From positions 372,001 through 436,000 of the forward strand of contig NZ_KB898873.1 in assembly GCF_000377905.1 (NCBI RefSeq): 64,000 nucleotides of DNA, read 5' to 3'. Below are positions 1-64,000 of this stretch, in pieces (the stretch's first letter is position 1; every line of letters starts with the position of its first letter). A program made the position numbers and the translations under genes. Below the pieces are notes generated by a model. The model saw only the letters and a program-made list of their open reading frames with translations, did not search any database and was not told where the DNA came from. The stretch comes from Thioalkalivibrio sp. ALMg11 (GTDB lineage: Bacteria; Pseudomonadota; Gammaproteobacteria; Ectothiorhodospirales; Ectothiorhodospiraceae).

Positions 1-877
1 CGCGGCGATGGATGGCGCCCTGGACAATGGCCTCCCCCTGGCCCTGATCGACCGCGACATCGGCCTGACCCTGCGCCGCACCTACCGCGCGGTGCGCTGG
101 TGGGAACGCATGGGGCTGATCGGCGGGCTGTTCAGCTCCGTCCTCTCGCGCGAGAAGATCGACGAATCCGAGATCGAACGCCTGAAGGAAGGCGACATGC
201 TGGAGTCCACCTTCAGCGAGTTCGCCGAGCAGTCCGAGGACCTCTACCGCACCCTGATCGAAGAGCGCGACCACTACATGGCCGCCCACCTGCGTCGCCT
301 CGCGGCCAACCCGGAAACCCGGTGCATCCTGGCGGTGGTGGGGGCCGGCCACCTGCCCGGGATTGCCGAACAGGCCGAGGATCACCTGACCCCGCCCGAC
401 GCGATCCTCGATGCCCTGGATCAGGCCCCGCCCAAGGCGCGCTGGCCCAAGGTCGTTCCGTGGGTGGTGATCGGGATCATCCTCGCCGGCTTTGCCATCG
501 GGTTCTCGCGCAACCCGGATATCGGCCTCCAGATGGTGATCGACTGGGTACTGATCAATGGCGGGCTGGCGGCCCTCGGCGCGATCATCGCCCTGGCCCA
601 TCCGCTGACCGTACTCACCGCCGCCCTGGCGGCCCCGCTGACCTCGCTGAACCCCACCATCGGGGTCGGCTTTGTCGCGGCGGCGGCCGAGCTGTACCTG
701 CGCAAGCCGCGGGTCTCCGACTTCGCCAGCCTGCGCCAGGACACCACGACGCCCCGCGGCTGGTGGCGCAACCGCGTCTCGCGCGTGTTGCTGGTCTTCC
801 TGCTGACCACCCTGGGCTCGGCCGCCGGCACCTACATCGGCGGCGCCCGCGTCTTCAGCCACCTCTTCGGCGGCTAA
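1..877 (+). CDS. TraB/PrgY-family membrane protein, 5' truncated by window
   Basis: The reading frame is open from the first bases (frame starting at base 2), so the N-terminus lies outside the window; the first internal Met codon is at 8. The visible part matches the C-terminal half of the TraB/PrgY (pheromone shutdown) family: the segment LALIDRDIGLTLRR, a charged helical stretch, then the VVGAGHLPGI motif near residue 110. Hydrophobic segments around residues 150-165, 180-215 and 262-282 look membrane-spanning. The family is widespread but its biochemical role in bacteria is unclear. I estimate roughly 100-120 residues are missing. Confidence 0.8.
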   Translation, partial: AAMDGALDNGLPLALIDRDIGLTLRRTYRAVRWWERMGLIGGLFSSVLSREKIDESEIERLKEGDMLESTFSEFAEQSEDLYRTLIEERDHYMAAHLRRLAANPETRCILAVVGAGHLPGIAEQAEDHLTPPDAILDALDQAPPKARWPKVVPWVVIGIILAGFAIGFSRNPDIGLQMVIDWVLINGGLAALGAIIALAHPLTVLTAALAAPLTSLNPTIGVGFVAAAAELYLRKPRVSDFASLRQDTTTPRGWWRNRVSRVLLVFLLTTLGSAAGTYIGGARVFSHLFGG

Positions 878-889
878 CCTTTCTGGTCC

Positions 890-1076
890 ACCACGAAGCA
901 CACGAAGGCACGAAGACGGGCAAGGTCAAGATCGGGTTACACGAAGGTTGGACGATCGGTTGCCGGGGCCGAGTGGCAACCGTGTAGGTCAACGCATCAC
1001 CGGTGGACCGCAAAAGGGCGCCCACACCATCCTTCTTCCGACCGACCTTTCTTCGTGTCTTCGTGTGCTTCGTGGT
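890..1076. repeat. Inverted-repeat element with 27-bp ends
   Basis: The gap between the TraB-like gene and the dehydrogenase is almost filled by an element with arms at 890-916 and 1050-1076. The arms are reverse complements at 26 of 27 positions; each is built from the word CACGAAG repeated with variations. The interior (about 133 bp) has no credible ORF. It resembles the dispersed 'cacgaag' palindromic repeats found between convergent genes in many proteobacteria. No transposase is nearby, so it is either a non-autonomous element or a terminator-like hairpin for the two convergent genes. Confidence 0.75.
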
Positions 1077-1088
1077 TGCAAGACCCGC

Positions 1089-2087
1089 TTATTCGGGGAT
1101 ACGCAGTACGAGCTTGCCACGGCGGCCGCCGGCTTCGATGCGGCGGTGGGCCTCGGCGGCCTCGGCCAGCGGAAGGGTGTCCTCGACGTTGACCTGCAAG
1201 CGACCGCTGGCCAGCCGGGCCAGACCCTCGCCCACTAGAGTGGCCTGGTGCTTCAGACGGCGGCGATCATTCTCCAGCATCGGCGTCAGCATCAGCTCCA
1301 GACTGATGCTCGGGTTGCGCAGCCGCGCCGGGTTCCAGTCGGTGTCTGCCGGGGGTGCCAGCAGGGTAACCAGATCCCCGCCATAGGCCACCTGCGTCAG
1401 GCCCTCGCGGAAGACCTCGCCGCCAACGGTGTCCAGCACGATGTCGAAGCCGCGACCGTCGGTGTACTGCATGATCGCGTCCGCGGCATCCGGCTTGCGC
1501 AGGTCGACGACATCGCCCCCAAGCGCGGTGACAATCGCGGCCGCCTCGTCGCGCCGCACCAGGCCCAGTACCCGGCCACCGGCGGCGCGCGCGATCTGCA
1601 CGGCCATCTGCCCGACCCCACCGGCCGCCGCATGGACCAGCACGCTCTGGCCGCGCTGCAGGTCGGCCCGCTCGAACAGGGCCTCCCAGGCGGTCAGCCA
1701 GGTCAGCGGCAGGGCGGCGGCCTGGGCATCGGATACCGCCGCCGGTACCGGGACTACCGCGGCCTCGGGCACCACCACCTGTTCGGCGTAGGTCCCGGGG
1801 TCGGCCCCGACCCCGCCAAAACAGAAGGCGACCCGCTGCCCCGGCCGCGCGTGATGCACGGCGCTGCCACATTCCTCGATGATTCCCATCCCATCGCAGC
1901 CCGGCGTGTTGCGCGGCGCGCCGGGGACGATCATGCCTCCCGCGCGCACCTTGGTATCCACCGGATTGACGCCGGCCGCCAGCATCCGAATGCGGACCTG
2001 GTCGGGGGCCGTGAGCGCCGGCTCCGCCACATCGTCCAGACGCAGGGTCTCGGCGGGTCCGGGTTGGTCGAACACGACTGCTCGCAT
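1089..2087 (-). CDS. Zinc-independent alcohol dehydrogenase / quinone oxidoreductase family (MDR)
   Basis: A medium-chain dehydrogenase/reductase of about 332 residues, probably NADPH-dependent and cytosolic. It opens with MRAVVFDQPG, has the GroES-like fold with AAGVNPVDTKVRAGG, then the Rossmann nucleotide-binding segment VLVHAAAGGVGQMAVQIA near residue 140, typical of quinone reductases. The catalytic zinc ligands of true alcohol dehydrogenases are absent. I chose the ATG at 2087 over one six codons upstream because a GAGGAG sits about six bases before it and the protein then begins like its family. Substrate is unknown. It is convergent with the TraB-like gene. Confidence 0.85.
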   Translation of the reverse strand: MRAVVFDQPGPAETLRLDDVAEPALTAPDQVRIRMLAAGVNPVDTKVRAGGMIVPGAPRNTPGCDGMGIIEECGSAVHHARPGQRVAFCFGGVGADPGTYAEQVVVPEAAVVPVPAAVSDAQAAALPLTWLTAWEALFERADLQRGQSVLVHAAAGGVGQMAVQIARAAGGRVLGLVRRDEAAAIVTALGGDVVDLRKPDAADAIMQYTDGRGFDIVLDTVGGEVFREGLTQVAYGGDLVTLLAPPADTDWNPARLRNPSISLELMLTPMLENDRRRLKHQATLVGEGLARLASGRLQVNVEDTLPLAEAAEAHRRIEAGGRRGKLVLRIPE

Positions 2088-2145
2088 GAATACTCCTCGT
2101 TGCATGGGGATTCGTGGAAACGCGCGCCGGCCGCCCCGGGACGGC

Positions 2146-2637
2146 CTACAAGCCGATTCCGATGCCTATGCCAAAGCGCACACCGCCGGAAGAACGCGCC
2201 GGCTCGGGCTCCGGCCACAGGTGCACCGAGTGGGCCTCCAGCACCGGGAAGACATAGTCCAGCTCGCCGATCCGACCATCTTCGACCCCGGTCACCGTCC
2301 CGACACCGGTAATCCGGCGCCCGGCACGATAGTCCACCGGGTCGGCGAAGCCCTCCACACGCAGGCGGAAACGCCCGGTGGTGGACTGCCGCGTCTGCGG
2401 CTCCTGGCGACTAAGCGGGTAACCGACCACCTCGATGAAGGTCGCTTCGGCGCGATTGTGGACGCGCGCGATCACACCGCCCCATACCTGCTCGTCGGGC
2501 GGCAGGCTATCGGCGGTGACTCCACGCGGCTCAACCTGCACGGCCGGGTCATCCGGGGCCTCCAACGGGCCGGAGGCGCACGCGGCCAGGAACACGGACA
2601 GCAGCAATGCCAGGAAAGGACGCAAGAATCGGGTCAT
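2146..2637 (-). CDS. Slp-family outer membrane lipoprotein (copy 2)
   Basis: A 163-residue lipoprotein: hydrophobic signal MTRFLRPFLALLLSVFLAAC with the lipobox LAAC, so it should be lipidated at that Cys and sent to the outer membrane. The mature part carries the Slp-family core (VWGGVIARVHN, TTGRFRLRVEGFADPVDYRAGRRI, and YVFPVLEAHSVHLWP). Slp proteins are starvation- or stress-linked lipoproteins of unknown mechanism. Its start lies two bases after the stop of the upstream paralogue (TGAGCATG), so translation is probably coupled. The C-terminus ends in a short GIGIGIG tract. Confidence 0.85.
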   Translation of the reverse strand: MTRFLRPFLALLLSVFLAACASGPLEAPDDPAVQVEPRGVTADSLPPDEQVWGGVIARVHNRAEATFIEVVGYPLSRQEPQTRQSTTGRFRLRVEGFADPVDYRAGRRITGVGTVTGVEDGRIGELDYVFPVLEAHSVHLWPEPEPARSSGGVRFGIGIGIGL

Positions 2638-2639
2638 GC

Positions 2640-3224
2640 TCACCAATACCAGGGATGCGGGTGATAGCGCCCGTAGAGGCCGTAGCGCGGGCCCCAGGGA
2701 CTATAGAACGGGTCATAAAACGGATCGTAGAACGGATCGCGGTAGCCGCGCTCCGTCGGTGGCGGGCGCCGCGGCCACAGGTAGACCGCATCCGCCTGCA
2801 GCGTAACGAAGGTGTAGGCGTAGTCGCCGATGCTGCCTTCCTCGATTCCGTGGATGACACCCCGCACGGTCACTTCGCGGCCTGCCTTGTAGATCTGCGG
2901 GTCGAGGAAGCTGCTGCTGACCACGCGGAAGCGCCCGGGTGAGCGGTCCGCCTCCTGCGGTCGCCCCTGGCGATCAAGCTCGCGGGCCACCACCTCCAGC
3001 CGGGTACCGCCCGAGGTGTTGTCGATGTCCGCAATCACCCCACCCCAGACCACGGTCTCGCCCTTCACGGCCTCGGGATCCGCCAGCACCTGATCGCGAT
3101 CGGGGGCGGCAGCAGGCAACGGGGAAAGGGCCGCTGGAACCCCGGCGCAACCCGTCAGCAGGAGCAGCAGCCCCGTCAGGACCAGAGCGCGCAATCGACC
3201 AAGCTGGAATGCCCGACTCTGCAT
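2640..3224 (-). CDS. Slp-family outer membrane lipoprotein (copy 1)
   Basis: A 194-residue paralogue of the next gene. The start at 3224 gives a clean lipoprotein signal (RLRALVLTGLLLLLTGC, lipobox LTGC); an upstream in-frame extension is arginine/glycine-rich and unlikely to be translated. The Slp core is present: VVWGGVIADIDNTSGGTRLEVV, PGRFRVVSSSFLDPQIYKAGREV and YTFVTLQADAVYLWP. The C-terminal tail is unusual: DPFYDPFYDPFYSPWG then a Tyr/Pro/His/Trp-rich end, encoded by a 12-bp tandem repeat near 2700-2745. No strong ribosome site is visible. It forms a two-gene unit with copy 2. Confidence 0.85.
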   Translation of the reverse strand: MQSRAFQLGRLRALVLTGLLLLLTGCAGVPAALSPLPAAAPDRDQVLADPEAVKGETVVWGGVIADIDNTSGGTRLEVVARELDRQGRPQEADRSPGRFRVVSSSFLDPQIYKAGREVTVRGVIHGIEEGSIGDYAYTFVTLQADAVYLWPRRPPPTERGYRDPFYDPFYDPFYSPWGPRYGLYGRYHPHPWYW

Positions 3225-3268
3225 AGTCGATGAGACTCGAGCGCCGCCCGCAGGTTCACGGCGAGCGA

Positions 3269-4165
3269 TCATGGCCGCGGCTCTCCGTCGTGCGCTGGAT
3301 CGCAAAGATCCTGCACCGCCAGGACCTCGTGCTGGGCCTCCTCCACCGCGGCGAGCAGGACCTCGGGGGCCAGGTGCAGGGCGACCCACACCGCCGGATC
3401 TACCGGAGGTGCATCCGCCCAGTCGCGCGAATCGATCTCGGCCAGATGGGCACCGGTGTTGGCCAGGTGCACCAGCATCACTGCGGTGCGGTTGCGCTCC
3501 GGCGCCTGCAGCGGGTGATGGTGACCGGCGAGGCAGTCGACCAGGAGTTCCGGCAGACCCCAGTGCGCGGCCAGGGCCCCGCCCAGCTCCGCATGATCGA
3601 AGCCCAGTTGGGCCCGCTCCGCGCCCTGCGGGCTCAGGCCGTCACCAACATCCAGACTGGAGAGGAAGGCCCGGTGGGCCGATTCCGGCGACTGCGAGAA
3701 CAGCAGCAGCTTGCCGAGGTCATGCAGCAGACCAGCCAGGAAGATGCCGCTGGCCTGGCGCGGCAGCACGCGCATCGCCAGTTGCCGTGCGATCACCGCG
3801 CAATAGGCCGAATGGCGCCAGAAGACCTCCAGCGGCAGGCGCTCCTGATCCGGGATGCTGGCCGTGGCACGGGTGATCGCACTCGCCACCACCAGACGCT
3901 GCAGGGCATCGCGGCCCAGCAGGGCAATCGCGCGGTCCACCGAGTCAACCGGACGCGCCGGGGCATAGGCGGGGCTGTTGGCGATACGCAGGACCAGGGC
4001 CACCAGGCCGGGATCGCGCCCCAGGCTGCTGGCGATCTTGACGGCCGTGGCGTCGTCGTCCTCGAGCAGGCGGGCAACCTCGAACACCACCTGCGGCATG
4101 GCCAGCAGCTTGTCAGCCGACTGGACACGGGCCTCAAGGGAATCGTTGGCGGAACGGTCGGACAT
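3269..4165 (-). CDS. HDOD domain protein
   Basis: A 298-residue soluble protein made almost entirely of an HDOD domain, the non-catalytic relative of HD phosphohydrolases used in bacterial signalling. Visible family features: MPQVVFEVARLLEDDDATAVKIASSLGRDP near residues 23-52, IANSPAY at 61-67, and LLHDLGKLLL with an HD pair at 148-149, followed by FDHAELGG. Most HDOD proteins have lost HD ligands; this one keeps the HD pair, so residual metal binding is possible. AGAGGA lies about nine bases before the ATG. No effector domain is attached. It ends 45 bases before the Slp pair. Confidence 0.85.
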   Translation of the reverse strand: MSDRSANDSLEARVQSADKLLAMPQVVFEVARLLEDDDATAVKIASSLGRDPGLVALVLRIANSPAYAPARPVDSVDRAIALLGRDALQRLVVASAITRATASIPDQERLPLEVFWRHSAYCAVIARQLAMRVLPRQASGIFLAGLLHDLGKLLLFSQSPESAHRAFLSSLDVGDGLSPQGAERAQLGFDHAELGGALAAHWGLPELLVDCLAGHHHPLQAPERNRTAVMLVHLANTGAHLAEIDSRDWADAPPVDPAVWVALHLAPEVLLAAVEEAQHEVLAVQDLCDPAHDGEPRP

Positions 4166-4358
4166 GGGTGGATCCTCTTGCCGAGGCGGAACGGGGATCG
4201 CTGCGCCTCACTCGTCCTGGTTCGAGGCCGCCTCGCGCACGTGGCCCCGACGTCTCTACTGTAGCCGCTGTCCCCTCCGTTGTAACCCGGCCGGGGGCGA
4301 ACCATACTCGGGGGTCCGGGTCGAAAACACGACGTTTCGACCTCCAAGGAGGTGTCCA

Positions 4359-5153
4359 ATGTTTAGCAAGTCCGCATTTGCGCCGTTGGCCGTTTTGCTC
4401 GCCGGCCTGCTCCCCGGCATGGCCCTGGCCGGTATCCAGACCGAAGAGATCACCTACGACCATGACGGCGACGAGATGACCGGCTATCTGGCCCATCCCG
4501 AAGGCGACGGGCCGCACCCCGCGATCCTGGTCATTCACGAATGGTGGGGCCACAACGACTACGCTCGCGACCGCGCCGAGCAGCTGGCCCACGAGGGTTA
4601 CACCGCCTTCGCCCTGGATATGTACGGCAGCGGCAAGCTGGCCGATCACCCGTCTACCGCCGGCGAGTTCGCCGGGGAAATCCGCGAGAATCGCGACCTG
4701 ATGCTGGGCCGCTTCCAGGCCGCCTACGACTGGCTGCGCGCGCATGCTGCCAGCGCCGATGCGCCGCCCTCCGCGGTCGGCTACTGCTTCGGCGGCACCG
4801 TGGCCCTCGAGGCCGCGCGCGCGGGGATGGACCTGAACGTGGCGGCGAGCTTCCACGGCGGCCTGGGAACCGAGCACCGGGCCGAGGCCGGCAAGGTGTC
4901 GGCCGAACTGCTGTCCTTCACTGGCACCGCAGACCCGATGATCCCGCCGGAGCAAGTCGCCGGTTTCCAGGAGGAGATGCAGGAGGCCGAAGTACGCTAC
5001 ACCGTGGTGGAATTCTCCGGCGTGAAGCACAGCTTCACCAATCCGGGGGCCGATGCCATTGCCGAGGAGTTCGGCATGCCGGTCGGCTATGACGCCCGCG
5101 CCGACCACGACTCCTGGAACCACCTGCTGGGTGTCCTCCGCGACCGACACTAA
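4359..5153 (+). CDS. Secreted dienelactone hydrolase family protein
   Basis: A 264-residue alpha/beta hydrolase. The start at 4359 follows a perfect AAGGAGG and yields a signal peptide ending ...GMALA/G near residue 24, so the enzyme is exported, probably to the periplasm. The catalytic triad of the dienelactone hydrolase family is visible: Cys in GYCFGG (near residue 143), Asp in FTGTADPMIPP and His in VKHSFTNPGAD. The HEWWGHNDYARDRA segment is also typical. The real substrate is unknown; most members are not chlorocatechol enzymes. It is divergent from the HDOD gene across about 190 bp in which I see no recognisable site. Confidence 0.88.
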   Translation: MFSKSAFAPLAVLLAGLLPGMALAGIQTEEITYDHDGDEMTGYLAHPEGDGPHPAILVIHEWWGHNDYARDRAEQLAHEGYTAFALDMYGSGKLADHPSTAGEFAGEIRENRDLMLGRFQAAYDWLRAHAASADAPPSAVGYCFGGTVALEAARAGMDLNVAASFHGGLGTEHRAEAGKVSAELLSFTGTADPMIPPEQVAGFQEEMQEAEVRYTVVEFSGVKHSFTNPGADAIAEEFGMPVGYDARADHDSWNHLLGVLRDRH

Positions 5154-5160
5154 ACCAGGC

Positions 5161-5194
5161 GAACGCCGGGCACCGCCAGGTGCCCGCTGCGTTC
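5161..5194. terminator. Hairpin between convergent genes
   Basis: A stem of cgggcacc/ggtgcccg (5167-5174 with 5179-5186, loop gcca), extended by gaacgc/gcgttc at 5161-5166 and 5189-5194. It lies between the stop codons of the convergent hydrolase and receiver genes. There is no T-run, so bidirectional termination is an inference. Confidence 0.5.
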
Positions 5195-5204
5195 ACACGG
5201 CGCT

Positions 5205-6572
5205 TCAGGCCCCGCGCAGATAGATCGCCACCCCCAGGACCACGATCACCGCCAGCACCCCGACAAACGCCAGCCGGAACCAGCGACGACGCCCCAGACG
5301 CGCGGGTTTCGCATCGAACAGGGAAGCTCGCGGGCGGTCCCCCGGCTCCGCCTTGACCGGTTCCCCCCGACTCGGCTCGCTCATCGGCTCCGCAGCAGCG
5401 GTGGTGCTGTGGCCGGTCAGGGCGTGCTCCAGATCACGGATGCGTCCACGCAGATCCTGGTTGCGCTGCTGGGCCTCCGCCAGTTCCCGCTCGCGGGCCA
5501 CCAGGCGATCACCCAGATCCGAAGCCGAATCCTGGCTATCCGTACAGCGCTGCTCGGCCTCGGCCTGGGCCTTCTCGGCCGCCGCGGCGCGCTCGCACTG
5601 CTGGTTGCGCTCGCGGCGCAGGCGCTCGGCCTCGCCCCGCGCCACCTTCAGTTCCGTCTGTTCCTCTTCGCGCTGGCGCTCCAGATCGACAAGCTCGTGG
5701 TCGAGGCGAACATTCTCTGCCTCGAGCTCGTGCAGACGGGTGCGCAGCGTCTCTGACGCGGAATTGGCCTCGACCGGGGACGCGTTCGAGTCGGCTTCCA
5801 GCTCCTCAACCCGCGTACGCAGGGCCTCGAGCTCATGCTCGCGTTCCTCGGCCTGCGCGCGGATAGTCTCCGCTTCCGCAGCGCTGGCCTGCGCCTCGGC
5901 CATGGCCGCCTCGGTCTCCTGCAGACGGGCCTGCAGGGACTCGATCTCGCCTTCGCGCTCCTCCGCACGCTGAAACGCCGCCGTCGATTCGTCGCGGGCC
6001 TCGCCCAGGGCGTTGCGCAGACGCTCCAGCTCCTGCTTTGCTTCGCGCTCGTTGGAGGATTGCTGTCGCAGCATCAACTCGCGGCGCAGGCGCTCGACCT
6101 CGTCCCGCAGCGCCTGATTCTCGGCGGAGTCGGGTGCGGTCTCGGCGGGGGGTGCGGGCTCGGGTGCCGGAGGCGGTGGCAGGAGTTCGGCCACGACCTC
6201 GCGCACGCGGGTGGGAACAAACGGCTTCATCAGGACGGCATTGGCCCCCAGTGAACGCCATTCGTCGCTGGCCGCCTCGTCGCTCTCCTGACCGGTCACG
6301 ATCACCACTGGGAGGTCGGTGGGGACTTCATCGACGCCATCGCGAATACGCAGCAGGAGATCCTGGCCGTCGATGCCCGGCATCGAGAGATCGGTCAGCA
6401 CCAGCCCGATATCGGGATACTGCTGCAGCAGCTCCAGGGCCTGTTCGCCGTCGGCCCCCTCGTAGACGGTGTTCTGACCCTGCAGAATGCGTTGCAACGC
6501 AACCCGGATGACCTTGGAGTCATCCACCACGAGGATCGCGGCGCGTTTCGGGTCCGGTATCTGATCGCTCAT
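5205..6572 (-). CDS. Receiver domain-long coiled coil-C-terminal membrane anchor protein
   Basis: A 455-residue protein with three parts. Residues 10-130 are a CheY-like receiver: acidic DD near 17-18, phospho-acceptor Asp61 (LVLTDLSMPGIDG), Thr/Gly at VIVTGQ and Lys116 (LMKPF). Residues 150-385 are Glu/Arg/Ala-rich heptads predicting a long coiled coil. Residues near 432-452 (FRLAFVGVLAVIVVLGVAIYL) form a single membrane helix just before the C-terminus, preceded by an RRRW basic anchor. This gives a tail-anchored response regulator with no DNA-binding or enzymatic output domain. GGGGGA precedes the ATG by a few bases. Function unknown; it may be a phosphorylation-dependent scaffold. Confidence 0.8.
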   Translation of the reverse strand: MSDQIPDPKRAAILVVDDSKVIRVALQRILQGQNTVYEGADGEQALELLQQYPDIGLVLTDLSMPGIDGQDLLLRIRDGVDEVPTDLPVVIVTGQESDEAASDEWRSLGANAVLMKPFVPTRVREVVAELLPPPPAPEPAPPAETAPDSAENQALRDEVERLRRELMLRQQSSNEREAKQELERLRNALGEARDESTAAFQRAEEREGEIESLQARLQETEAAMAEAQASAAEAETIRAQAEEREHELEALRTRVEELEADSNASPVEANSASETLRTRLHELEAENVRLDHELVDLERQREEEQTELKVARGEAERLRRERNQQCERAAAAEKAQAEAEQRCTDSQDSASDLGDRLVARERELAEAQQRNQDLRGRIRDLEHALTGHSTTAAAEPMSEPSRGEPVKAEPGDRPRASLFDAKPARLGRRRWFRLAFVGVLAVIVVLGVAIYLRGA

Positions 6573-6785
6573 GCTTCCCCCTGACTGACATCCGCCCGCC
6601 TGACGGCGGCACGGCCGTCGACCACGCTGGATTCCCAGTGGCCGAGCATCCCTAGAGTCGCAAGACTACGGGCCCCCGCTCCCGGATACCAGTGGGGTCG
6701 CCGGGGCAACCGGAACCGGTTCACACTTTCTCGCTCGGGCCGGTCGGCCAGCGGGGCGTCATCCGGGAACACCGCTCCGTGTTTC

Positions 6786-8339
6786 CTACACTGGCTTCGA
6801 CTTCCACTTGACCGAATAGAGGTCACGCCGGCGATCACGCAGGTTGCGCACCGAACCGTGATTGCGCAGCTCCTTCAGGTTGTCGAGGTCGAGATCCACG
6901 ATCAGGGTCATCTCGGTGTTCGGGGTCGCCTCTGCCGCCACCGCGTCGTGCGGGAAGGCGAAGTCGGACGGGGTGAACACCGCGGCCTGGGAGTACTGCA
7001 TATCCATGTTCTCGACCTTGGGCAGGTTGCCCACAGAGCCGGAGATGACCACGTAGCACTCGTTCTCGATCGCGCGGGCCTGGGCGCAACGCCGCACCCG
7101 CAGGTAGGCGTTCTTGGTGTCGGTCCAGAACGGGACGAACAGGATCTGCAGGCCGTGATCGGCCATCACCCGCGGCAACTCGGGGAACTCGACGTCGTAG
7201 CAGATCAGGATGCCGATCTTGCCGAAGTCGGTATCGAAGACATGCACTTCGTCGCCGCCCTGCAGGCCCCAGTAGGAGACCTCGTCCGGGGTGACATGGA
7301 CCTTGTACTGACGGTCCCAGGTCCCGTCGCGACGGCACAAGTACGACACGTTGCGCAGGACTTCGTTGTCGTACTCGGGCATGGACCCGGCCACAATGTT
7401 GATGTTGTAGGCCAGCGCCAGGCGCACCATCTCCTCGCGGATCGCGTCGGTGTACTCGGCCAGGCGGCGCACGGCCTCGGCGGGGTATTCCTGGTTGAAC
7501 GCCCCCATCAACGGGCCGTTGAAGAATTCCGGGAACAGCACGCAGTCCGAGCGATAGCCGGAGACCGCGTCGACAAAGTACTCCACCTGCTGGAACAGGG
7601 AGTCCAGGTCCACCGTCGGGCGCATCTGCCACTGGACCACGCCGATGCGCACGTCCGAGCGGCTGCCGCCGATCAGCTTCTCCTTCTCCTCGTAGTAGAT
7701 GTTCAACCACTCGATCAGGGTCGCGTAGGCCCCGGACTTCTCGTCATCCGGCAGATAGTTGGTGATGATCTTGCGGACGTGGAAGTCGTTCGCCAGCTGG
7801 AAGGTCAGGATCGGGTCGGTGATCTCGTGGTTCTTGACCTTGCGCACGTACTGCTGCGGGGTCAGCTCGTCGCGGTATTCATCAAAGCCGGGGATGCGCC
7901 CACCGGCGACGATGGCGCGCAGGTTCAGCTTCTCGCACAACTCCTTGCGCGCGTCGTATAGCCGCCGCCCCAGGCGCAGCCCGCGATAGTCCGGGTGCAC
8001 GAAGACGTCCACGCCGTAGAGCGTGTCGCCGTCCGGGTCGTGGGTGGTCAGGAAGCCGTTGCCGGTGATCTGCCAGTAATTGTGCTGATCGCCAAAGCGC
8101 TTGTATTCGATGATCAGGCTGATCGCCGCGGCGACCACCTTGCCGTTGTCCTCGATGCAGATCTGACCCTCGGGAAAGCGCATCACCTGGGAGCGAAACT
8201 GCGCCTCGCTCCAGGCGCCGTCGAGGTCGTGATAGACCCGCTCCATGATCTCGCGGATGTCCTCGTAATCCTCGACCCGCGTCGGGCGCAGGGTCAGGTG
8301 GTGCTGGGGGTTTGACTCGTTGTCCGCGTCAGTGGTCAC
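6786..8339 (-). CDS. GNAT acetyltransferase-nitrilase fusion
   Basis: A 517-residue two-domain protein. Residues 15-200 are a GNAT-type acetyltransferase (VYGVDV-like strand then HPDYRGLRLGRRLYDARKEL, the acetyl-CoA loop). Residues 230-500 are a carbon-nitrogen hydrolase with the full catalytic triad: Glu in LFPEFF (near 270), Lys in RQYKVHVTPDE (near 345) and Cys in GILICYDVEFPE (near 380). This exact fusion is known as a conserved but uncharacterised bacterial family; natural substrate is not known. The start codon is GTG at 8339 with a GGAG about a dozen bases upstream. About 210 bp separate it from the downstream receiver gene. Confidence 0.88.
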   Translation of the reverse strand: MTTDADNESNPQHHLTLRPTRVEDYEDIREIMERVYHDLDGAWSEAQFRSQVMRFPEGQICIEDNGKVVAAAISLIIEYKRFGDQHNYWQITGNGFLTTHDPDGDTLYGVDVFVHPDYRGLRLGRRLYDARKELCEKLNLRAIVAGGRIPGFDEYRDELTPQQYVRKVKNHEITDPILTFQLANDFHVRKIITNYLPDDEKSGAYATLIEWLNIYYEEKEKLIGGSRSDVRIGVVQWQMRPTVDLDSLFQQVEYFVDAVSGYRSDCVLFPEFFNGPLMGAFNQEYPAEAVRRLAEYTDAIREEMVRLALAYNINIVAGSMPEYDNEVLRNVSYLCRRDGTWDRQYKVHVTPDEVSYWGLQGGDEVHVFDTDFGKIGILICYDVEFPELPRVMADHGLQILFVPFWTDTKNAYLRVRRCAQARAIENECYVVISGSVGNLPKVENMDMQYSQAAVFTPSDFAFPHDAVAAEATPNTEMTLIVDLDLDNLKELRNHGSVRNLRDRRRDLYSVKWKSKPV

Positions 8340-8396
8340 GCTCGGGGCTCCGGGGATTGAGAGGGAAAGGCAGGATGCACGGGGAGTGGTCGCGGA

Positions 8397-8720
8397 TCAA
8401 AAGATCCAGGCCAGCATCAGCCAGAAAAACACGAAGAACAGGAAGAATCCGGGGATCATGAACTGCAGCTCCCCGATCAGTCCCTCGCCAGCCGCCAGGG
8501 CGAACACGATCGACACCAGCACCGAGACAATGGCCGCCACCAGCGCCGCGCTCTTCAGGCCCATGCCGTCATCGAAGGTGAGGGCGACCCACTCCGACAG
8601 TCCCGGCAGGGAGACCGCCGCCGCCAACACCAGCAGCGCCACCAGTAACGCGACCAGCGCCGAGGTGCCGAGCAGGATGCGCGACGCCAGGCGGCTGTCG
8701 CGCCGGTCCGCGCCGCTCAT
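8397..8720 (-). CDS. Small hypothetical membrane protein
   Basis: A 107-residue protein with three hydrophobic segments (near residues 14-38, 57-78 and 86-107), the last ending ILxxFFVFFWLMLAWIF-like and running to the C-terminus. I recognise no family. Its ATG overlaps the stop of the PH-domain gene upstream (ATGA, 8717-8720), so the two are translationally coupled and probably work together in the membrane. Confidence 0.65.
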   Translation of the reverse strand: MSGADRRDSRLASRILLGTSALVALLVALLVLAAAVSLPGLSEWVALTFDDGMGLKSAALVAAIVSVLVSIVFALAAGEGLIGELQFMIPGFFLFFVFFWLMLAWIF

Positions 8721-9109
8721 GCCACGCCCTCGCGCCGCCCCCGCACGTATTCGCGTACGCGATGGGGGTCCGGAATGCCGTTGACCCGGAACTCCGGGTT
8801 GTCCCCGGTGGTGTACACCGCGATGCGGCCGACACGGAAGATGCGGTCGAAAAAGCTCTGGTCCACCTTCACCGTACGGATCTGGCCGATGTCGAGGTCG
8901 ACATGCGACTTCGACAGCAGGCCCCGCTCCAGATGCACCTGATCGGCGTCAATACGCAGGCGTACCGAGCGCGTCTGTAGATACCACCACAGCAGGATCA
9001 GCAAGCCGAGGCCGAAGGCCGGGATTAGCACCAGGCTCAGGATGAAGCCGAACGGGTGATTGCGGAACATCGCCGGTCGGGCATCGATCGCGGGTTCGCG
9101 GGCAGACAT
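8717..9109 (-). CDS. Bacterial PH (DUF304/bPH2) domain membrane protein
   Basis: A 130-residue protein starting MSAREPAID. It has one strong hydrophobic region (FGFILSLVLIPAFGLGLLILLWWYL, residues 20-45), which may be one or two passes, followed by a bacterial PH-like domain of the DUF304 type (RLRIDADQVHLERGLLSKSHVDLDIGQIRTVKVDQSFFDRIFRVG). The start at 9109 is supported by GGAG nine bases upstream; the long upstream extension of the frame covers the metH terminator and is rejected. Members are cytoplasmic-membrane proteins without an assigned role. Confidence 0.8.
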   Translation of the reverse strand: MSAREPAIDARPAMFRNHPFGFILSLVLIPAFGLGLLILLWWYLQTRSVRLRIDADQVHLERGLLSKSHVDLDIGQIRTVKVDQSFFDRIFRVGRIAVYTTGDNPEFRVNGIPDPHRVREYVRGRREGVA

Positions 9110-9186
9110 GCGCAGACTCCGGTTGGGGGCAGGCCCATCCGAAAGGGGACGGACCCGTCCAGTTTGGCGCGGCGTCCCAAACAAAG

Positions 9187-9211
9187 CGAGCCCCGCACGG
9201 GGCGGGGCTCG
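9187..9211 (-). terminator. Rho-independent terminator of metH
   Basis: Perfect 10-bp GC-rich stem (cgagccccgc/gcggggctcg, loop acggg). Read on the minus strand it is followed by CTTTGTTT, a T-rich tract, 56 bases past the metH stop. It separates metH from the PH-domain gene downstream on the same strand. Confidence 0.8.
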
Positions 9212-9266
9212 AAGTTTGCCGGGCAAGGGCCGGTCACCCGGCCCGCCCGGAGGCAGGCTCGCGAAC

Positions 9267-13058
<3,792 letters not shown>

Positions 13059-13213
13059 GTGCCGTACACCATTGGTTTCGAATGGGATAAGTGTACACGC
13101 CAGGGTTCCATCCCCGTCGTGGAGCCCACCCTGTTGGCAGGCTCTTTCAAATTGCGTCGCAGCCCCGGATGCGGCCTGGTTGCGCCCGTGAACAGAGCTG
13201 TCACGATAGCGCC

Positions 13214-13948
13214 ATGCAGGAACACCCGATCCGCTGGTTCATTACTGCCCCGCAGGCCTGCCCCTATCTGGACGACCGCGAGATGCAGAGTTTGCTGGTC
13301 GACCCCGCGGTCAGCCTGGGCGGCGCGCGCTTCGGCCAGCTACTGGCCGAGGGCTTTCGCCGCAGCGGTCAGTTTGTCTATCGGCATCACTGCCCCGAGT
13401 GCGCGGCCTGCGTGCCAGTGCGCATCCCGGTTGCGGCCTTTCGCCCGAACCGGAGCCAGCGCCGCTGCCTGGGCCGCAACCACGATCTCGCGGTTGCCAT
13501 CCGGCGGCCGCCGGAGCAGCCCGGACCATCGCCCGCCGCCGATCTCGGCGAGCACATGCCGCTGTTCTCGCGCTACCAGTCCGCCCGTCACACGGGCGGC
13601 GGCATGGAACAGATGGGACACGAGGAATACGCGGGAATGCTCGCCCACCGGAACGGTCCAGTGGATCTGATCGAATTCCGCCAGGCCGACACGCTGGTCG
13701 CGGTGGCCGTCACCGACCGCACCCCGCAGGGGTTGTCGGCAATGTACAGCTTCTTCGATCCGGATCAGCCGCGCCGCGGACTGGGCACCCTCGCGATCCT
13801 GACCCAGGTGGCACATGCGCACCGCCTGGGCCTCCCTCATGTCTACCTCGGCTACTGGATCAACCAGGCACCGAAGATGGAATACAAGACCCGTTTCCAG
13901 CCGCTCGAAGGCCGCATGGACGGGGTCTGGAAGCGGCTACCCGCCTGA
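13214..13948 (+). CDS. bpt: Aspartate/glutamate leucyl- or arginyl-transferase (Bpt/Ate family)
   Basis: A 244-residue member of the bacterial arginyl/leucyl-tRNA-protein transferase family, which adds leucine (or arginine) from tRNA to proteins with acidic N-termini and feeds the ClpS/ClpAP N-degron pathway. Visible: the N-terminal Cys pair region ([17 protein letters not shown]), the central FSRYQSARH and the C-terminal [11 protein letters not shown]...YLGYWI and [11 protein letters not shown] segments. The start at 13214 gives the usual family N-terminus ([18 protein letters not shown]); longer in-frame extensions are not conserved-looking. It is divergent from metH. No clear ribosome site. 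Confidence 0.92.
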
Positions 13949-13985
13949 CGGCGGATAGCCCTCCCGGTCTTTCTCCGCGACCGAC

Positions 13986-14834
13986 CTAGCGGGCCGGCTT
14001 GCGGAAGCGGAAGATGCCCCAGGTCAGGTAGCCCGAGTTGCCGCCATCGACCCAGTGCTGCAGGCCCTGCTTCATGCGGTCGATGTAGTCCTGCGAGATG
14101 TAGTTCTTCAACTCGTCCTCGCGGGACTCGAGCTCCTGCTTCACGCGGCCGTAATGGGTCGAGATCTGGCCGGAGTGCTCCTCGAAGCTGACTTCCTCCA
14201 GACCCGCCGCCTTGGCCGCCTCGCGGTAAAGCGCGGGGCTCGCCAGCGAATCCAGGTGGATGCGGGCGAGGATCGGGTCCAGCACGCCATCCGGGCAGTC
14301 GTCGGTCTGCATCGGATCGGTGAAGATCAGCCAGCCACCCGGCTTCAGGACGCGCGCGGCCTCCTGAATCACCTTCTTCTTGTCTTCGTTCTGGCTGTGC
14401 AGGAAGGAGTCCTCGGACCAGACGACGTCATAGGACGCGTCCGGCTCGTCGACCTTCTCGAAGCTGCCGTCGACCACGGTGATCTTGTCGTCGAGGTGGC
14501 GCGCCTTGTTGATCTCGCGATCGCGCTCGTTTTCCTTCTCGGACAGGTTCAGCGCGGTGACATCGCAACCGTAGTTTTCCACCAGGTAGCGGGCGACACC
14601 GCCGTAGCCGGCGCCCATGTCGAGCACGCGCCATTCCGGCTGCGGCTCGCCCAGGAGGTCGGACATGTGCGCGACCGTGCGACGGCTGGCGTCGCCGATC
14701 GGCTCGTCCTTGTACTCGTACAGCCCGATATGGAGGTCTTCACCGCCCCACACCATCTTGTAGAAGGTGTCGGCGTCCTCGCTGTTGTAGTAGTCGCGAG
14801 CGGTTTCGACTACGTCGGAGTAGTTCTCGCTCAT
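13986..14834 (-). CDS. Sarcosine/dimethylglycine N-methyltransferase
   Basis: A 282-residue SAM-dependent methyltransferase that should carry out the last steps of betaine synthesis from glycine (sarcosine to dimethylglycine to glycine betaine). The SAM-binding motif VLDMGAGYGGVARYL lies near residues 69-83, followed by acidic VVWSEDSFLHS. The overall sequence matches the SDMT type known from halophilic Ectothiorhodospira/Halorhodospira. Its ATG overlaps the upstream GSMT stop by four bases (ATGA), so the two enzymes are translationally coupled and made together. Product: the osmoprotectant glycine betaine. Confidence 0.92.
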   Translation of the reverse strand: MSENYSDVVETARDYYNSEDADTFYKMVWGGEDLHIGLYEYKDEPIGDASRRTVAHMSDLLGEPQPEWRVLDMGAGYGGVARYLVENYGCDVTALNLSEKENERDREINKARHLDDKITVVDGSFEKVDEPDASYDVVWSEDSFLHSQNEDKKKVIQEAARVLKPGGWLIFTDPMQTDDCPDGVLDPILARIHLDSLASPALYREAAKAAGLEEVSFEEHSGQISTHYGRVKQELESREDELKNYISQDYIDRMKQGLQHWVDGGNSGYLTWGIFRFRKPAR

Positions 14835-15649
14835 CGTTCCTCGCCCTCGATATAACGCTTGTCGGCCACGTGGATGAAGAAGTCCGGATCGCTCTCGCGA
14901 TAGGTCTCCTGGAAGTCCCCGTAGGTCTCGATATGCTGGAAACCGACTTCGCGCATCAGGCGGCGGACATAGGCCTTGCGCAGCGGGAACATGTTCAGGA
15001 AGTACTCGGAGCCATCCGGGAACTTGTACTGGAAGCGCGCCAGGCCTTCGTCGACGTGGGCCGGCTGCACCTGGACGTTGTCGCCGCAGTAGTAGTAGGT
15101 GTGCTTGGACGAATAACCGTGGTCCATGATGGTGTCGTAGTTGCGCTGGTCGAGGATCAGCACACCATCGTGGTTCAGGGCGGAGTAGAACTCGGCCAGG
15201 GCCTTGCGACGGTCGTGTTCATTGAACAGGTGGGTAAACGAGTTGCCCAGGCAGACGACGGCGTCGTAGCGGCCGTAGATGTCGCGGTTCAGCATGCGCC
15301 AGTCGGCCTGCACGGTGCGCAGGATGTGGCCCCGCTTGCGACCGTTCTCGAAGGCCTTGACGAGCATCTCGGGGGCGCCGTCGGCGGTCACCACGTCGAA
15401 GCCCGCCTCACGCAGCTGCACGGAATGGAAGCCGGTGCCGGCGGCGACGTCGAGCACGCGCTTGGCGCCGCGCTTCTTCAGTTCTTCGATGAAGAAGGTG
15501 CCTTCGCTCTTGGCACGGTTGTCCCAATCGATCAGGTCATCCCACTTATCGACGAAGCCGGTGGTGTACTCGTTGAGATAGTTCTCGGTATTACGGCGCT
15601 CGGTCGGCTTTTCGCCGAAGTCCTGATCATTCTTGATGTTCGCTGCCAT
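14831..15649 (-). CDS. Glycine/sarcosine N-methyltransferase
   Basis: A 272-residue SAM-dependent methyltransferase for the first two steps, glycine to sarcosine to dimethylglycine. It has the acidic, GSMT-like N-terminus (YLNEYTTGFVDKWDDLIDWDNRAKSEG as two halves of a continuous segment), SAM motif VLDVAAGTGFHS near residues 66-77 and YDAVVCLGNSFTHL. The start at 15649 has AGAGGAA about six bases upstream and the next gene overlaps its stop. Three methylations per betaine make this pathway a heavy SAM consumer. Together with the SDMT gene it marks the organism as a de novo betaine producer, hence salt-adapted. Confidence 0.92.
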   Translation of the reverse strand: MAANIKNDQDFGEKPTERRNTENYLNEYTTGFVDKWDDLIDWDNRAKSEGTFFIEELKKRGAKRVLDVAAGTGFHSVQLREAGFDVVTADGAPEMLVKAFENGRKRGHILRTVQADWRMLNRDIYGRYDAVVCLGNSFTHLFNEHDRRKALAEFYSALNHDGVLILDQRNYDTIMDHGYSSKHTYYYCGDNVQVQPAHVDEGLARFQYKFPDGSEYFLNMFPLRKAYVRRLMREVGFQHIETYGDFQETYRESDPDFFIHVADKRYIEGEER

Positions 15650-16141
15650 GCTGGTTCCTCTTGGCTTTGCTGCTGTTGTAAGCGTGACCGGACCGGCCCC
15701 AAGGCCGATCCGCCGGCACAACACCCCGCAAACGCAGTGAACCGCGACCTCCGCATCACTCGGCGGTCTCGCCAGCAGCCCGATCGAGCCAGGCGGGTTA
15801 CGCCCGGTGTTCGGGTATCAATGCGCCAGGTGCGTTGTTCGCAGCACCCGACACCGGCCTGGCCGGTTCTTCCTGCACATCCGGAGGGCAATCGGTACCC
15901 GGATGCCGAGCCGTGGTCTGGCGGGCCCATCCCGCCTGGCTCGGGGATCGTTTACGGCGCCTCGCGCTGCGTCTGAACGCGGGCGTTGTGTCCGAAATCG
16001 TTTTTATACCCTGAAGGTTTTGCGCAAACATTACAAGTTGAGAGCCCGTCCGGCGGCCCTGTCTGCGCGGCCCACGATGCCAGTCCATCCGTGCCGCGCG
16101 TTCGATATAATGCTCGTTTTGCAGCGATCCCGAGGCCCCGC
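15650..16141. other. Divergent regulatory gap between betaine operon and purH
   Basis: A 492-bp gap without a believable gene on either strand; the small overlapping frames here have no family character. It must contain the promoters of the divergent betaine operon and purH. On the plus strand a TATAAT lies at 16106-16111. On the minus strand a TATAAA lies at 16003-16008 without a convincing -35 partner, and would leave a leader of about 350 nt for the GSMT gene. I see no known riboswitch. Confidence 0.5.
16106..16111 (+). promoter_or_regulatory. Candidate -10 box for purH
   Basis: A perfect TATAAT 31 bases before the purH ATG, which would give a leader of about 24 nt. No good -35 hexamer lies 16-18 bases upstream, so the assignment is tentative. 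Confidence 0.35.
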
Positions 16142-17707
<1,566 letters not shown>

Positions 17708-17720
17708 TCCGGGACATCCC

Positions 17721-19010
<1,290 letters not shown>

Positions 19011-19055
19011 CCCCGGGCGACGGCGCGTCTACCCCTTTTTTTGGAGATCCACCCG

Positions 19056-21542
19056 ATGGCCGCCCCCGAAGTCACGCACCTGCCCAACCTCCCCAACGAC
19101 GCGGAGGGCCTGCGGCAATCGATCCGCGATGCCTTGGTCCGTGTGGTCGGCGAGGACCCGCGCAAGGCCAAAGAGCGCGACTGGATGGAGGCGCTGGCCT
19201 TCGCCATTCGCGAACGCATGGTCGAGCGGCGGCTGCTAACCCGCCGGCAGTTCACCGACGAGGACGTCAAGCGCGTCTATTACCTGTCGATGGAATACCT
19301 GGTGGGGCGCATGCTCGAGGCGAACCTGCGCAACATTGGCATCCTCGAACCGGCGCGCCAGGCGATGGCAGACCTCGGCGTAGACCTGGATACGATCCTC
19401 GACCTGGAAGACGATGCTGCCCTCGGCAACGGTGGCCTCGGGCGGCTCGCAGCCTGCATCCTGGAATCCCTGGCGACCCAGGGCTATCCCGGCTATGGCT
19501 ACGGCATCCGTTACGAGTTCGGGATGTTCCGGCAGGAGTTCGAGCCGTACCGCCAGGTGGAGCATCCGGACAACTGGCTGCGCTACGGCAACCCGTGGGA
19601 GTTTCCGCGCGCCGACCGCAAATACCCGATCCACTTCTACGGCCACGTGGTCGAGCACCATCATTCCGATGGCACCACCCGCTACAGCTGGGAGGATGGC
19701 GAGGAAGTCCTGGCCATGGCCTACGACTACCCGACCGCAGGCTATGGCCGGCGCAACGTGAATAACCTGCGGCTGTGGGCGGCCAAGGCCACCCGCGACT
19801 TCGACCTGCGGTACTTCAACGAGGGCGATTACATCCGCGCCGTCTCGGACAAGGCCGCGTCCGAGACCATCTCGATGGTTCTCTATCCGAACGATGCCAC
19901 CGCGATCGGCAAGGAGCTGCGGCTGAAACAGGAGTATTTCTTCGTCTCCGCCTCGCTGCAGGACATCCTGGATCGCCATCTGGCGCTTGGCTACAGCCTG
20001 GATGACGTACCCAACAAGATTGCGATCCAGCTCAATGACACCCACCCGGCAATCGCCGTCGCGGAAATGATGCGCTTGCTGGTGGACGGCCACGAACTGC
20101 ACTGGAATCAAGCCTGGGACCTGACCCGGCGCACCTTTGCCTACACCAACCACACCCTGATGCCCGAGGCCCTGGAGACCTGGCCGGTGGAGCTCATGGA
20201 GCGCGTGCTGCCACGCCACATGGGGATCATCTACCGCATCAACCACCGTTTCCTGGAGGAAGTCCGTCACCGCTATCCCGGGGACAACGACCGCCTGGCC
20301 CGACTGTCCATCATCGACGAGGCCAACGGCCGCCGCGTGCGCATGGCGCACCTGGCCGTGGTCGGCTCGCACCACGTCAATGGCGTGGCGGCACTGCACA
20401 CTCAGCTGCTGCAGGAGACGCTGTTCGAAGACTTCTACGCCCTGTGGCCGGAGCGCTTCGTCAACGTCACCAACGGCGTGACCCCACGCTTGTGGATGAT
20501 CCAGTCCAATCCCTCGCTCACCCAACTGCTGGGCCAGCGCATTGGCGACGACTGGCAGTACAACCTGGACGCCCTGCGTGAGCTGGAACCCTACGCCCAG
20601 GATCCCGACCTGCAAAAGGCCTTCATGGATGTGAAGCGCGCCAACAAGCAGCGCCTGACGGACCTGGTGCGCGAGCGCACTGGCGTGGAACTGAACCCGG
20701 ACGTGATGTTCGACGTGCAGATCAAGCGCATCCACGAATACAAGCGCCAGCTCCTGAAGCTCCTGCACGTGGTGGATCTCTACCGGCGCATCCGCGCCGG
20801 TGAGGACGTCCCGCCGCGCGTGGTCCTGTTCGGCGGCAAGGCAGCGCCCGGCTATGCACGCGCCAAGGGCATCATCCAGGTGATCAACGAGGTGGCCGAC
20901 ATCGTGAATAACGATCCGGCCGTGGGCGACCGCCTGAAGTGCGTGTTCTTCCCCAACTACGAGGTCAGTTCCGCCAGCATCATCATCCCGGCGGCGGATG
21001 TCTCCGAACAGATCTCCACCGCCGGCTTCGAGGCCTCCGGCACCGGCAACATGAAACTGGCGCTGAACGGGGCCCTGACCATAGGCACCCTGGACGGCGC
21101 CAACATCGAGATCCGAGACGCGGTGGGCGAGGAATCCATCTTCATCTTCGGCATGACTGCCGACGAGGTGGTCGAGCATCGCCGCAACGGCCCGAGTCCC
21201 GAGGCCATCCTGGCGCAGCAGCCCAACCTGGCCGCTGCGGTGGAGATGATCGAATCAGGGTTCTTTACCTGCGACGACCCGGGGACCCATGGCGACCTTG
21301 GGCGCTACCTGCGCCACGAGGATCCGTTCTTCGTAATCGCCGACTATCCGGCCTATGCCGAGGCCTGCGACCGGGCGGATGCTTTGTACGCCGACCGCGC
21401 CGCGTGGGCCGAGGCGGCCATCCTGAATGTCGCACGCATGGGGTACTTCTCCATCGACCGCACCGTTCGCGACTACGCCGACCAGATCTGGAACCTCACG
21501 CCCGAACCGGTGGCCCCGTCACAGACCAACGGCGCCGCCTGA
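19056..21542 (+). CDS. glgP: Glycogen/starch phosphorylase
   Basis: An 828-residue PLP enzyme that phosphorolyses alpha-1,4-glucan to glucose-1-phosphate. Family signatures run through the whole length: YYLSMEYLVGRML, AALGNGGLGRLAACILESLA, QLNDTHPAIAVAEMMRLL, IKRIHEYKRQLL, and the PLP-lysine site EASGTGNMKLALNGALTIGT (Lys near residue 667) followed by DGANIEI. The ATG at 19056 has GGAG eight bases upstream; an in-frame TTG five codons earlier is less likely. It stands alone between the purD hairpin and convergent cysQ. No other glycogen gene is in the window. Confidence 0.96.
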   Translation: MAAPEVTHLPNLPNDAEGLRQSIRDALVRVVGEDPRKAKERDWMEALAFAIRERMVERRLLTRRQFTDEDVKRVYYLSMEYLVGRMLEANLRNIGILEPARQAMADLGVDLDTILDLEDDAALGNGGLGRLAACILESLATQGYPGYGYGIRYEFGMFRQEFEPYRQVEHPDNWLRYGNPWEFPRADRKYPIHFYGHVVEHHHSDGTTRYSWEDGEEVLAMAYDYPTAGYGRRNVNNLRLWAAKATRDFDLRYFNEGDYIRAVSDKAASETISMVLYPNDATAIGKELRLKQEYFFVSASLQDILDRHLALGYSLDDVPNKIAIQLNDTHPAIAVAEMMRLLVDGHELHWNQAWDLTRRTFAYTNHTLMPEALETWPVELMERVLPRHMGIIYRINHRFLEEVRHRYPGDNDRLARLSIIDEANGRRVRMAHLAVVGSHHVNGVAALHTQLLQETLFEDFYALWPERFVNVTNGVTPRLWMIQSNPSLTQLLGQRIGDDWQYNLDALRELEPYAQDPDLQKAFMDVKRANKQRLTDLVRERTGVELNPDVMFDVQIKRIHEYKRQLLKLLHVVDLYRRIRAGEDVPPRVVLFGGKAAPGYARAKGIIQVINEVADIVNNDPAVGDRLKCVFFPNYEVSSASIIIPAADVSEQISTAGFEASGTGNMKLALNGALTIGTLDGANIEIRDAVGEESIFIFGMTADEVVEHRRNGPSPEAILAQQPNLAAAVEMIESGFFTCDDPGTHGDLGRYLRHEDPFFVIADYPAYAEACDRADALYADRAAWAEAAILNVARMGYFSIDRTVRDYADQIWNLTPEPVAPSQTNGAA

Positions 21543-21556
21543 CGCGGAGCGGGTTC

Positions 21557-22390
21557 TCAGGCGTCGGGAAGCCCCAGGCGGCGCAACCAGCCGTCGGGGT
21601 TGCCCGCGCACACCAGGAACTCGGGGTTCAGCAGGCTTTCGCGCGTGTTGTAGCGCAGTTCTTGCCCGTGGAGATCCGTCACCCGTCCGCCTGCGGCCCG
21701 CACCACGGCATGCGCCGCGCCGGTATCCCACTCGCTGGTGGGACCCAGACGCGGATAGATGTCGGCGGCGCCCTCGGCCACCAGGCACAGCTTCATCGAA
21801 CTGCCCATGCTGACCAGGTCGTGGGGACCCAGCCGGTCCAGCGCGACCTTGAGCCGCTCCGCCCCGTGCGAACGGCTGCCCGCCACCAATGGGTGATCGG
21901 TGCCAATACGGTCGCGCGCCACTGCGATCTCCCGCGGGGGTTGGTCCTCGTCACGGCGAATCGCCACGCCATCGCGATGACCGGCGTACAGGCGCTTGAG
22001 CACCGGGGACCAGACGACGCCCAGCACCGGCTCGTGGTCGTGGATCAGGGCCACGTTCACGGTGAACTCGCCGCTGCGCTTGACGAACTCGCGGGTGCCG
22101 TCGAGGGGATCGATCAGCCAGTAGGTCTGCCACTGGCTGCGGCGCTCGAAGGGCACGTCCTGCCCCTCCTCCGACAACACCGGCCAGTCGGGGTCGATGT
22201 CGGCCAGCCCCCGGGCGAGGATCCGGTGGGCCGCCAGATCGGCCTCGGTCAGCGGCGAATGATCGGCCTTTTCGGTGACCGCGAAGCGCGTCTCGTAAAG
22301 TTCGAGAATCGCGTGGCCGGCCTGGTCGGCCAGCGCGGCCACCTCGTGCATCAGGGCGGTAAGGGCCGCGTCCTTCGGCGGAGCATGCAT
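21557..22390 (-). CDS. cysQ: 3'(2'),5'-bisphosphate nucleotidase
   Basis: A 277-residue member of the lithium-sensitive inositol-phosphatase superfamily, expected to hydrolyse PAP to AMP and so recycle the by-product of sulfate assimilation. Metal-site motifs are present: VTEKADHSPLTEADLAA, WPVLSEEGQ, WLIDPLDGTREFVK (the DPLDGT signature) and EWDTGAAHAVVRAAGG near the C-terminus. The start at 22390 (MHAPPKD) has AGGAG seven bases upstream. It lies 51 bases after nudE on the same strand; nudE-cysQ neighbours are common in gammaproteobacteria. Confidence 0.93.
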   Translation of the reverse strand: MHAPPKDAALTALMHEVAALADQAGHAILELYETRFAVTEKADHSPLTEADLAAHRILARGLADIDPDWPVLSEEGQDVPFERRSQWQTYWLIDPLDGTREFVKRSGEFTVNVALIHDHEPVLGVVWSPVLKRLYAGHRDGVAIRRDEDQPPREIAVARDRIGTDHPLVAGSRSHGAERLKVALDRLGPHDLVSMGSSMKLCLVAEGAADIYPRLGPTSEWDTGAAHAVVRAAGGRVTDLHGQELRYNTRESLLNPEFLVCAGNPDGWLRRLGLPDA

Positions 22391-22440
22391 GGGGAACTCC
22401 TGTTTTCCCGGTACCAAGCCCTAGCTTGGCAGGCTCGGGC

Positions 22441-22986
22441 TCAGGCGTCGAGGTAGTCGCGCACCATGTACAGCGCGGCGATGGAGCGCGCCTCGGTCAG
22501 ATCTTCGCGGGCGACCAGCTCGGTCAGCCGGTCCAGCGACCAGGGCACCACCTCGAGCGCCTCCGGCTCGTCACCTTCCGCGGTCTGCGGGTACAGGTCC
22601 TCGGCCAGCACCAGATGGGTCTGGTGGGCCATGTAGCCGGGCGCCACGGTCAGCGCACCCAGATGGGTCAGGCGATGCCCACCGTGGCCGACCTCTTCCA
22701 TGATCTCGCGATTGGCGGCAGTCAGGATGTCCTCGCCCGCCTCCATGCGGCCCTTGGGCAGACCCAGCTCGTAGCGGTGGGTGCCGGCGGCGTATTCACG
22801 GATCAGCAGGACGGTCCGGTCAGCCTGCACCGGGGCAATAATCACCGCCCCGTGGCCGCGACTGACCAGGCGCTCGAAGCAGGTGCGCGCACCATTGCTG
22901 AATTCGAGGTCCAGCTCCTCCACCTCGAACAGGCGGCTGCTGGCGACCGTGCGCCGCCCCTGGACATCCGGCTTGTCTCGGCTCAT
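22441..22986 (-). CDS. nudE: ADP compounds hydrolase NudE
   Basis: A 181-residue Nudix hydrolase that splits ADP-linked dinucleotides (Ap3A, ADP-ribose, NADH). The Nudix box is complete: GLPKGRMEAGED followed by AANREIMEEVGHG, near residues 75-100. NudE-type context HRYELGLPKG and the GYMAHQTHLVLAEDLYPQ loop support the assignment. GGAGG sits five bases before the ATG. It is probably co-transcribed with cysQ downstream; the exported protein gene upstream ends 19 bases away. Confidence 0.93.
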   Translation of the reverse strand: MSRDKPDVQGRRTVASSRLFEVEELDLEFSNGARTCFERLVSRGHGAVIIAPVQADRTVLLIREYAAGTHRYELGLPKGRMEAGEDILTAANREIMEEVGHGGHRLTHLGALTVAPGYMAHQTHLVLAEDLYPQTAEGDEPEALEVVPWSLDRLTELVAREDLTEARSIAALYMVRDYLDA

Positions 22987-23004
22987 GCGCCCTCCGGGCG
23001 AGAT

Positions 23005-23718
23005 TCAGTGGCTGTTGCGTAGCCGCACCAGGGTACGCAGTTCGCCCTCGAACAGGGTGTCGAACATGAACCCGTGATCGGAGGTGACCACCTCGAACCC
23101 TTCCTGGTCAGCCGGATCGGTATCCGCCAGGCGCAGATCGAGATCGCCCCAGCTCACGGCCATGGTGACGCGCATCGGGAAGTAGCCATCCAGGAAGCGG
23201 CGCACGAACGGGCCGTTCTCCAGACGATAGACGCCATCCCCCTCGTCCTCGACGATCTTCATGCGCGCGGTCACGCAGACCTCGGCGTCCCGCTGCACCC
23301 CGCGCAGGTCCACGCGATCGCCCTCGGCACGCGCGGATTCGATGTTGCGGGTGGACTCGACCTGAAGCTCGTCGATGGTCGCCTCATTGTACACAATGAC
23401 CATGCGCCGAATGGCCGCCACATCGTTGTGGCACTGGCGCAGATCGGCCCAGCCGTCCTCCAGCGAGGACTGCGTGATGCGGATCTGATTCTGGTGGTGA
23501 TGGGGGATGCGATCGGGCTCCTCCAGCAGGAATTTCAGGTCGGGGCTGGTGGTCTGGGTCTGGTCCGGCGAGACCGTCTCGCCCCACAGGCTGTCATCCT
23601 CCAGCGGGTCGTAGTCCGGGTCGCCGGCGTCCATCCCCTGCACCGCCAGCGGCAGGGCCATTAGCGCAAGAAGCAGGGTCGCGGGAAGGAACCGCGATTG
23701 GGGTACCATGGGGGCCAT
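23005..23718 (-). CDS. Hypothetical exported protein
   Basis: A protein of about 237 residues with a signal peptide (FLPATLLLALMALPLAVQG, cleavage near residue 30), so periplasmic or surface-located. The mature part is acidic (DAGDPDYDPLEDDSLWGE), with PHHHQNQIRITQSSLEDGW, a CHNDVAAI...CVTARMK pair of cysteines, and VTSDHGFMFDTLFEGELRTLVRLR at the end. I recognise no domain. ATG at 23718 preferred: AGAGGG lies about eight bases upstream; another ATG is three codons in. It precedes nudE and is divergent from yrfG. Confidence 0.7.
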   Translation of the reverse strand: MAPMVPQSRFLPATLLLALMALPLAVQGMDAGDPDYDPLEDDSLWGETVSPDQTQTTSPDLKFLLEEPDRIPHHHQNQIRITQSSLEDGWADLRQCHNDVAAIRRMVIVYNEATIDELQVESTRNIESARAEGDRVDLRGVQRDAEVCVTARMKIVEDEGDGVYRLENGPFVRRFLDGYFPMRVTMAVSWGDLDLRLADTDPADQEGFEVVTSDHGFMFDTLFEGELRTLVRLRNSH

Positions 23719-23750
23719 CGTCGTCACCCTCTTTCGTGTAGCCGTTAGCT

Positions 23751-24485
23751 GTGGACCTGCAAAACCCCGAAAAAAATCCGCACCCGCCCGCGGCCCCCGA
23801 CGCGATCGCCTGGGATCGCGTCGACACCGTGCTGTTCGACATGGACGGAACGCTGCTGGATCTGCACTTCGACAATCGCTTCTGGCGTGAACTGATCCCG
23901 CAGGAATACATCCGCTGCCAACCGGATGACCCGGAGTGTGCGCGCCGCCGCCTGGAGGACGAGATGCAGCGGGTGCGCGGCAAGCTGGAGTGGTACTGCG
24001 TCGATCACTGGACCCGCTTCACCGGTCTGGACATCCTCGGCCTGAAACGCGAACTGGCCCACCACATCGTCCTCAAACCGCATGCCGACCAGGTTCTGGC
24101 CGCCCTGCAACGCGCCGGACGACAGCGGGTGCTGGTCACCAACGCCCACCCGCAGGTCTACGCCTTCAAGCATCGCCTCACCCGCATTGGCGACCGCCTG
24201 GATACCATTGTCTCCGCCCACGACCTCGATTGCGCCAAGGAAGACGGCAGCTTCTGGGAACGCCTGCAGCGGGTCGCACCGTACGATCCGGAACGCACCC
24301 TGCTGGTGGACGACAACCTGCTGGCGCTGGCCAGCGCCGCCGGGGCGGGGATCGCCCAACTGCGCGGGATGCGCTACCCGGACGAGCGCGGCGAACCCAT
24401 GCACTCGGAGGACTTCGAGCTGCTGGAATCGCTCGCGGACCTGTTGCCCGGCCTGACCGACCCGGGAGGCGTGGCGGCTACTTGA
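23751..24485 (+). CDS. yrfG: GMP/IMP nucleotidase, HAD family
   Basis: A 244-residue HAD-type phosphatase like E. coli YrfG, which dephosphorylates purine mononucleotides. Motif I DTVLFDMDGTLLDLHFDN (catalytic Asp pair near residues 31-33), motif II VLVTNAHP and motif IV LLVDDNLLALASA are all visible, as is the YrfG-specific NRFWRELIPQEYI. The start is GTG at 23751, giving about 15 extra residues versus typical members; no ribosome site is obvious. Its 3' end overlaps the convergent small gene by eight bases (24478-24485). Confidence 0.9.
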   Translation: MDLQNPEKNPHPPAAPDAIAWDRVDTVLFDMDGTLLDLHFDNRFWRELIPQEYIRCQPDDPECARRRLEDEMQRVRGKLEWYCVDHWTRFTGLDILGLKRELAHHIVLKPHADQVLAALQRAGRQRVLVTNAHPQVYAFKHRLTRIGDRLDTIVSAHDLDCAKEDGSFWERLQRVAPYDPERTLLVDDNLLALASAAGAGIAQLRGMRYPDERGEPMHSEDFELLESLADLLPGLTDPGGVAAT

Positions 24486-24717
24486 CCGGTGTCGGCAGGT
24501 TGCGGATCAAGTCCAGACGGATCTGCACCGTACGGCCCTCGCATTCCCCGTCGAGCCAGTGGCACCCGTCCGCCTCGCGCACCTCGCGCGGGGCCACCTT
24601 GCCCCACCAGGCCTGGCTGGAGTTGGGCTCGACCCAGTTCAGTTGCAGGGTCTCGCCGGTGAGGATAGCGATCTCCAGACGCTCGGCGACATGGCGGGGA
24701 ATGGCGGGATCGGTCAT
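24478..24717 (-). CDS. Small hypothetical protein, Rof-like
   Basis: A 79-residue protein (MTDPAIPRHVAERLEIAILTG...). The pattern of short strands, LQLNWVEPN then GRTVQIRLDLIRNL at the end, recalls Rof, the small Sm-fold Rho-binding antiterminator, but the match is by eye and weak. Its start overlaps the end of the QueC-like gene by four bases (24714-24717, ATGA), so the two proteins are made together and may be functional partners. Its 3' end overlaps yrfG on the other strand. Confidence 0.6.
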   Translation of the reverse strand: MTDPAIPRHVAERLEIAILTGETLQLNWVEPNSSQAWWGKVAPREVREADGCHWLDGECEGRTVQIRLDLIRNLPTPVK

Positions 24718-25355
24718 CGGGGGGCTTCGCGGTAGTCGGTCGGGTCGGGGATGCCGGCCACGGCAAACGCGGCGCGCCGGGCCTGGCACTGCGGGCAGCG
24801 CCCGCACTGGCGCGATTGTGCCAGAAGGCAGCTCCAGGTGCGGCGCCAGTCGATCCCCAGCGGGTCGGTGGCCGCAATGATCTCGGCTTTGGTCCGGTCG
24901 ATCAGCGGGGCCTCGACCTGCAGGCCGGGCACCAGGCCTGCAGCCAGGTCCGAGACCTGCTGCACGAAACTCGGTTGCGAACCCGGACCATGCCCCTGAT
25001 CCTCGCGGTTCAGCGCCAGCAGGATGCGCCCGGCGCCGTGATGCTCGGCCAGGTTGACCGCCAGGGCCAGCACCAGCAGATTGCGTTGCGGCAGCGGCAC
25101 ATGCCCGACCCAGTCGTTGCGACGGGTAAACGCCGTGCGCAGGGACTGCAGATCCAGGGCAATGGGCATGCACGCGTACACGCCCGCCAAGTGTTCCACC
25201 GCGGCCCATTCGCGCGCGGCATTGCGCTGGCCGTAGTCGACCCACACGGCACGCAACGAGCGGCCGGCGGCATGCTCCTGCGCCAGCAAGGCGCTGCTCT
25301 CGATGCCGCCGGAGAGCAGGAGCAGATCGGGGGATTCGGGCCGGACGGATTCCAT
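24714..25355 (-). CDS. Divergent QueC-like 7-cyano-7-deazaguanine synthase family protein
   Basis: A 213-residue PP-loop ATPase of the QueC/ExsB family. It has the ATP-binding loop LLLSGGIESSALL near residues 12-24, WVDYGQRNAAREW, PQRNLLVLALAVN and a zinc-binding cluster SCLLAQSRQCGRCPQCQ with the spacing C-x8-C-x2-C-x2-C. Canonical QueC reads SGG-DS, and has GYPDCR after the VPGRN motif; here the loop is SGGIES and the GYPDCR block is replaced by EDQGHGPGSQPSFVQ. Thus either a divergent preQ0 synthase or a paralogue with another thiolation/amidation substrate. The start at 25355 is the first Met of the family-like frame. Confidence 0.78.
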   Translation of the reverse strand: MESVRPESPDLLLLSGGIESSALLAQEHAAGRSLRAVWVDYGQRNAAREWAAVEHLAGVYACMPIALDLQSLRTAFTRRNDWVGHVPLPQRNLLVLALAVNLAEHHGAGRILLALNREDQGHGPGSQPSFVQQVSDLAAGLVPGLQVEAPLIDRTKAEIIAATDPLGIDWRRTWSCLLAQSRQCGRCPQCQARRAAFAVAGIPDPTDYREAPR

Positions 25356-25398
25356 TCGGGCACCATACCGCACAGCGCAAGACCACGGAGAGCACGAC

Positions 25399-25872
25399 TT
25401 GATCGAACAACTACGCAGCCACTGGCAGCGCCTGCTGGGCGCCGAGCGCAGCGACCGCGCCGAGGGCGCCCCCGAGGACCGCCTGCAACGCGCCGCGGCG
25501 GCGCTGATCATGGAGGTCTGCCGGGCCGACTTTCATCTGCACGCGGAGGAGCTGGAGTCGGTGCGCGCCAGCCTGATCGAACTGTTCCGGCTGGATAGCG
25601 ATACCGCCGATGCGATGCTGGAGATCGCCCGGGAGGAGAGCGACGAGCTGATCTCCATCCACCCGATGGTGCGCGAGGTGAACGCCGCCTTCGACGCCGA
25701 TCAGAAGGCCGATATCCTGCGCGCCCTGTGGCGTGCCGCCTGGGCCAATCGCGACCTGCACAAGCGCCAGGAGGCGATCATTCGGCACCTCGCGGACCTG
25801 CTGTACATCCCGCACTCCACCTTCATCCGTACCAAGCACGAGGTTCTCGGCGATGCGGCCGACCCGGACTGA
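25399..25872 (+). CDS. TerB-like (tellurite resistance TerB family) protein
   Basis: A 157-residue all-alpha cytosolic protein of the TerB/DjlA-N family. Visible family features: LQRAAAALIMEVCRADFHLHAEELESVR, LEIAREESDEL and FDADQKADILRALWRAAWANRDLHKRQEAIIRHLADLLYI, with the acidic residues expected for metal binding. I chose the TTG at 25399: GGAGAG lies eight to nine bases upstream and the family normally begins here with an amphipathic helix. It is divergent from the QueC-like gene (43 bp between starts) and precedes a TauE/SafE-like gene by 36 bases. Role unknown. Confidence 0.8.
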   Translation: MIEQLRSHWQRLLGAERSDRAEGAPEDRLQRAAAALIMEVCRADFHLHAEELESVRASLIELFRLDSDTADAMLEIAREESDELISIHPMVREVNAAFDADQKADILRALWRAAWANRDLHKRQEAIIRHLADLLYIPHSTFIRTKHEVLGDAADPD

Positions 25873-25908
25873 CCCACGTGCGCGTGTCCATGGAACAACG
25901 TCTCGCTA

Positions 25909-26571
25909 ATGGGTGATCCGGGCACCCTGCTGGCGGCGTTGGCGGTGGGCATCCTGGGCGGCGTGCACTGCCTGGGGATGTGCGGCGGCATCGTCGGCGC
26001 GATCTCCATGGGCCACGGCCGCCGTGGGCCGGGGCTCGACCTCCTGCTGGCCTACAACCTCGGGCGCATGGCGAGTTACGTGGTCGCCGGCGCGCTGGCG
26101 GGGTGGCTGGGGGCAAGCCTGCTCGGCGGCCTGCCCGCCGGGCAGGCGATCCTCCAGGGCATCGCCGCAGTCTTCCTGATCCTGCTCGGGCTTTATCTCG
26201 GGGGCTGGTGGCCGATCCTGGCCCGTCTGGAACAGGCCGGTGGCGTACTGTGGCGCCGCATTGAACCGCTGGGCCGGCGTTTCCTGCCTGTGCGCCATGC
26301 CGGTCAGGCGCTGATGGTTGGCGGGCTGTGGGGCTGGCTGCCTTGCGGACTGGTATACAGCGTGCTGGCCTGGGCGCTCAGTGCCGGCGGCGCGCTGGAA
26401 GGGGCCGCACTGATGGGGGCCTTCGCCCTGGGGACGCTGCCGAATCTGCTGCTGATGGGGGTGTTCGCCGCGCGCCTGGCGGCCTTCGTGCGCCGCCCCT
26501 GGGTCCGCCGGGTCGCCGGCGGCGGGGTCGCGCTGTACGGCACATGGATGCTGCTGCGCCTGATGATGTGA
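25909..26571 (+). CDS. TauE/SafE (UreH-like) transmembrane protein
   Basis: A 220-residue membrane protein with about six hydrophobic helices. It carries the two Cys-containing motifs of the 'sulfite exporter TauE/SafE / UreH_2' group related to the DsbD core: GGVHCLGMCGGIVGAIS near residues 17-33 and GLWGWLPCGLVYSVL near 138-152, the latter helix being the mirror partner. Relatives sit in cytochrome oxidase or nickel/copper loci and are thought to move metal or reducing equivalents. No oxidase gene is in the window. The stop codon begins a terminator hairpin. Confidence 0.85.
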   Translation: MGDPGTLLAALAVGILGGVHCLGMCGGIVGAISMGHGRRGPGLDLLLAYNLGRMASYVVAGALAGWLGASLLGGLPAGQAILQGIAAVFLILLGLYLGGWWPILARLEQAGGVLWRRIEPLGRRFLPVRHAGQALMVGGLWGWLPCGLVYSVLAWALSAGGALEGAALMGAFALGTLPNLLLMGVFAARLAAFVRRPWVRRVAGGGVALYGTWMLLRLMM

Positions 26572-26597
26572 TGCCCCGCCCGGACGAGCGGGGCATC
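26570..26597. terminator. Hairpin between convergent genes
   Basis: A perfect 10-bp stem gatgccccgc/gcggggcatc with an eight-base loop, overlapping the stop of the TauE-like gene and 24 bases from the stop of the convergent DUF4426 gene. No T-run; probable bidirectional terminator. Confidence 0.6.
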
Positions 26598-26620
26598 GTT
26601 CGCAAGCGCCGGGGCGGGGC

Positions 26621-27073
26621 TCAGTCGGCGTAAAAGTCGCGGGTGAAACGGATCGGCAGCGTGCGGTCGCTGTCCGCCGGGCTAATGTCGATCTCGAACT
26701 CGAGGGTCTCACCACTCCGCACAGTCACTTCGGAGAGGTGATAGATCGCGTCACCGTCCTGAATCTCGCGGAAACGCAGGCTGCGCATCTGGTCGTTCAT
26801 GTTGGTGGCCGAACCACTGACTTCCGCGGAGACCGCCTGCAAGCCGTTGTCGCCCCGCTCCATCACGCTGATGTTGACCATGGCCCGGTTGGAACTGCGC
26901 CGCACGTCATAGGCCCGCGCGACCTCCGGGGACAGGAAGGTGGTGTTGATCACGTTGTAGTAGACGACGTAATTGTCGAATTCCGCCTCGTTGGCGGATG
27001 CGATCGAGCTTCCGAGAGCAACCGCCGCCAATGCGACGAAAAAGCCGGTGATGACCCGATGCACTCTTGCCAT
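26621..27073 (-). CDS. DUF4426 exported protein
   Basis: A 150-residue protein with a signal peptide (VITGFFVALAAVALGSSIASA/NE near residue 27) and a DUF4426-type mature domain: EFDNYVVYYNVINTTFLSPEVARAYDV as the N-terminal block, SSNRAMVNISVMERG, then ETLEFEIDISP. Such proteins are periplasmic, of unknown function, and are commonly found beside yggT in Pseudomonas-like genomes, as here. AGGAG lies seven bases before the ATG. Confidence 0.85.
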   Translation of the reverse strand: MARVHRVITGFFVALAAVALGSSIASANEAEFDNYVVYYNVINTTFLSPEVARAYDVRRSSNRAMVNISVMERGDNGLQAVSAEVSGSATNMNDQMRSLRFREIQDGDAIYHLSEVTVRSGETLEFEIDISPADSDRTLPIRFTRDFYAD

Positions 27074-27210
27074 GGCTGACTCCTGTTCCGTTTGATAAAC
27101 GGGGACCTGGCGGCGGCATTGCCGCAGGGGCCCCTCGTCCCGAGTCTAGCCCGTTTTGCACCCGAACAGGCAAGGCCCCCTCGCGCATCTCGCCCGGGCG
27201 TCGATCCACC

Positions 27211-27771
27211 TCAAAAAGAGCGCACGATAATCAGCAAGATATAAAGCCCGACCAGGGCAATCATTGGCGAAAAATCGATCGCGCCGGTATTTGGCAGGGC
27301 CCGGCGCAGAGGGCCGAGGATGGGGCGGTTCACCGCTCCCGCCAGACGCATGATGGGATTGTTGGCGGAACCGCCCCCGGCCTGAAGCCAGCTCATCACC
27401 ACCTCGGCAATGAGCGCGATGATGAAGACCCAGATCACAGTGGTCAGCAATTCGCGGATCGCCACGGCAAGGATGATCCCAACCCCGACATCCACGCCCA
27501 CAATCAGCACGCGCAGCCAGATTTCGATGAACTTGAGCACGATCATCAGCACGATCGCGGCCAGGTCGACCCGCCCGATCGAGGGGATCACGGGCCGCAA
27601 CACCCGCAACGGCGGGTCGGTCAGCATCACGATGGTCTGCGAGATCGGATTGTAGTAATCGGCCCGCACCAGGCCGAAGATCGTCCTCAAAATCAACAGG
27701 ATGATATAAATCCCGAAGACAACGCCAACGAGGAAGATGGCGATCTCTTGTCCGGTTCCGGTGGCGGGCAT
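27211..27771 (-). CDS. yggT: YggT-family integral membrane protein
   Basis: A 186-residue inner-membrane protein with two YGGT repeats, each with hydrophobic helices: FLVGVVFGIYIILLILRTIFGLV then NPISQTIVMLTDPPLRVLRPVIPSIGRVDLA, and VFIIALIAEVVMSWLQ then NPIMRLAGAVNRPILGPLRRALP. This duplicated arrangement is standard. The family is linked to osmotic and ionic stress in E. coli and to division-septum functions in other bacteria; exact mechanism is unknown. The gene is followed by the DUF4426 gene after about 137 bp. Confidence 0.92.
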   Translation of the reverse strand: MPATGTGQEIAIFLVGVVFGIYIILLILRTIFGLVRADYYNPISQTIVMLTDPPLRVLRPVIPSIGRVDLAAIVLMIVLKFIEIWLRVLIVGVDVGVGIILAVAIRELLTTVIWVFIIALIAEVVMSWLQAGGGSANNPIMRLAGAVNRPILGPLRRALPNTGAIDFSPMIALVGLYILLIIVRSF

Positions 27772-27852
27772 GCAGACTCCTTGCGATGCAGCGAGTTAAC
27801 CGCGCCCATTCTCCGGCAAGCCCGGCGGGATGCCAAGCCAGGGAGACGCGGA

Positions 27853-28683
27853 TCAAACGCCGCGGCGGGTATCCATGCAGTCGCGTACCCGGGTCGCGAT
27901 CTCCTCGATCGACAGCTCGGTCACATCCAGATGCGGGATCTGCCAGCTGTCGAAGAACTCCTGGATCGCCGCACACTCGGCCCGGCATTGAGCCAGGCTG
28001 GCATAGCGGCTGTCAGGCCGTCGGCCCTCGCGGATCTGGGCGAGCCGCTGCGGGGTGATCGTCAGCCCCACCAGGCGCCCACCCAGGCCCCGCAGCCCTT
28101 CCGGCATGTGCGGGATATCGCCCTGGCGCAGGTCCTCCGGGACCAGCGGGTAGTTCGCCGCGAACAACCCGTAGTTCATGGCCAGATAGAGGCTGGTCGG
28201 CGTCTTGCCGGAACGCGAGGCACCCAGCAGCACGATATCGGCGACCGACAAATCCTGCACGGCCAAACCGTCATCATGGGCGAGGGTGTAGTTCAGGGCC
28301 TCGATGCGCCGGTCATAGCGGCTGACATCGCCCATGCCGTGGGCGCGCCCGGAGACCGATTGCGAGGGCACCCCCAGCAGGCCCTCCAGTCGCTCGACCT
28401 GCTCGCCAAAGACATCAATTACCGGCACCGAGCTCTGGTGCAGATCGGCCCGCAGGTCGGCATTGGCCAGGGTGGCCACCACCAGCGCGGGCTGCGGCCC
28501 GGCCTCGACCCGGGCGAACACGGCGGCCAGGCGCCCGGGCGTCTGCACGAAGGGCAACCGGTGCCAGGCCGGGTCGACATCCGGAAACTGGGTGAACAGC
28601 GAGCGCGCCAGGGCCTCCGCGGTGATCCCGGTGCCGTCCGAGACCAGATAGACCTGCGGGCATTGGGCGACGGAATCAGTCAT
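27853..28683 (-). CDS. ppsR: PEP synthase regulatory kinase/pyrophosphorylase
   Basis: A 276-residue DUF299 protein that inactivates PEP synthase by ADP-dependent threonine phosphorylation and reactivates it by phosphate-dependent dephosphorylation. The P-loop [15 protein letters not shown] near residue 155 and the N-terminal [20 protein letters not shown] are diagnostic. Its ATG lies eight bases inside the end of ppsA, so enzyme and regulator are translated as a coupled pair. In E. coli the two genes are divergent, so this order is a local difference. Confidence 0.95.
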
Positions 28684-31048
28684 CTCTCGGACCCCCGACC
28701 TTCGCCAGTTGCTCCCAGGTGGAGAGCAGCGAATCGGGATTCAGCGACAGCGAGTCGATACCCTCGTTCATCAGCCAGACCGCCAGCTCCGGATAGTCGG
28801 AGGGGGCCTGGCCACAGATTCCAACGTACTTGTCGGCGCGACGGGCGGCGCGGATCGCCATGCTCAAGAGCGCCTTCACCGCATCGTTGCGCTCGTCGAA
28901 GGAGTCGGCCACCAACCCGGAGTCGCGGTCGACCCCCAGGGTCAGCTGGGTCAGATCATTGGAGCCGATGGAGAAACCGTCGAAATGCTCGAGAAAGCGC
29001 GCCGCCAACAGGGCATTCGACGGGATCTCGCACATCATCACGATCTTCAGGCCCTTCTCGCCCCGGCGCAGACCCTCCTCGCCCAGCACCCGGATCACGT
29101 CCTCGGCCTCGACGAGCGTACGCACGAACGGGACCATGACCTGCACGTTGTCCAGCCCCATGTCGTCCCGCACCCGCCGCAGGGCCTCGCACTCCATCGC
29201 GAACGCCGGGCGGAAGGTCGTGGAGCGATAGCGCGAGGCCCCGCGAAAACCCAGCATGGGATTCTCTTCGTGCGGCTCGTAGCCGGCGCCGCCGATCAGG
29301 TGGGCGTACTCGTTGGACTTGAAGTCGGACAGGCGCACGATCACCGGCTCCGGCGCGAAGGCCGCCGCCAGCGTCGCGATGCCCTCGGACAGCTTGCGCA
29401 CGAAGAACTCGCGCGGGCCGTCGTCAAAGCCACGCAGGCGTTCGGCAATCTGCTCCTGCACCTCGGGCTCGAGGCGGTTCGGGTCCTCGCCATAGTCCAG
29501 AAGCGCCAGCGGATGCACGCCGATGGTCCCGTTGATGATGAACTCCAGCCGCGCCAGACCAATCCCGGCGTGTGGCAACTGCGAGAAGGCATAGGCCCGC
29601 CCGGGGTTGGCCACATTCAGCATCAGCTTGACCGGCAACTCCGGCAGTTCGCCGATATCGGTCTTCTTGACCGTGTAGTCGAGCCTGCCGGGGTACACGT
29701 GCCCGTCGTCGCCCTCCGCGCAGGAAACCGTCGCCTCCATCCCGTCGGAGAGCACCTCGGTTGCGTTACCGCAACCCACCACCGCCGGTATGCCCATCTC
29801 GCGGGCGATGATCGCCGCGTGGCAGGTTCGACCGCCGCGGTTGGTCACGATCGCGGCGGAGCGCTTCATCACCGGCTCCCAGTCGGGGTCGGTCATGTCC
29901 GCAACCAGGATGTCGCCTTCCTCCATGGCGTGCATGGCATCCGGTGAATCCAGCACGCGCACGATACCGGCCCCCACCTTCGAGCCGATTGCACGGCCGG
30001 TCACCACCGGCTCGGCGTCGTGCGGGGCCAGCTCGTAGCGCTCGCCCGCACCCAGCTCGACGCGGCTCTCCACCGTCTCCGGCCGCGCCTGCACGATGAA
30101 CAGCTCGCTGGTCTCTCCATCCTGGGCCCACTCGATGTCCATCGGCCGTTCGTAATGCTGCTCGATGGCAACCGCATAGCGGCCCAGCTGCTCGGCATCG
30201 GCATCCGACAGGCAGAAGCGGTGGCGCAGGTCGGTCGGGGTGTCCTCGGTACGGGTACCGTCCTCCGTGAGCACCATGCGCACCGCCTTGGTACCCAGGG
30301 CACGGCCAATGATGGCGCGTTTTCCGGCCGCCAGCGCCGGCTTGTAGACCTGATACTCGTCGGGGTTCACGGCACCCTGCACGACCGTCTCGCCGAGCCC
30401 CCACGCCCCGGTGATGAACACCGCATCGCGAAAGCCGCTCTCGGTATCCAGGGTAAAGATGACGCCGCTGGCGCCGACGTCGGAGCGCACCATGCGCTGG
30501 ATGCCGGCCGACAGCGCGACCTCGTCGTGGGCAAAGCCGTTATGCACGCGGTAGGCGATCGCCCGGTCGTTGTAGAGGCTGGCAAAGCACTCGCGCAGCC
30601 GCTGCAGCAGCGCATCAACGCCGCGCACGTTGAGGAAGGTCTCCTGCTGCCCGGCGAACGAGGCCTCGGGCAGGTCCTCGGCGGTGGCCGAGGAACGCAC
30701 CGCCACCGGGACGTCGTCGCCCAGTTTCGCGTAGTGCTCGCGCACCGCCTCCTCCAGCTCGCCCGGCAGTTCGGCCTGCTCGACCCAGCCACGCACCTCG
30801 CGCCCGGCCGCGCGCAGGGCCTCGATATCGTCGATATCCAGATCCGCCAGGCGTGCCTTGATCTGCTCGTCCAGCCCGTCCTTCGCCAGCAATGCCCGAT
30901 AGGCGTCCGCGGTCGTGGCAAAACCGCCCGGCACGCGCACCCCGGCGGCACCGAGCTGCCCCAGCAGCTCGCCCAGCGAGGCATTCTTGCCACCCACCCG
31001 GGCGACATCGTTCATGGTCAGATCGGCGAGATCGACTACCCAGCTCAT
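28676..31048 (-). CDS. ppsA: Phosphoenolpyruvate synthase
   Basis: A 790-residue cytosolic enzyme making PEP from pyruvate and ATP for gluconeogenesis. Domain order: N-terminal ATP-grasp ([49 protein letters not shown]), central phospho-His domain with the catalytic site [21 protein letters not shown] (split here for length: [13 protein letters not shown], then MGIPAVVG; His near 422) and C-terminal TIM barrel ending [19 protein letters not shown] lies seven bases before the ATG at 31048. An upstream in-frame extension crosses a palindromic repeat and is rejected. Confidence 0.97.
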
Positions 31049-31064
31049 GGCAACTCCTGAACTC

Positions 31065-31095
31065 CCAGGGCCACACTGATCTAGTGCTTCCCTAG
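31065..31095. repeat. Short palindrome sharing the end of the 34863-35150 element
   Basis: Between the divergent ppsA and protease genes lies an imperfect palindrome. Its last 13 bases (agtgcttccctag, 31083-31095) are identical to the terminus of the larger element at 35138-35150, and its left part (cactgat) matches the other arm. It looks like a minimal or internally deleted copy of that element. Confidence 0.55.
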
Positions 31096-31172
31096 GCTTT
31101 GTGAACCCCTTAACACGGGGTAACAAGCGTGATCAGCTACACTTCAGTGTTTTGTAACCTTCAGGAGACTGC

Positions 31173-31721
31173 GTGACTGCTCCAGCCGCCCGTCGTTCCA
31201 GCTTAACCCAATCCATCCTGCCGACCATGCTGCTCGTCCTGGCCTTCCTGACGCAATCCGCAGGGGCCCAGGAGTCGGGGGGGGCCATGGCCATCCTGGG
31301 TGTAGTGGAGAACGTCCGCATCGCCGAGGAAGACATCGTGCTGGAGGCGCGCATGGATACCGGTGCAACCTCCTCCTCCTTGAACGCGCTGAACAAGGAA
31401 CGCTTCGAGAAGGACGGCGAGGACTGGATCCGCTTCGAGATCATCGATCCGGAAGACGAGGACGCGCGCATCACCCTGGAGCGACCGATCGAGCGCATCG
31501 TGCGCATCCGCAGGCACAGCGGAGACTCGCAGGAACGCCCGGTGGTGCGCATGGAGTTCTGTATCGGCGACCAGCTCCTGAGCGCCGACACCAGCCTGAT
31601 CGACCGCACGGCCCTGAAATACCAAGCCCTGATCGGGCGCAGCCACATGGCCGGGCACATCCTGGTGGATTCCGGCGCGGAGCACCTGCGCGCGCCCGAC
31701 TGCGCGACGGATGACCAGTGA
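31173..31721 (+). CDS. Retropepsin-like 'ATP-dependent zinc protease' family protein, exported
   Basis: A 182-residue protein with an N-terminal signal or anchor (ILPTMLLVLAFLTQSAGA, ending near residue 32). The mature domain belongs to the RimK-associated Zn_protease/retropepsin-like family: the active-site motif EARMDTGATSSSLNA carries the aspartic-protease signature DTGA near residue 62, followed by RPVVRMEFCIGDQLL and ALIGRSHMAGHILVD. GTG start with CAGGAG eight bases upstream. Its stop overlaps the start of the next gene by four bases. It is the first gene of a three-gene cassette with an inactive transglutaminase and an ATP-grasp ligase. Confidence 0.85.
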   Translation: MTAPAARRSSLTQSILPTMLLVLAFLTQSAGAQESGGAMAILGVVENVRIAEEDIVLEARMDTGATSSSLNALNKERFEKDGEDWIRFEIIDPEDEDARITLERPIERIVRIRRHSGDSQERPVVRMEFCIGDQLLSADTSLIDRTALKYQALIGRSHMAGHILVDSGAEHLRAPDCATDDQ

Positions 31722-33253
31722 AGCGTTTCCACCTGCCGATCCTGATCGTACTGCTGAGCGCGATCGGACTCGGGGTCTTCGCCTACAAGGTCAGCGCGCT
31801 GGGGATGCCCCTGCAGCCGGACGCCACCGCCGAGACCTGGCAGGTGGAGGCCCGCGTGCGCTTCCAGGCCACCGGCGAGGCCACCACGGTGCAGCTTCGG
31901 ATCCCTCACCGCCTGCCGAACTTCTCCATCCTGGACGAAGGCTTCGTATCCCGTGGCTACGGCCTGAACACCATCACCCAGACGGAGGATCGTCTGGCGC
32001 AGTGGACCACACGCCAGCCACGCGGCGAGCAAGTACTCTACTATCGCGCCACGCTCTACCGTGACGGAAACGACCGCTCCGAGGCCGACTACCCGGGGCC
32101 GGTGGCCGTGCCCGACTGGGCCGAACCCTTCCGTTCGGCGGCCGAGGCGCTGATCGACGACGTCCGCGGGCGCTCATCGGATATCCAGAGTTTTGCCTCG
32201 GTGCTGGTAAACGACCTCGCCAACGCCGCACCCGCTTCAAATGCGGCCGTATTCATCGAGAGCACCGACAATCGAACCCGCCGGGCCGAGACCCTGATCG
32301 AGCTGCTGGCCACCGCACGCATCCCGGCCCGGCAGGTGACCGCCCTGCGCCTGGTCGACGGGCGCCGCGACATCGAGCCGCAGACCTGGCTGGAGGTCCA
32401 CAACACGCGGCGCTGGGTGCCCATCGACCCGGAGAGCGGCGAGATCGAGTACCCCGCCGATGTGGTCGTGTGGTCGCACGGCGACGCCCCACTCCTGGAG
32501 ATAACGCACGGCGAGAACGCAGAGGTCCGCTTTGCGGTGGCGCGCGGGGTGCAGGATGCCCTGGCGACCATCCAGCGCTTCGGGGACACCCTGGACAGTC
32601 GTTTCCTCGATTTCTCCACCCTGAACCTGCCGCTGGGCACGCAGAACACCTATCGGGTGCTTTTGATGGTGCCACTGGGTGCGATGATTATCGTCTTCCT
32701 GCGCAACGTGATCGGCGTACAGACCTTCGGCACCTTCATGCCGGTGCTGATCGCGCTGTCCTTCCGCGAGACCCAGCTGCTGGCCGGGATCATCCTGTTC
32801 ACGCTGATCGTGTCACTGGGTCTCGTGGTGCGCTTCTACCTCGAACACCTCAGACTGCTGCTGGTCCCGCGCCTGGCGGCGGTCGTCAGCGTGGTCATCA
32901 TGCTCATGCTCGGCATCAGCATCTTGTCGCACCAGCTCGGCTTCGAGCGCGCCCTGGCGCTGTCACTGTTCCCGATGGTCATCCTCGCCATGACCATCGA
33001 ACGCATGTCAGTGGTCTGGGAAGAACACGGCCCCGCCGATGCCATCACCCAGGGGATTGGCAGCCTGGTCGTCGCGGCCGCGGCCTACGGGTTGATGGCC
33101 AACCGCCAGCTGGAACACCTGCTGTTCGTGTTCCCTGAATTGCTGCTGGTGCTGCTGGCCGTGACCCTGCTGCTGGGGCGCTACACCGGCTATCGCCTGA
33201 CCGAACTGTTCCGCTTCGGACGCATCCAGGATGCGATGCGGAGGACCGACTAA
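31718..33253 (+). CDS. Inactive transglutaminase fused to seven-helix membrane domain (UUP1/7TM)
   Basis: A 511-residue inner-membrane protein. After one N-terminal helix (LPILIVLLSAIGLGVFAYKV) comes a periplasmic region with a degenerate transglutaminase domain (ETLIELLATARIPARQVTALRL; TWLEVHNTRRWVPID). The catalytic Cys position is not Cys and the usual HAW is TW without His, so it cannot catalyse cross-linking. Residues from about 315 to 495 hold seven hydrophobic helices. It is translationally coupled to both neighbours (four-base overlap before, one-base overlap after). Probably a substrate-binding or scaffold protein for the adjacent ligase and protease; the substrate is unknown. Confidence 0.88.
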   Translation: MKRFHLPILIVLLSAIGLGVFAYKVSALGMPLQPDATAETWQVEARVRFQATGEATTVQLRIPHRLPNFSILDEGFVSRGYGLNTITQTEDRLAQWTTRQPRGEQVLYYRATLYRDGNDRSEADYPGPVAVPDWAEPFRSAAEALIDDVRGRSSDIQSFASVLVNDLANAAPASNAAVFIESTDNRTRRAETLIELLATARIPARQVTALRLVDGRRDIEPQTWLEVHNTRRWVPIDPESGEIEYPADVVVWSHGDAPLLEITHGENAEVRFAVARGVQDALATIQRFGDTLDSRFLDFSTLNLPLGTQNTYRVLLMVPLGAMIIVFLRNVIGVQTFGTFMPVLIALSFRETQLLAGIILFTLIVSLGLVVRFYLEHLRLLLVPRLAAVVSVVIMLMLGISILSHQLGFERALALSLFPMVILAMTIERMSVVWEEHGPADAITQGIGSLVVAAAAYGLMANRQLEHLLFVFPELLLVLLAVTLLLGRYTGYRLTELFRFGRIQDAMRRTD

Positions 33254-34281
33254 TGCGCGCCTGGCTGCCGCGCTTCGTTCGCCCCAAGCTGTTGAAGGAG
33301 CAGGGCATTGTCGGCATGAACACCCGCAATGCCCGCTACATCTCCGTCTGGAACCGACGGCGCTTCTACCCGCGGGTGGACGACAAGCTCCAGACCAAGC
33401 AACTCGCCCTGGATGCCGGGCTCTCGGTGCCGGACCTGTACGGCGTCGTGCGCACCCTGCGCCAGATTCGCGACGTGCGGCAGCAGCTGCGGAACTATGA
33501 AGACGGCTTCGTCATCAAGCCTGCCCACGGCGCGGGCGGCGACGGCATCCTGGTGATCGACGGCTGGCGTGGCGATCGGCCGCGCCGGGCTGGTGGCCGC
33601 GCCATGGAGCTGAGCGAAGTGGACGATCACATCGCCAACGTCCTCTCGGGCATGTACAGCCTGGGTGGCCAACCGGACGCCGCAATGATCGAGCAGCGGG
33701 TGCGCTTCTCCTCGATCTTCGATGAGGTCTCGCACCAGGGCGTGCCGGATATCCGCACCGTGGTCTATCGCGGCTACCCGGTGATGGCGATGATGCGCCT
33801 GCCGACCCATGACTCCGACGGCAAGGCCAACCTCCACCAGGGTGCCGTGGGGACGGGCATTGACCTCGGCTCCGGCCGCACCATCGGTGGCGTGCGCTAC
33901 AACCGGCCCTGCCGCGAACACCCCGACAGCGAAAAGAGCATCGTCGGCCTGCAGATCCCCGGCTGGGATCAACTGATGGAGCTGGCCGCCAGCTGCTACG
34001 AACTGAGCGAGCTCGGCTACCTGGGGGTGGACGTGGTGATCGATGCCGACCGCGGGCCGCTGATCCTGGAGCTCAACGCCCGCCCCGGGCTCGCCATCCA
34101 GATCGCCAACGGCGAAGGCCTGAACCACCGCATCCTCGCGGTGGATGCACACATGGTGTCCCGCGACATCGAACCGGCCGCCGAACGCGCCCGCTGGTCC
34201 GCCGAGGTCTTTGCGCGCCCCGAGGCGACCCGCCCGACCGAGCCCGACACCGAAACCACCCGGGCCGCCGAATCCGCCTGA
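33253..34281 (+). CDS. Alpha-L-glutamate ligase-like ATP-grasp protein
   Basis: A 342-residue ATP-grasp amidoligase of the RimK-related group. ATP-grasp features: DDKLQTKQLALDAGLSVPDLYG, FVIKPAHGAGGDGILVI near residue 90, DIRTVVYRGYPVMAMMRLPT, LHQGAVGTGIDL, and the metal-binding end GPLILELNARPGLAIQIAN. It should form an amide bond to an amino acid, perhaps glutamate, on an unidentified acceptor. The start codon overlaps the stop of the membrane partner by one base. The reading frame continues past the conserved core with a Thr/Pro/Glu-rich tail of about 30 residues. Confidence 0.88.
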   Translation: MRAWLPRFVRPKLLKEQGIVGMNTRNARYISVWNRRRFYPRVDDKLQTKQLALDAGLSVPDLYGVVRTLRQIRDVRQQLRNYEDGFVIKPAHGAGGDGILVIDGWRGDRPRRAGGRAMELSEVDDHIANVLSGMYSLGGQPDAAMIEQRVRFSSIFDEVSHQGVPDIRTVVYRGYPVMAMMRLPTHDSDGKANLHQGAVGTGIDLGSGRTIGGVRYNRPCREHPDSEKSIVGLQIPGWDQLMELAASCYELSELGYLGVDVVIDADRGPLILELNARPGLAIQIANGEGLNHRILAVDAHMVSRDIEPAAERARWSAEVFARPEATRPTEPDTETTRAAESA

Positions 34282-34330
34282 TCAGCGAGGCGGTTACGGG
34301 CACAGTGATCGTTTGGGCTATCCTAGGCGC

Positions 34331-34813
34331 ATGACAGCCGCCGCCGAGACCAAGACGCCGGACATCGAACAGGCCCTGGCCGACGCCGAGCGCGTCTGCG
34401 CCCGCCACGGTGCACGCCTGACCGAGCAACGCCGGCGCATCCTGGAGCAGATCCTGCGCACCGAGGGCGTCATCAAGGCCTACGACCTGATCCATGCGCT
34501 GTCCTCCGATGATCACAGCATCAAGCCACCGACCGTCTACCGCACCCTGGCCTTTCTGCTGGAGCAGGGCCTGATCCACCGCATCGAGAGCCTGAACGGC
34601 TTCGTCGCCTGCTCGCACCCCGGCGAGCGCCACGAGTCGGCCCTGATGATCTGCGACGGCTGCGGCCAGATCACAGAATTCCACACCCCGGAACCGGCCA
34701 GCCAGGCACTGGAGCACGAGGCCGAGGCCCAGGACTTCGCCATCGACTCGCGCATGGTGGAGCTGCATGGCCAGTGCGGGGGCTGCCGCCGGGGTCAGCA
34801 GGACCGCGCCTGA
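34331..34813 (+). CDS. zur: Zinc uptake regulator Zur (Fur family)
   Basis: A 160-residue Fur-family repressor that binds DNA when zinc-loaded. HTH region RLTEQRRRILEQILRTEGVIKAYDLI and PPTVYRTLAFLLEQGLIHRI; metal region ALMICDGCGQITEFH with the CxxC, and a second CGGCRR pair near the C-terminus for structural zinc. The ICDxCG-EFH pattern fits Zur rather than Fur. Location supports it: the outer-membrane porin and znuABC genes lie 1 kb downstream with Zur-box-like sites. Start at 34331; no clear ribosome site. Confidence 0.9.
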   Translation: MTAAAETKTPDIEQALADAERVCARHGARLTEQRRRILEQILRTEGVIKAYDLIHALSSDDHSIKPPTVYRTLAFLLEQGLIHRIESLNGFVACSHPGERHESALMICDGCGQITEFHTPEPASQALEHEAEAQDFAIDSRMVELHGQCGGCRRGQQDRA

Positions 34814-34862
34814 CGCCCCTGAAGCGGCCCGACCCCGCCCTCCGATGACCGCCACGCCCGCC

Positions 34863-35150
34863 CTAGGGAAACACTGATTAATGTACACGTTCGCGTTGGT
34901 GCCCCAGGTTTTCCGAGACAAGGCGCGGTCCGCAGCCGGTAGTGGTTCTACCGGCAAGGGGCGCAACGCAGGATCGGGGAACCTGGGGCACCAACCCCAC
35001 AAACCATTGAATGCAGGGGCTCGGCCACTTTTGCGCGCGCACGGCGTTGCGGCTCCCTTGTGCAGAATGACCGCACGGCAGTCACCGCGCCTTGTTCGCA
35101 CGCAAAAGTGACTCGAGCGCGAACGTGTACATTAATCAGTGCTTCCCTAG
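34863..35150. repeat. 288-bp MITE-like element with 33-bp terminal inverted repeats
   Basis: The ends, 34863-34895 and 35118-35150, are reverse complements at 32 of 33 positions and begin with CTAG. Nested inside are three further inverted repeats: ttggtgccccaggtt near 34896-34910 paired with 34981-34995; gccggtag/ctaccggc around 34936-34956; and cacttttgcg near 35025 paired with cgcaaaagtg at 35101-35110. No transposase ORF fits. It lies directly between zur and a DNA glycosylase gene, entering the 5' end of the latter. Mobility is inferred from structure and from related short copies at 31065-31095 and 46337-46360. Confidence 0.8.
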
Positions 35151-35638
35151 AGGCCTTCCCGCCCATCCTGCGGGCGGACACCCGCCTGGTCGTGCTGGGC
35201 AGCTTTCCCGGCGTCGCCTCGCTCGAGGCCCAGGCCTACTATGCCCACCCGCGCAACCAGTTCTGGCCGATTGCCGGGCAGATCCTCGGCGAGTCCTTCC
35301 CGGAACTGGACTACCCGGAACGCATTGAGCGCCTGCTCGCGCACGGCGCTGGCCTCTGGGACGTCTACGGCGCCTGCTCGCGCGAGGGGAGCCTGGACAG
35401 CGCCATCCGCGATCCGGTCCCCAACGATCTCGCCCGGCTGACCCGCGAGGCCCCGGACCTGCGCGTGATCATCCATAACGGCGCCGAGAGCGCGCGGCGC
35501 ATCCGCGAGACCCGCGCCCTGGGCGTCGAGGCCCTGCGCCTGCCCTCCACCAGCCCCGCCAACGCCCGACTGAGCCTGGACGAGAAGCTGGAGTCCTGGC
35601 GCGATGCCTTCGCCCGCGCCGGCCTTCCACGCGACTAA
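35108..35638 (+). CDS. DNA-deoxyinosine (hypoxanthine) glycosylase, UDG family 6; 5' end within repeat
   Basis: The body (EAFPPILRADTRLVVLGSFPGVASLEAQAYYAHPRNQFWPIAG) matches the family 6 uracil-DNA glycosylase type that removes hypoxanthine from deaminated DNA: the GSFPG motif, the YYAHPRNQFW motif with catalytic Asn, and PSTSPANAR near the end. The normal N-terminus should be only a few residues before EAFPP, but those codons lie inside the inverted-repeat element. The nearest in-frame starts are GTG at 35108 and GTG at 35060, both in the element. I give 35108, which adds about 14 non-family residues. Whether it is well expressed is uncertain. Confidence 0.75.
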   Translation: MTRARTCTLISASLEAFPPILRADTRLVVLGSFPGVASLEAQAYYAHPRNQFWPIAGQILGESFPELDYPERIERLLAHGAGLWDVYGACSREGSLDSAIRDPVPNDLARLTREAPDLRVIIHNGAESARRIRETRALGVEALRLPSTSPANARLSLDEKLESWRDAFARAGLPRD

Positions 35639-35683
35639 CCGGCAGCACACCGGATCGCCCGATCGGGGGTTGAAACCTGAATT

Positions 35684-35696
35684 GTTATTGTATAAC
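35684..35696 (+). promoter_or_regulatory. Zur box 1
   Basis: GTTATTGTATAAC differs at one position from the gammaproteobacterial Zur core GTTATANTATAAC. It lies about 93 bases before the porin start codon, upstream of a zinc-uptake gene set whose own repressor gene is 1 kb away. Confidence 0.75.
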
Positions 35697-35712
35697 GTTC
35701 ACCTTATCAGAC

Positions 35713-35725
35713 GTTACGCTATAAC
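35713..35725 (+). promoter_or_regulatory. Zur box 2
   Basis: GTTACGCTATAAC differs at two positions from the Zur core. It is 29 bases centre-to-centre from box 1, close to three helical turns, which would allow two Zur dimers on the same DNA face. Confidence 0.65.
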
Positions 35726-35788
35726 AGTCCAATTTCGTTGCTTGGCACTGCCCCGAGCGGCAGACTGCCGCACAACAAGGAGCCCGAC

Positions 35789-37078
35789 ATGCCCCTCACC
35801 CCGTTCTCACGCCCCGTATTTAGCGGGCTCGCCGCCCTGACACTCGCCGTGCCCGGCGCCGCCATGGCGCAATGGACCGCCGGTGACGGCGACTCGGCCT
35901 GGGGCATGGACGTATCCCTGATCCTCGATGGCATCTACTACAACGAGCTCTCGCACGGTAATGATTCGCCCGCCGGCTTCGACGACGGCCACGATCACGG
36001 TGATGACGGCGACCACGGCTTCGACGACGGCTTCAACCTTGGCCATTCGGAACTGGGTTTTCAGGCCCGTCTCGGCGACCTCCTGGACGCCACCGTGATC
36101 ATCGAATTCGACGACCAGGACATCCAGGTCGACGAGGCCTACCTGACCACCCGCGCCCTGCCCGGCGGCCTCCAGCTCAAGGCGGGCAAGTTCCTGTCGG
36201 ACATCGGCTACATCAACAACCGCCACCCCCACGAGTGGGACTTCGTGAACCGTCCGCTGGTCAACGAATACCTGTTCGGCGACCACGGTCTGCTGGAAAA
36301 GGGCGTACAGGCGACCTGGCTCGCCCCCACCGCGACCTACACCCAGCTGGGTGTGGAGCTGCTGCAGGGTAAGACCAGCGGGATCGCGAACTATGAAGGC
36401 AGCCAGTCTGCGCTGAACGATCAGGACCGCATCCTGCGCGACCGCTCCGGCCCACGCCTGGTCACCGCCTTTGCCAAGGTCGGACCGGATCTCGGGCCGG
36501 ACCACGCCGCCCAGTTCGGCCTCTCCGGCGGCTACGCCCGCAGCTATCAGGTCACCGACGAGCACACCACGCGCTTCGAGGACTGGGACGGCAGCGCCTG
36601 GTTCGCCGGGCTGGACGCGGTGTACAAGTACAGCGCCGGCCGCGCCTACGGCCAGGGCGACTGGCGCCTGCAGGGCGAGTACTTCTACCGCGAGATCGAC
36701 GTCGACCGCCGCGACGTGAATTTCGCAGCCGACGGCAACGGACCAGAAGGCTTTGTACGCAACGAACAGTCGTTCAAGAACAGGCAGGACGGGATCTACG
36801 TCCAGGGCGTCTATGGCTTTGCCCCGCGCTGGGAGGCCGGCCTGCGCGCCGAGGCCCTGGGCCTGAGCAACGACGTCGGTCGCGGTGACGGCGAGTCCTT
36901 CGGCACCTCCTACCGCCACACCGCCCAGGTCACCTTCCGCCCGGTGGAACCGGTCTTCCTGCGTGCCCAGCTGGCGCAGAACGACTTCATCGATGACGAC
37001 GGCCACCGCGATCGCGGCCTGGAGTTCATGCTGCAGCTGAACGTGGCCCTTGGCGCACACGGCGCCCACCGCTTCTAA
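35789..37078 (+). CDS. Zinc-regulated outer membrane beta-barrel protein (porin-like)
   Basis: A 429-residue protein with signal peptide (FSGLAALTLAVPGAAMA/QW, near residue 28). The mature protein alternates short beta strands and ends in a long aromatic/hydrophobic strand closing with HRF, as expected of an outer-membrane barrel. A His/Asp-rich loop, DDGHDHGDDGDHGFDDG (residues near 65-82), is a likely zinc trap. RNPLVNEY-like and NRHPHEWDFVNRPL segments recall the zinc-associated porins found beside znuA in other proteobacteria. AAGGAG precedes the ATG. Two Zur-like boxes lie upstream, so it should be made under zinc shortage. Confidence 0.82.
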   Translation: MPLTPFSRPVFSGLAALTLAVPGAAMAQWTAGDGDSAWGMDVSLILDGIYYNELSHGNDSPAGFDDGHDHGDDGDHGFDDGFNLGHSELGFQARLGDLLDATVIIEFDDQDIQVDEAYLTTRALPGGLQLKAGKFLSDIGYINNRHPHEWDFVNRPLVNEYLFGDHGLLEKGVQATWLAPTATYTQLGVELLQGKTSGIANYEGSQSALNDQDRILRDRSGPRLVTAFAKVGPDLGPDHAAQFGLSGGYARSYQVTDEHTTRFEDWDGSAWFAGLDAVYKYSAGRAYGQGDWRLQGEYFYREIDVDRRDVNFAADGNGPEGFVRNEQSFKNRQDGIYVQGVYGFAPRWEAGLRAEALGLSNDVGRGDGESFGTSYRHTAQVTFRPVEPVFLRAQLAQNDFIDDDGHRDRGLEFMLQLNVALGAHGAHRF

Positions 37079-37095
37079 CCACCGCTCGACCTCGC

Positions 37096-37131
37096 GAGGC
37101 CGGCAGGGCTGCTCCAGCCCCTGCCGGCCTC
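37096..37131 (+). terminator. Intercistronic hairpin between porin and znuA
   Basis: A perfect 13-bp stem gaggccggcaggg/ccctgccggcctc with a nine-base loop, 18 bases after the porin stop and about 30 before znuA. No T-run. It may partly terminate or stabilise the porin message so that porin is made in excess over the ABC transporter. Confidence 0.5.
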
Positions 37132-37162
37132 CACCCATATCCAGACCTGAACGGAGTCCCGC

Positions 37163-38089
37163 ATGTCCGATCGCAAGACTCGCACCCGCATGACCCGGAC
37201 GCTCGCCACCCTCGCCTCGGTGGTGCTGCTGACCCTCCTCCTGCTGCCGTCGCAGGCCGCCGCCGGGCTGAACATCGTCGCCACCACCTCTACCCTGGGC
37301 GTCCTGGCCCGCGAGATCGGCGGCGACGAGACCGAGGTCCGCGTCCTCGCACCGCCGGATCGCGACGCGCATTACCTGGACGCCCGCCCGAGCTTCATGG
37401 CCGCCCTGCGCCGCGCCGACATGCTGCTCGAGATCGGCGCCGGACTTGAAGAAGGCTGGCTGCCGGCCGCCCAGAGCGGCGCCCGCAACCGCGCCATCAA
37501 CTCGGGCCAACCGGGCCACTTCCGTGCGGCGGACATGATCGAGCTGCGCCGCTCGATCACCGTGGACGGCCCGAACATGGGCCACGTCCACGAAGAGGGG
37601 AACCCGCACTTCAATGCCGATCCGCTGCGCATGGCGGAGATCGCGCTGGCACTGGCCGAGCGCATGGGCGAGCTGCGCCCGGAGCATGCCGCCATGTTCA
37701 CGCAACGCGCCGAGCGCGCCGCCGAACGCCTGCGCGAGCAGGCCAAGGCCCTGGCCGAACAGGTCGAGCCGGGCCAGCGCATCGTGGTCTACCACGAGGA
37801 CCTCGACTACCTCGAGGAGTGGCTGCCGGTCGAGATCGTGGGCTATCTGGAGCCGGCCCCGGGCATCCCGCCCACCGCCCGTCATCTGCGCAGCCTGGTG
37901 AGCGACCTGGAAGGCACCGAGGGCACGGTCCTCTACGCGGCCTTCCAGCCCGCACGCGGCGCAGAGTTCCTGGAACGTCACCTTGGCTGGCCGACCCATG
38001 CCGTAGCACTCGAGCCGCCAGCCGACACGGCGCTGGACGGCTACCTGGAACTGATGACCACCTGGGCGGAGACCCTCCCTCAACGGTAA
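37163..38089 (+). CDS. znuA: Zinc ABC transporter substrate-binding protein
   Basis: A 308-residue periplasmic binding protein of the TroA/ZnuA family with a signal peptide (TLASVVLLTLLLLPSQAAA, ending near residue 34). Metal-binding residues expected for cluster A-I proteins are visible: His in DRDAHYLDARP, His in EEGNPHFNADP, and the YHEDLDYLEEWL segment, where His-Glu-Asp replaces the more common HxxF. The His-rich loop of classical ZnuA is reduced to GHVHEEG. Context with zur, Zur boxes and an ABC pair supports zinc rather than manganese. Confidence 0.88.
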   Translation: MSDRKTRTRMTRTLATLASVVLLTLLLLPSQAAAGLNIVATTSTLGVLAREIGGDETEVRVLAPPDRDAHYLDARPSFMAALRRADMLLEIGAGLEEGWLPAAQSGARNRAINSGQPGHFRAADMIELRRSITVDGPNMGHVHEEGNPHFNADPLRMAEIALALAERMGELRPEHAAMFTQRAERAAERLREQAKALAEQVEPGQRIVVYHEDLDYLEEWLPVEIVGYLEPAPGIPPTARHLRSLVSDLEGTEGTVLYAAFQPARGAEFLERHLGWPTHAVALEPPADTALDGYLELMTTWAETLPQR

Positions 38090-38194
38090 TCACGCCGCGG
38101 CCACCCGCAACGCGATGGCCCTCATCCCCTGACGACGGACCCGAATCGCTCTACCGGTCCGTTATCATTCGCGCACCCCGTCACCGGAACCCGG

Positions 38195-38803
38195 ATGTCT
38201 CCCGACCCCGCTCAACCGATCCTTCGTTTCCAGTCGGCCCGGCTGGGGTTTGACCGGCCGGTGCTGGGGCCGCTGACCCTGGAATTGCCGATCGGCTCGC
38301 GCTGGGCCCTGACCGGGCCCAACGGCATTGGAAAATCGCTTCTGCTGAAGGCCCTGACGGGACAGGCGCGGGTACACCACGGTCGCCTGGAGCTTGCTCC
38401 ACAAGCCCGGATCAGCCTGCTCGCGCAGGACCACCCGCGCCGCCAGCCCTGGCCGCTGTCCGGACACGACTGGTTCCGGGCGATGGGGGCGCAACCACCC
38501 GAACAGGCACGCGTGCGTGCCCTGATGGACCGGCGACTCGATCGACTAAGCGGAGGGCAATGGCAGCTGCTGCGCCTGGCCGCGGCACTTTCCAGCCATG
38601 CCACGCGCCCGCCGGCGGAACGTCTGGTGCTACTGGACGAGCCGGCCAATCACCTGGATGCCGAGGTTCGCCACGACGCGATCGAGCTGATCACCAGCCT
38701 GCCAGGCGGCACCACACTGCTAATGACCAGCCATGACGACGATTTCCTCCAGGCCGCCGGGGTCGAGCGCCACCCCCTGACGGAGTACATCCATGCTGGG
38801 TGA
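38195..38803 (+). CDS. znuC: Zinc ABC transporter ATP-binding protein
   Basis: A 202-residue ATPase, short for the family (about 250). Walker A GPNGIGKSLL near residue 43, Q-loop LLAQD, signature LSGGQWQLLRLA, Walker B LVLLDEPANHLD and switch His in TSHDDD are intact. It has no C-terminal extension, so the shortening is at the end rather than in the catalytic core. It starts 105 bases after znuA and overlaps znuB by 11 bases. Assignment to zinc rests on context. Confidence 0.85.
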   Translation: MSPDPAQPILRFQSARLGFDRPVLGPLTLELPIGSRWALTGPNGIGKSLLLKALTGQARVHHGRLELAPQARISLLAQDHPRRQPWPLSGHDWFRAMGAQPPEQARVRALMDRRLDRLSGGQWQLLRLAAALSSHATRPPAERLVLLDEPANHLDAEVRHDAIELITSLPGGTTLLMTSHDDDFLQAAGVERHPLTEYIHAG

Positions 38804-39578
38804 CCTGCTACTCATGCCCTTCGTGGCGGGCCTGCTGATCACCGGCGTGCTGGGTCTGGCCGGCGCCGGACTGTTTCTGCGCGGCTCGGTCTGGCAGGCA
38901 CTCGCGCTCGGCCAATGGGCCGCCGTCGGCGGGGTCCTGGCCTCGGTGCTGCACTGGCCGGTCCTGCTCGTGGCCCTCATCCTGGGGACCGGGGTAATGG
39001 CCCTGCTGCAGCGCAGCACGGACCGCGAGCGCCTGCCGCTCGGGGTATTCCTGGCCGGCCTTGCGGCCGTCACGCTGCTGGCTGCCAACTTCTCCCAGGC
39101 CAGCCTGGCGGCAGCCGCCTGGGCCGAAGGCCAGCTGTACTTTGCCGGGCCGAACGAACTGTGGGCGGTGGCAATGCTGGCGGTCGCCAGCATCCTGCTC
39201 GCGCCCGGACTATACCGCGTATGGCGACATGCGCAGCTAGCCCCCGATGTCCCTGCCACACGCCCCCCGACCGCGTGGCTACGGCTCACCGAGATCGGCT
39301 GGCTGGTGGCGGCGGTCGTGCTGGGCAGCATGGTGCTGGGTGTGCCCGCCGCCCTCGCCACCCTGCTGCTGCCCGCCTGGGGGGCCGCCTACCTCGCGCA
39401 CAATCTGCGTGGCCTGTTCCTGTGGACCCAGGGTATCGCCCTGGCGGGCTTCCTGGTCGCCTGGGGCCTCAGCCTGTCTCTGGACCAACCCTTTGCCCCG
39501 GTTTTGGTACTGGTGAACGCGGCTCTCGCCAGCGGCGCCCGCCTGGCCGCGTCGGGATACCGCGAACGCAACCGCTGA
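38793..39578 (+). CDS. znuB: Zinc ABC transporter permease
   Basis: A 261-residue ABC-3 family permease with about eight hydrophobic helices, beginning LLLMPFVAGLLITGVLGLAGAGLFLRGSVWQALALGQWA, a shape typical of ZnuB/TroC (FLRGSVWQALALGQWAAVGG corresponds to the usual RR-FLGDALSHA region but is divergent). The start codon lies within the end of znuC, indicating coupling. It is the last gene of the zinc uptake unit; convergent with the deacetylase gene. Confidence 0.85.
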   Translation: MLGDLLLMPFVAGLLITGVLGLAGAGLFLRGSVWQALALGQWAAVGGVLASVLHWPVLLVALILGTGVMALLQRSTDRERLPLGVFLAGLAAVTLLAANFSQASLAAAAWAEGQLYFAGPNELWAVAMLAVASILLAPGLYRVWRHAQLAPDVPATRPPTAWLRLTEIGWLVAAVVLGSMVLGVPAALATLLLPAWGAAYLAHNLRGLFLWTQGIALAGFLVAWGLSLSLDQPFAPVLVLVNAALASGARLAASGYRERNR

Positions 39579-39651
39579 ACAAGGTGGCTACGGCTCGGCC
39601 ATGCACGCGGCGCGACCCATACGCTGCGGCTTGCGCCGCGGGCGGGGCTGC

Positions 39652-40575
39652 TCAGAGGGCGGCCAGGGCGCGCATATGGGCCACCACACTGCGCCCCAGG
39701 GCACTCAGGGCGTAGCCGCCTTCCAGCATGGAGACCACACGCCCATCGGCGTGGCGCTCGGCCACGGCCACCAGCTCCCGGGTCAGCCAGGCATAGTCTT
39801 CCTCGGCAAGCGCCAGGCGCGAGAGTTCGTCCTCGCGATGGGCATCGAATCCGGCGGAAATCAGCACGAGTTCCGGGGCAAAGGCGTCCAGCGCATCGAA
39901 CCAGGCTGCAGCCACTGCCTCGCGCCACTGCGTCGCCGACGATCCCCCGGGCACGGGGACGTTCAGGCAGTTGTCCGCCAACGGCGGGATGCCGGATCCG
40001 GGATAGGCCGGATGCTCGAAGGCGGAAGCGAACAGGATGGAGTCATCACCGGCCACCAGGGACTCGGTGCCGTCGCCATGGTGCACGTCGAAGTCGACGA
40101 TGGCGATGCGCCCCACGCCATGGCGCTCCTGTGCATGGCGGGCGGCAATCACCACGTTGTTGAACAGGCAAAACCCGGCAGCCCGGTCGGCACGGGCGTG
40201 GTGTCCCGGAGGCCGCACCGCGCAGAAGGCCCGCCGGCTCGCTTCCCCCATCACCCAGTCCACCGCGCCGATACCCGCGCCCGCCGCCAGCAATGCGGCC
40301 TCCCGACTCCCCGGCGACAGGGCCGTGTCGCCATCCAGCATCACCCGCCCCCCTTCCGGGACGTGCTGCTGGATGGTGTCGATGTAATCGCGTGCGTGAA
40401 CCCGGCGCAGATCCGCCCGACTCGCCGGAAACGCCTCGCGATGCAGGACCCACGGATCCAGCCCGCTGGCCACCAGCTGGTCACGGATCGCGGTCAGCCG
40501 CTCCGGACATTCCGGGTGTCCCGGACCATTGTCGTGCTCAAGGCCGGCGTCCGGCGAGAAAAACGCTAGATTCAT
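39652..40575 (-). CDS. Histone deacetylase family (AcuC-like) deacetylase
   Basis: A 307-residue zinc-dependent deacetylase of the HDAC/AcuC/APAH superfamily. Active-site motifs in order: RPPGHHARADRAAGFCLFNN (His pair near residue 128), the zinc ligands in VDFDVHHGDGT, SAGFDAHREDEL, and LEGGYAL with the catalytic Tyr. All catalytic residues are present. The start at 40575 gives the family N-terminus (MNLAFFSPDAGLEHD...GHPECPERL); longer frames run into the divergent gene. It faces, 39 bases away, a lysine acetyltransferase gene, suggesting a modify/reverse pair acting on proteins or on small acetylated amines. Confidence 0.9.
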   Translation of the reverse strand: MNLAFFSPDAGLEHDNGPGHPECPERLTAIRDQLVASGLDPWVLHREAFPASRADLRRVHARDYIDTIQQHVPEGGRVMLDGDTALSPGSREAALLAAGAGIGAVDWVMGEASRRAFCAVRPPGHHARADRAAGFCLFNNVVIAARHAQERHGVGRIAIVDFDVHHGDGTESLVAGDDSILFASAFEHPAYPGSGIPPLADNCLNVPVPGGSSATQWREAVAAAWFDALDAFAPELVLISAGFDAHREDELSRLALAEEDYAWLTRELVAVAERHADGRVVSMLEGGYALSALGRSVVAHMRALAAL

Positions 40576-40614
40576 GCTATGAAGACATTTGGTACGCCAT
40601 AACCGAGAGCATGC

Positions 40615-43296
40615 ATGGGAACCCATATCCTGGACAAGCTGTTCAATCCGCGTGGCGTCGCCGTGTTCGGCGCCTCCGAACGCGAAGGCAGCGTCGGCCG
40701 CACGGTGCTGGCCAACCTCCTGGCGGCCGGTTTCGAACGCACCCTGCTCCCGGTAAATCCCAAATACGCCGAGGTACAGGGCCTGCGCTGCGTGCCCGAG
40801 CTGAAACCCGGCGAGCACATGGTGGACCTGGCGCTGATCGCCACTCCGGCCCGTGCCGTCCCCGGCATCCTGCGCAACTGCGGCGAGGCGGGTTTGCGCG
40901 GCGCCGTCATCCTCTCGGCCGGGTTCGCCGAAGCCGGCCGAGAGGGCGAACGCCTGCAGCAGGAATGCGTCGAGATCGCGCAGCGTTACCGCATGCGCCT
41001 GATCGGCCCCAACTGCCTCGGCATCATGCGCCCGGGCATCGGGCTCAACGCGACCTTCAGCCACAACCAGGCGCTGCCCGGAAAGCTCGGACTGATCTCC
41101 AGTTCCGGAGCGCTGATCACCGCAGTCCTGGACTGGGCAGAGCCCACCGGCATCGGGTTTTCCAGCGTGGCCTCCACCGGCGACGCCGCAGACGTCGACT
41201 TCGGCGAGCTGCTGGACTACCTCGCGGTGGATCCCGAGACCCAGGGCATCCTGCTGTACGTCGAGGGCATCCGCCACACGCGACGCTTTCTTTCGGGCTT
41301 GCGTGCCGCCGCGCGCATGAAGCCCGTAGTGGTCCTCAAGTCCGCGCGCCATGCCGCCACCGCCCAGGCGGCCGCCACCCATACCGGGGCGATGATGGGT
41401 TCGGATGCGGTGTTCGACGCAGCCCTGCAGCGGGCCGGCGTCGTCCGGGTGGAGCGGGTATCGCAGTGGTTTTCCGCCGCCCAGACGCTGGCCAGCGGCG
41501 TGCGCCTGCGCGGCGAGGACCTGGCCATCGTCACCAATGGAGGCGGACCTGGCGTGATGGCCGTGGACCGGGCCGCCGACCTCGGCCTGAACCTGGCCGC
41601 ATTGACCGACGGCACGCTAGAGGCACTCAACGCCCTGCTGCCCGCCCACTGGTCCCATGGCAACCCGGTGGACATCCTCGGCGATGCCACCCCCGAACGA
41701 TATGGCGAAGCCCTGCGCATCGTGCTCGCGGACCCCGGGGTTCACATGGCGAGCGTCCTCCTCACCCCCCAGGCCATGACCGACCCCGACGCCTGTGCCG
41801 AGGCCGTGATCGAACAGACCCGCAAAAGCCACAAGCCGGTGCTGGCCTGCTGGATGGGGGACCCGCTGGTAGCCCGCGCGCGGAAACGCTTCGACGCGGA
41901 AGGTATCCCCCAGTTCCGCACGCCCGAGGGCGCGGTCGAGACCTTCGCATGGCTGATCGAACACCGACGCAACCAACGCATGCTGCTGCAGGCCCCCGGC
42001 CCCCGCAGCGATGACAAGCCCGCGGATGTCGAGGGCGCGCGGCTGATCCTGCAGCACGCGCGCAGCCAGGGTCGCAAGGTCCTGAGTATGCGCGAGTCCC
42101 GGGCCGTGCTGGCCGCCTTCCACATCCCCTGCAGCCCCAGCATCCTCGCCCGCGACCCGGCCGACGCCATGCTGGCTGCCGAGACCCTTGGCTTCCCGGT
42201 CGCGCTCAAGATCAGTGCGCCCGACCTCACCCACAAGAGCGACTTCGGCGGTGTACGGCTCAACCTGCGCAGCGTGCAGGCCGTGCGCCAACAGGCCCAG
42301 GAGATGCTCGACCAGATCCACGAGCAATTCCCGGAGGTCGAGGTCGAAGGCGTGAGCGTGGAACGCATGGCCGAGGTCGGGCATGTTCGCGAACTGCTGG
42401 TGGGGATCTCGCGCGACCCGGTGTTCGGCCCGGTGATCGCCTTCGGACTGGGTGGGACCGCGGTGGAGGTCATCGGCGACCAGGCCGTCGCCCTGCCGCC
42501 GCTGAACCCCTCGTTGGCCCGGCGCCTGATGGCGCAGACCCGCGCGGCGCGCACCCTCGGCACTTTTCGCGGCGCGCCCCCGGTGCGCGAGGGCGCGGTG
42601 GAACAGGTCCTGCTCCGGGTCTCGGAGATGGCCTGTGAACTGCCCGAACTCGCGGCGCTGGATATCAACCCCCTGCAGGCCGGCGAACACGGCGTGATGG
42701 CCGTGGACGCCCGCATCGAACTGGCCGATCCGGCGCACGACAGCCGTGACTACGCGCACATGGCCATCCACCCCTATCCCGGCCACATGGCCCGGAAGGT
42801 CACCACCCGCGACGGCCATGAGCTCGAACTCCGGCCGATCCGACCCGAGGACGCCGCCATCGAACAGGAATTCGTGCGCAGCCTGTCGGAGAAGTCCCGC
42901 TACCTCCGGTTCATGCGCTCGATGGACGAACTCACGCCCGAGATGCTCGTGCGCTTCACCCAGATCGACTACGACCGCGAGATGGCCTTCATCGCGGTCG
43001 ACCACCACACGGGCCGGGAGGTGCAGGTCGGCGTAGCCCGCTACACCACCGAACCCGACGGCGAAAGCGCGGAGTTCGCCGTGGTCATCAGCGACGCCTG
43101 GCAGGGCCGCGGCGTGGGCAGCCTCCTGATGGAGGCCGTCATCGATTCCGCCCGCAACGCCGGCCTGCGCGAACTGTTTGGCGAGGTGCTGCGCCACAAC
43201 GGCGGCATGCTCGCGCTCGCCCAACGCCACGGCTTCCAGCGCGAGATCCTCGCCTCCGACGAGGAGATCATCCGCGTCAGCCGGCGCCTCCACTGA
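40615..43296 (+). CDS. Acyl-CoA synthetase-like/GNAT protein lysine acetyltransferase (Pat/YfiQ type)
   Basis: An 893-residue multidomain protein. Residues 1-460 resemble the NDP-forming acyl-CoA synthetase (CoA-binding fold GVAVFGASEREGSVGR; LIGPNCLGIMRPG; SSSGALITAVLDWA). Residues 480-720 are an ATP-grasp domain (FPVALKISAPDLTHKSDFGGV; AFGLGGTAVEVI). Residues 735-890 are a GNAT acetyltransferase (ELRPIRPEDAAIEQEFVRSL; AWQGRGVGSLLMEAVI). This is the architecture of Pat/YfiQ/PatZ, which acetylates acetyl-CoA synthetase and other proteins. Divergent from a deacetylase, 39 bp between starts, so both probably share a promoter region. Confidence 0.92.
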   Translation: MGTHILDKLFNPRGVAVFGASEREGSVGRTVLANLLAAGFERTLLPVNPKYAEVQGLRCVPELKPGEHMVDLALIATPARAVPGILRNCGEAGLRGAVILSAGFAEAGREGERLQQECVEIAQRYRMRLIGPNCLGIMRPGIGLNATFSHNQALPGKLGLISSSGALITAVLDWAEPTGIGFSSVASTGDAADVDFGELLDYLAVDPETQGILLYVEGIRHTRRFLSGLRAAARMKPVVVLKSARHAATAQAAATHTGAMMGSDAVFDAALQRAGVVRVERVSQWFSAAQTLASGVRLRGEDLAIVTNGGGPGVMAVDRAADLGLNLAALTDGTLEALNALLPAHWSHGNPVDILGDATPERYGEALRIVLADPGVHMASVLLTPQAMTDPDACAEAVIEQTRKSHKPVLACWMGDPLVARARKRFDAEGIPQFRTPEGAVETFAWLIEHRRNQRMLLQAPGPRSDDKPADVEGARLILQHARSQGRKVLSMRESRAVLAAFHIPCSPSILARDPADAMLAAETLGFPVALKISAPDLTHKSDFGGVRLNLRSVQAVRQQAQEMLDQIHEQFPEVEVEGVSVERMAEVGHVRELLVGISRDPVFGPVIAFGLGGTAVEVIGDQAVALPPLNPSLARRLMAQTRAARTLGTFRGAPPVREGAVEQVLLRVSEMACELPELAALDINPLQAGEHGVMAVDARIELADPAHDSRDYAHMAIHPYPGHMARKVTTRDGHELELRPIRPEDAAIEQEFVRSLSEKSRYLRFMRSMDELTPEMLVRFTQIDYDREMAFIAVDHHTGREVQVGVARYTTEPDGESAEFAVVISDAWQGRGVGSLLMEAVIDSARNAGLRELFGEVLRHNGGMLALAQRHGFQREILASDEEIIRVSRRLH

Positions 43297-43370
43297 CCGC
43301 GGGGACGGTCGCGCGCAGTCGCCGCACCCGGTCCGGCGGGCATCCGGCACCCCGGCGCGTCGCTTGCGGG

Positions 43371-43400
43371 GCCCCGGACGAATGGGTAGCGTCCCGGGGC
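43371..43400 (+). terminator. Hairpin after the acetyltransferase gene
   Basis: gccccgg-acg pairs with cgtcccggggc across an eight-base loop, with one bulged base. It lies 75 bases after the acetyltransferase stop and just before the WYL gene. No T-run. An alternative ATG for the WYL gene lies inside this loop. Confidence 0.4.
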
Positions 43401-43423
43401 ATGCATCCACCCCTTACCCGCCC

Positions 43424-44392
43424 GTGAACCGCGCCGAACGCATCTTTCACCTGCACCGATTGCTGCAGGGGCGGCGCCCGCCCTCGCTGGCAGACCTGAT
43501 GGACCGTCTCGAGGTATCCCGCGCGACCATCAAGCGCGACATCGAATACATGCGCGACTTCATGCAGGCACCCATCGAATACGATGCCCAGGCCAATGGC
43601 TACTGCTACACCGAGGATGCCCCGGCCTTCGAGCTTCCGGGGCTGTGGTTCAACGAATCCGAACTGCTCGCACTGCTGACCATGGAGCAGCTGCTGGAGG
43701 ACGTGCAGCCCGGCCTGCTGGCGCCCACGCTCGGGCCACTGAAGGGCCGTATCCGCGAGCTGCTCGCCAGCGGTGGGCACCAGCCGGACACCGTGCGCCG
43801 CCGCATCCGCATCCAGCCGCTGGCCCAGCGCGGCAGCCGTGGCGAAAGCTTTCAGGCCGTGGCCTCCGCGACCCTGGATGAACATCCCATCGAGATCGAG
43901 TACCACGGGCGCGCCCGGGATGCGGCCACCCGGCGCGTCGTGCACCCCCAGCGCCTGCTCTACTACCGCGACAACTGGTACCTGATCGCCTGGTGCGAGC
44001 AAGCCGGAGACCTGCGCACCTTCGCCCTGGAGCGCATCCGCTCGGTACATCCAGCAGAGGCCGCCTACCGCTCCATCGACGAGACCACCCTGGACGCGCA
44101 CACCGGGGACGCCTTTGGCATCTTCACCGGTCCCGCACAGGAATGGGCGATCCTGCGCTTCACCCCGGAACACGCCCGCTGGGTCGCCGACGAGACCTGG
44201 CACCCGGAGCAAATTGGCGAATACGAGGGCGACGCGTATCGCCTTCGGATCCCCTACGCCGACCCCACCGAGCTGGTCCAGGAGATCCTGCGCCACGGCC
44301 CGGGCGTGGAAGTTCTGGCGCCCGCCGGCCTGCGCCGGCGCGTGGCCGACGACCTCGCGCGCGCCGCACACCAGTACGACGCGTCCGGCTGA
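43424..44392 (+). CDS. WYL-domain transcriptional regulator
   Basis: A 322-residue regulator: N-terminal winged HTH (NRAERIFHLHRLLQGRRPPSLADLMDRLEVSRATIKRDIEYM as successive helices) and a C-terminal WYL ligand-binding domain (IEIEYHGR...HPQRLLYYRDNWYLIAWCEQ, DLRTFALERI) followed by the WCX-like extension ending VADDLARAAHQY. WYL domains sense nucleic acid or nucleotide ligands. I chose GTG at 43424, which begins exactly where the family does; the ATG at 43382 lies in a hairpin loop. No strong ribosome site. Target genes unknown; it may regulate neighbours or itself. Confidence 0.87.
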   Translation: MNRAERIFHLHRLLQGRRPPSLADLMDRLEVSRATIKRDIEYMRDFMQAPIEYDAQANGYCYTEDAPAFELPGLWFNESELLALLTMEQLLEDVQPGLLAPTLGPLKGRIRELLASGGHQPDTVRRRIRIQPLAQRGSRGESFQAVASATLDEHPIEIEYHGRARDAATRRVVHPQRLLYYRDNWYLIAWCEQAGDLRTFALERIRSVHPAEAAYRSIDETTLDAHTGDAFGIFTGPAQEWAILRFTPEHARWVADETWHPEQIGEYEGDAYRLRIPYADPTELVQEILRHGPGVEVLAPAGLRRRVADDLARAAHQYDASG

Positions 44393-44407
44393 GGGAGCCG
44401 GATTTCA

Positions 44408-44434
44408 GGGGTGGCTCATCCTGTGAGCCACCCC
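44408..44434 (+). terminator. Hairpin after WYL regulator
   Basis: A perfect 11-bp stem ggggtggctca/tgagccacccc with a five-base loop, 16 bases after the stop of the WYL gene and before the HIRAN gene. No T-run. Confidence 0.55.
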
Positions 44435-44477
44435 CGGTGCTACAACGGACACCCAGGCAACACCAAGGAGTCCGGAC

Positions 44478-44888
44478 ATGTCGCAGCCCATTCAAGCACG
44501 CCCCGTCCCGCCGCTGGCCGGCTACTACGCCAAGCGCGGCACCTACAACCGCACCGCCAACACCGAAGAACTGCTGGAGCGCATCCCCCTGGCCGGCTTC
44601 CGCCACCACGAGGCGCCGAAGCTCTGGGGCATCCTCAAGCGCGGCCAGGCCCTGACCGTGGAACGCGAGCGCACCAACACGCACGACGGCCAAGCCGTCG
44701 CCGTGCGCTGGATGGATCACCACCTGGGCTACCTGCCCCGCGACCGCAACGGCCTGGCCGCCCAGCTACTGGACCAGGACCAGCCCCTGATCGCCCGCAT
44801 CCTCGAAAAGCGCGACCACGCCGACCGCCACAGCCGCCTCGAACTCGGCCTCTACCGTGCGAAGTCGCGGCCCAGCTCTGCCCACTAG
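44478..44888 (+). CDS. HIRAN domain protein
   Basis: A 136-residue protein consisting mainly of a HIRAN domain: IPLAGFRHHEAPKLWGILKRGQALTVERERTNTHDGQAVAV and the LGYLPRDRNGLAAQLLDQ block are clear. HIRAN binds DNA 3' ends in eukaryotic HLTF; stand-alone bacterial copies are presumed to act in DNA repair or replication stress but are poorly studied. AAGGAG lies ten bases before the ATG. It follows the WYL regulator after a hairpin and is convergent with the aldehyde dehydrogenase gene. Confidence 0.88.
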   Translation: MSQPIQARPVPPLAGYYAKRGTYNRTANTEELLERIPLAGFRHHEAPKLWGILKRGQALTVERERTNTHDGQAVAVRWMDHHLGYLPRDRNGLAAQLLDQDQPLIARILEKRDHADRHSRLELGLYRAKSRPSSAH

Positions 44889-44931
44889 GCCGACGCCCTC
44901 AAGACGCGGACAAACCTTCGACGGGCATGAA

Positions 44932-46299
44932 TCAACCCACCCAGATGGTCTTGGCGTTCTGGAATTCGCGGATGCCGAGTTCGGAGAGTTCGCGGCCGTA
45001 GCCCGAGTCCTTCACGCCGCCGAAGGGCAGGCGCGGGTCGCTCTTGACGATGCCGTTGACGAAGGCGCAGCCGCATTCCAGGCGTCGGGCCAGGGCCTCG
45101 CCGCGCGCCGGATCGGCGGTCCAGACGCTGCCGCCGAGGCCGAAGCGCGAGCGGTTGGCGAGCTCGATGGCGTGGTCCGCGTCGCGCGCCCGGGTAACCG
45201 CCGCGACCGGCCCGAAGGTCTCCTCGTCGAAGGCCGCCATGCCGGGTTCCACTGCATCCAGCAGCGTAGGCGGGTAGAAATACCCAGGCCCATCGCGCAT
45301 TTGGCCACCCGTGACCAGGCGGGCGCCGGCCGCCACGCTGCGGGTCACCTGGTCGTGCAGCTCACTGCGCAGGTCGTCGCGCGCCAGCGGCCCAATGTTC
45401 GTGGCCTCATTCATCGGATCACCGATTACCAGCGCCTCGATGGCCACCTTGAAACGTTCGACAAAGTCCTCCGCGATCGTCTCCTCGACGATGAAGCGCT
45501 TGGCCGCGATGCAGGTCTCGCCGTTGTTCTGGAAGCGCCCGCGCACCGCCTGCTCCACGGTGTAGTCGAGATCGGCATCCGCCAGTACGACGAAGGCATC
45601 CGAGCCACCCAGCTCCAGCACCGAGGACTTCAGCGCCTTGCCGGCGGCCGCGCCCACCGCGCGGCCAGCGCCCTCGGAGCCGGTCAGACTCACACCCTGG
45701 ACGCGGGCATCCGCGATGATGCCTTCCACCGCGTCGGACCCGACCGGCAGGTTGCGGAACACACCCTCGGGGAAGCCGGCCGCAGTGAACACCCGTTCCA
45801 GGTGCTCGGCACAACCGGGGACATTGGAGGCATGCTTGAGCAGCACGGTATTGCCAGCCAGGGTCGCCGGGATTGCCTGGCGGAAAGCCTGCCAGTAGGG
45901 GAAGTTCCACGGCATCACCAGCAACACAGTACCCAGCGGCTGCCAGGCGATGAAGGAACGGCTCGCATCCGAGGCGATCATCGTGTCCTGCAGCAAGTCC
46001 GGGCCGTGCTCGGCGTAGTACTCGCAGGCATTCGCGCACTTGTCGACCTCGACGCGCGCCTCGGCCAGGCGCTTGCCCATCTCGCGGGTGGCGGTGGCCG
46101 CCAGCGTCTCGCGCTCGTCGCGCAACACCCCGGCCAGCGCGCGCAGGCGAGCGGCACGCTCCGCCACCGGTTGCCCAGCCCACCCCGGAGCAGCGCTGGC
46201 AGCGCGCGCCAGTGCTGTCTCCAGCCCGGCCGAATCCATGCGCGGGTAGCGCGCCAGGGTCTCGCCGGTGGCAGGGTTGATCGCGGTCATTTCGGTCAT
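44932..46299 (-). CDS. NAD(P)-dependent succinate-semialdehyde-type aldehyde dehydrogenase
   Basis: A 455-residue aldehyde dehydrogenase. Motifs: MPWNFPYWQAFR, ELGGSDAFVVLADAD with the catalytic Glu, NNGETCIAAKRF with the nucleophilic Cys near residue 264, and FGPVAAV. LPFGGVKDSGYGRELSELGIREF at the end is typical of the succinate-semialdehyde dehydrogenase (GabD/YneI) group. Exact aldehyde is uncertain: betaine-aldehyde activity is not suggested because betaine is made here by methylation. GAGG lies about eight bases before the ATG at 46299. A long upstream in-frame extension runs into the divergent gene and is rejected. Confidence 0.88.
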   Translation of the reverse strand: MTEMTAINPATGETLARYPRMDSAGLETALARAASAAPGWAGQPVAERAARLRALAGVLRDERETLAATATREMGKRLAEARVEVDKCANACEYYAEHGPDLLQDTMIASDASRSFIAWQPLGTVLLVMPWNFPYWQAFRQAIPATLAGNTVLLKHASNVPGCAEHLERVFTAAGFPEGVFRNLPVGSDAVEGIIADARVQGVSLTGSEGAGRAVGAAAGKALKSSVLELGGSDAFVVLADADLDYTVEQAVRGRFQNNGETCIAAKRFIVEETIAEDFVERFKVAIEALVIGDPMNEATNIGPLARDDLRSELHDQVTRSVAAGARLVTGGQMRDGPGYFYPPTLLDAVEPGMAAFDEETFGPVAAVTRARDADHAIELANRSRFGLGGSVWTADPARGEALARRLECGCAFVNGIVKSDPRLPFGGVKDSGYGRELSELGIREFQNAKTIWVG

Positions 46300-46336
46300 G
46301 TTGGTGCCTCGGCGTTGCGGCCCGGAAACAGGCCCT

Positions 46337-46360
46337 GGGAAACATTGATCAGTGTTTCCC
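46337..46360. repeat. 24-bp palindrome related to the 34863-35150 element ends
   Basis: gggaaacattgatcagtgtttccc is palindromic except for one mismatched pair. It closely matches the fused ends of the 288-bp element (gggaaacactgat joined to atcagtgcttccc). It lies between the divergent aldehyde dehydrogenase and NDUFA9-like genes, so it could also act as an operator; origin from the element is inference. Confidence 0.55.
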
Positions 46361-46428
46361 TTGTTTGAACAATGCGAATCACCCGAGTATAAGACGATCC
46401 GCACTCGCTTTCGGAAGGACCTTGCCCC

Positions 46429-47400
46429 ATGTCGATCGATTCGATTCGCAATGTCTGCCTGCTGGGCGGCACCGGCTTCGTCGGCCACCACATCATCCGC
46501 CGACTGATTGACCGCGGCCTGAAGGTCCGCGTTCTGTCGCGCCGTCCGCACCGCCACCGCGACCTCCTGGTCAACCCGGAGATCGATCTGGTGGAAGGCA
46601 GCACCCATGATCCCGCCACCCTGGAACGCGTGTTCGCGGGCCAGGACGCGGTGATCAATCTGGTCGGCATCCTCAACGAGCGCGGTCACAGCGGCGCCGG
46701 GTTCCGCGTCGCCCACACCGAGCTGACCGAGAAGGCCCTGGCCGCCGCCGAGTCACAGGGGGTGCGCCGCTTCCTGCAGATGAGCGCACTGAAGGCGGAC
46801 ATGGAAGACGCCCCCAGCCACTACCTGCGCAGCAAGGGCGCGGCAGAGCAGGCCGTGTTCGCCAGCGAGTCCCTGGCGGTCACGGTGTTCCGGCCCTCGG
46901 TGATCTTTGGCCCGGAAGACTCCTTCCTGAACCGCTTCGCGACGCTGCTGAAGTTCTCGCCCATGATGCCCCTGGCACGTGCCCAAGCACGCTTCGCCCC
47001 GGTCTTCGTCGGCGACGTGGCGGAGCATTTCGTCGAGGCCCTGGAAGACCAGGACACCTTCGGCCAGGGCTTCGAGCTGTGCGGCCCGAAAACCTACACC
47101 CTGGGTGACCTGGTGCGCTACGTCGGCCGGGTCTCCGGCCACCGGCGCCCGGTGATCGGCCTGCCCGACTGGGCCGGCAAGCTGCAGGCCAGCGTGCTCG
47201 AGTTCGTGCCCGGCAAACCGCTGTCGCGCGACAACTTCGCCTCGCTGACCATCGACTCGGTCTGCGACGGCGAACAGCAGCTGCCCTGTCCGACCCGCCT
47301 GGAATCCATTGCCCCCAGTTATCTGGGCGGCGGGGGCGCCGGGCGCGAGGCCCGCATGCAGCACCTGCGCACGCTCAATCGCGGGGCCAGCCGCGGCTGA
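46429..47400 (+). CDS. Complex I NDUFA9-like NAD(P)-binding protein (atypical extended SDR)
   Basis: A 323-residue Rossmann-fold protein of the SDR superfamily related to mitochondrial NDUFA9. N-terminal nucleotide-binding site [50 protein letters not shown], the diagnostic NDUFA9-like segment. The catalytic YxxxK is present as YLRSK (near 136-140), though such proteins are often regarded as non-enzymatic. Bacterial relatives are often annotated as epimerases or ubiquinone-biosynthesis helpers. GGAAGGA precedes the ATG. cca follows 25 bases after its stop, so the two are probably co-transcribed. Confidence 0.85.
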
Positions 47401-47425
47401 TCCGAAGGGTGAACCGGTAGCCGCC

Positions 47426-48658
47426 ATGCAGACCTACCTCGTCGGCGGTGCGGTTCGCGACCGCCTGCTGGGGCGCCCGTTCACGGAGCGCGACTATGTC
47501 GTCGTCGGCAGCTCGCCGCAGGCGATGGAAGCCGCAGGGTTTCGCCCGGTCGGGCGCGACTTCCCGGTCTTCCTGCACCCCAGGACCCACGAGGAATACG
47601 CGCTGGCGCGCACCGAGCGCAAGACGGCGCGTGGCTACCACGGCTTCCAGTTCAACGCCTCGCCCGAGGTCACGCTGGAAGACGACCTCGAACGCCGCGA
47701 TCTCACCATCAATGCGATGGCCGAGGATACCGACGGCACGCTGATCGACCCCTACAACGGCCAGGCCGACCTGGCGGCCCGACGACTGCGGCATGTCTCC
47801 CCCGCCTTCGCCGAGGATCCGGTGCGCCTGCTGCGCGTGGCCCGGTTTGCCGCGCAGCTTGCGCCCTGGGGTTTCGAGGTGGCCGAGGACACCCGCGCCC
47901 TGATGCGCGAACTGGTTACCTCCGGCGAAGTCGACGCCCTGGTGCCCGAACGCGTCTGGGCGGAGTGCGAGAAAGCCCTGAAGAGCCCCGCACCGCGCCG
48001 CTTTCTGGAGGTACTGCGCGAGGCCGGGGCGCTCGCGGTCCTGTTTCCCGAGATCGAGCGGCTGTTCGGCGTGCCCCAGCCCGCGCGCTACCACCCGGAG
48101 ATCGACACCGGCGTGCATACCCTGATGGTCCTCGACCAGGCGACACGGCTTTCCGATGCACCCGAGGTGCGCTTCGCCGCCCTGGTGCACGACCTCGGCA
48201 AGGGCACCACCGCCCCGGAAATCCTGCCCAGCCACCACGGGCACGAAGAACGCGGGGTGGGCCTGATCCGCGCCCTGGCCGAGCGCCTGCGGGTACCCAA
48301 TCGCTATCGCGACCTGGCGGTGCGCGTGGCGCGCTACCACGGGCTGGTGCATCGCGTGTTCGAGCTGCGCCCGAAGACCGTGATGAAGCTGGTCGACGGC
48401 CTGGACGTCCTGCGCCGCCCGGAGAACGTGGAGCCCTTCCTCCTGGCGGTAGAGGCGGACTTCCGCGGCCGCACCGGGTGGGAGGACAAGCCCTATCCGC
48501 AGGCCGACGCCGTGCGCCGCGCGGTAGCGGCCGCACAAGGCGTTCAGCCGGCGGCCCTGATGGCCGAGGGACACAAGGGCAAGGCACTGGGCGAGGCCCT
48601 GCAGCGCGAGCGCATTCGCGCCATTGCCGACGCCCTCCCGGATAACCCCGAACCGTAG
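47426..48658 (+). CDS. cca: Multifunctional CCA tRNA nucleotidyltransferase with HD domain
   Basis: A 410-residue enzyme that builds and repairs the 3'-CCA of tRNA. Start [16 protein letters not shown]; catalytic Asp pair region [44 protein letters not shown]. The C-terminal HD phosphohydrolase domain of gammaproteobacterial class II enzymes is present ([38 protein letters not shown]). The stop codon TAG is itself part of the GTAG head of a REP-like repeat that follows immediately. Confidence 0.95.
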
Positions 48659-48721
48659 GAGCCCAGCCTCTGGACGATGGGGCCTCTCCAGCATCCAATC
48701 GCCGAGAGGCTCGGCTCCTAC
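48655..48721. repeat. REPIN-like palindrome, copy 1
   Basis: A 67-bp unit starting gtaggagcccagcc and ending in its inverse ggctcggctcctac: two REP-like sequences head-to-head around a central segment (gatggggcctctccagcatccaatc). The GTAG head tetranucleotide followed by a GC-rich hairpin is the pattern of REP sequences mobilised by RAYT transposases. This copy is less symmetrical than copy 2. It overlaps the cca stop codon. Confidence 0.75.
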
Positions 48722-48743
48722 AGCTCCAGGGGCCACGGCGGAT

Positions 48744-48812
48744 GTAGGAGCCCAGCCCCCTGGGCGATGGGGCCTGTCCAGCATCCAATCGCCCAGGGGG
48801 CTGGGCTCCTAC
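48744..48812. repeat. REPIN-like palindrome, copy 2
   Basis: A 69-bp unit, 22 bp after copy 1 and in the same orientation, with ends gtaggagcccagccccctgg and its exact inverse. Each half also contains its own small hairpin (gcccag-cccc-ctgggc). The central segment is nearly identical to copy 1. No RAYT gene is in the window. It lies 62 bp before pcm and may shape the end of the cca message. Confidence 0.8.
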
Positions 48813-48874
48813 TTGCCTGTCGGGGCGCGCGAACGTACTCTTTCGCGGCTGTCGAGCGCACTGAGGAAACCGCG

Positions 48875-49531
48875 ATGGATTACGCCAAGGCCCGGATCAA
48901 CATGGTCGAGCAGCAGGTCCGCCCCTGGGACGTGCTGGACACCCGTGTACTGGACGTAATGGAAACGCTCCCGCGCGAGCGTTTCATGCCCGAGCCCTAT
49001 CAGGCCCTGGCGTACGCCGATTCCGAGATCCCGCTGGGGCACGACGAGAACACCCTGCCGCCGGTCGTGATCGGCCGCCTGCTGCAGGCCGTGTCGCCGC
49101 AGCCTACCGAAACCGTGCTGGAGATCGGCACCGGTTCCGGCTACGTCACGGCCTGCCTGTCCCATCTGGCGGCCCAGGTCGACAGCGTCGAGCGCATCGA
49201 CGAGCTGCGCCTGGCCGCCCGCAACCGCCTGAGTGATCTCGGCATCGACAACGCGCAACTGCGCACCGCCTCGGTGACCCCCGACTGGACCCCGCCGCGC
49301 CCGCGCTACGACGCGATCATCCTGACCGGCGGCATGACCGAATACGACGACTTCCTCGAGCCCTACCTGACCCTGGGCGGGCGACTATTCGTGATCACCG
49401 GTGACGGTCCGATCATGGGGGCCCAGCTGATCACCCGTACCACCGAGGACGGCTGCCACCACGAGGAGCTGTTCGAGACCCGCGTCAAGCCGCTGGTTGG
49501 CTTCGAGCCGAAGCCCGCCTTCGAATTCTGA
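48875..49531 (+). CDS. pcm: Protein-L-isoaspartate O-methyltransferase family
   Basis: A 218-residue SAM-dependent methyltransferase. It starts MDYAKARINMVEQQVRPWDVLD, has RERFMPEPYQALAYADSEIPLG (the PCMT substrate region), SAM motif VLEIGTGSGYVTACLSHLA near residues 82-98, and a YDAIILTGGM loop. This subtype is regularly found directly upstream of tolC in gammaproteobacteria, as here. Expected role: repair of isoaspartyl residues in damaged proteins, though the VRPWDV-type N-terminus marks a divergent subgroup whose activity has been little tested. GAGG lies about ten bases before the ATG. Confidence 0.88.
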   Translation: MDYAKARINMVEQQVRPWDVLDTRVLDVMETLPRERFMPEPYQALAYADSEIPLGHDENTLPPVVIGRLLQAVSPQPTETVLEIGTGSGYVTACLSHLAAQVDSVERIDELRLAARNRLSDLGIDNAQLRTASVTPDWTPPRPRYDAIILTGGMTEYDDFLEPYLTLGGRLFVITGDGPIMGAQLITRTTEDGCHHEELFETRVKPLVGFEPKPAFEF

Positions 49532-49560
49532 GCGGCACCCCGGGCGCCCACTTCAGGCGC

Positions 49561-49590
49561 GGGCAGCATGGGGTGGAGATCCCATGCCCG
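49561..49590 (+). terminator. Hairpin between pcm and tolC
   Basis: gcatggg (49566-49572) pairs with cccatgc (49581-49587) around an eight-base loop, with additional ggg/ccg pairing outside. It is about 30 bases after the pcm stop. No T-run; a weak terminator or attenuator. Confidence 0.35.
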
Positions 49591-49642
49591 AACCGGCTCT
49601 GATAGGATAGGCTTTTCCTAATATCCCTCCGGAGTCGCGTCC

Positions 49643-50968
49643 ATGAACCGTCTGCCGTCGCTTCTCGCCACCGCCGGGCTGGTCCTTGTGATCTCGGCCC
49701 CCGCCGCCGCCTCGAGCCTCCTGGAAGTCTACGAGCGCGCCGCCACGGAAGACGCCGAGCTGCGCACCGCCGAGGCGGAATACCGCGGCGTGCTGGAAAA
49801 CCGCCCGATCGCCCGCTCCGCCCTGCTGCCGCAGATCTCCGGGCAGGCCGAGGCGGGCGCGTTCTACCGCGACGACCGCAACCGGCCCGGAAGCGATGAC
49901 GGTCGCCAGACCAGCTTTGGCGTTAACCTCTCCCAGAGCCTCTACGACCGCCGCAACTACATTGATCTTGTGCAGGTGGATCTCGAGATCGCCCGCGCCG
50001 AGGCGGAACTGGATTCCGCCCGTCAGGACCTGATCCTGCGCGTCTCCCAGGCCTACTTCGACGTGCTGATCGCACAGGAGACCCTGGACTTCCGCCGGGC
50101 CGAGGTCGAGGCAATCGAGCGCCAGCTGGAACAGACCGAGCGCCGCTTTGAGGTCGGCCTGGTCGCCCGCACCGACGTCACCGAGGCCCAGGCCCAGCGC
50201 GACCTTGCCGAGGCCGAACGCATCAGCGCCGAAAACCAGCTGGACCTGACCCGCGAACAGCTCGCGGTGATCACCAACACCTACTGGGACCAGCTCGACA
50301 TGCTGCGCGACGACGCCGAGCTGACCCCACCGGATCCGGCCGATCCGCAGGCCTGGGTGGATATCGCCCTGGCGAACAACCTGGAACTGGCCGCCCAGCG
50401 CCTGAGCACGGAGAGCGCGCGCGAACAGATCCAGCGCCAGCGCGCCGAGGGCCTGCCACGCATCAACCTGAACGCCTCGGTCAACGAGAACCGCTATCAC
50501 GGCCTCGATGCCGGCGCGACCGGCGGCATGTTCTTCGAAGGCACCGAAGCCCAGGTCGGGATCCAGCTGGAGATCCCGTTCTACACCGGCGGTCGCGTCA
50601 GCGCCCTGACCCGTCAGGCGCGCGAGAATTTCCAGGCCGCGCAGGAAGGGCAGTCGCTGGTCGAACGCCGCACCACCCAGGACACCCGCAGCGCCTATTT
50701 GTCGGTGATCTCGAACAGCTCCCGCGTGCGCGCCCTGGAACAGGCCCTGGCCTCCACCCAGTCCGCGTTCGAGGCCGCCGAGGCCGGCTTCGAGGTCGGC
50801 ACCCGCACCCAGGTCGACGTCCTGCTCGCCCTGCGCGAGGTCTTTCGCGCCGAGCGCGACTACGCCGAGGCCCGCTACGGCTTCCTCAGCGAATCGCTGC
50901 GCCTGCAGCGCGCCGCCGGCCGCCTGAGCGTGACCGATCTCGAGGCCATCAACCGCCTGCTGGAGTAA
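49643..50968 (+). CDS. tolC: TolC-family outer membrane efflux protein
   Basis: A 441-residue outer-membrane channel for efflux pumps and type I secretion. Signal peptide SLLATAGLVLVISAPAAA/S near residue 23, then two OEP repeats: first from LLEVYERAATEDAELRTAEAEYR with YFDVLIAQETLDF and RFEVGLVARTDVTEAQAQ; second from ALANNLELAAQRL with YLSVISNSSRVRAL and GFEVGTRTQVDVLLALREVF. The paired F/GVG-RTDV/TQVDVL motifs are typical of TolC itself. CGGAG precedes the ATG. Its stop overlaps the next ATG by one base (TAATG). Confidence 0.93.
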   Translation: MNRLPSLLATAGLVLVISAPAAASSLLEVYERAATEDAELRTAEAEYRGVLENRPIARSALLPQISGQAEAGAFYRDDRNRPGSDDGRQTSFGVNLSQSLYDRRNYIDLVQVDLEIARAEAELDSARQDLILRVSQAYFDVLIAQETLDFRRAEVEAIERQLEQTERRFEVGLVARTDVTEAQAQRDLAEAERISAENQLDLTREQLAVITNTYWDQLDMLRDDAELTPPDPADPQAWVDIALANNLELAAQRLSTESAREQIQRQRAEGLPRINLNASVNENRYHGLDAGATGGMFFEGTEAQVGIQLEIPFYTGGRVSALTRQARENFQAAQEGQSLVERRTTQDTRSAYLSVISNSSRVRALEQALASTQSAFEAAEAGFEVGTRTQVDVLLALREVFRAERDYAEARYGFLSESLRLQRAAGRLSVTDLEAINRLLE

Positions 50969-51540
50969 TGGCCGCTGCCGCTGCCAATCCGGGAGCCCGC
51001 TGCGAGCGTGCGCGCTCGCGGCTGGTTCTGATCGACTTGCAGGAACGCCTGCTGGCCGCCATGCCGGAGGCCGCGCGCGCCGAGGTCGAGCGCAACACCG
51101 CGCGCCTGATCGAGGCCGCGCGCAAGCTGGAGATCCCGATCGAGGTCTCGCGTCAGTATCCGAAGGGCCTGGGCGAAGTCACCGCCACTCTGCAGCAGGC
51201 ACTCGACGGTTACGGCACGGTCACCGACAAGACGGCCTTCTCCTGCTGCGCCGAGGACGGCCTGCGCGTGCGCCTGACGGGCGGCGACCAGGTCATCCTG
51301 ACCGGCTCGGAGACCCACATCTGCGTGACCCAGACGGCGCTGGAGCTGCTGGACGCAGGCGTGACCGTGTTCGTGGTCGAGGATGGGGTCTGCTCGCGCG
51401 ACGCCGGGCGCAAGCGCAACGGGCTGGAGCGCCTGCGCGCGGCCGGCGCCATCATTACCAACCACGAATCGGTGCTGTTCGAATGGCTGCGCGACGCGGC
51501 CGATCCGCAGTTCCGCGAACTGAGCCAACTGATCCGCTAA
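50968..51540 (+). CDS. Isochorismatase-family hydrolase
   Basis: A 190-residue cysteine hydrolase of the isochorismatase/nicotinamidase-like superfamily. The catalytic triad is visible: Asp in RLVLIDLQERLL (near residue 23), Lys in VTDKTAFSCC and Cys in GSETHICVTQTALELL. The HICVTQTA version, rather than the nicotinamidase H-metal pattern, matches the YcaC/ISOC1-like group with unknown substrate. Coupled to tolC by a one-base overlap, and followed 18 bases later by a tiny membrane protein gene. Confidence 0.88.
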   Translation: MAAAAANPGARCERARSRLVLIDLQERLLAAMPEAARAEVERNTARLIEAARKLEIPIEVSRQYPKGLGEVTATLQQALDGYGTVTDKTAFSCCAEDGLRVRLTGGDQVILTGSETHICVTQTALELLDAGVTVFVVEDGVCSRDAGRKRNGLERLRAAGAIITNHESVLFEWLRDAADPQFRELSQLIR

Positions 51541-51558
51541 CCGGAGGATTCCGCAGGG

Positions 51559-51705
51559 ATGCGCATACTCGGCAACATTCTATTGGGCGTCTGGCTGATC
51601 CTGTTCGGCCTGCGCGGCCTGCTGGGGCTGCAGTTCCAGTATGACCATTACGTCATCAGCGGCCTGGCGGTGATCGCCGGTATCCTGTTCATCCTGCGAC
51701 GCTAA
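51559..51705 (+). CDS. 48-residue two-helix membrane protein
   Basis: A short gene in the otherwise unexplained gap. Translation gives MRILGNILLGVWLILFGLRG, then LLGLQFQYDHYVISGLAVIA and GILFILRR. Two hydrophobic segments are joined by a polar QFQYDHY turn, with basic ends, so a small inner-membrane hairpin protein. CAGGG lies just before the ATG. It sits 18 bases after the isochorismatase-like gene and ten before the P-loop gene, so it should be co-transcribed. It resembles conserved short membrane proteins often left unannotated. No function known. Confidence 0.7.
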   Translation: MRILGNILLGVWLILFGLRGLLGLQFQYDHYVISGLAVIAGILFILRR

Positions 51706-51715
51706 TCGAGTTCCC

Positions 51716-52567
51716 ATGCGCCTGACACCCGACGAATACCGTAACCAGGAACATCGCCGCATCACCCTGCTGGGGATGTCCGGTGTCGGCAAGACACGCC
51801 TGTCCAACATGCTCCGGCAGGAGGACTGGTTCCACTACTCCGGGGACTACCGCATCGGTACGCGCTACCTGAGCGAGCCGATCCTGGACAACATCAAGGC
51901 CCAGGCGATGGCGGTGCCGTTCCTGCGCGACCTGTTGCGCTCGGACTCGATCCAGATCATCAACAACATCACCGTGGACAACCTGCACCCGGTGGCCAGC
52001 TTCCTCGGCAAGCTCGGCAACCCGGAGCTGGGCGGCCTTCCGCTGACCGAATTCAAGCGCCGCCAGACCCTGCATCACGAGGCCGAGGTGCAGGCGATGC
52101 TCGACGTGCCGGACTTCATCCACAAGGCACAGATGCTGTTCGGCTACCCGCATTTCGTCAATGATGCCGGCGGCTCGGTCTGCGAACTGGACAGCCCCGG
52201 CGTACTGGAGACACTCGCCGAACACACCCTGATCCTCTACATCAAGGCGACCGACGAGGACGAACGCCAGCTCGTCGAGCGTGCGGAGCGTGACCCCAAG
52301 CCGCTGTACTACCGCGAGGCCTTCCTCGATCAACAACTGGCCGAATACATGCGCGACGAGGGGCTGGACTACGTCGCCCAGATCGATCCGGACGCCTTCG
52401 TGTGCTGGGTCTTCTCGCGCCTGTTCCGCGCGCGCCTGCCGCGCTACGAGGCGATCGCCGAATCCCACGGCTACACCATCAGCACCACCGAACTCGCGCG
52501 TGTACGCAACGCCGCGGACTTCGATGACCTGGTGTGCATGGCCCTGGAACGGGAGGCGCGCCTCTAA
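51716..52567 (+). CDS. Conserved P-loop ATPase/kinase-like protein next to metA
   Basis: A 283-residue soluble protein with a Walker A motif ITLLGMSGVGKTRLSNML at residues 16-33. The Walker B/effector part is less clear; VNDAGGSVCELDSPGVLETL and LILYIKATDEDERQLVERA follow. The size and placement recall nucleoside or shikimate-type kinases, but I recognise no substrate motif. Its stop overlaps the metA start (TAATG, one base shared), as strong a coupling as two genes can have, so a role in methionine metabolism or MetA control is a reasonable guess. Confidence 0.8.
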   Translation: MRLTPDEYRNQEHRRITLLGMSGVGKTRLSNMLRQEDWFHYSGDYRIGTRYLSEPILDNIKAQAMAVPFLRDLLRSDSIQIINNITVDNLHPVASFLGKLGNPELGGLPLTEFKRRQTLHHEAEVQAMLDVPDFIHKAQMLFGYPHFVNDAGGSVCELDSPGVLETLAEHTLILYIKATDEDERQLVERAERDPKPLYYREAFLDQQLAEYMRDEGLDYVAQIDPDAFVCWVFSRLFRARLPRYEAIAESHGYTISTTELARVRNAADFDDLVCMALEREARL

Positions 52568-53637
52568 TGCCACTTGTCGCCTATTCCGATCTGCCCACCT
52601 TTGCCCGCCTGAAGAGCGAGGGCGAGACCGTCCTGCCCAGCGACTTCGCGCAGCAGCAGGAGATCCGCGCGCTGCACATCGGGCTGCTGAACATGATGCC
52701 GGACGCCGCCTTGTCGGCCACCGAGCGTCAGTTCTTCCGCCTGATCGGCGAGAGCAACCAGATCGCGCAGTTCTACATCCACCCGTTCACCCTGCCGCAG
52801 CTCAAGCGCGGGCCGAAGGGGCGCGACCACATCAAGCAGTACTACGAGGACTTCGAGGACCTGAAGAAAGAGGGCCTTGACGCGCTGATCATCACCGGGG
52901 CCAACGTGACCCAGCCGGACCTGGCACTGGAGCCGTTCTGGGAGCCGCTGGCCGAGGTGGTGGACTGGGCGTGGGAAAATGTGACCTCGACGCTTTGCTC
53001 CTGCCTCGCCACCCACGCCGTGCTGCAGGCGCGCTACGGCGAGCACCGCGTGCACATGGGCGAGAAGCTGTGGGGCGTGTTCCCGCACCGGGTGGTGGAC
53101 CGCGGGCATCCGCTGGTCACCGGCGTGAATACCCGCTTCGACGTGCCACACTCGCGCTACAACGATGTCTCGCGCGAGCAGTTCGAGCGCCACGGCCTGC
53201 GCGTGCTGGTGGACAGCGAACAGTCCGGCATTCACCTGGGCGCCTCGCCGGACGGCTTCCGCATGGTCTTCTTCCAGGGCCACCCGGAATACGACTCCAT
53301 CAGCCTGCTCAAGGAGTACAAGCGCGAGGTCGTGCGCTACATCCGGGGCGAGCGCAACGCCTACCCGCCGTTGCCGGAGAACTACCTGATGCCACAGGCC
53401 GCCGCCATCCTCGACGAGCATCGCGAACAGGTCGAGGCCGCGCTGGAGCACTGCACCGAGATCCCGGCACTGCCCGAGGCCCTGCTGCTGGACCGCCTGG
53501 ACAACACCTGGCACGACACCGCGCTGGCCGTGATCAACAACTGGCTGGGCAACGTCTATCAGCTGACCAACCTCGACCGGCGCAAGCCGTTCCGTGACAG
53601 CGTCGACCCGAGCGATCCGCTGGCCGGACGGCGATAA
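52567..53637 (+). CDS. metA: Homoserine O-acyltransferase, MetA family
   Basis: A 356-residue enzyme that acylates homoserine, the first committed step to methionine. MetA landmarks: HIGLLNMMPDAALSATERQFFRLI, the oxyanion/nucleophile region TSTLCSCLATHAVLQ (catalytic Cys near 145), GVFPHRV, FDVPHSRYN and FFQGHPEYDSISLLKEY with the His-Glu pair. At the position that separates succinyl-CoA users (Gly) from acetyl-CoA users (Glu), the motif TGAPLG/TGAPVE is here TGANVT, so the acyl donor cannot be read off. Coupled to the P-loop gene upstream. With metH it gives two key methionine genes in one window. Confidence 0.92.
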   Translation: MPLVAYSDLPTFARLKSEGETVLPSDFAQQQEIRALHIGLLNMMPDAALSATERQFFRLIGESNQIAQFYIHPFTLPQLKRGPKGRDHIKQYYEDFEDLKKEGLDALIITGANVTQPDLALEPFWEPLAEVVDWAWENVTSTLCSCLATHAVLQARYGEHRVHMGEKLWGVFPHRVVDRGHPLVTGVNTRFDVPHSRYNDVSREQFERHGLRVLVDSEQSGIHLGASPDGFRMVFFQGHPEYDSISLLKEYKREVVRYIRGERNAYPPLPENYLMPQAAAILDEHREQVEAALEHCTEIPALPEALLLDRLDNTWHDTALAVINNWLGNVYQLTNLDRRKPFRDSVDPSDPLAGRR

Positions 53638-53654
53638 GACTACGCGGCGGGGCC

Positions 53655-53779
53655 CTGCCCCCGTCATTGCGAGGAGCGCAGCGACGCGGCAATCTCCTTC
53701 CGAAACCACCAAATCCCGGCGCTTCGCCAGCGTCCGGAGGTTGCCACGTCGCCTTCGGCTCCTCGCAATGACAGGGCAG
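53655..53779. repeat. 125-bp palindromic interspersed repeat (cattgcgaggagcg type)
   Basis: Between metA and the MFS gene. Left arm 53655-53686 (ctgccc..gtcattgcgaggagcg) and right arm 53747-53779 are reverse complements with few mismatches, and the symmetry continues inward (cggcaatctcc with ggaggttgccacg), leaving a central loop of about 38 bp. The 'gtcattgcgaggagcg' ends are a common dispersed bacterial repeat type. No ORF. Confidence 0.75.
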
Positions 53780-53807
53780 AAGACGAGCACCTCGATAGGG
53801 AAGATGC

Positions 53808-55148
53808 ATGGCCGAGAGTGACCAGGACAAGCTGCCGCGCCCGCTGATCTCCCTGTACGAAACCATTGCCGGGGACGAGGACGCACGCGTCTGCAAGGAC
53901 ATCCCGGAAAACGCCTGCAGCGCCCAGCCGACCAACTTTTTCGTCCATCTGGTCTCCAATACCCTGAGCAAGATCGGCGACGAGCTGGCCTCGGCCCGCC
54001 TGGTCCTCGCCTGGCTATTGGGCGCCCTGGGGGCCCCGGCCGCCTTCGCCGGCTTCCTGGTCCCGATCCGCGAGTCCGGCTCGCTGCTGCCGCAGTTGTT
54101 CGTCGCCGCCGCCATCCGGCGGCGGGCGATCCGCAAGGGCTTCTGGATCCTCGGCAGCCTGCTCTCCGGGCTCGCGGTGGCCGGCATGGCCGTGGTCGCG
54201 CTGACCCTGGAGGGCGTGGCCGCCGGCTGGGCGATCCTCGGGCTGCTGGTCGTCTTTGCCCTTTCCCGCGGGATCAACTCGGTCGCGGCCAAGGACGTGC
54301 TGGGCAAGACCATCGCCAAGCATCGGCGCGGGACGGTGATGGGCTATGCCGCCTCGCTGGCCGGGTTCTTCACCCTGGGGCTGGGCGTCTACCTCAGCCT
54401 CGCGAACCTGGAAGAGGCCGGCATCGGTGTATTCGTGGCCCTGCTGGCCGCCTCGGCCGGCGCCTGGTGGATCGCCGCCGCGACCTTCACCCGGCTGCGC
54501 GAGGATCCGGGTGCCACCGAAGGCGGCGGCAACGCCGTCACCGAGGCCATCAAGTCGATGCGCCTGCTGTGGACCGACCGCGCCTTCGGCCACTTCGTGC
54601 TCACCCGGGCGCTGCTGATGAGCACTGCCCTCGCGCTGCCCTTCTACGTCCTGCTCGCGCAGGACGCCACCGCCGGTGACCTGGGCACCCTGGGCCTGCT
54701 GATCCTCGCCAGCGGCCTGGCCTCGGCCGTCAGTGCGCCGGTCTGGGGCCGGCTATCCGACCGCTCCGCCCGCTGGGTCCTGATCCTCTCCGGGCTTCTA
54801 GCGGCCGGCCTCGGCATTGCCGTCGCCCTGAGCGTCTGGTTTGCACCGGTGGATACGGACCATGCATTGGTGCCCGGGGGCTGGGTCTACGCGACGCTGT
54901 TCTTTCTGCTCGGGGTCAGTCATGCCGGTGTGCGCCTCGGCCGCAAGACGTACCTGGTCGACATGGCAACGCAGGAGACACGCGCCGCGTTCACCGCCGT
55001 CAGCAACACGGTCATCGGTGGCCTGCTACTGATCGGTGGCCTGTTCGGCCTGCTGGCCCAACTGGCCGGCACCGAAGTCGCCATCTTCGTGCTCGCCCTG
55101 ATGAGCCTCGCCGGCGCCTTCAGCGCCTGGCGCATGGGCGAAGCCTGA
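53808..55148 (+). CDS. MFS transporter
   Basis: A 446-residue inner-membrane transporter with about twelve hydrophobic helices from residue 62 to the C-terminus. It has an unusual cytosolic N-terminus of some 60 residues (LPRPLISLYETIAGDEDARVCKDIPENAC), and the inter-helix loop GRLSDRSARW near 310, typical of the major facilitator fold. I recognise no substrate-specific motif; similar proteins are annotated only as MFS. The next gene on this strand is 960 bp away. Confidence 0.85.
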   Translation: MAESDQDKLPRPLISLYETIAGDEDARVCKDIPENACSAQPTNFFVHLVSNTLSKIGDELASARLVLAWLLGALGAPAAFAGFLVPIRESGSLLPQLFVAAAIRRRAIRKGFWILGSLLSGLAVAGMAVVALTLEGVAAGWAILGLLVVFALSRGINSVAAKDVLGKTIAKHRRGTVMGYAASLAGFFTLGLGVYLSLANLEEAGIGVFVALLAASAGAWWIAAATFTRLREDPGATEGGGNAVTEAIKSMRLLWTDRAFGHFVLTRALLMSTALALPFYVLLAQDATAGDLGTLGLLILASGLASAVSAPVWGRLSDRSARWVLILSGLLAAGLGIAVALSVWFAPVDTDHALVPGGWVYATLFFLLGVSHAGVRLGRKTYLVDMATQETRAAFTAVSNTVIGGLLLIGGLFGLLAQLAGTEVAIFVLALMSLAGAFSAWRMGEA

Positions 55149-55198
55149 GGCCCGCCTCTTTCCCGCCGCCTCCCCCGACTGGCCACTGTTCGTCGTCG

Positions 55199-55951
55199 GT
55201 GTTTACGTGTCTTCGTCCGGCCGCCTGCCATGCGCTCTCTCGCGAGCGCACCGCGCCCGTTTTTGATCAAAAACTGACTTCTTTGCTCGTGCAAAGAAGT
55301 ACCCAAGAAACACGCCCGACTGCCGCGACCCCGGCCCGAGGCTTTTCGCGGGCGGCGCTGAACTCGCTACGCTGCGCCTCGCTCAGACATCCAGCGCCTC
55401 GTGCCTATTTAGAATCGTCCCGCGAAAAGCCTCTCCACTCGGCGCGACGACAACGGGGTCAAGATCCAAACAACGGCTATTCCGGCGCTTGTGCTCATGG
55501 ATGAAGGCTGGGTCTTCCGGCATCTCGGGCACGCTCGGCCTTCGGCCATGGCGTGCCGCACCCGCCGAGCGGGCGCCGGGGGACGTAGGATGTGATGAGC
55601 GAAGCGAATCGCATCAGGGTTTCGCACGACGTCGGGAACGGTGCGTTTCGCTGCGCTCAACCGCACCCTACGGGATGCCGTCTGTTTTGACCTTCGCTTC
55701 CCGTATGGAGCCTCTTGCTCCAGGGTCCTCGGGCCGGCCAGTTAACAATAGACACGGGGCGCTGGATGTCTGAGCGTAGCCGCAGGCGTAGCGAGTTCAG
55801 CGCCGCCGGCCCGAGGGCCCTGGAGCAAGGTTCCCGGGCGGAATCCGGGTGCCCTTCTTTGGGTACTTTCTTGGGCAAGCAAGAAAGTGCCTCGGGCGCG
55901 CTGGCGAGTCAGCGCGTGGCAGACGGCGGACCGGAGCCACCGTAAACACCA
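55199..55951. repeat. 753-bp composite element with long folded inverted ends
   Basis: Fills most of the 960-bp gene-free stretch between the MFS and uup genes. Outer ends are perfect for ten bases (ggtgtttacg 55199-55208, cgtaaacacc 55942-55951) and related but imperfect for about 60. Inside each end comes a hairpin with a nine-base-pair stem and six-base loop (55278-55301 and 55866-55889), then accc(a)aagaa, then a larger hairpin: left stem 55339-55353/55420-55434, right stem 55715-55739/55806-55830, each closing a related 66-nt core. No believable ORF; small frames here are shadows of the repeats. Confidence 0.75.
55585..55673. repeat. Internal palindromic repeat (cgtagg...cctacg)
   Basis: Inside the composite element lies a separate palindrome that starts cgtaggatgtgatgagcgaa and ends with accgcaccctacg; its halves (gatgagcgaagcgaatcgcatc; ggtgcgtttcgctgcgctcaaccgcacc) are each a hairpin as well. 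It is of the widespread gtagggtgcgttgagcgcagcg type of dispersed repeat, so the composite is a nest of at least two repeat families. Confidence 0.65.
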
Positions 55952-56109
55952 GATGCCAAACCATGCCCAGCCCTCCCCCGGCATACCCTCAAACGAGGGC
56001 AACCCAAGCGCCGAAAGGCGAGTCTGCAAGGCATCACGGTGCGCGCTACGGCGCGCCAAGGTGATAGGCTTGGCGCCCGCAACAACACTCGCTCGCGACC
56101 GGAATTCGA

Positions 56110-58008
<1,899 letters not shown>

Positions 58009-58050
58009 ACCCCGGCACGTCTACAATCCGGCGACTCCCTGGATAACGGC

Positions 58051-58077
58051 TCAACTCTGAGTGCGGTCGGCCGTAAC
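58051..58077 (+). promoter_or_regulatory. Candidate sigma-28 promoter for chemoreceptor gene
   Basis: TCAACTCT, 11 bases, GCCGTAAC. Compared with the flagellar sigma factor consensus (TAAAGTTT or Pseudomonas TCAAG, then GCCGATAA) the -10 keeps GCCG and the spacing is right; the -35 is only partly matched. About 95 bases before the start codon. Confidence 0.4.
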
Positions 58078-58171
58078 AGGGGTTGAATAACCACCTTTCG
58101 AGTCCGCGATCGTAATGGCCGCGGCCGGTTCGTGAAGCGCCGGACACAAGGCGCCCAGAAGGAGTCATCGC

Positions 58172-60187
58172 ATGCTGGACAAACTCTCCATTCGGGGGCT
58201 GCTGATCGCCGGCTTTGGCCTGGTGGTTGCCATCCTGATTATCAACTCCCTGCTGGCCCTGCGCGCGATGAGTACGGGCAGCCAAGGGGTTGAGCAGCTC
58301 ACCCAGGCCGACTACCCGGCAGTGGCCCGGGTCAACGACGTCGAGCAATTGCTGCAGGAGAGCGCGGCGTTTCTCGGCTTCTACCTGATGAGCGAGGAGC
58401 AGTCCCATCGCGACGCGTGGCAGAACGCGATGCGTGAACTCGATGGCGCAACCCGGGCCCTGAACGAGAACCCGGTGATCGCGGCCGACGAGGAACTGTC
58501 CGCCAGCGCAACCGAGGTCCGCCGGCTGGTCAACCAGTTCGCCAGCTTCGAGGACCGACTGATCGAGGTGGCCGAAAACCCCGCCGAAAACATGCCGGCG
58601 CTGGGAATCGCCAATGCCCGGGCCAATCCCGCCAGCCGCGAGATGACCCAGCAAACCAACATGATGATCAGCGCCGAGATGGGGCTCCCGCGCTTCCAGC
58701 GGTCCTGGGATCGTCTCGATACTCTGCATGATCTGCGCATGTCGGTGGTGCAGGTCACCTCCAACCTGCGCGGCTTTATCGCCTTCCGCGATGATGCCTT
58801 CCGCGCGAATGTCCGACTGTTCTCGACTCGCACCAACGACATCACCGCACAGCTAATGGACCAGTTCGACGATCTGGACTTCGAGCAGCAAATCGCGCTG
58901 GAGGACTTTCAGGGGGCGCTGGACACCCAGAACACCGCGCTGGATGACCTGATCGAGATCCACGGCAGCGAACAGGCACTGCAGGACGCCTACCTGATCC
59001 GCACCGAGATCGGGCCCGTGCTGATCGAGGCCCGTGACCACCTGCAGGGACTCAGCGAGCGGATTACCCATCGCGCCGAGCGCAGCGCCGCCGCGCTGAC
59101 CGCCGACATGCGTGCGACCCAGACCACCCAGGGCGTACTGGCCCTGATCGGCGTGATCCTGGGCGTGGCCGGCGCGGTGTTCATCATCCTGGTGGTCCGC
59201 CGCGCCCTGGCCCATTCGACCGCGGCGCTCGAGGAGATCGCCGACGGCGACGGCGACCTGAGCCGCCGCCTGGACGAGAACGGCCTGATCGAGACCGCAC
59301 AACTGGGCCGGGCCTTCAACCGCTTCACCGACAAGATCGCCCAGGCCATTGGCAATGCCCGCGGTGGCACCGAGACCCTCAACCGTGCCACCGAGAATCT
59401 GAACCAGGAGGCCTACCAGGCCCGCGAGGCCGTGTCGCGCCAGCGCGACGAGACCGACCGCGTCGCCACCGCGATCAACGAACTGCAAAGCAGCGCCGAA
59501 GAGATCGCCCGCAACACCGATGCGACCTCCCAGGCTGGCCAGGAGGCCGGGAATGCGGTGAACAACGGCTCCGAGGTGATGAGCAAGAACATCGAGTCCA
59601 TGGCCTCACTGCTCGGGACGGTCGAACAGGCGGCCGACACCGTGGCCAAGCTGGGCGAGGACTCGAAGCAGATCGGGACCATCCTCGAGGTGATCCGTGG
59701 CGTGGCCGAACAGACCAACCTGCTGGCCCTGAACGCCGCCATCGAGGCCGCCCGCGCCGGCGAACACGGCCGCGGCTTCGCGGTGGTGGCCGACGAGGTG
59801 CGCAAGCTGGCGACCCGTACGCAGGAATCGACCGACGAGATCGAGACCATGATCGCGCGCCTGCAGTCCGCCACCACCAGCGCAGTGAAGGCCATGCAGC
59901 AGGGTCAGGAGGAGGCCGAGGCCACCATGGAACATACCGCCGAGGTGAACGGCGCCCTGCAGCAGATCCGCCAGTCGGTCACCACCATCGTGGAGATGAC
60001 CGAGCAGATCGCGGTCGCCTCGCGCGAGCAGAGCACGGTGGTCGAGGACATCAACCGCAACATCGTGCAGATCTCCGACGAGGCGGATCAGTCGGCCAAT
60101 ACCGCCGACCGCGTCAGCGCCGCCTCCGACGAGCTCAAGCAGGTGGAGAAGGAGATCCAGCAGGCACTGGCCCAGTTCCGGCTCTGA
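58172..60187 (+). CDS. Methyl-accepting chemotaxis protein
   Basis: A 671-residue inner-membrane chemoreceptor. TM1 near residues 9-31 ([21 protein letters not shown]), a large helical periplasmic sensor to about 320, TM2 at about 322-344 ([21 protein letters not shown]), HAMP to about 395, then the cytoplasmic signalling domain. The conserved hairpin tip, [20 protein letters not shown] followed by [17 protein letters not shown], is near 505-545. The C-terminus lacks a CheR-tethering NWETF-type pentapeptide. AAGGAG precedes the ATG. The ligand is unknown. A putative sigma-28 promoter upstream suits a motility gene. Confidence 0.95.
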
Positions 60188-60203
60188 TCGGGCCTACCCC
60201 GAC

Positions 60204-62141
60204 CTACACCCCCCGCGCCTCCAGCCAGGCACGGGCGGCGAGGCGCAGCCTTCGGGTCACGCCCCGCCGCCCGGAGACCTTCAACTCGCGAGCCAGTCGG
60301 GCCCAGTCGATGGGCGCCGCCAGGCTGGCCGCGAGCAGGTGGCCTTCCGGCTCGTCGGGCGGGGACGCCGCCATCTGCCGCAGCAGGGCCGGAAGCGCCC
60401 ACTCCAAGGGCCGCGAGCGGTAGGCAAAGGCCCGGACCTCCTCCAGATCCGCCCCCGGATTGGCCGGCGGCAAGGGGCGATCCGGATCGCCATGCCTGGC
60501 CCCGAGGGTTTCGCCCACCATGGCCGCGGTCGTGGGCGGCAGGAACCGTCGATGCCAGGCCGGCCAGTCGCGCCGGAAGGCCTGCAGTGTCTGCCCCAGT
60601 CGGGGCTGTAGCGAGGGGGCGACCGCATTCAGCACCACTCCGCTGACCCGGCCACTGGCCGCATCCGGCTGGATGCCGACTCGCACCAAACCGTAGCCGG
60701 CCTTCTGCCACAGCCGCAGCAAGCTCGGCTGCAGGCCAAAGCTGGCCCCGGTCAGCGCCACGCCCACGGCACGCGCCCGGTCCGCAACCGCACGCAACAG
60801 GCGGCCGCCCAGCCCCCGTCCCTGCCAGTGCGGGTGCACCGCGATGCGCTGGATGCGCCAGTTCCCCTCCGCCGCCAGATCAAAGTCGCCCTGCGCCGCG
60901 AGGGTACAGGGCAGGAAATGGCCCTGCGGGCGACGATCCCCCGCCCAAACGGCCTCGGCCAGCTCCGGGTCCAGTCCGGCCTCTTCCTGAATCAGGGCCA
61001 CGCCGAACAGCGCGCCGTCGTTCACGCCCTCCAGCCGCAACAGGTGCACGCCGGGGTCGTCCAGCCAACGGGCCAGATCGGAGGGGCGGGTACGGTAGTG
61101 AGCATCCGCCAGCAGGCCCATCACCGCCTCCAGGGTTTGCGGCGTGTCCGCTAGGGCCGCAACCGTACTCCAGCGCAACCGCACGGCCTGGGCGACCGGG
61201 GCCCGACTCTCCGCCTCTAGTAGAAACAGCCGATTCAGCCAGTCCTCGAGCGGATCGCCCGGGGCCCAGCGGACCGGTGTTTCCAGTGTCTGTGTCCGTA
61301 GCCAAAACCCCGCAGCCCCCAGGGCCGGCAAGGCGCGCAGCCGGAAGCCCTGCCCGCTCCCCTCGAAGCCACCGGTCGTGGTCGCCAGGACCAGACGGCG
61401 TGCCAGACCCGCCAACCGCAACAGCCGCTCCACCGGCAGATTTGCGGCCTCATCGACGATCAGGGTATCGAGCGGTTCCGGGGCCTCCAGCAGGACGTCG
61501 GCAGCCCGGTAGCGCCGCTCCGGTTCGTCCGTCCACTGCCGGGCGCGTGCCAGCAACGCGTCCACGGCCCGCGGGCCCGGCGCGGTCAGCGTGATCGTGG
61601 ATTCGCCCCGTTGTAGCGCCGCGCCCAGGAACTCGCCCAGCAGGGTCGACTTGCCACGACCGCGCGGGGCAATCAGCGCCAGACATTCGCCCGAGACGAG
61701 CGCAGCCAGGTGCTCCAGCGCAGTGGTCTGATCCGGCGTCCACTCGAACCGACGCTCCGTCCTCTGCGTGACCTCGGGCAATTGGTGCGCCGCCACCGTC
61801 TGCACCCACGGCTCGGCGAGCGCGCCCTGCCAGCGGCGGGCAAATACCTCGTCTCCGTCGACGCCGTCGAGGATCACCAGGGTGCCACCGCCGAGCAGCA
61901 GGCCCGCAACCGAGACCAGGGCATCCACCGCGAGTGGTTGTTCGGCCTCGAACACCAGGGCCTGCACCTCGTGCCCCAGCCAGTGTCCGGCCTGCGCAGG
62001 CGCCACATGCGGCACCCCGTCGGGTGCCGAGCGGCCCACCCACAGAACCGGTCCCTGCGATGACGCAGCCCGCAACCAGTTCGCAGTCGCCTGACAGGCT
62101 GCGGTATCGGCAGCCAGTCGGTAGAGCGAACGGGCCTGCAT
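60204..62141 (-). CDS. tmcA: tRNA(Met) cytidine acetyltransferase
   Basis: A 645-residue enzyme that makes N4-acetylcytidine at the wobble base of elongator tRNA-Met, using ATP hydrolysis and acetyl-CoA. Domain order: N-terminal DUF1726 region; RecD-like helicase with P-loop APRGRGKSTLLGEFLG near residue 160 and LIVDEAANLPVERLLRL; GNAT domain with HPHWQGRGLGGRLLRAV near 435; C-terminal tRNA-binding tail. Full length, with all motifs. It is convergent with the chemoreceptor gene and divergent from the chemotaxis operon. Confidence 0.95.
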   Translation of the reverse strand: MQARSLYRLAADTAACQATANWLRAASSQGPVLWVGRSAPDGVPHVAPAQAGHWLGHEVQALVFEAEQPLAVDALVSVAGLLLGGGTLVILDGVDGDEVFARRWQGALAEPWVQTVAAHQLPEVTQRTERRFEWTPDQTTALEHLAALVSGECLALIAPRGRGKSTLLGEFLGAALQRGESTITLTAPGPRAVDALLARARQWTDEPERRYRAADVLLEAPEPLDTLIVDEAANLPVERLLRLAGLARRLVLATTTGGFEGSGQGFRLRALPALGAAGFWLRTQTLETPVRWAPGDPLEDWLNRLFLLEAESRAPVAQAVRLRWSTVAALADTPQTLEAVMGLLADAHYRTRPSDLARWLDDPGVHLLRLEGVNDGALFGVALIQEEAGLDPELAEAVWAGDRRPQGHFLPCTLAAQGDFDLAAEGNWRIQRIAVHPHWQGRGLGGRLLRAVADRARAVGVALTGASFGLQPSLLRLWQKAGYGLVRVGIQPDAASGRVSGVVLNAVAPSLQPRLGQTLQAFRRDWPAWHRRFLPPTTAAMVGETLGARHGDPDRPLPPANPGADLEEVRAFAYRSRPLEWALPALLRQMAASPPDEPEGHLLAASLAAPIDWARLARELKVSGRRGVTRRLRLAARAWLEARGV

Positions 62142-62268
62142 GTCAGTGGCTCTCTGAGATCAAATGACACATGGAAAAAATGGGTTTCCGAGGGTAAAAA
62201 TGGCAAGATCCTCGCACTGCCGAGGCGAAAGTCCAGCCCTTTATCGCGTAATCGAGGTGAAGCGCGTC

Positions 62269-62295
62269 TCAAGTTTTTGCGCTTCCAGCCGTACT
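62269..62295 (+). promoter_or_regulatory. Sigma-28 (FliA) promoter of STAS-cheY-cheA operon
   Basis: TCAAGTTT, 11 bases, GCCGTACT. The -35 matches seven of eight bases of TAAAGTTT and the TCAAG form used by Pseudomonas FliA; the -10 keeps the GCCG core. About 75 bases upstream of the first gene start. Confidence 0.65.
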
Positions 62296-62370
62296 AGAGT
62301 CTAGGAAAGGCTGGAATAGGCCTGTACAAAACCTGTACAGTGTGACCGTGTTCATAGAAGGGTACTGCAG

Positions 62371-62685
62371 ATGACCACCATTGCGTTGCCGGAACGCCTG
62401 CGCATCGACACCGCAGCCGAGTGCTGGCAGGAACTGCGCGCGGCACTGGATGCCGGCGAAAACCTCCAGGTGGATGCCGCGGGCGTGACCGATGTGGATG
62501 CCGCCGGCGTGCAGGTCCTGCTGATGGCTCGCCACTCGGCCGCCCGCAATGCGCAAGGTTGTTCGCTGATCGGGACCAGCGCTGTGCTGGCCCAGGCCCT
62601 GCACGCCCTGGGCGTACCCGACGACGGATTCGCGTCGAGCGCCGAACAAAACGACGACAAGGATTCAGGAGACATCAATGGCTAA
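62371..62685 (+). CDS. STAS-domain protein of chemotaxis operon
   Basis: A 104-residue protein with a STAS (anti-sigma-antagonist-like) domain: LRIDTAAECWQELRAALDAGENLQVDAAGVTDVDAAGVQVLLMA. At the position where SpoIIAA-type proteins have a phosphorylatable Ser or Thr this one reads DVDAAG, so classic phosphoregulation looks unlikely. Such STAS genes commonly head chemosensory operons in this class, upstream of cheY and cheA. The last eight bases overlap the cheY start, so it is coupled to cheY. Confidence 0.85.
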   Translation: MTTIALPERLRIDTAAECWQELRAALDAGENLQVDAAGVTDVDAAGVQVLLMARHSAARNAQGCSLIGTSAVLAQALHALGVPDDGFASSAEQNDDKDSGDING

Positions 62686-63040
62686 GGTTCTGGTGGTGGA
62701 CGATTCCGCCTCGATGCGCCAGATGGTTGCATTCACCCTCAAGCAGGCCGGGCACGAGGTCATTGAGGGCCGTGACGGCAAGGATGGCCTGAGCAAGGCC
62801 CAGGGTGCCAAGGCGGATCTGGTGATCACTGACGTGAACATGCCGGCCATGGATGGCCTGCAGCTGACCCGCGAGCTGCGCAAGCTGGGCGACTACAAGT
62901 TCACGCCTATCCTGGTGCTGACCACCGAGGCCGGGCCGGAGAAGAAGCAGGAAGGCAAGGCCGCGGGTGCGACCGGCTGGCTGGTGAAGCCGTTTGACCC
63001 CGATCAGATGATGAACACCGTCAACCGGGTGCTGCGCTAA
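62678..63040 (+). CDS. cheY: CheY-type response regulator
   Basis: A 120-residue single-domain receiver. Acidic pair DD at 8-9, phospho-acceptor Asp52 (LVITDVNMPAMDG), Thr83-region LVLTTEAGPEKK and Lys104 (WLVKPFDPDQM) are all present. The TEAGPEKKQEGKAAGATGWLVKPF stretch is typical of the CheY partner of CheA in F7/F6-like chemosensory operons rather than of the E. coli motor CheY. CAGGAG before the ATG. It lies three bases upstream of cheA. Confidence 0.93.
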   Translation: MAKVLVVDDSASMRQMVAFTLKQAGHEVIEGRDGKDGLSKAQGAKADLVITDVNMPAMDGLQLTRELRKLGDYKFTPILVLTTEAGPEKKQEGKAAGATGWLVKPFDPDQMMNTVNRVLR

Positions 63041-63042
63041 TC

Positions 63043-64000
63043 ATGTCGATCGACATGGCCCAGTTCATCGATGCCTTTCTCGAGGAGAGCTTCGAGGGGC
63101 TGGAGCGCATGGAGACCGAACTCCTGGCGCTGGACGGCGGCGACCCGGAGACGCTGAACACGATCTTCCGCTGCGCCCACTCGATCAAGGGCGGAGCCGG
63201 GACCTTCGGGTTCGGCGCGATCTCCGGGTTCACCCATGGTGTAGAGACCCTGCTGGACCGCATGCGGAACGGCGAGCAGGAGGCGGCCCCGGAAACCGTG
63301 AACCTCCTCCTGCGCGCAGTGGATACGCTGCGAGCGCAGTTGCATGCCGCCCGCGATGGCGGCGAGGCAGACGCCGCCGAAGTCGCCGAGGTCCGGACCC
63401 TGATCGAGGCCCACCTGGGGGATGCAGCGCCCGCCAGCGAGGCCGGGACCCCGCCCGCAGTCGATGGCGACGACGGTATCGACACCTCCAGCGGCGCGCA
63501 CGACGGTGGCCCGCGCGGCTGGCGGATCCACTTCCAGCCCTACGCGGACCTGATGCGCACCGGCAACGACCCCCTGCGGATGTTCGAGGTGCTGGAGGAA
63601 CTCGGCACGCTCAGCGTGCACTGCGAGACCGATCGCCTGCCGGACAACGCGGATGCCTTCGATCCGGAGGACTGCCACCTCGCCTGGACCCTGGAGCTGG
63701 AAGGCGATGCCACCCGCGATCAGGTCCAGGAGGTCTTCGAATGGGTCGAGGACGAGTGCGATCTCCTGATCGAACCCCTCGACGCGGACAGCGAGCCGAC
63801 CACTGAAGCGCCCCCACTGACACCGGAACCGGCAGAAATGGGCGCGACCACCCCCCGTCCGCCGGAGGCCTCCGCTGCACGCGGCGGCAGCGGTAACCGT
63901 GGGGCGGAATCCAGCTCCATGCGGGTGAACGCCGGCAAGATCGACGCCCTGATCGACATGGTGGGCGAACTGGTGATCACCCAGTCGATGTTGACCGACA
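63043..64000 (+). CDS. cheA: Chemotaxis histidine kinase CheA, 3' truncated by window
   Basis: The first 319 residues of CheA. The P1 phosphotransfer domain shows IFRCAHSIKGGAGTFGFGAI with phospho-His46. A region around 165-245 (WRIHFQPYADLMRTGNDPLRMF... HLAWTLELEGDATRDQVQEVFEWVEDEC) is a P2-like or DUF-type module common in this CheA subclass. A Pro/Glu/Thr-rich linker leads to the dimerisation domain start (SSSMRVNAGKIDALIDMVGELVITQS), where the window ends. Kinase and CheW-like domains lie beyond. Same operon as STAS and cheY. Confidence 0.95.
   Translation, partial: MSIDMAQFIDAFLEESFEGLERMETELLALDGGDPETLNTIFRCAHSIKGGAGTFGFGAISGFTHGVETLLDRMRNGEQEAAPETVNLLLRAVDTLRAQLHAARDGGEADAAEVAEVRTLIEAHLGDAAPASEAGTPPAVDGDDGIDTSSGAHDGGPRGWRIHFQPYADLMRTGNDPLRMFEVLEELGTLSVHCETDRLPDNADAFDPEDCHLAWTLELEGDATRDQVQEVFEWVEDECDLLIEPLDADSEPTTEAPPLTPEPAEMGATTPRPPEASAARGGSGNRGAESSSMRVNAGKIDALIDMVGELVITQSMLTD

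Follow-up and report, generated by a model that had tools for sequence, protein, structure and literature searches.

MITEs of bacteria, among them NEMIS, RUP, ERIC and Nezha, are non-coding, foldable elements with inverted ends that lie dispersed between genes, and the available text of PMC3733652 gives their usual size as 70–300 bp, with terminal inverted repeats (TIRs) of 15–30 bp. The REPs, BIMEs and REPINs that go with RAYT transposases (GTAG superfamily) are hairpins often found as inverted pairs, a REP being 20–40 bp long with a GTAG foot. GTAG-1 REPs have been named in Thioalkalivibrio sp. K90mix (PMC3733652, available text). Y1 transposases associated with dispersed families of TIRs have also been described (PMC3733652, same portion); the long terminal inverted repeats of these TIRtrons or TIRYT have the word GGGGWSAS in common in the describing paper (PMC3733652; PMC6006769, available text of both). 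Furthermore, the intergenic repeats of Pseudomonas fluorescens (R0, R2, R178, R200 and others) are MITE-like, with inverted repeats and hairpins, and measure 50–352 bp in the table of PMC2718517, as far as its available text goes.

Here we describe an element of Thioalkalivibrio sp. ALMg11 that resembles each of these in part, as found in a 64,000-nt stretch of its genome (the window). In common with MITEs it has no coding capacity, carries terminal inverted repeats (a 62-nt end unit, inverted, at both ends) and is present in several dispersed copies per genome. Unlike MITEs as the available text of PMC3733652 presents them, it mostly measures 530–829 bp between its end words in its own genome, is built of serial hairpins, and showed neither a parent element nor a target duplication. 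Since small size (70–300 bp) and an autonomous parent (own genome, G029, G025 and G001) were both looked for and neither was found, we have not filed it as a MITE. The element is far longer than a REP, with which it shares the loop word TGAGCGNAGCGA, and reading its sequence revealed no GTAG foot at its own core hairpins, whereas a REP pair nested within it has one. It differs from the TIRtrons and TIRYT of the available descriptions in that none of 18 Y1 loci has a Y1 gene between or beside element ends, and judged by size it would differ from the tabulated P. fluorescens repeats. The openly licensed literature searched held no description of the element, only papers on MITEs, on REPs and on unrelated subjects.

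Extent and parts of the window copy

The window copy lies between a gene for an MFS-type transporter (53808–55148) and one that encodes two ABC ATPase domains (56110–58008). Its parts are as follows, in window coordinates.

About 55177–55972, no strand: entire element with its outer stretches of conserved end sequence, from 62-nt end-unit matches at both edges and comparison of edges in the 13 own-genome copies
55177–55230, plus strand: left end unit, of the GGCTGG..GGTTCGTC..GGTGTTTACG.. type, from end-unit matches
55277–55300, plus strand: left small hairpin, 9-bp stem and 6-nt loop, ACTTCTTTG-CTCGTG-CAAAGAAGT, read in the sequence
55338–55433, plus strand: left large hairpin, stem arms 55338–55352 and 55419–55433, 15 bp, 100%
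55353–55397, plus strand: left core hairpin GGCGCTG..CAGCGCC, loop AACTCGC..CTCAGACA (55360–55388), from the sequence and the cross-genus loop word
55434–55713, no strand: element centre, asymmetric, which serves for reading the orientation of copies
About 55585–55671, no strand: nested inverted pair of GTAG-type REPs, missing in some copies (e.g. C5e)
55714–55829, minus strand: right large hairpin, stem arms 55714–55738 and 55805–55829, around the right core hairpin, 25 bp, 96%
55865–55888, minus strand: right small hairpin, 9-bp stem and 6-nt loop, ACTTTCTTG-CTTGCC-CAAGAAAGT, read in the sequence
55917–55972, minus strand: right end unit, inverted, from end-unit matches

An earlier note, made from the letters of the window, had described two arms that mirror each other; in each, a terminal word is followed by a small hairpin with a 9-bp stem, then by ACCC(A)AAGAA and finally by a large hairpin. 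All of these parts were found. The small hairpins do have 9 bp and a 6-nt loop on both sides and differ at two paired positions, and the large stems (left perfect, right at 96%) each enclose 66 nt, as had been stated. The bounds given there, 55199–55951, do fall at inverted ends (GGTGTTTACG begins at 55198 and its inverse stops at 55950); however, on both sides conserved end sequence extends some 20 nt beyond them. The end-unit matches in contig C3 are at 427179–427230 and 427917–427972, with a left edge also at 427177 (window positions are these minus 372000), and at most ends of own-genome copies a word like GGCTGGYCCYGGTTCGTCATCC lies outside GGTGTTTACG. Two other properties hold for the window copy and are not general. 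The equal 66-nt cores are peculiar to it, as the inner core GGCGC..CAGCGCC measures 35–49 nt over 106 arms and the linker beyond is also variable; likewise, the left stem, which here is perfect over 15 bp, has an unpaired position 5 in 18 of 36 left-type arms. The nested REP pair was absent from the first description.

Folded as single-stranded DNA, 55199–55951 gave a z value of −11.2 against dinucleotide shuffles, with none of 20 shuffles its equal. The three open reading frames of the window copy (94–124 aa) matched nothing in Pfam or NCBIfam. Elsewhere in the window, at 53650–53707, there is an intergenic repeat-like word, CGTCATTGCGAGGAGCGCAGCGACG, with GAGCGCAGCGA inside it.

Copies in the genome and the genus

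The own genome (G000; 3.04 Mb in 18 contigs) holds 13 two-ended copies, the window copy included, and one half copy at a contig start, and all 31 matches to the typed 62-nt end-unit consensus in this genome fall at ends of element copies. Matches were found in 17 of 30 genomes of the same genus, strong ones (E below 1e-80) in 14, and in 3 of 28 more distant genomes, weak ones only. Among named genome contigs, 33 of 35 stretches with the end word are titled Thioalkalivibrio; the two extra-genus matches (L106, L119) look like chance and lie inside transporter-like coding sequence. An origin from a plasmid or phage was considered and set aside, one own-genome copy having no match in the plasmid and phage collections searched.

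Shared sites and rearranged interiors

We compared 60 element-bearing loci of other species, which were picked by score or end word and not at random. A flank in common with an own-genome site was present in 37 of the 60, and all 13 own sites were represented; for nine of them, both flanks were found in a single locus of another species. The element sites are old, because for every own site one or both flanks recur at an element-bearing locus in another species, and this sharing argues against recent transposition. At the nine sites the interior of 12 copies lies as it does in the own genome and that of 10 is inverted (22 copies; 11 inverted rows reduce to 10 copies, as two rows are one G021 copy), the species being related and the events not independent. 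A second end unit lies 59–62 nt away at 17 ends, in 15 of the 60 loci.

Lengths also vary at shared sites. At one site the end words are 825 bp apart in G025, 162 bp in G029 and 304 bp in G001, and at the C5e site 67 bp apart in G029 and in G001 and 758 bp in G025, so that short forms of 67–304 bp exist in other species. At the C1a site of G029 there is a 1,994-bp form, in the middle of which an IS110-family transposase gene has been inserted (L148:1079–2071). This form was considered as an autonomous parent and rejected, its gene being the nested IS110 transposase. At the C8 and C2c sites the flanks are swapped in G010 and G021.

The element is present at the window site in G000, G021 and G024, and also in G003 and G022, whose contigs start or stop within it. 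In G010 the form at this site is shortened and has two end units, and in seven more species the neighbours differ and the end word is missing. The earlier note had suggested looking for empty sites in sister strains, and eight species do lack the element here, their MFS and ABC gene matches ending 7–26 nt from each other, but no target duplication could be read at an element-free site elsewhere. One site has the element in G029 and G001 and lacks it in G024 and G010, where the DNA is strongly diverged, and the element-free state of these two could be loss. No target-site duplication was readable in the compared flanks, in which decayed outer units blur the edge and the element-free site is too diverged.

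Other sequences occupy some of these places. In G024 (L181, C12:596700–599700), at the position of the own-genome C1a site, about 2.6 kb of other genes and two attC-like inverted sequences were seen by eye, as if integron cassettes had landed. One own-genome locus (L168, G000:C12:24400–25800) has GTAG-type REPs and no end unit where several other species hold the element. An inverted-repeat element of another kind, whose ends resemble CTAGGGAAACACTGATTCATGTACAC, lies 5′ of the ABC gene in G020, G001, G029, G025 and G004 (L089, L091–L094) and is probably another MITE.

Complementarity of the stems within the genus

If other copies had lacked compensating changes, the earlier note's proposal of structural selection would have failed; such changes are present. 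The comparison took in 36 arms of the left type (A) and 70 of the right type (B), with one more B arm left out. Among the B stems three complementary classes can be told apart, and a few copies are mosaics with arms that fail to match; the mean duplex energy of the B stems is −42.1 kcal/mol within a copy and −38.0 across copies, a difference that none of 5000 permutations reached. For the A stems the values are −28.5 within and −27.8 across copies, and 90 of 5000 permutations were as good; the left large stem is thus weakly kept.

The small hairpins of type B (n = 69) extend their stem by GGTAC/GTACC in 26 cases, GGTCC/GGACC in 13 and GGCAC/GTGCC in 3; another 6 combine two extension haplotypes or are altered on one side, and many others have an inserted module in place of the outer pairs. 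Because the pattern that picked these hairpins requires an inner stem, and because they come from related copies, their counts alone cannot tell selection from shared descent.

A constant loop in variable stems beyond the genus

With the right arm as query, 34 of 369 genomes of the class (29 of 271 genera) gave matches, chiefly in the small-hairpin module, and reading around them revealed a word common to the loops of the large hairpins. This 19-nt loop word, AACTCGCTNCGCTCARACA, is present in 29 of the 369 class genomes, from 24 of the 271 genera, and its reversed pattern in none of the 369. The own genome has no exact match, because the loops of Thioalkalivibrio mostly hold extra inner bases.

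Pairing beside the loop word was tested on 32 occurrences in 30 fetched loci, 31 of them long enough. A perfect closing stem of at least 6 bp was found in 23 of the 31 within the locus and in 103 of 930 cross pairings, leaving 8 cross-genus matches without one. The longest perfect stem averages 8.3 bp within a locus and 3.6 bp across loci, which none of 20000 permutations matched, and the duplex energies are −43.8 and −24.3, respectively. The nine bases 5′ of the loop word have a mean identity of 32% between loci. Stems that are unrelated but complementary, around a constant loop, indicate that the hairpin is conserved as a fold. RNAalifold predicted no pair on a plain MAFFT alignment of the 31 matches, which we put down to stem registers that lie a few bases apart between loci; the structural claim rests on the pairing test, made before that run.

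Among the class-genome matches listed, at least 8 inverted pairs of AACTCGCTNCGCTCARACA occur, 174–262 nt apart, and those examined lie within palindromes that have the Thioalkalivibrio order of parts. Among named records, the entire arrangement is present in a replicon of Variovorax paradoxus, and one of Pasteurella multocida has a variant whose loop differs; for Burkholderia cepacia and Aeromonas caviae the small hairpin alone was recognised. In viral contigs the 19-nt loop word was found in 87 stretches; among the 80 examined (L232–L311) many repeat a few contexts, with closing stems in some (e.g. L236, L287 and L256) and not in others.

The earlier note had attributed changed but self-complementary stems to selection on structure or to copying of one arm from the other. 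The observation behind this proposal extends to the genus and to a sample from 29 genomes of 24 genera; however, the two causes are not separated by it, and the weak left stem, the eight matches lacking a 6-bp stem and the RNAalifold result count on the other side.

Genes and RNA families in the neighbourhood

No transposase gene shares the ends of the element in the own genome or in the end pairs of G029, G025 and G001, where the IS110 gene is the only gene between ends. Y1_Tnp matches were found in 26 of 30 genomes of the genus (25 above the cut-off), including genomes without the element, and the presence of a Y1 transposase does not track it. The 18 Y1 loci examined, two of which cover one gene, contain neither an end unit nor a core word, only REPs. 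In one of the loci inspected (L332, G000:C9:83000–86000), nine GTAG-type REP matches lie around a reading frame of 226 aa whose Y1_Tnp match is weak and under the Pfam cut-off; the locus is likely a REPtron from which the nested REP pair came. Read on the opposite strand, the core loop is TGTYTGAGCGNAGCGAGTT; TGAGCGNAGCGA occurs both in it and in the loops of the nested REP pair (GTAG type), a lead that may point towards Y1 transposases.

Rfam gave nothing at gathering score in the window, the two sub-threshold matches at the right hairpin being to a trypanosome snoRNA (28.9 of 40 bits) and to mir-2366 (26.6 of 68); loci L141, L142, L146 and L147 had no match.

Discussion

We consider it somewhat probable that the element is an old, non-coding, MITE-like composite palindrome which carries a widespread hairpin of conserved loop and variable stem, and which spread as DNA through a trans-acting protein, recombined through its arms and kept its complementarity by recognition of the folded strand. 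The protein, supplied in trans, would recognise the genus-specific inverted ends and, probably, also the folded hairpins with their constant loop. Recombination through the inverted arms would have given rise to the inverted, shortened and interrupted interiors and the swapped flanks. Complementarity would have been kept because the folded strand, as single-stranded DNA or as transcript, was the form recognised, perhaps with the help of template-switch correction inside the palindromes.

Template-switch correction is known for quasi-palindromes, and for the stems it is a serious alternative in its own right. Template switching in replication, or conversion from arm to arm, would perfect imperfect palindromes by copying changes across arms, and complementarity would then persist without selection. 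The element is built of palindromes and the stems of the genus are a few perfectly matched haplotypes, as such copying would produce; however, it leaves unexplained why the 19-nt loop word is constant in 24 genera while the stems are free, as well as the mismatch retained in half of the A stems, and we regard it as unlikely, if well short of negligible, to be the whole account. The near-even orientations at shared sites and the tandemly doubled end units could also suggest an actively inverting element whose own site-specific recombinase works on the end units. Long inverted arms are sufficient for homologous recombination, though, and no recombinase gene was found linked to the end units, which makes such a system very improbable.

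A Y1 (HUH) transposase of the RAYT or TIRYT kind might read the hairpins as single-stranded DNA, as happens with REPs; this would fit the common TGAGCGNAGCGA and the recorded association of Y1 transposases with dispersed TIR families (PMC3733652, available text). The wide occurrence of Y1_Tnp in element-free genomes, the Y1 loci devoid of end units and core words, and the unrecognised GTAG foot at the core hairpin all weigh against this, and we hold it to be improbable. A putative role as RNA, in which a structured transcript or a terminator or attenuator between genes would be kept for its function, appears slightly less probable again. The stable predicted fold, the conserved unpaired loop and the intergenic position of the window copy are consistent with it, but the inverted arms place identical hairpins on either strand and the interiors flip freely, which suits a role as DNA better than one as RNA; moreover, Rfam matches stayed below threshold and strong matches to the element are missing from half of the same-genus genomes.

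The hairpin may define a class of its own. We suggest, as a tentative proposal that we ourselves think doubtful, that it represents an apparently unnamed, widespread class of structured repeats in Gamma- and Betaproteobacteria that would be defined by its fold: a constant 19-nt loop, stacked stems with free letters, and short words on the flanks such as CTGCGNTNCTCG and CTGCGRTGCTCGGC, with two inverted units frequently lying inside one larger palindrome. A conserved protein, or a family of such proteins, would read the folded strand, and the ends would be genus-specific.

That a fold persists rather than a sequence can seldom be demonstrated for the common hairpin repeats between bacterial genes. 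The loop constant in 24 genera offers a possible bait for the protein that reads it, and the stems could be swapped singly. Furthermore, the shared sites, with their inverted, shortened and exchanged interiors, form a natural series on the recombination of long palindromes and the rearrangement of chromosomes.
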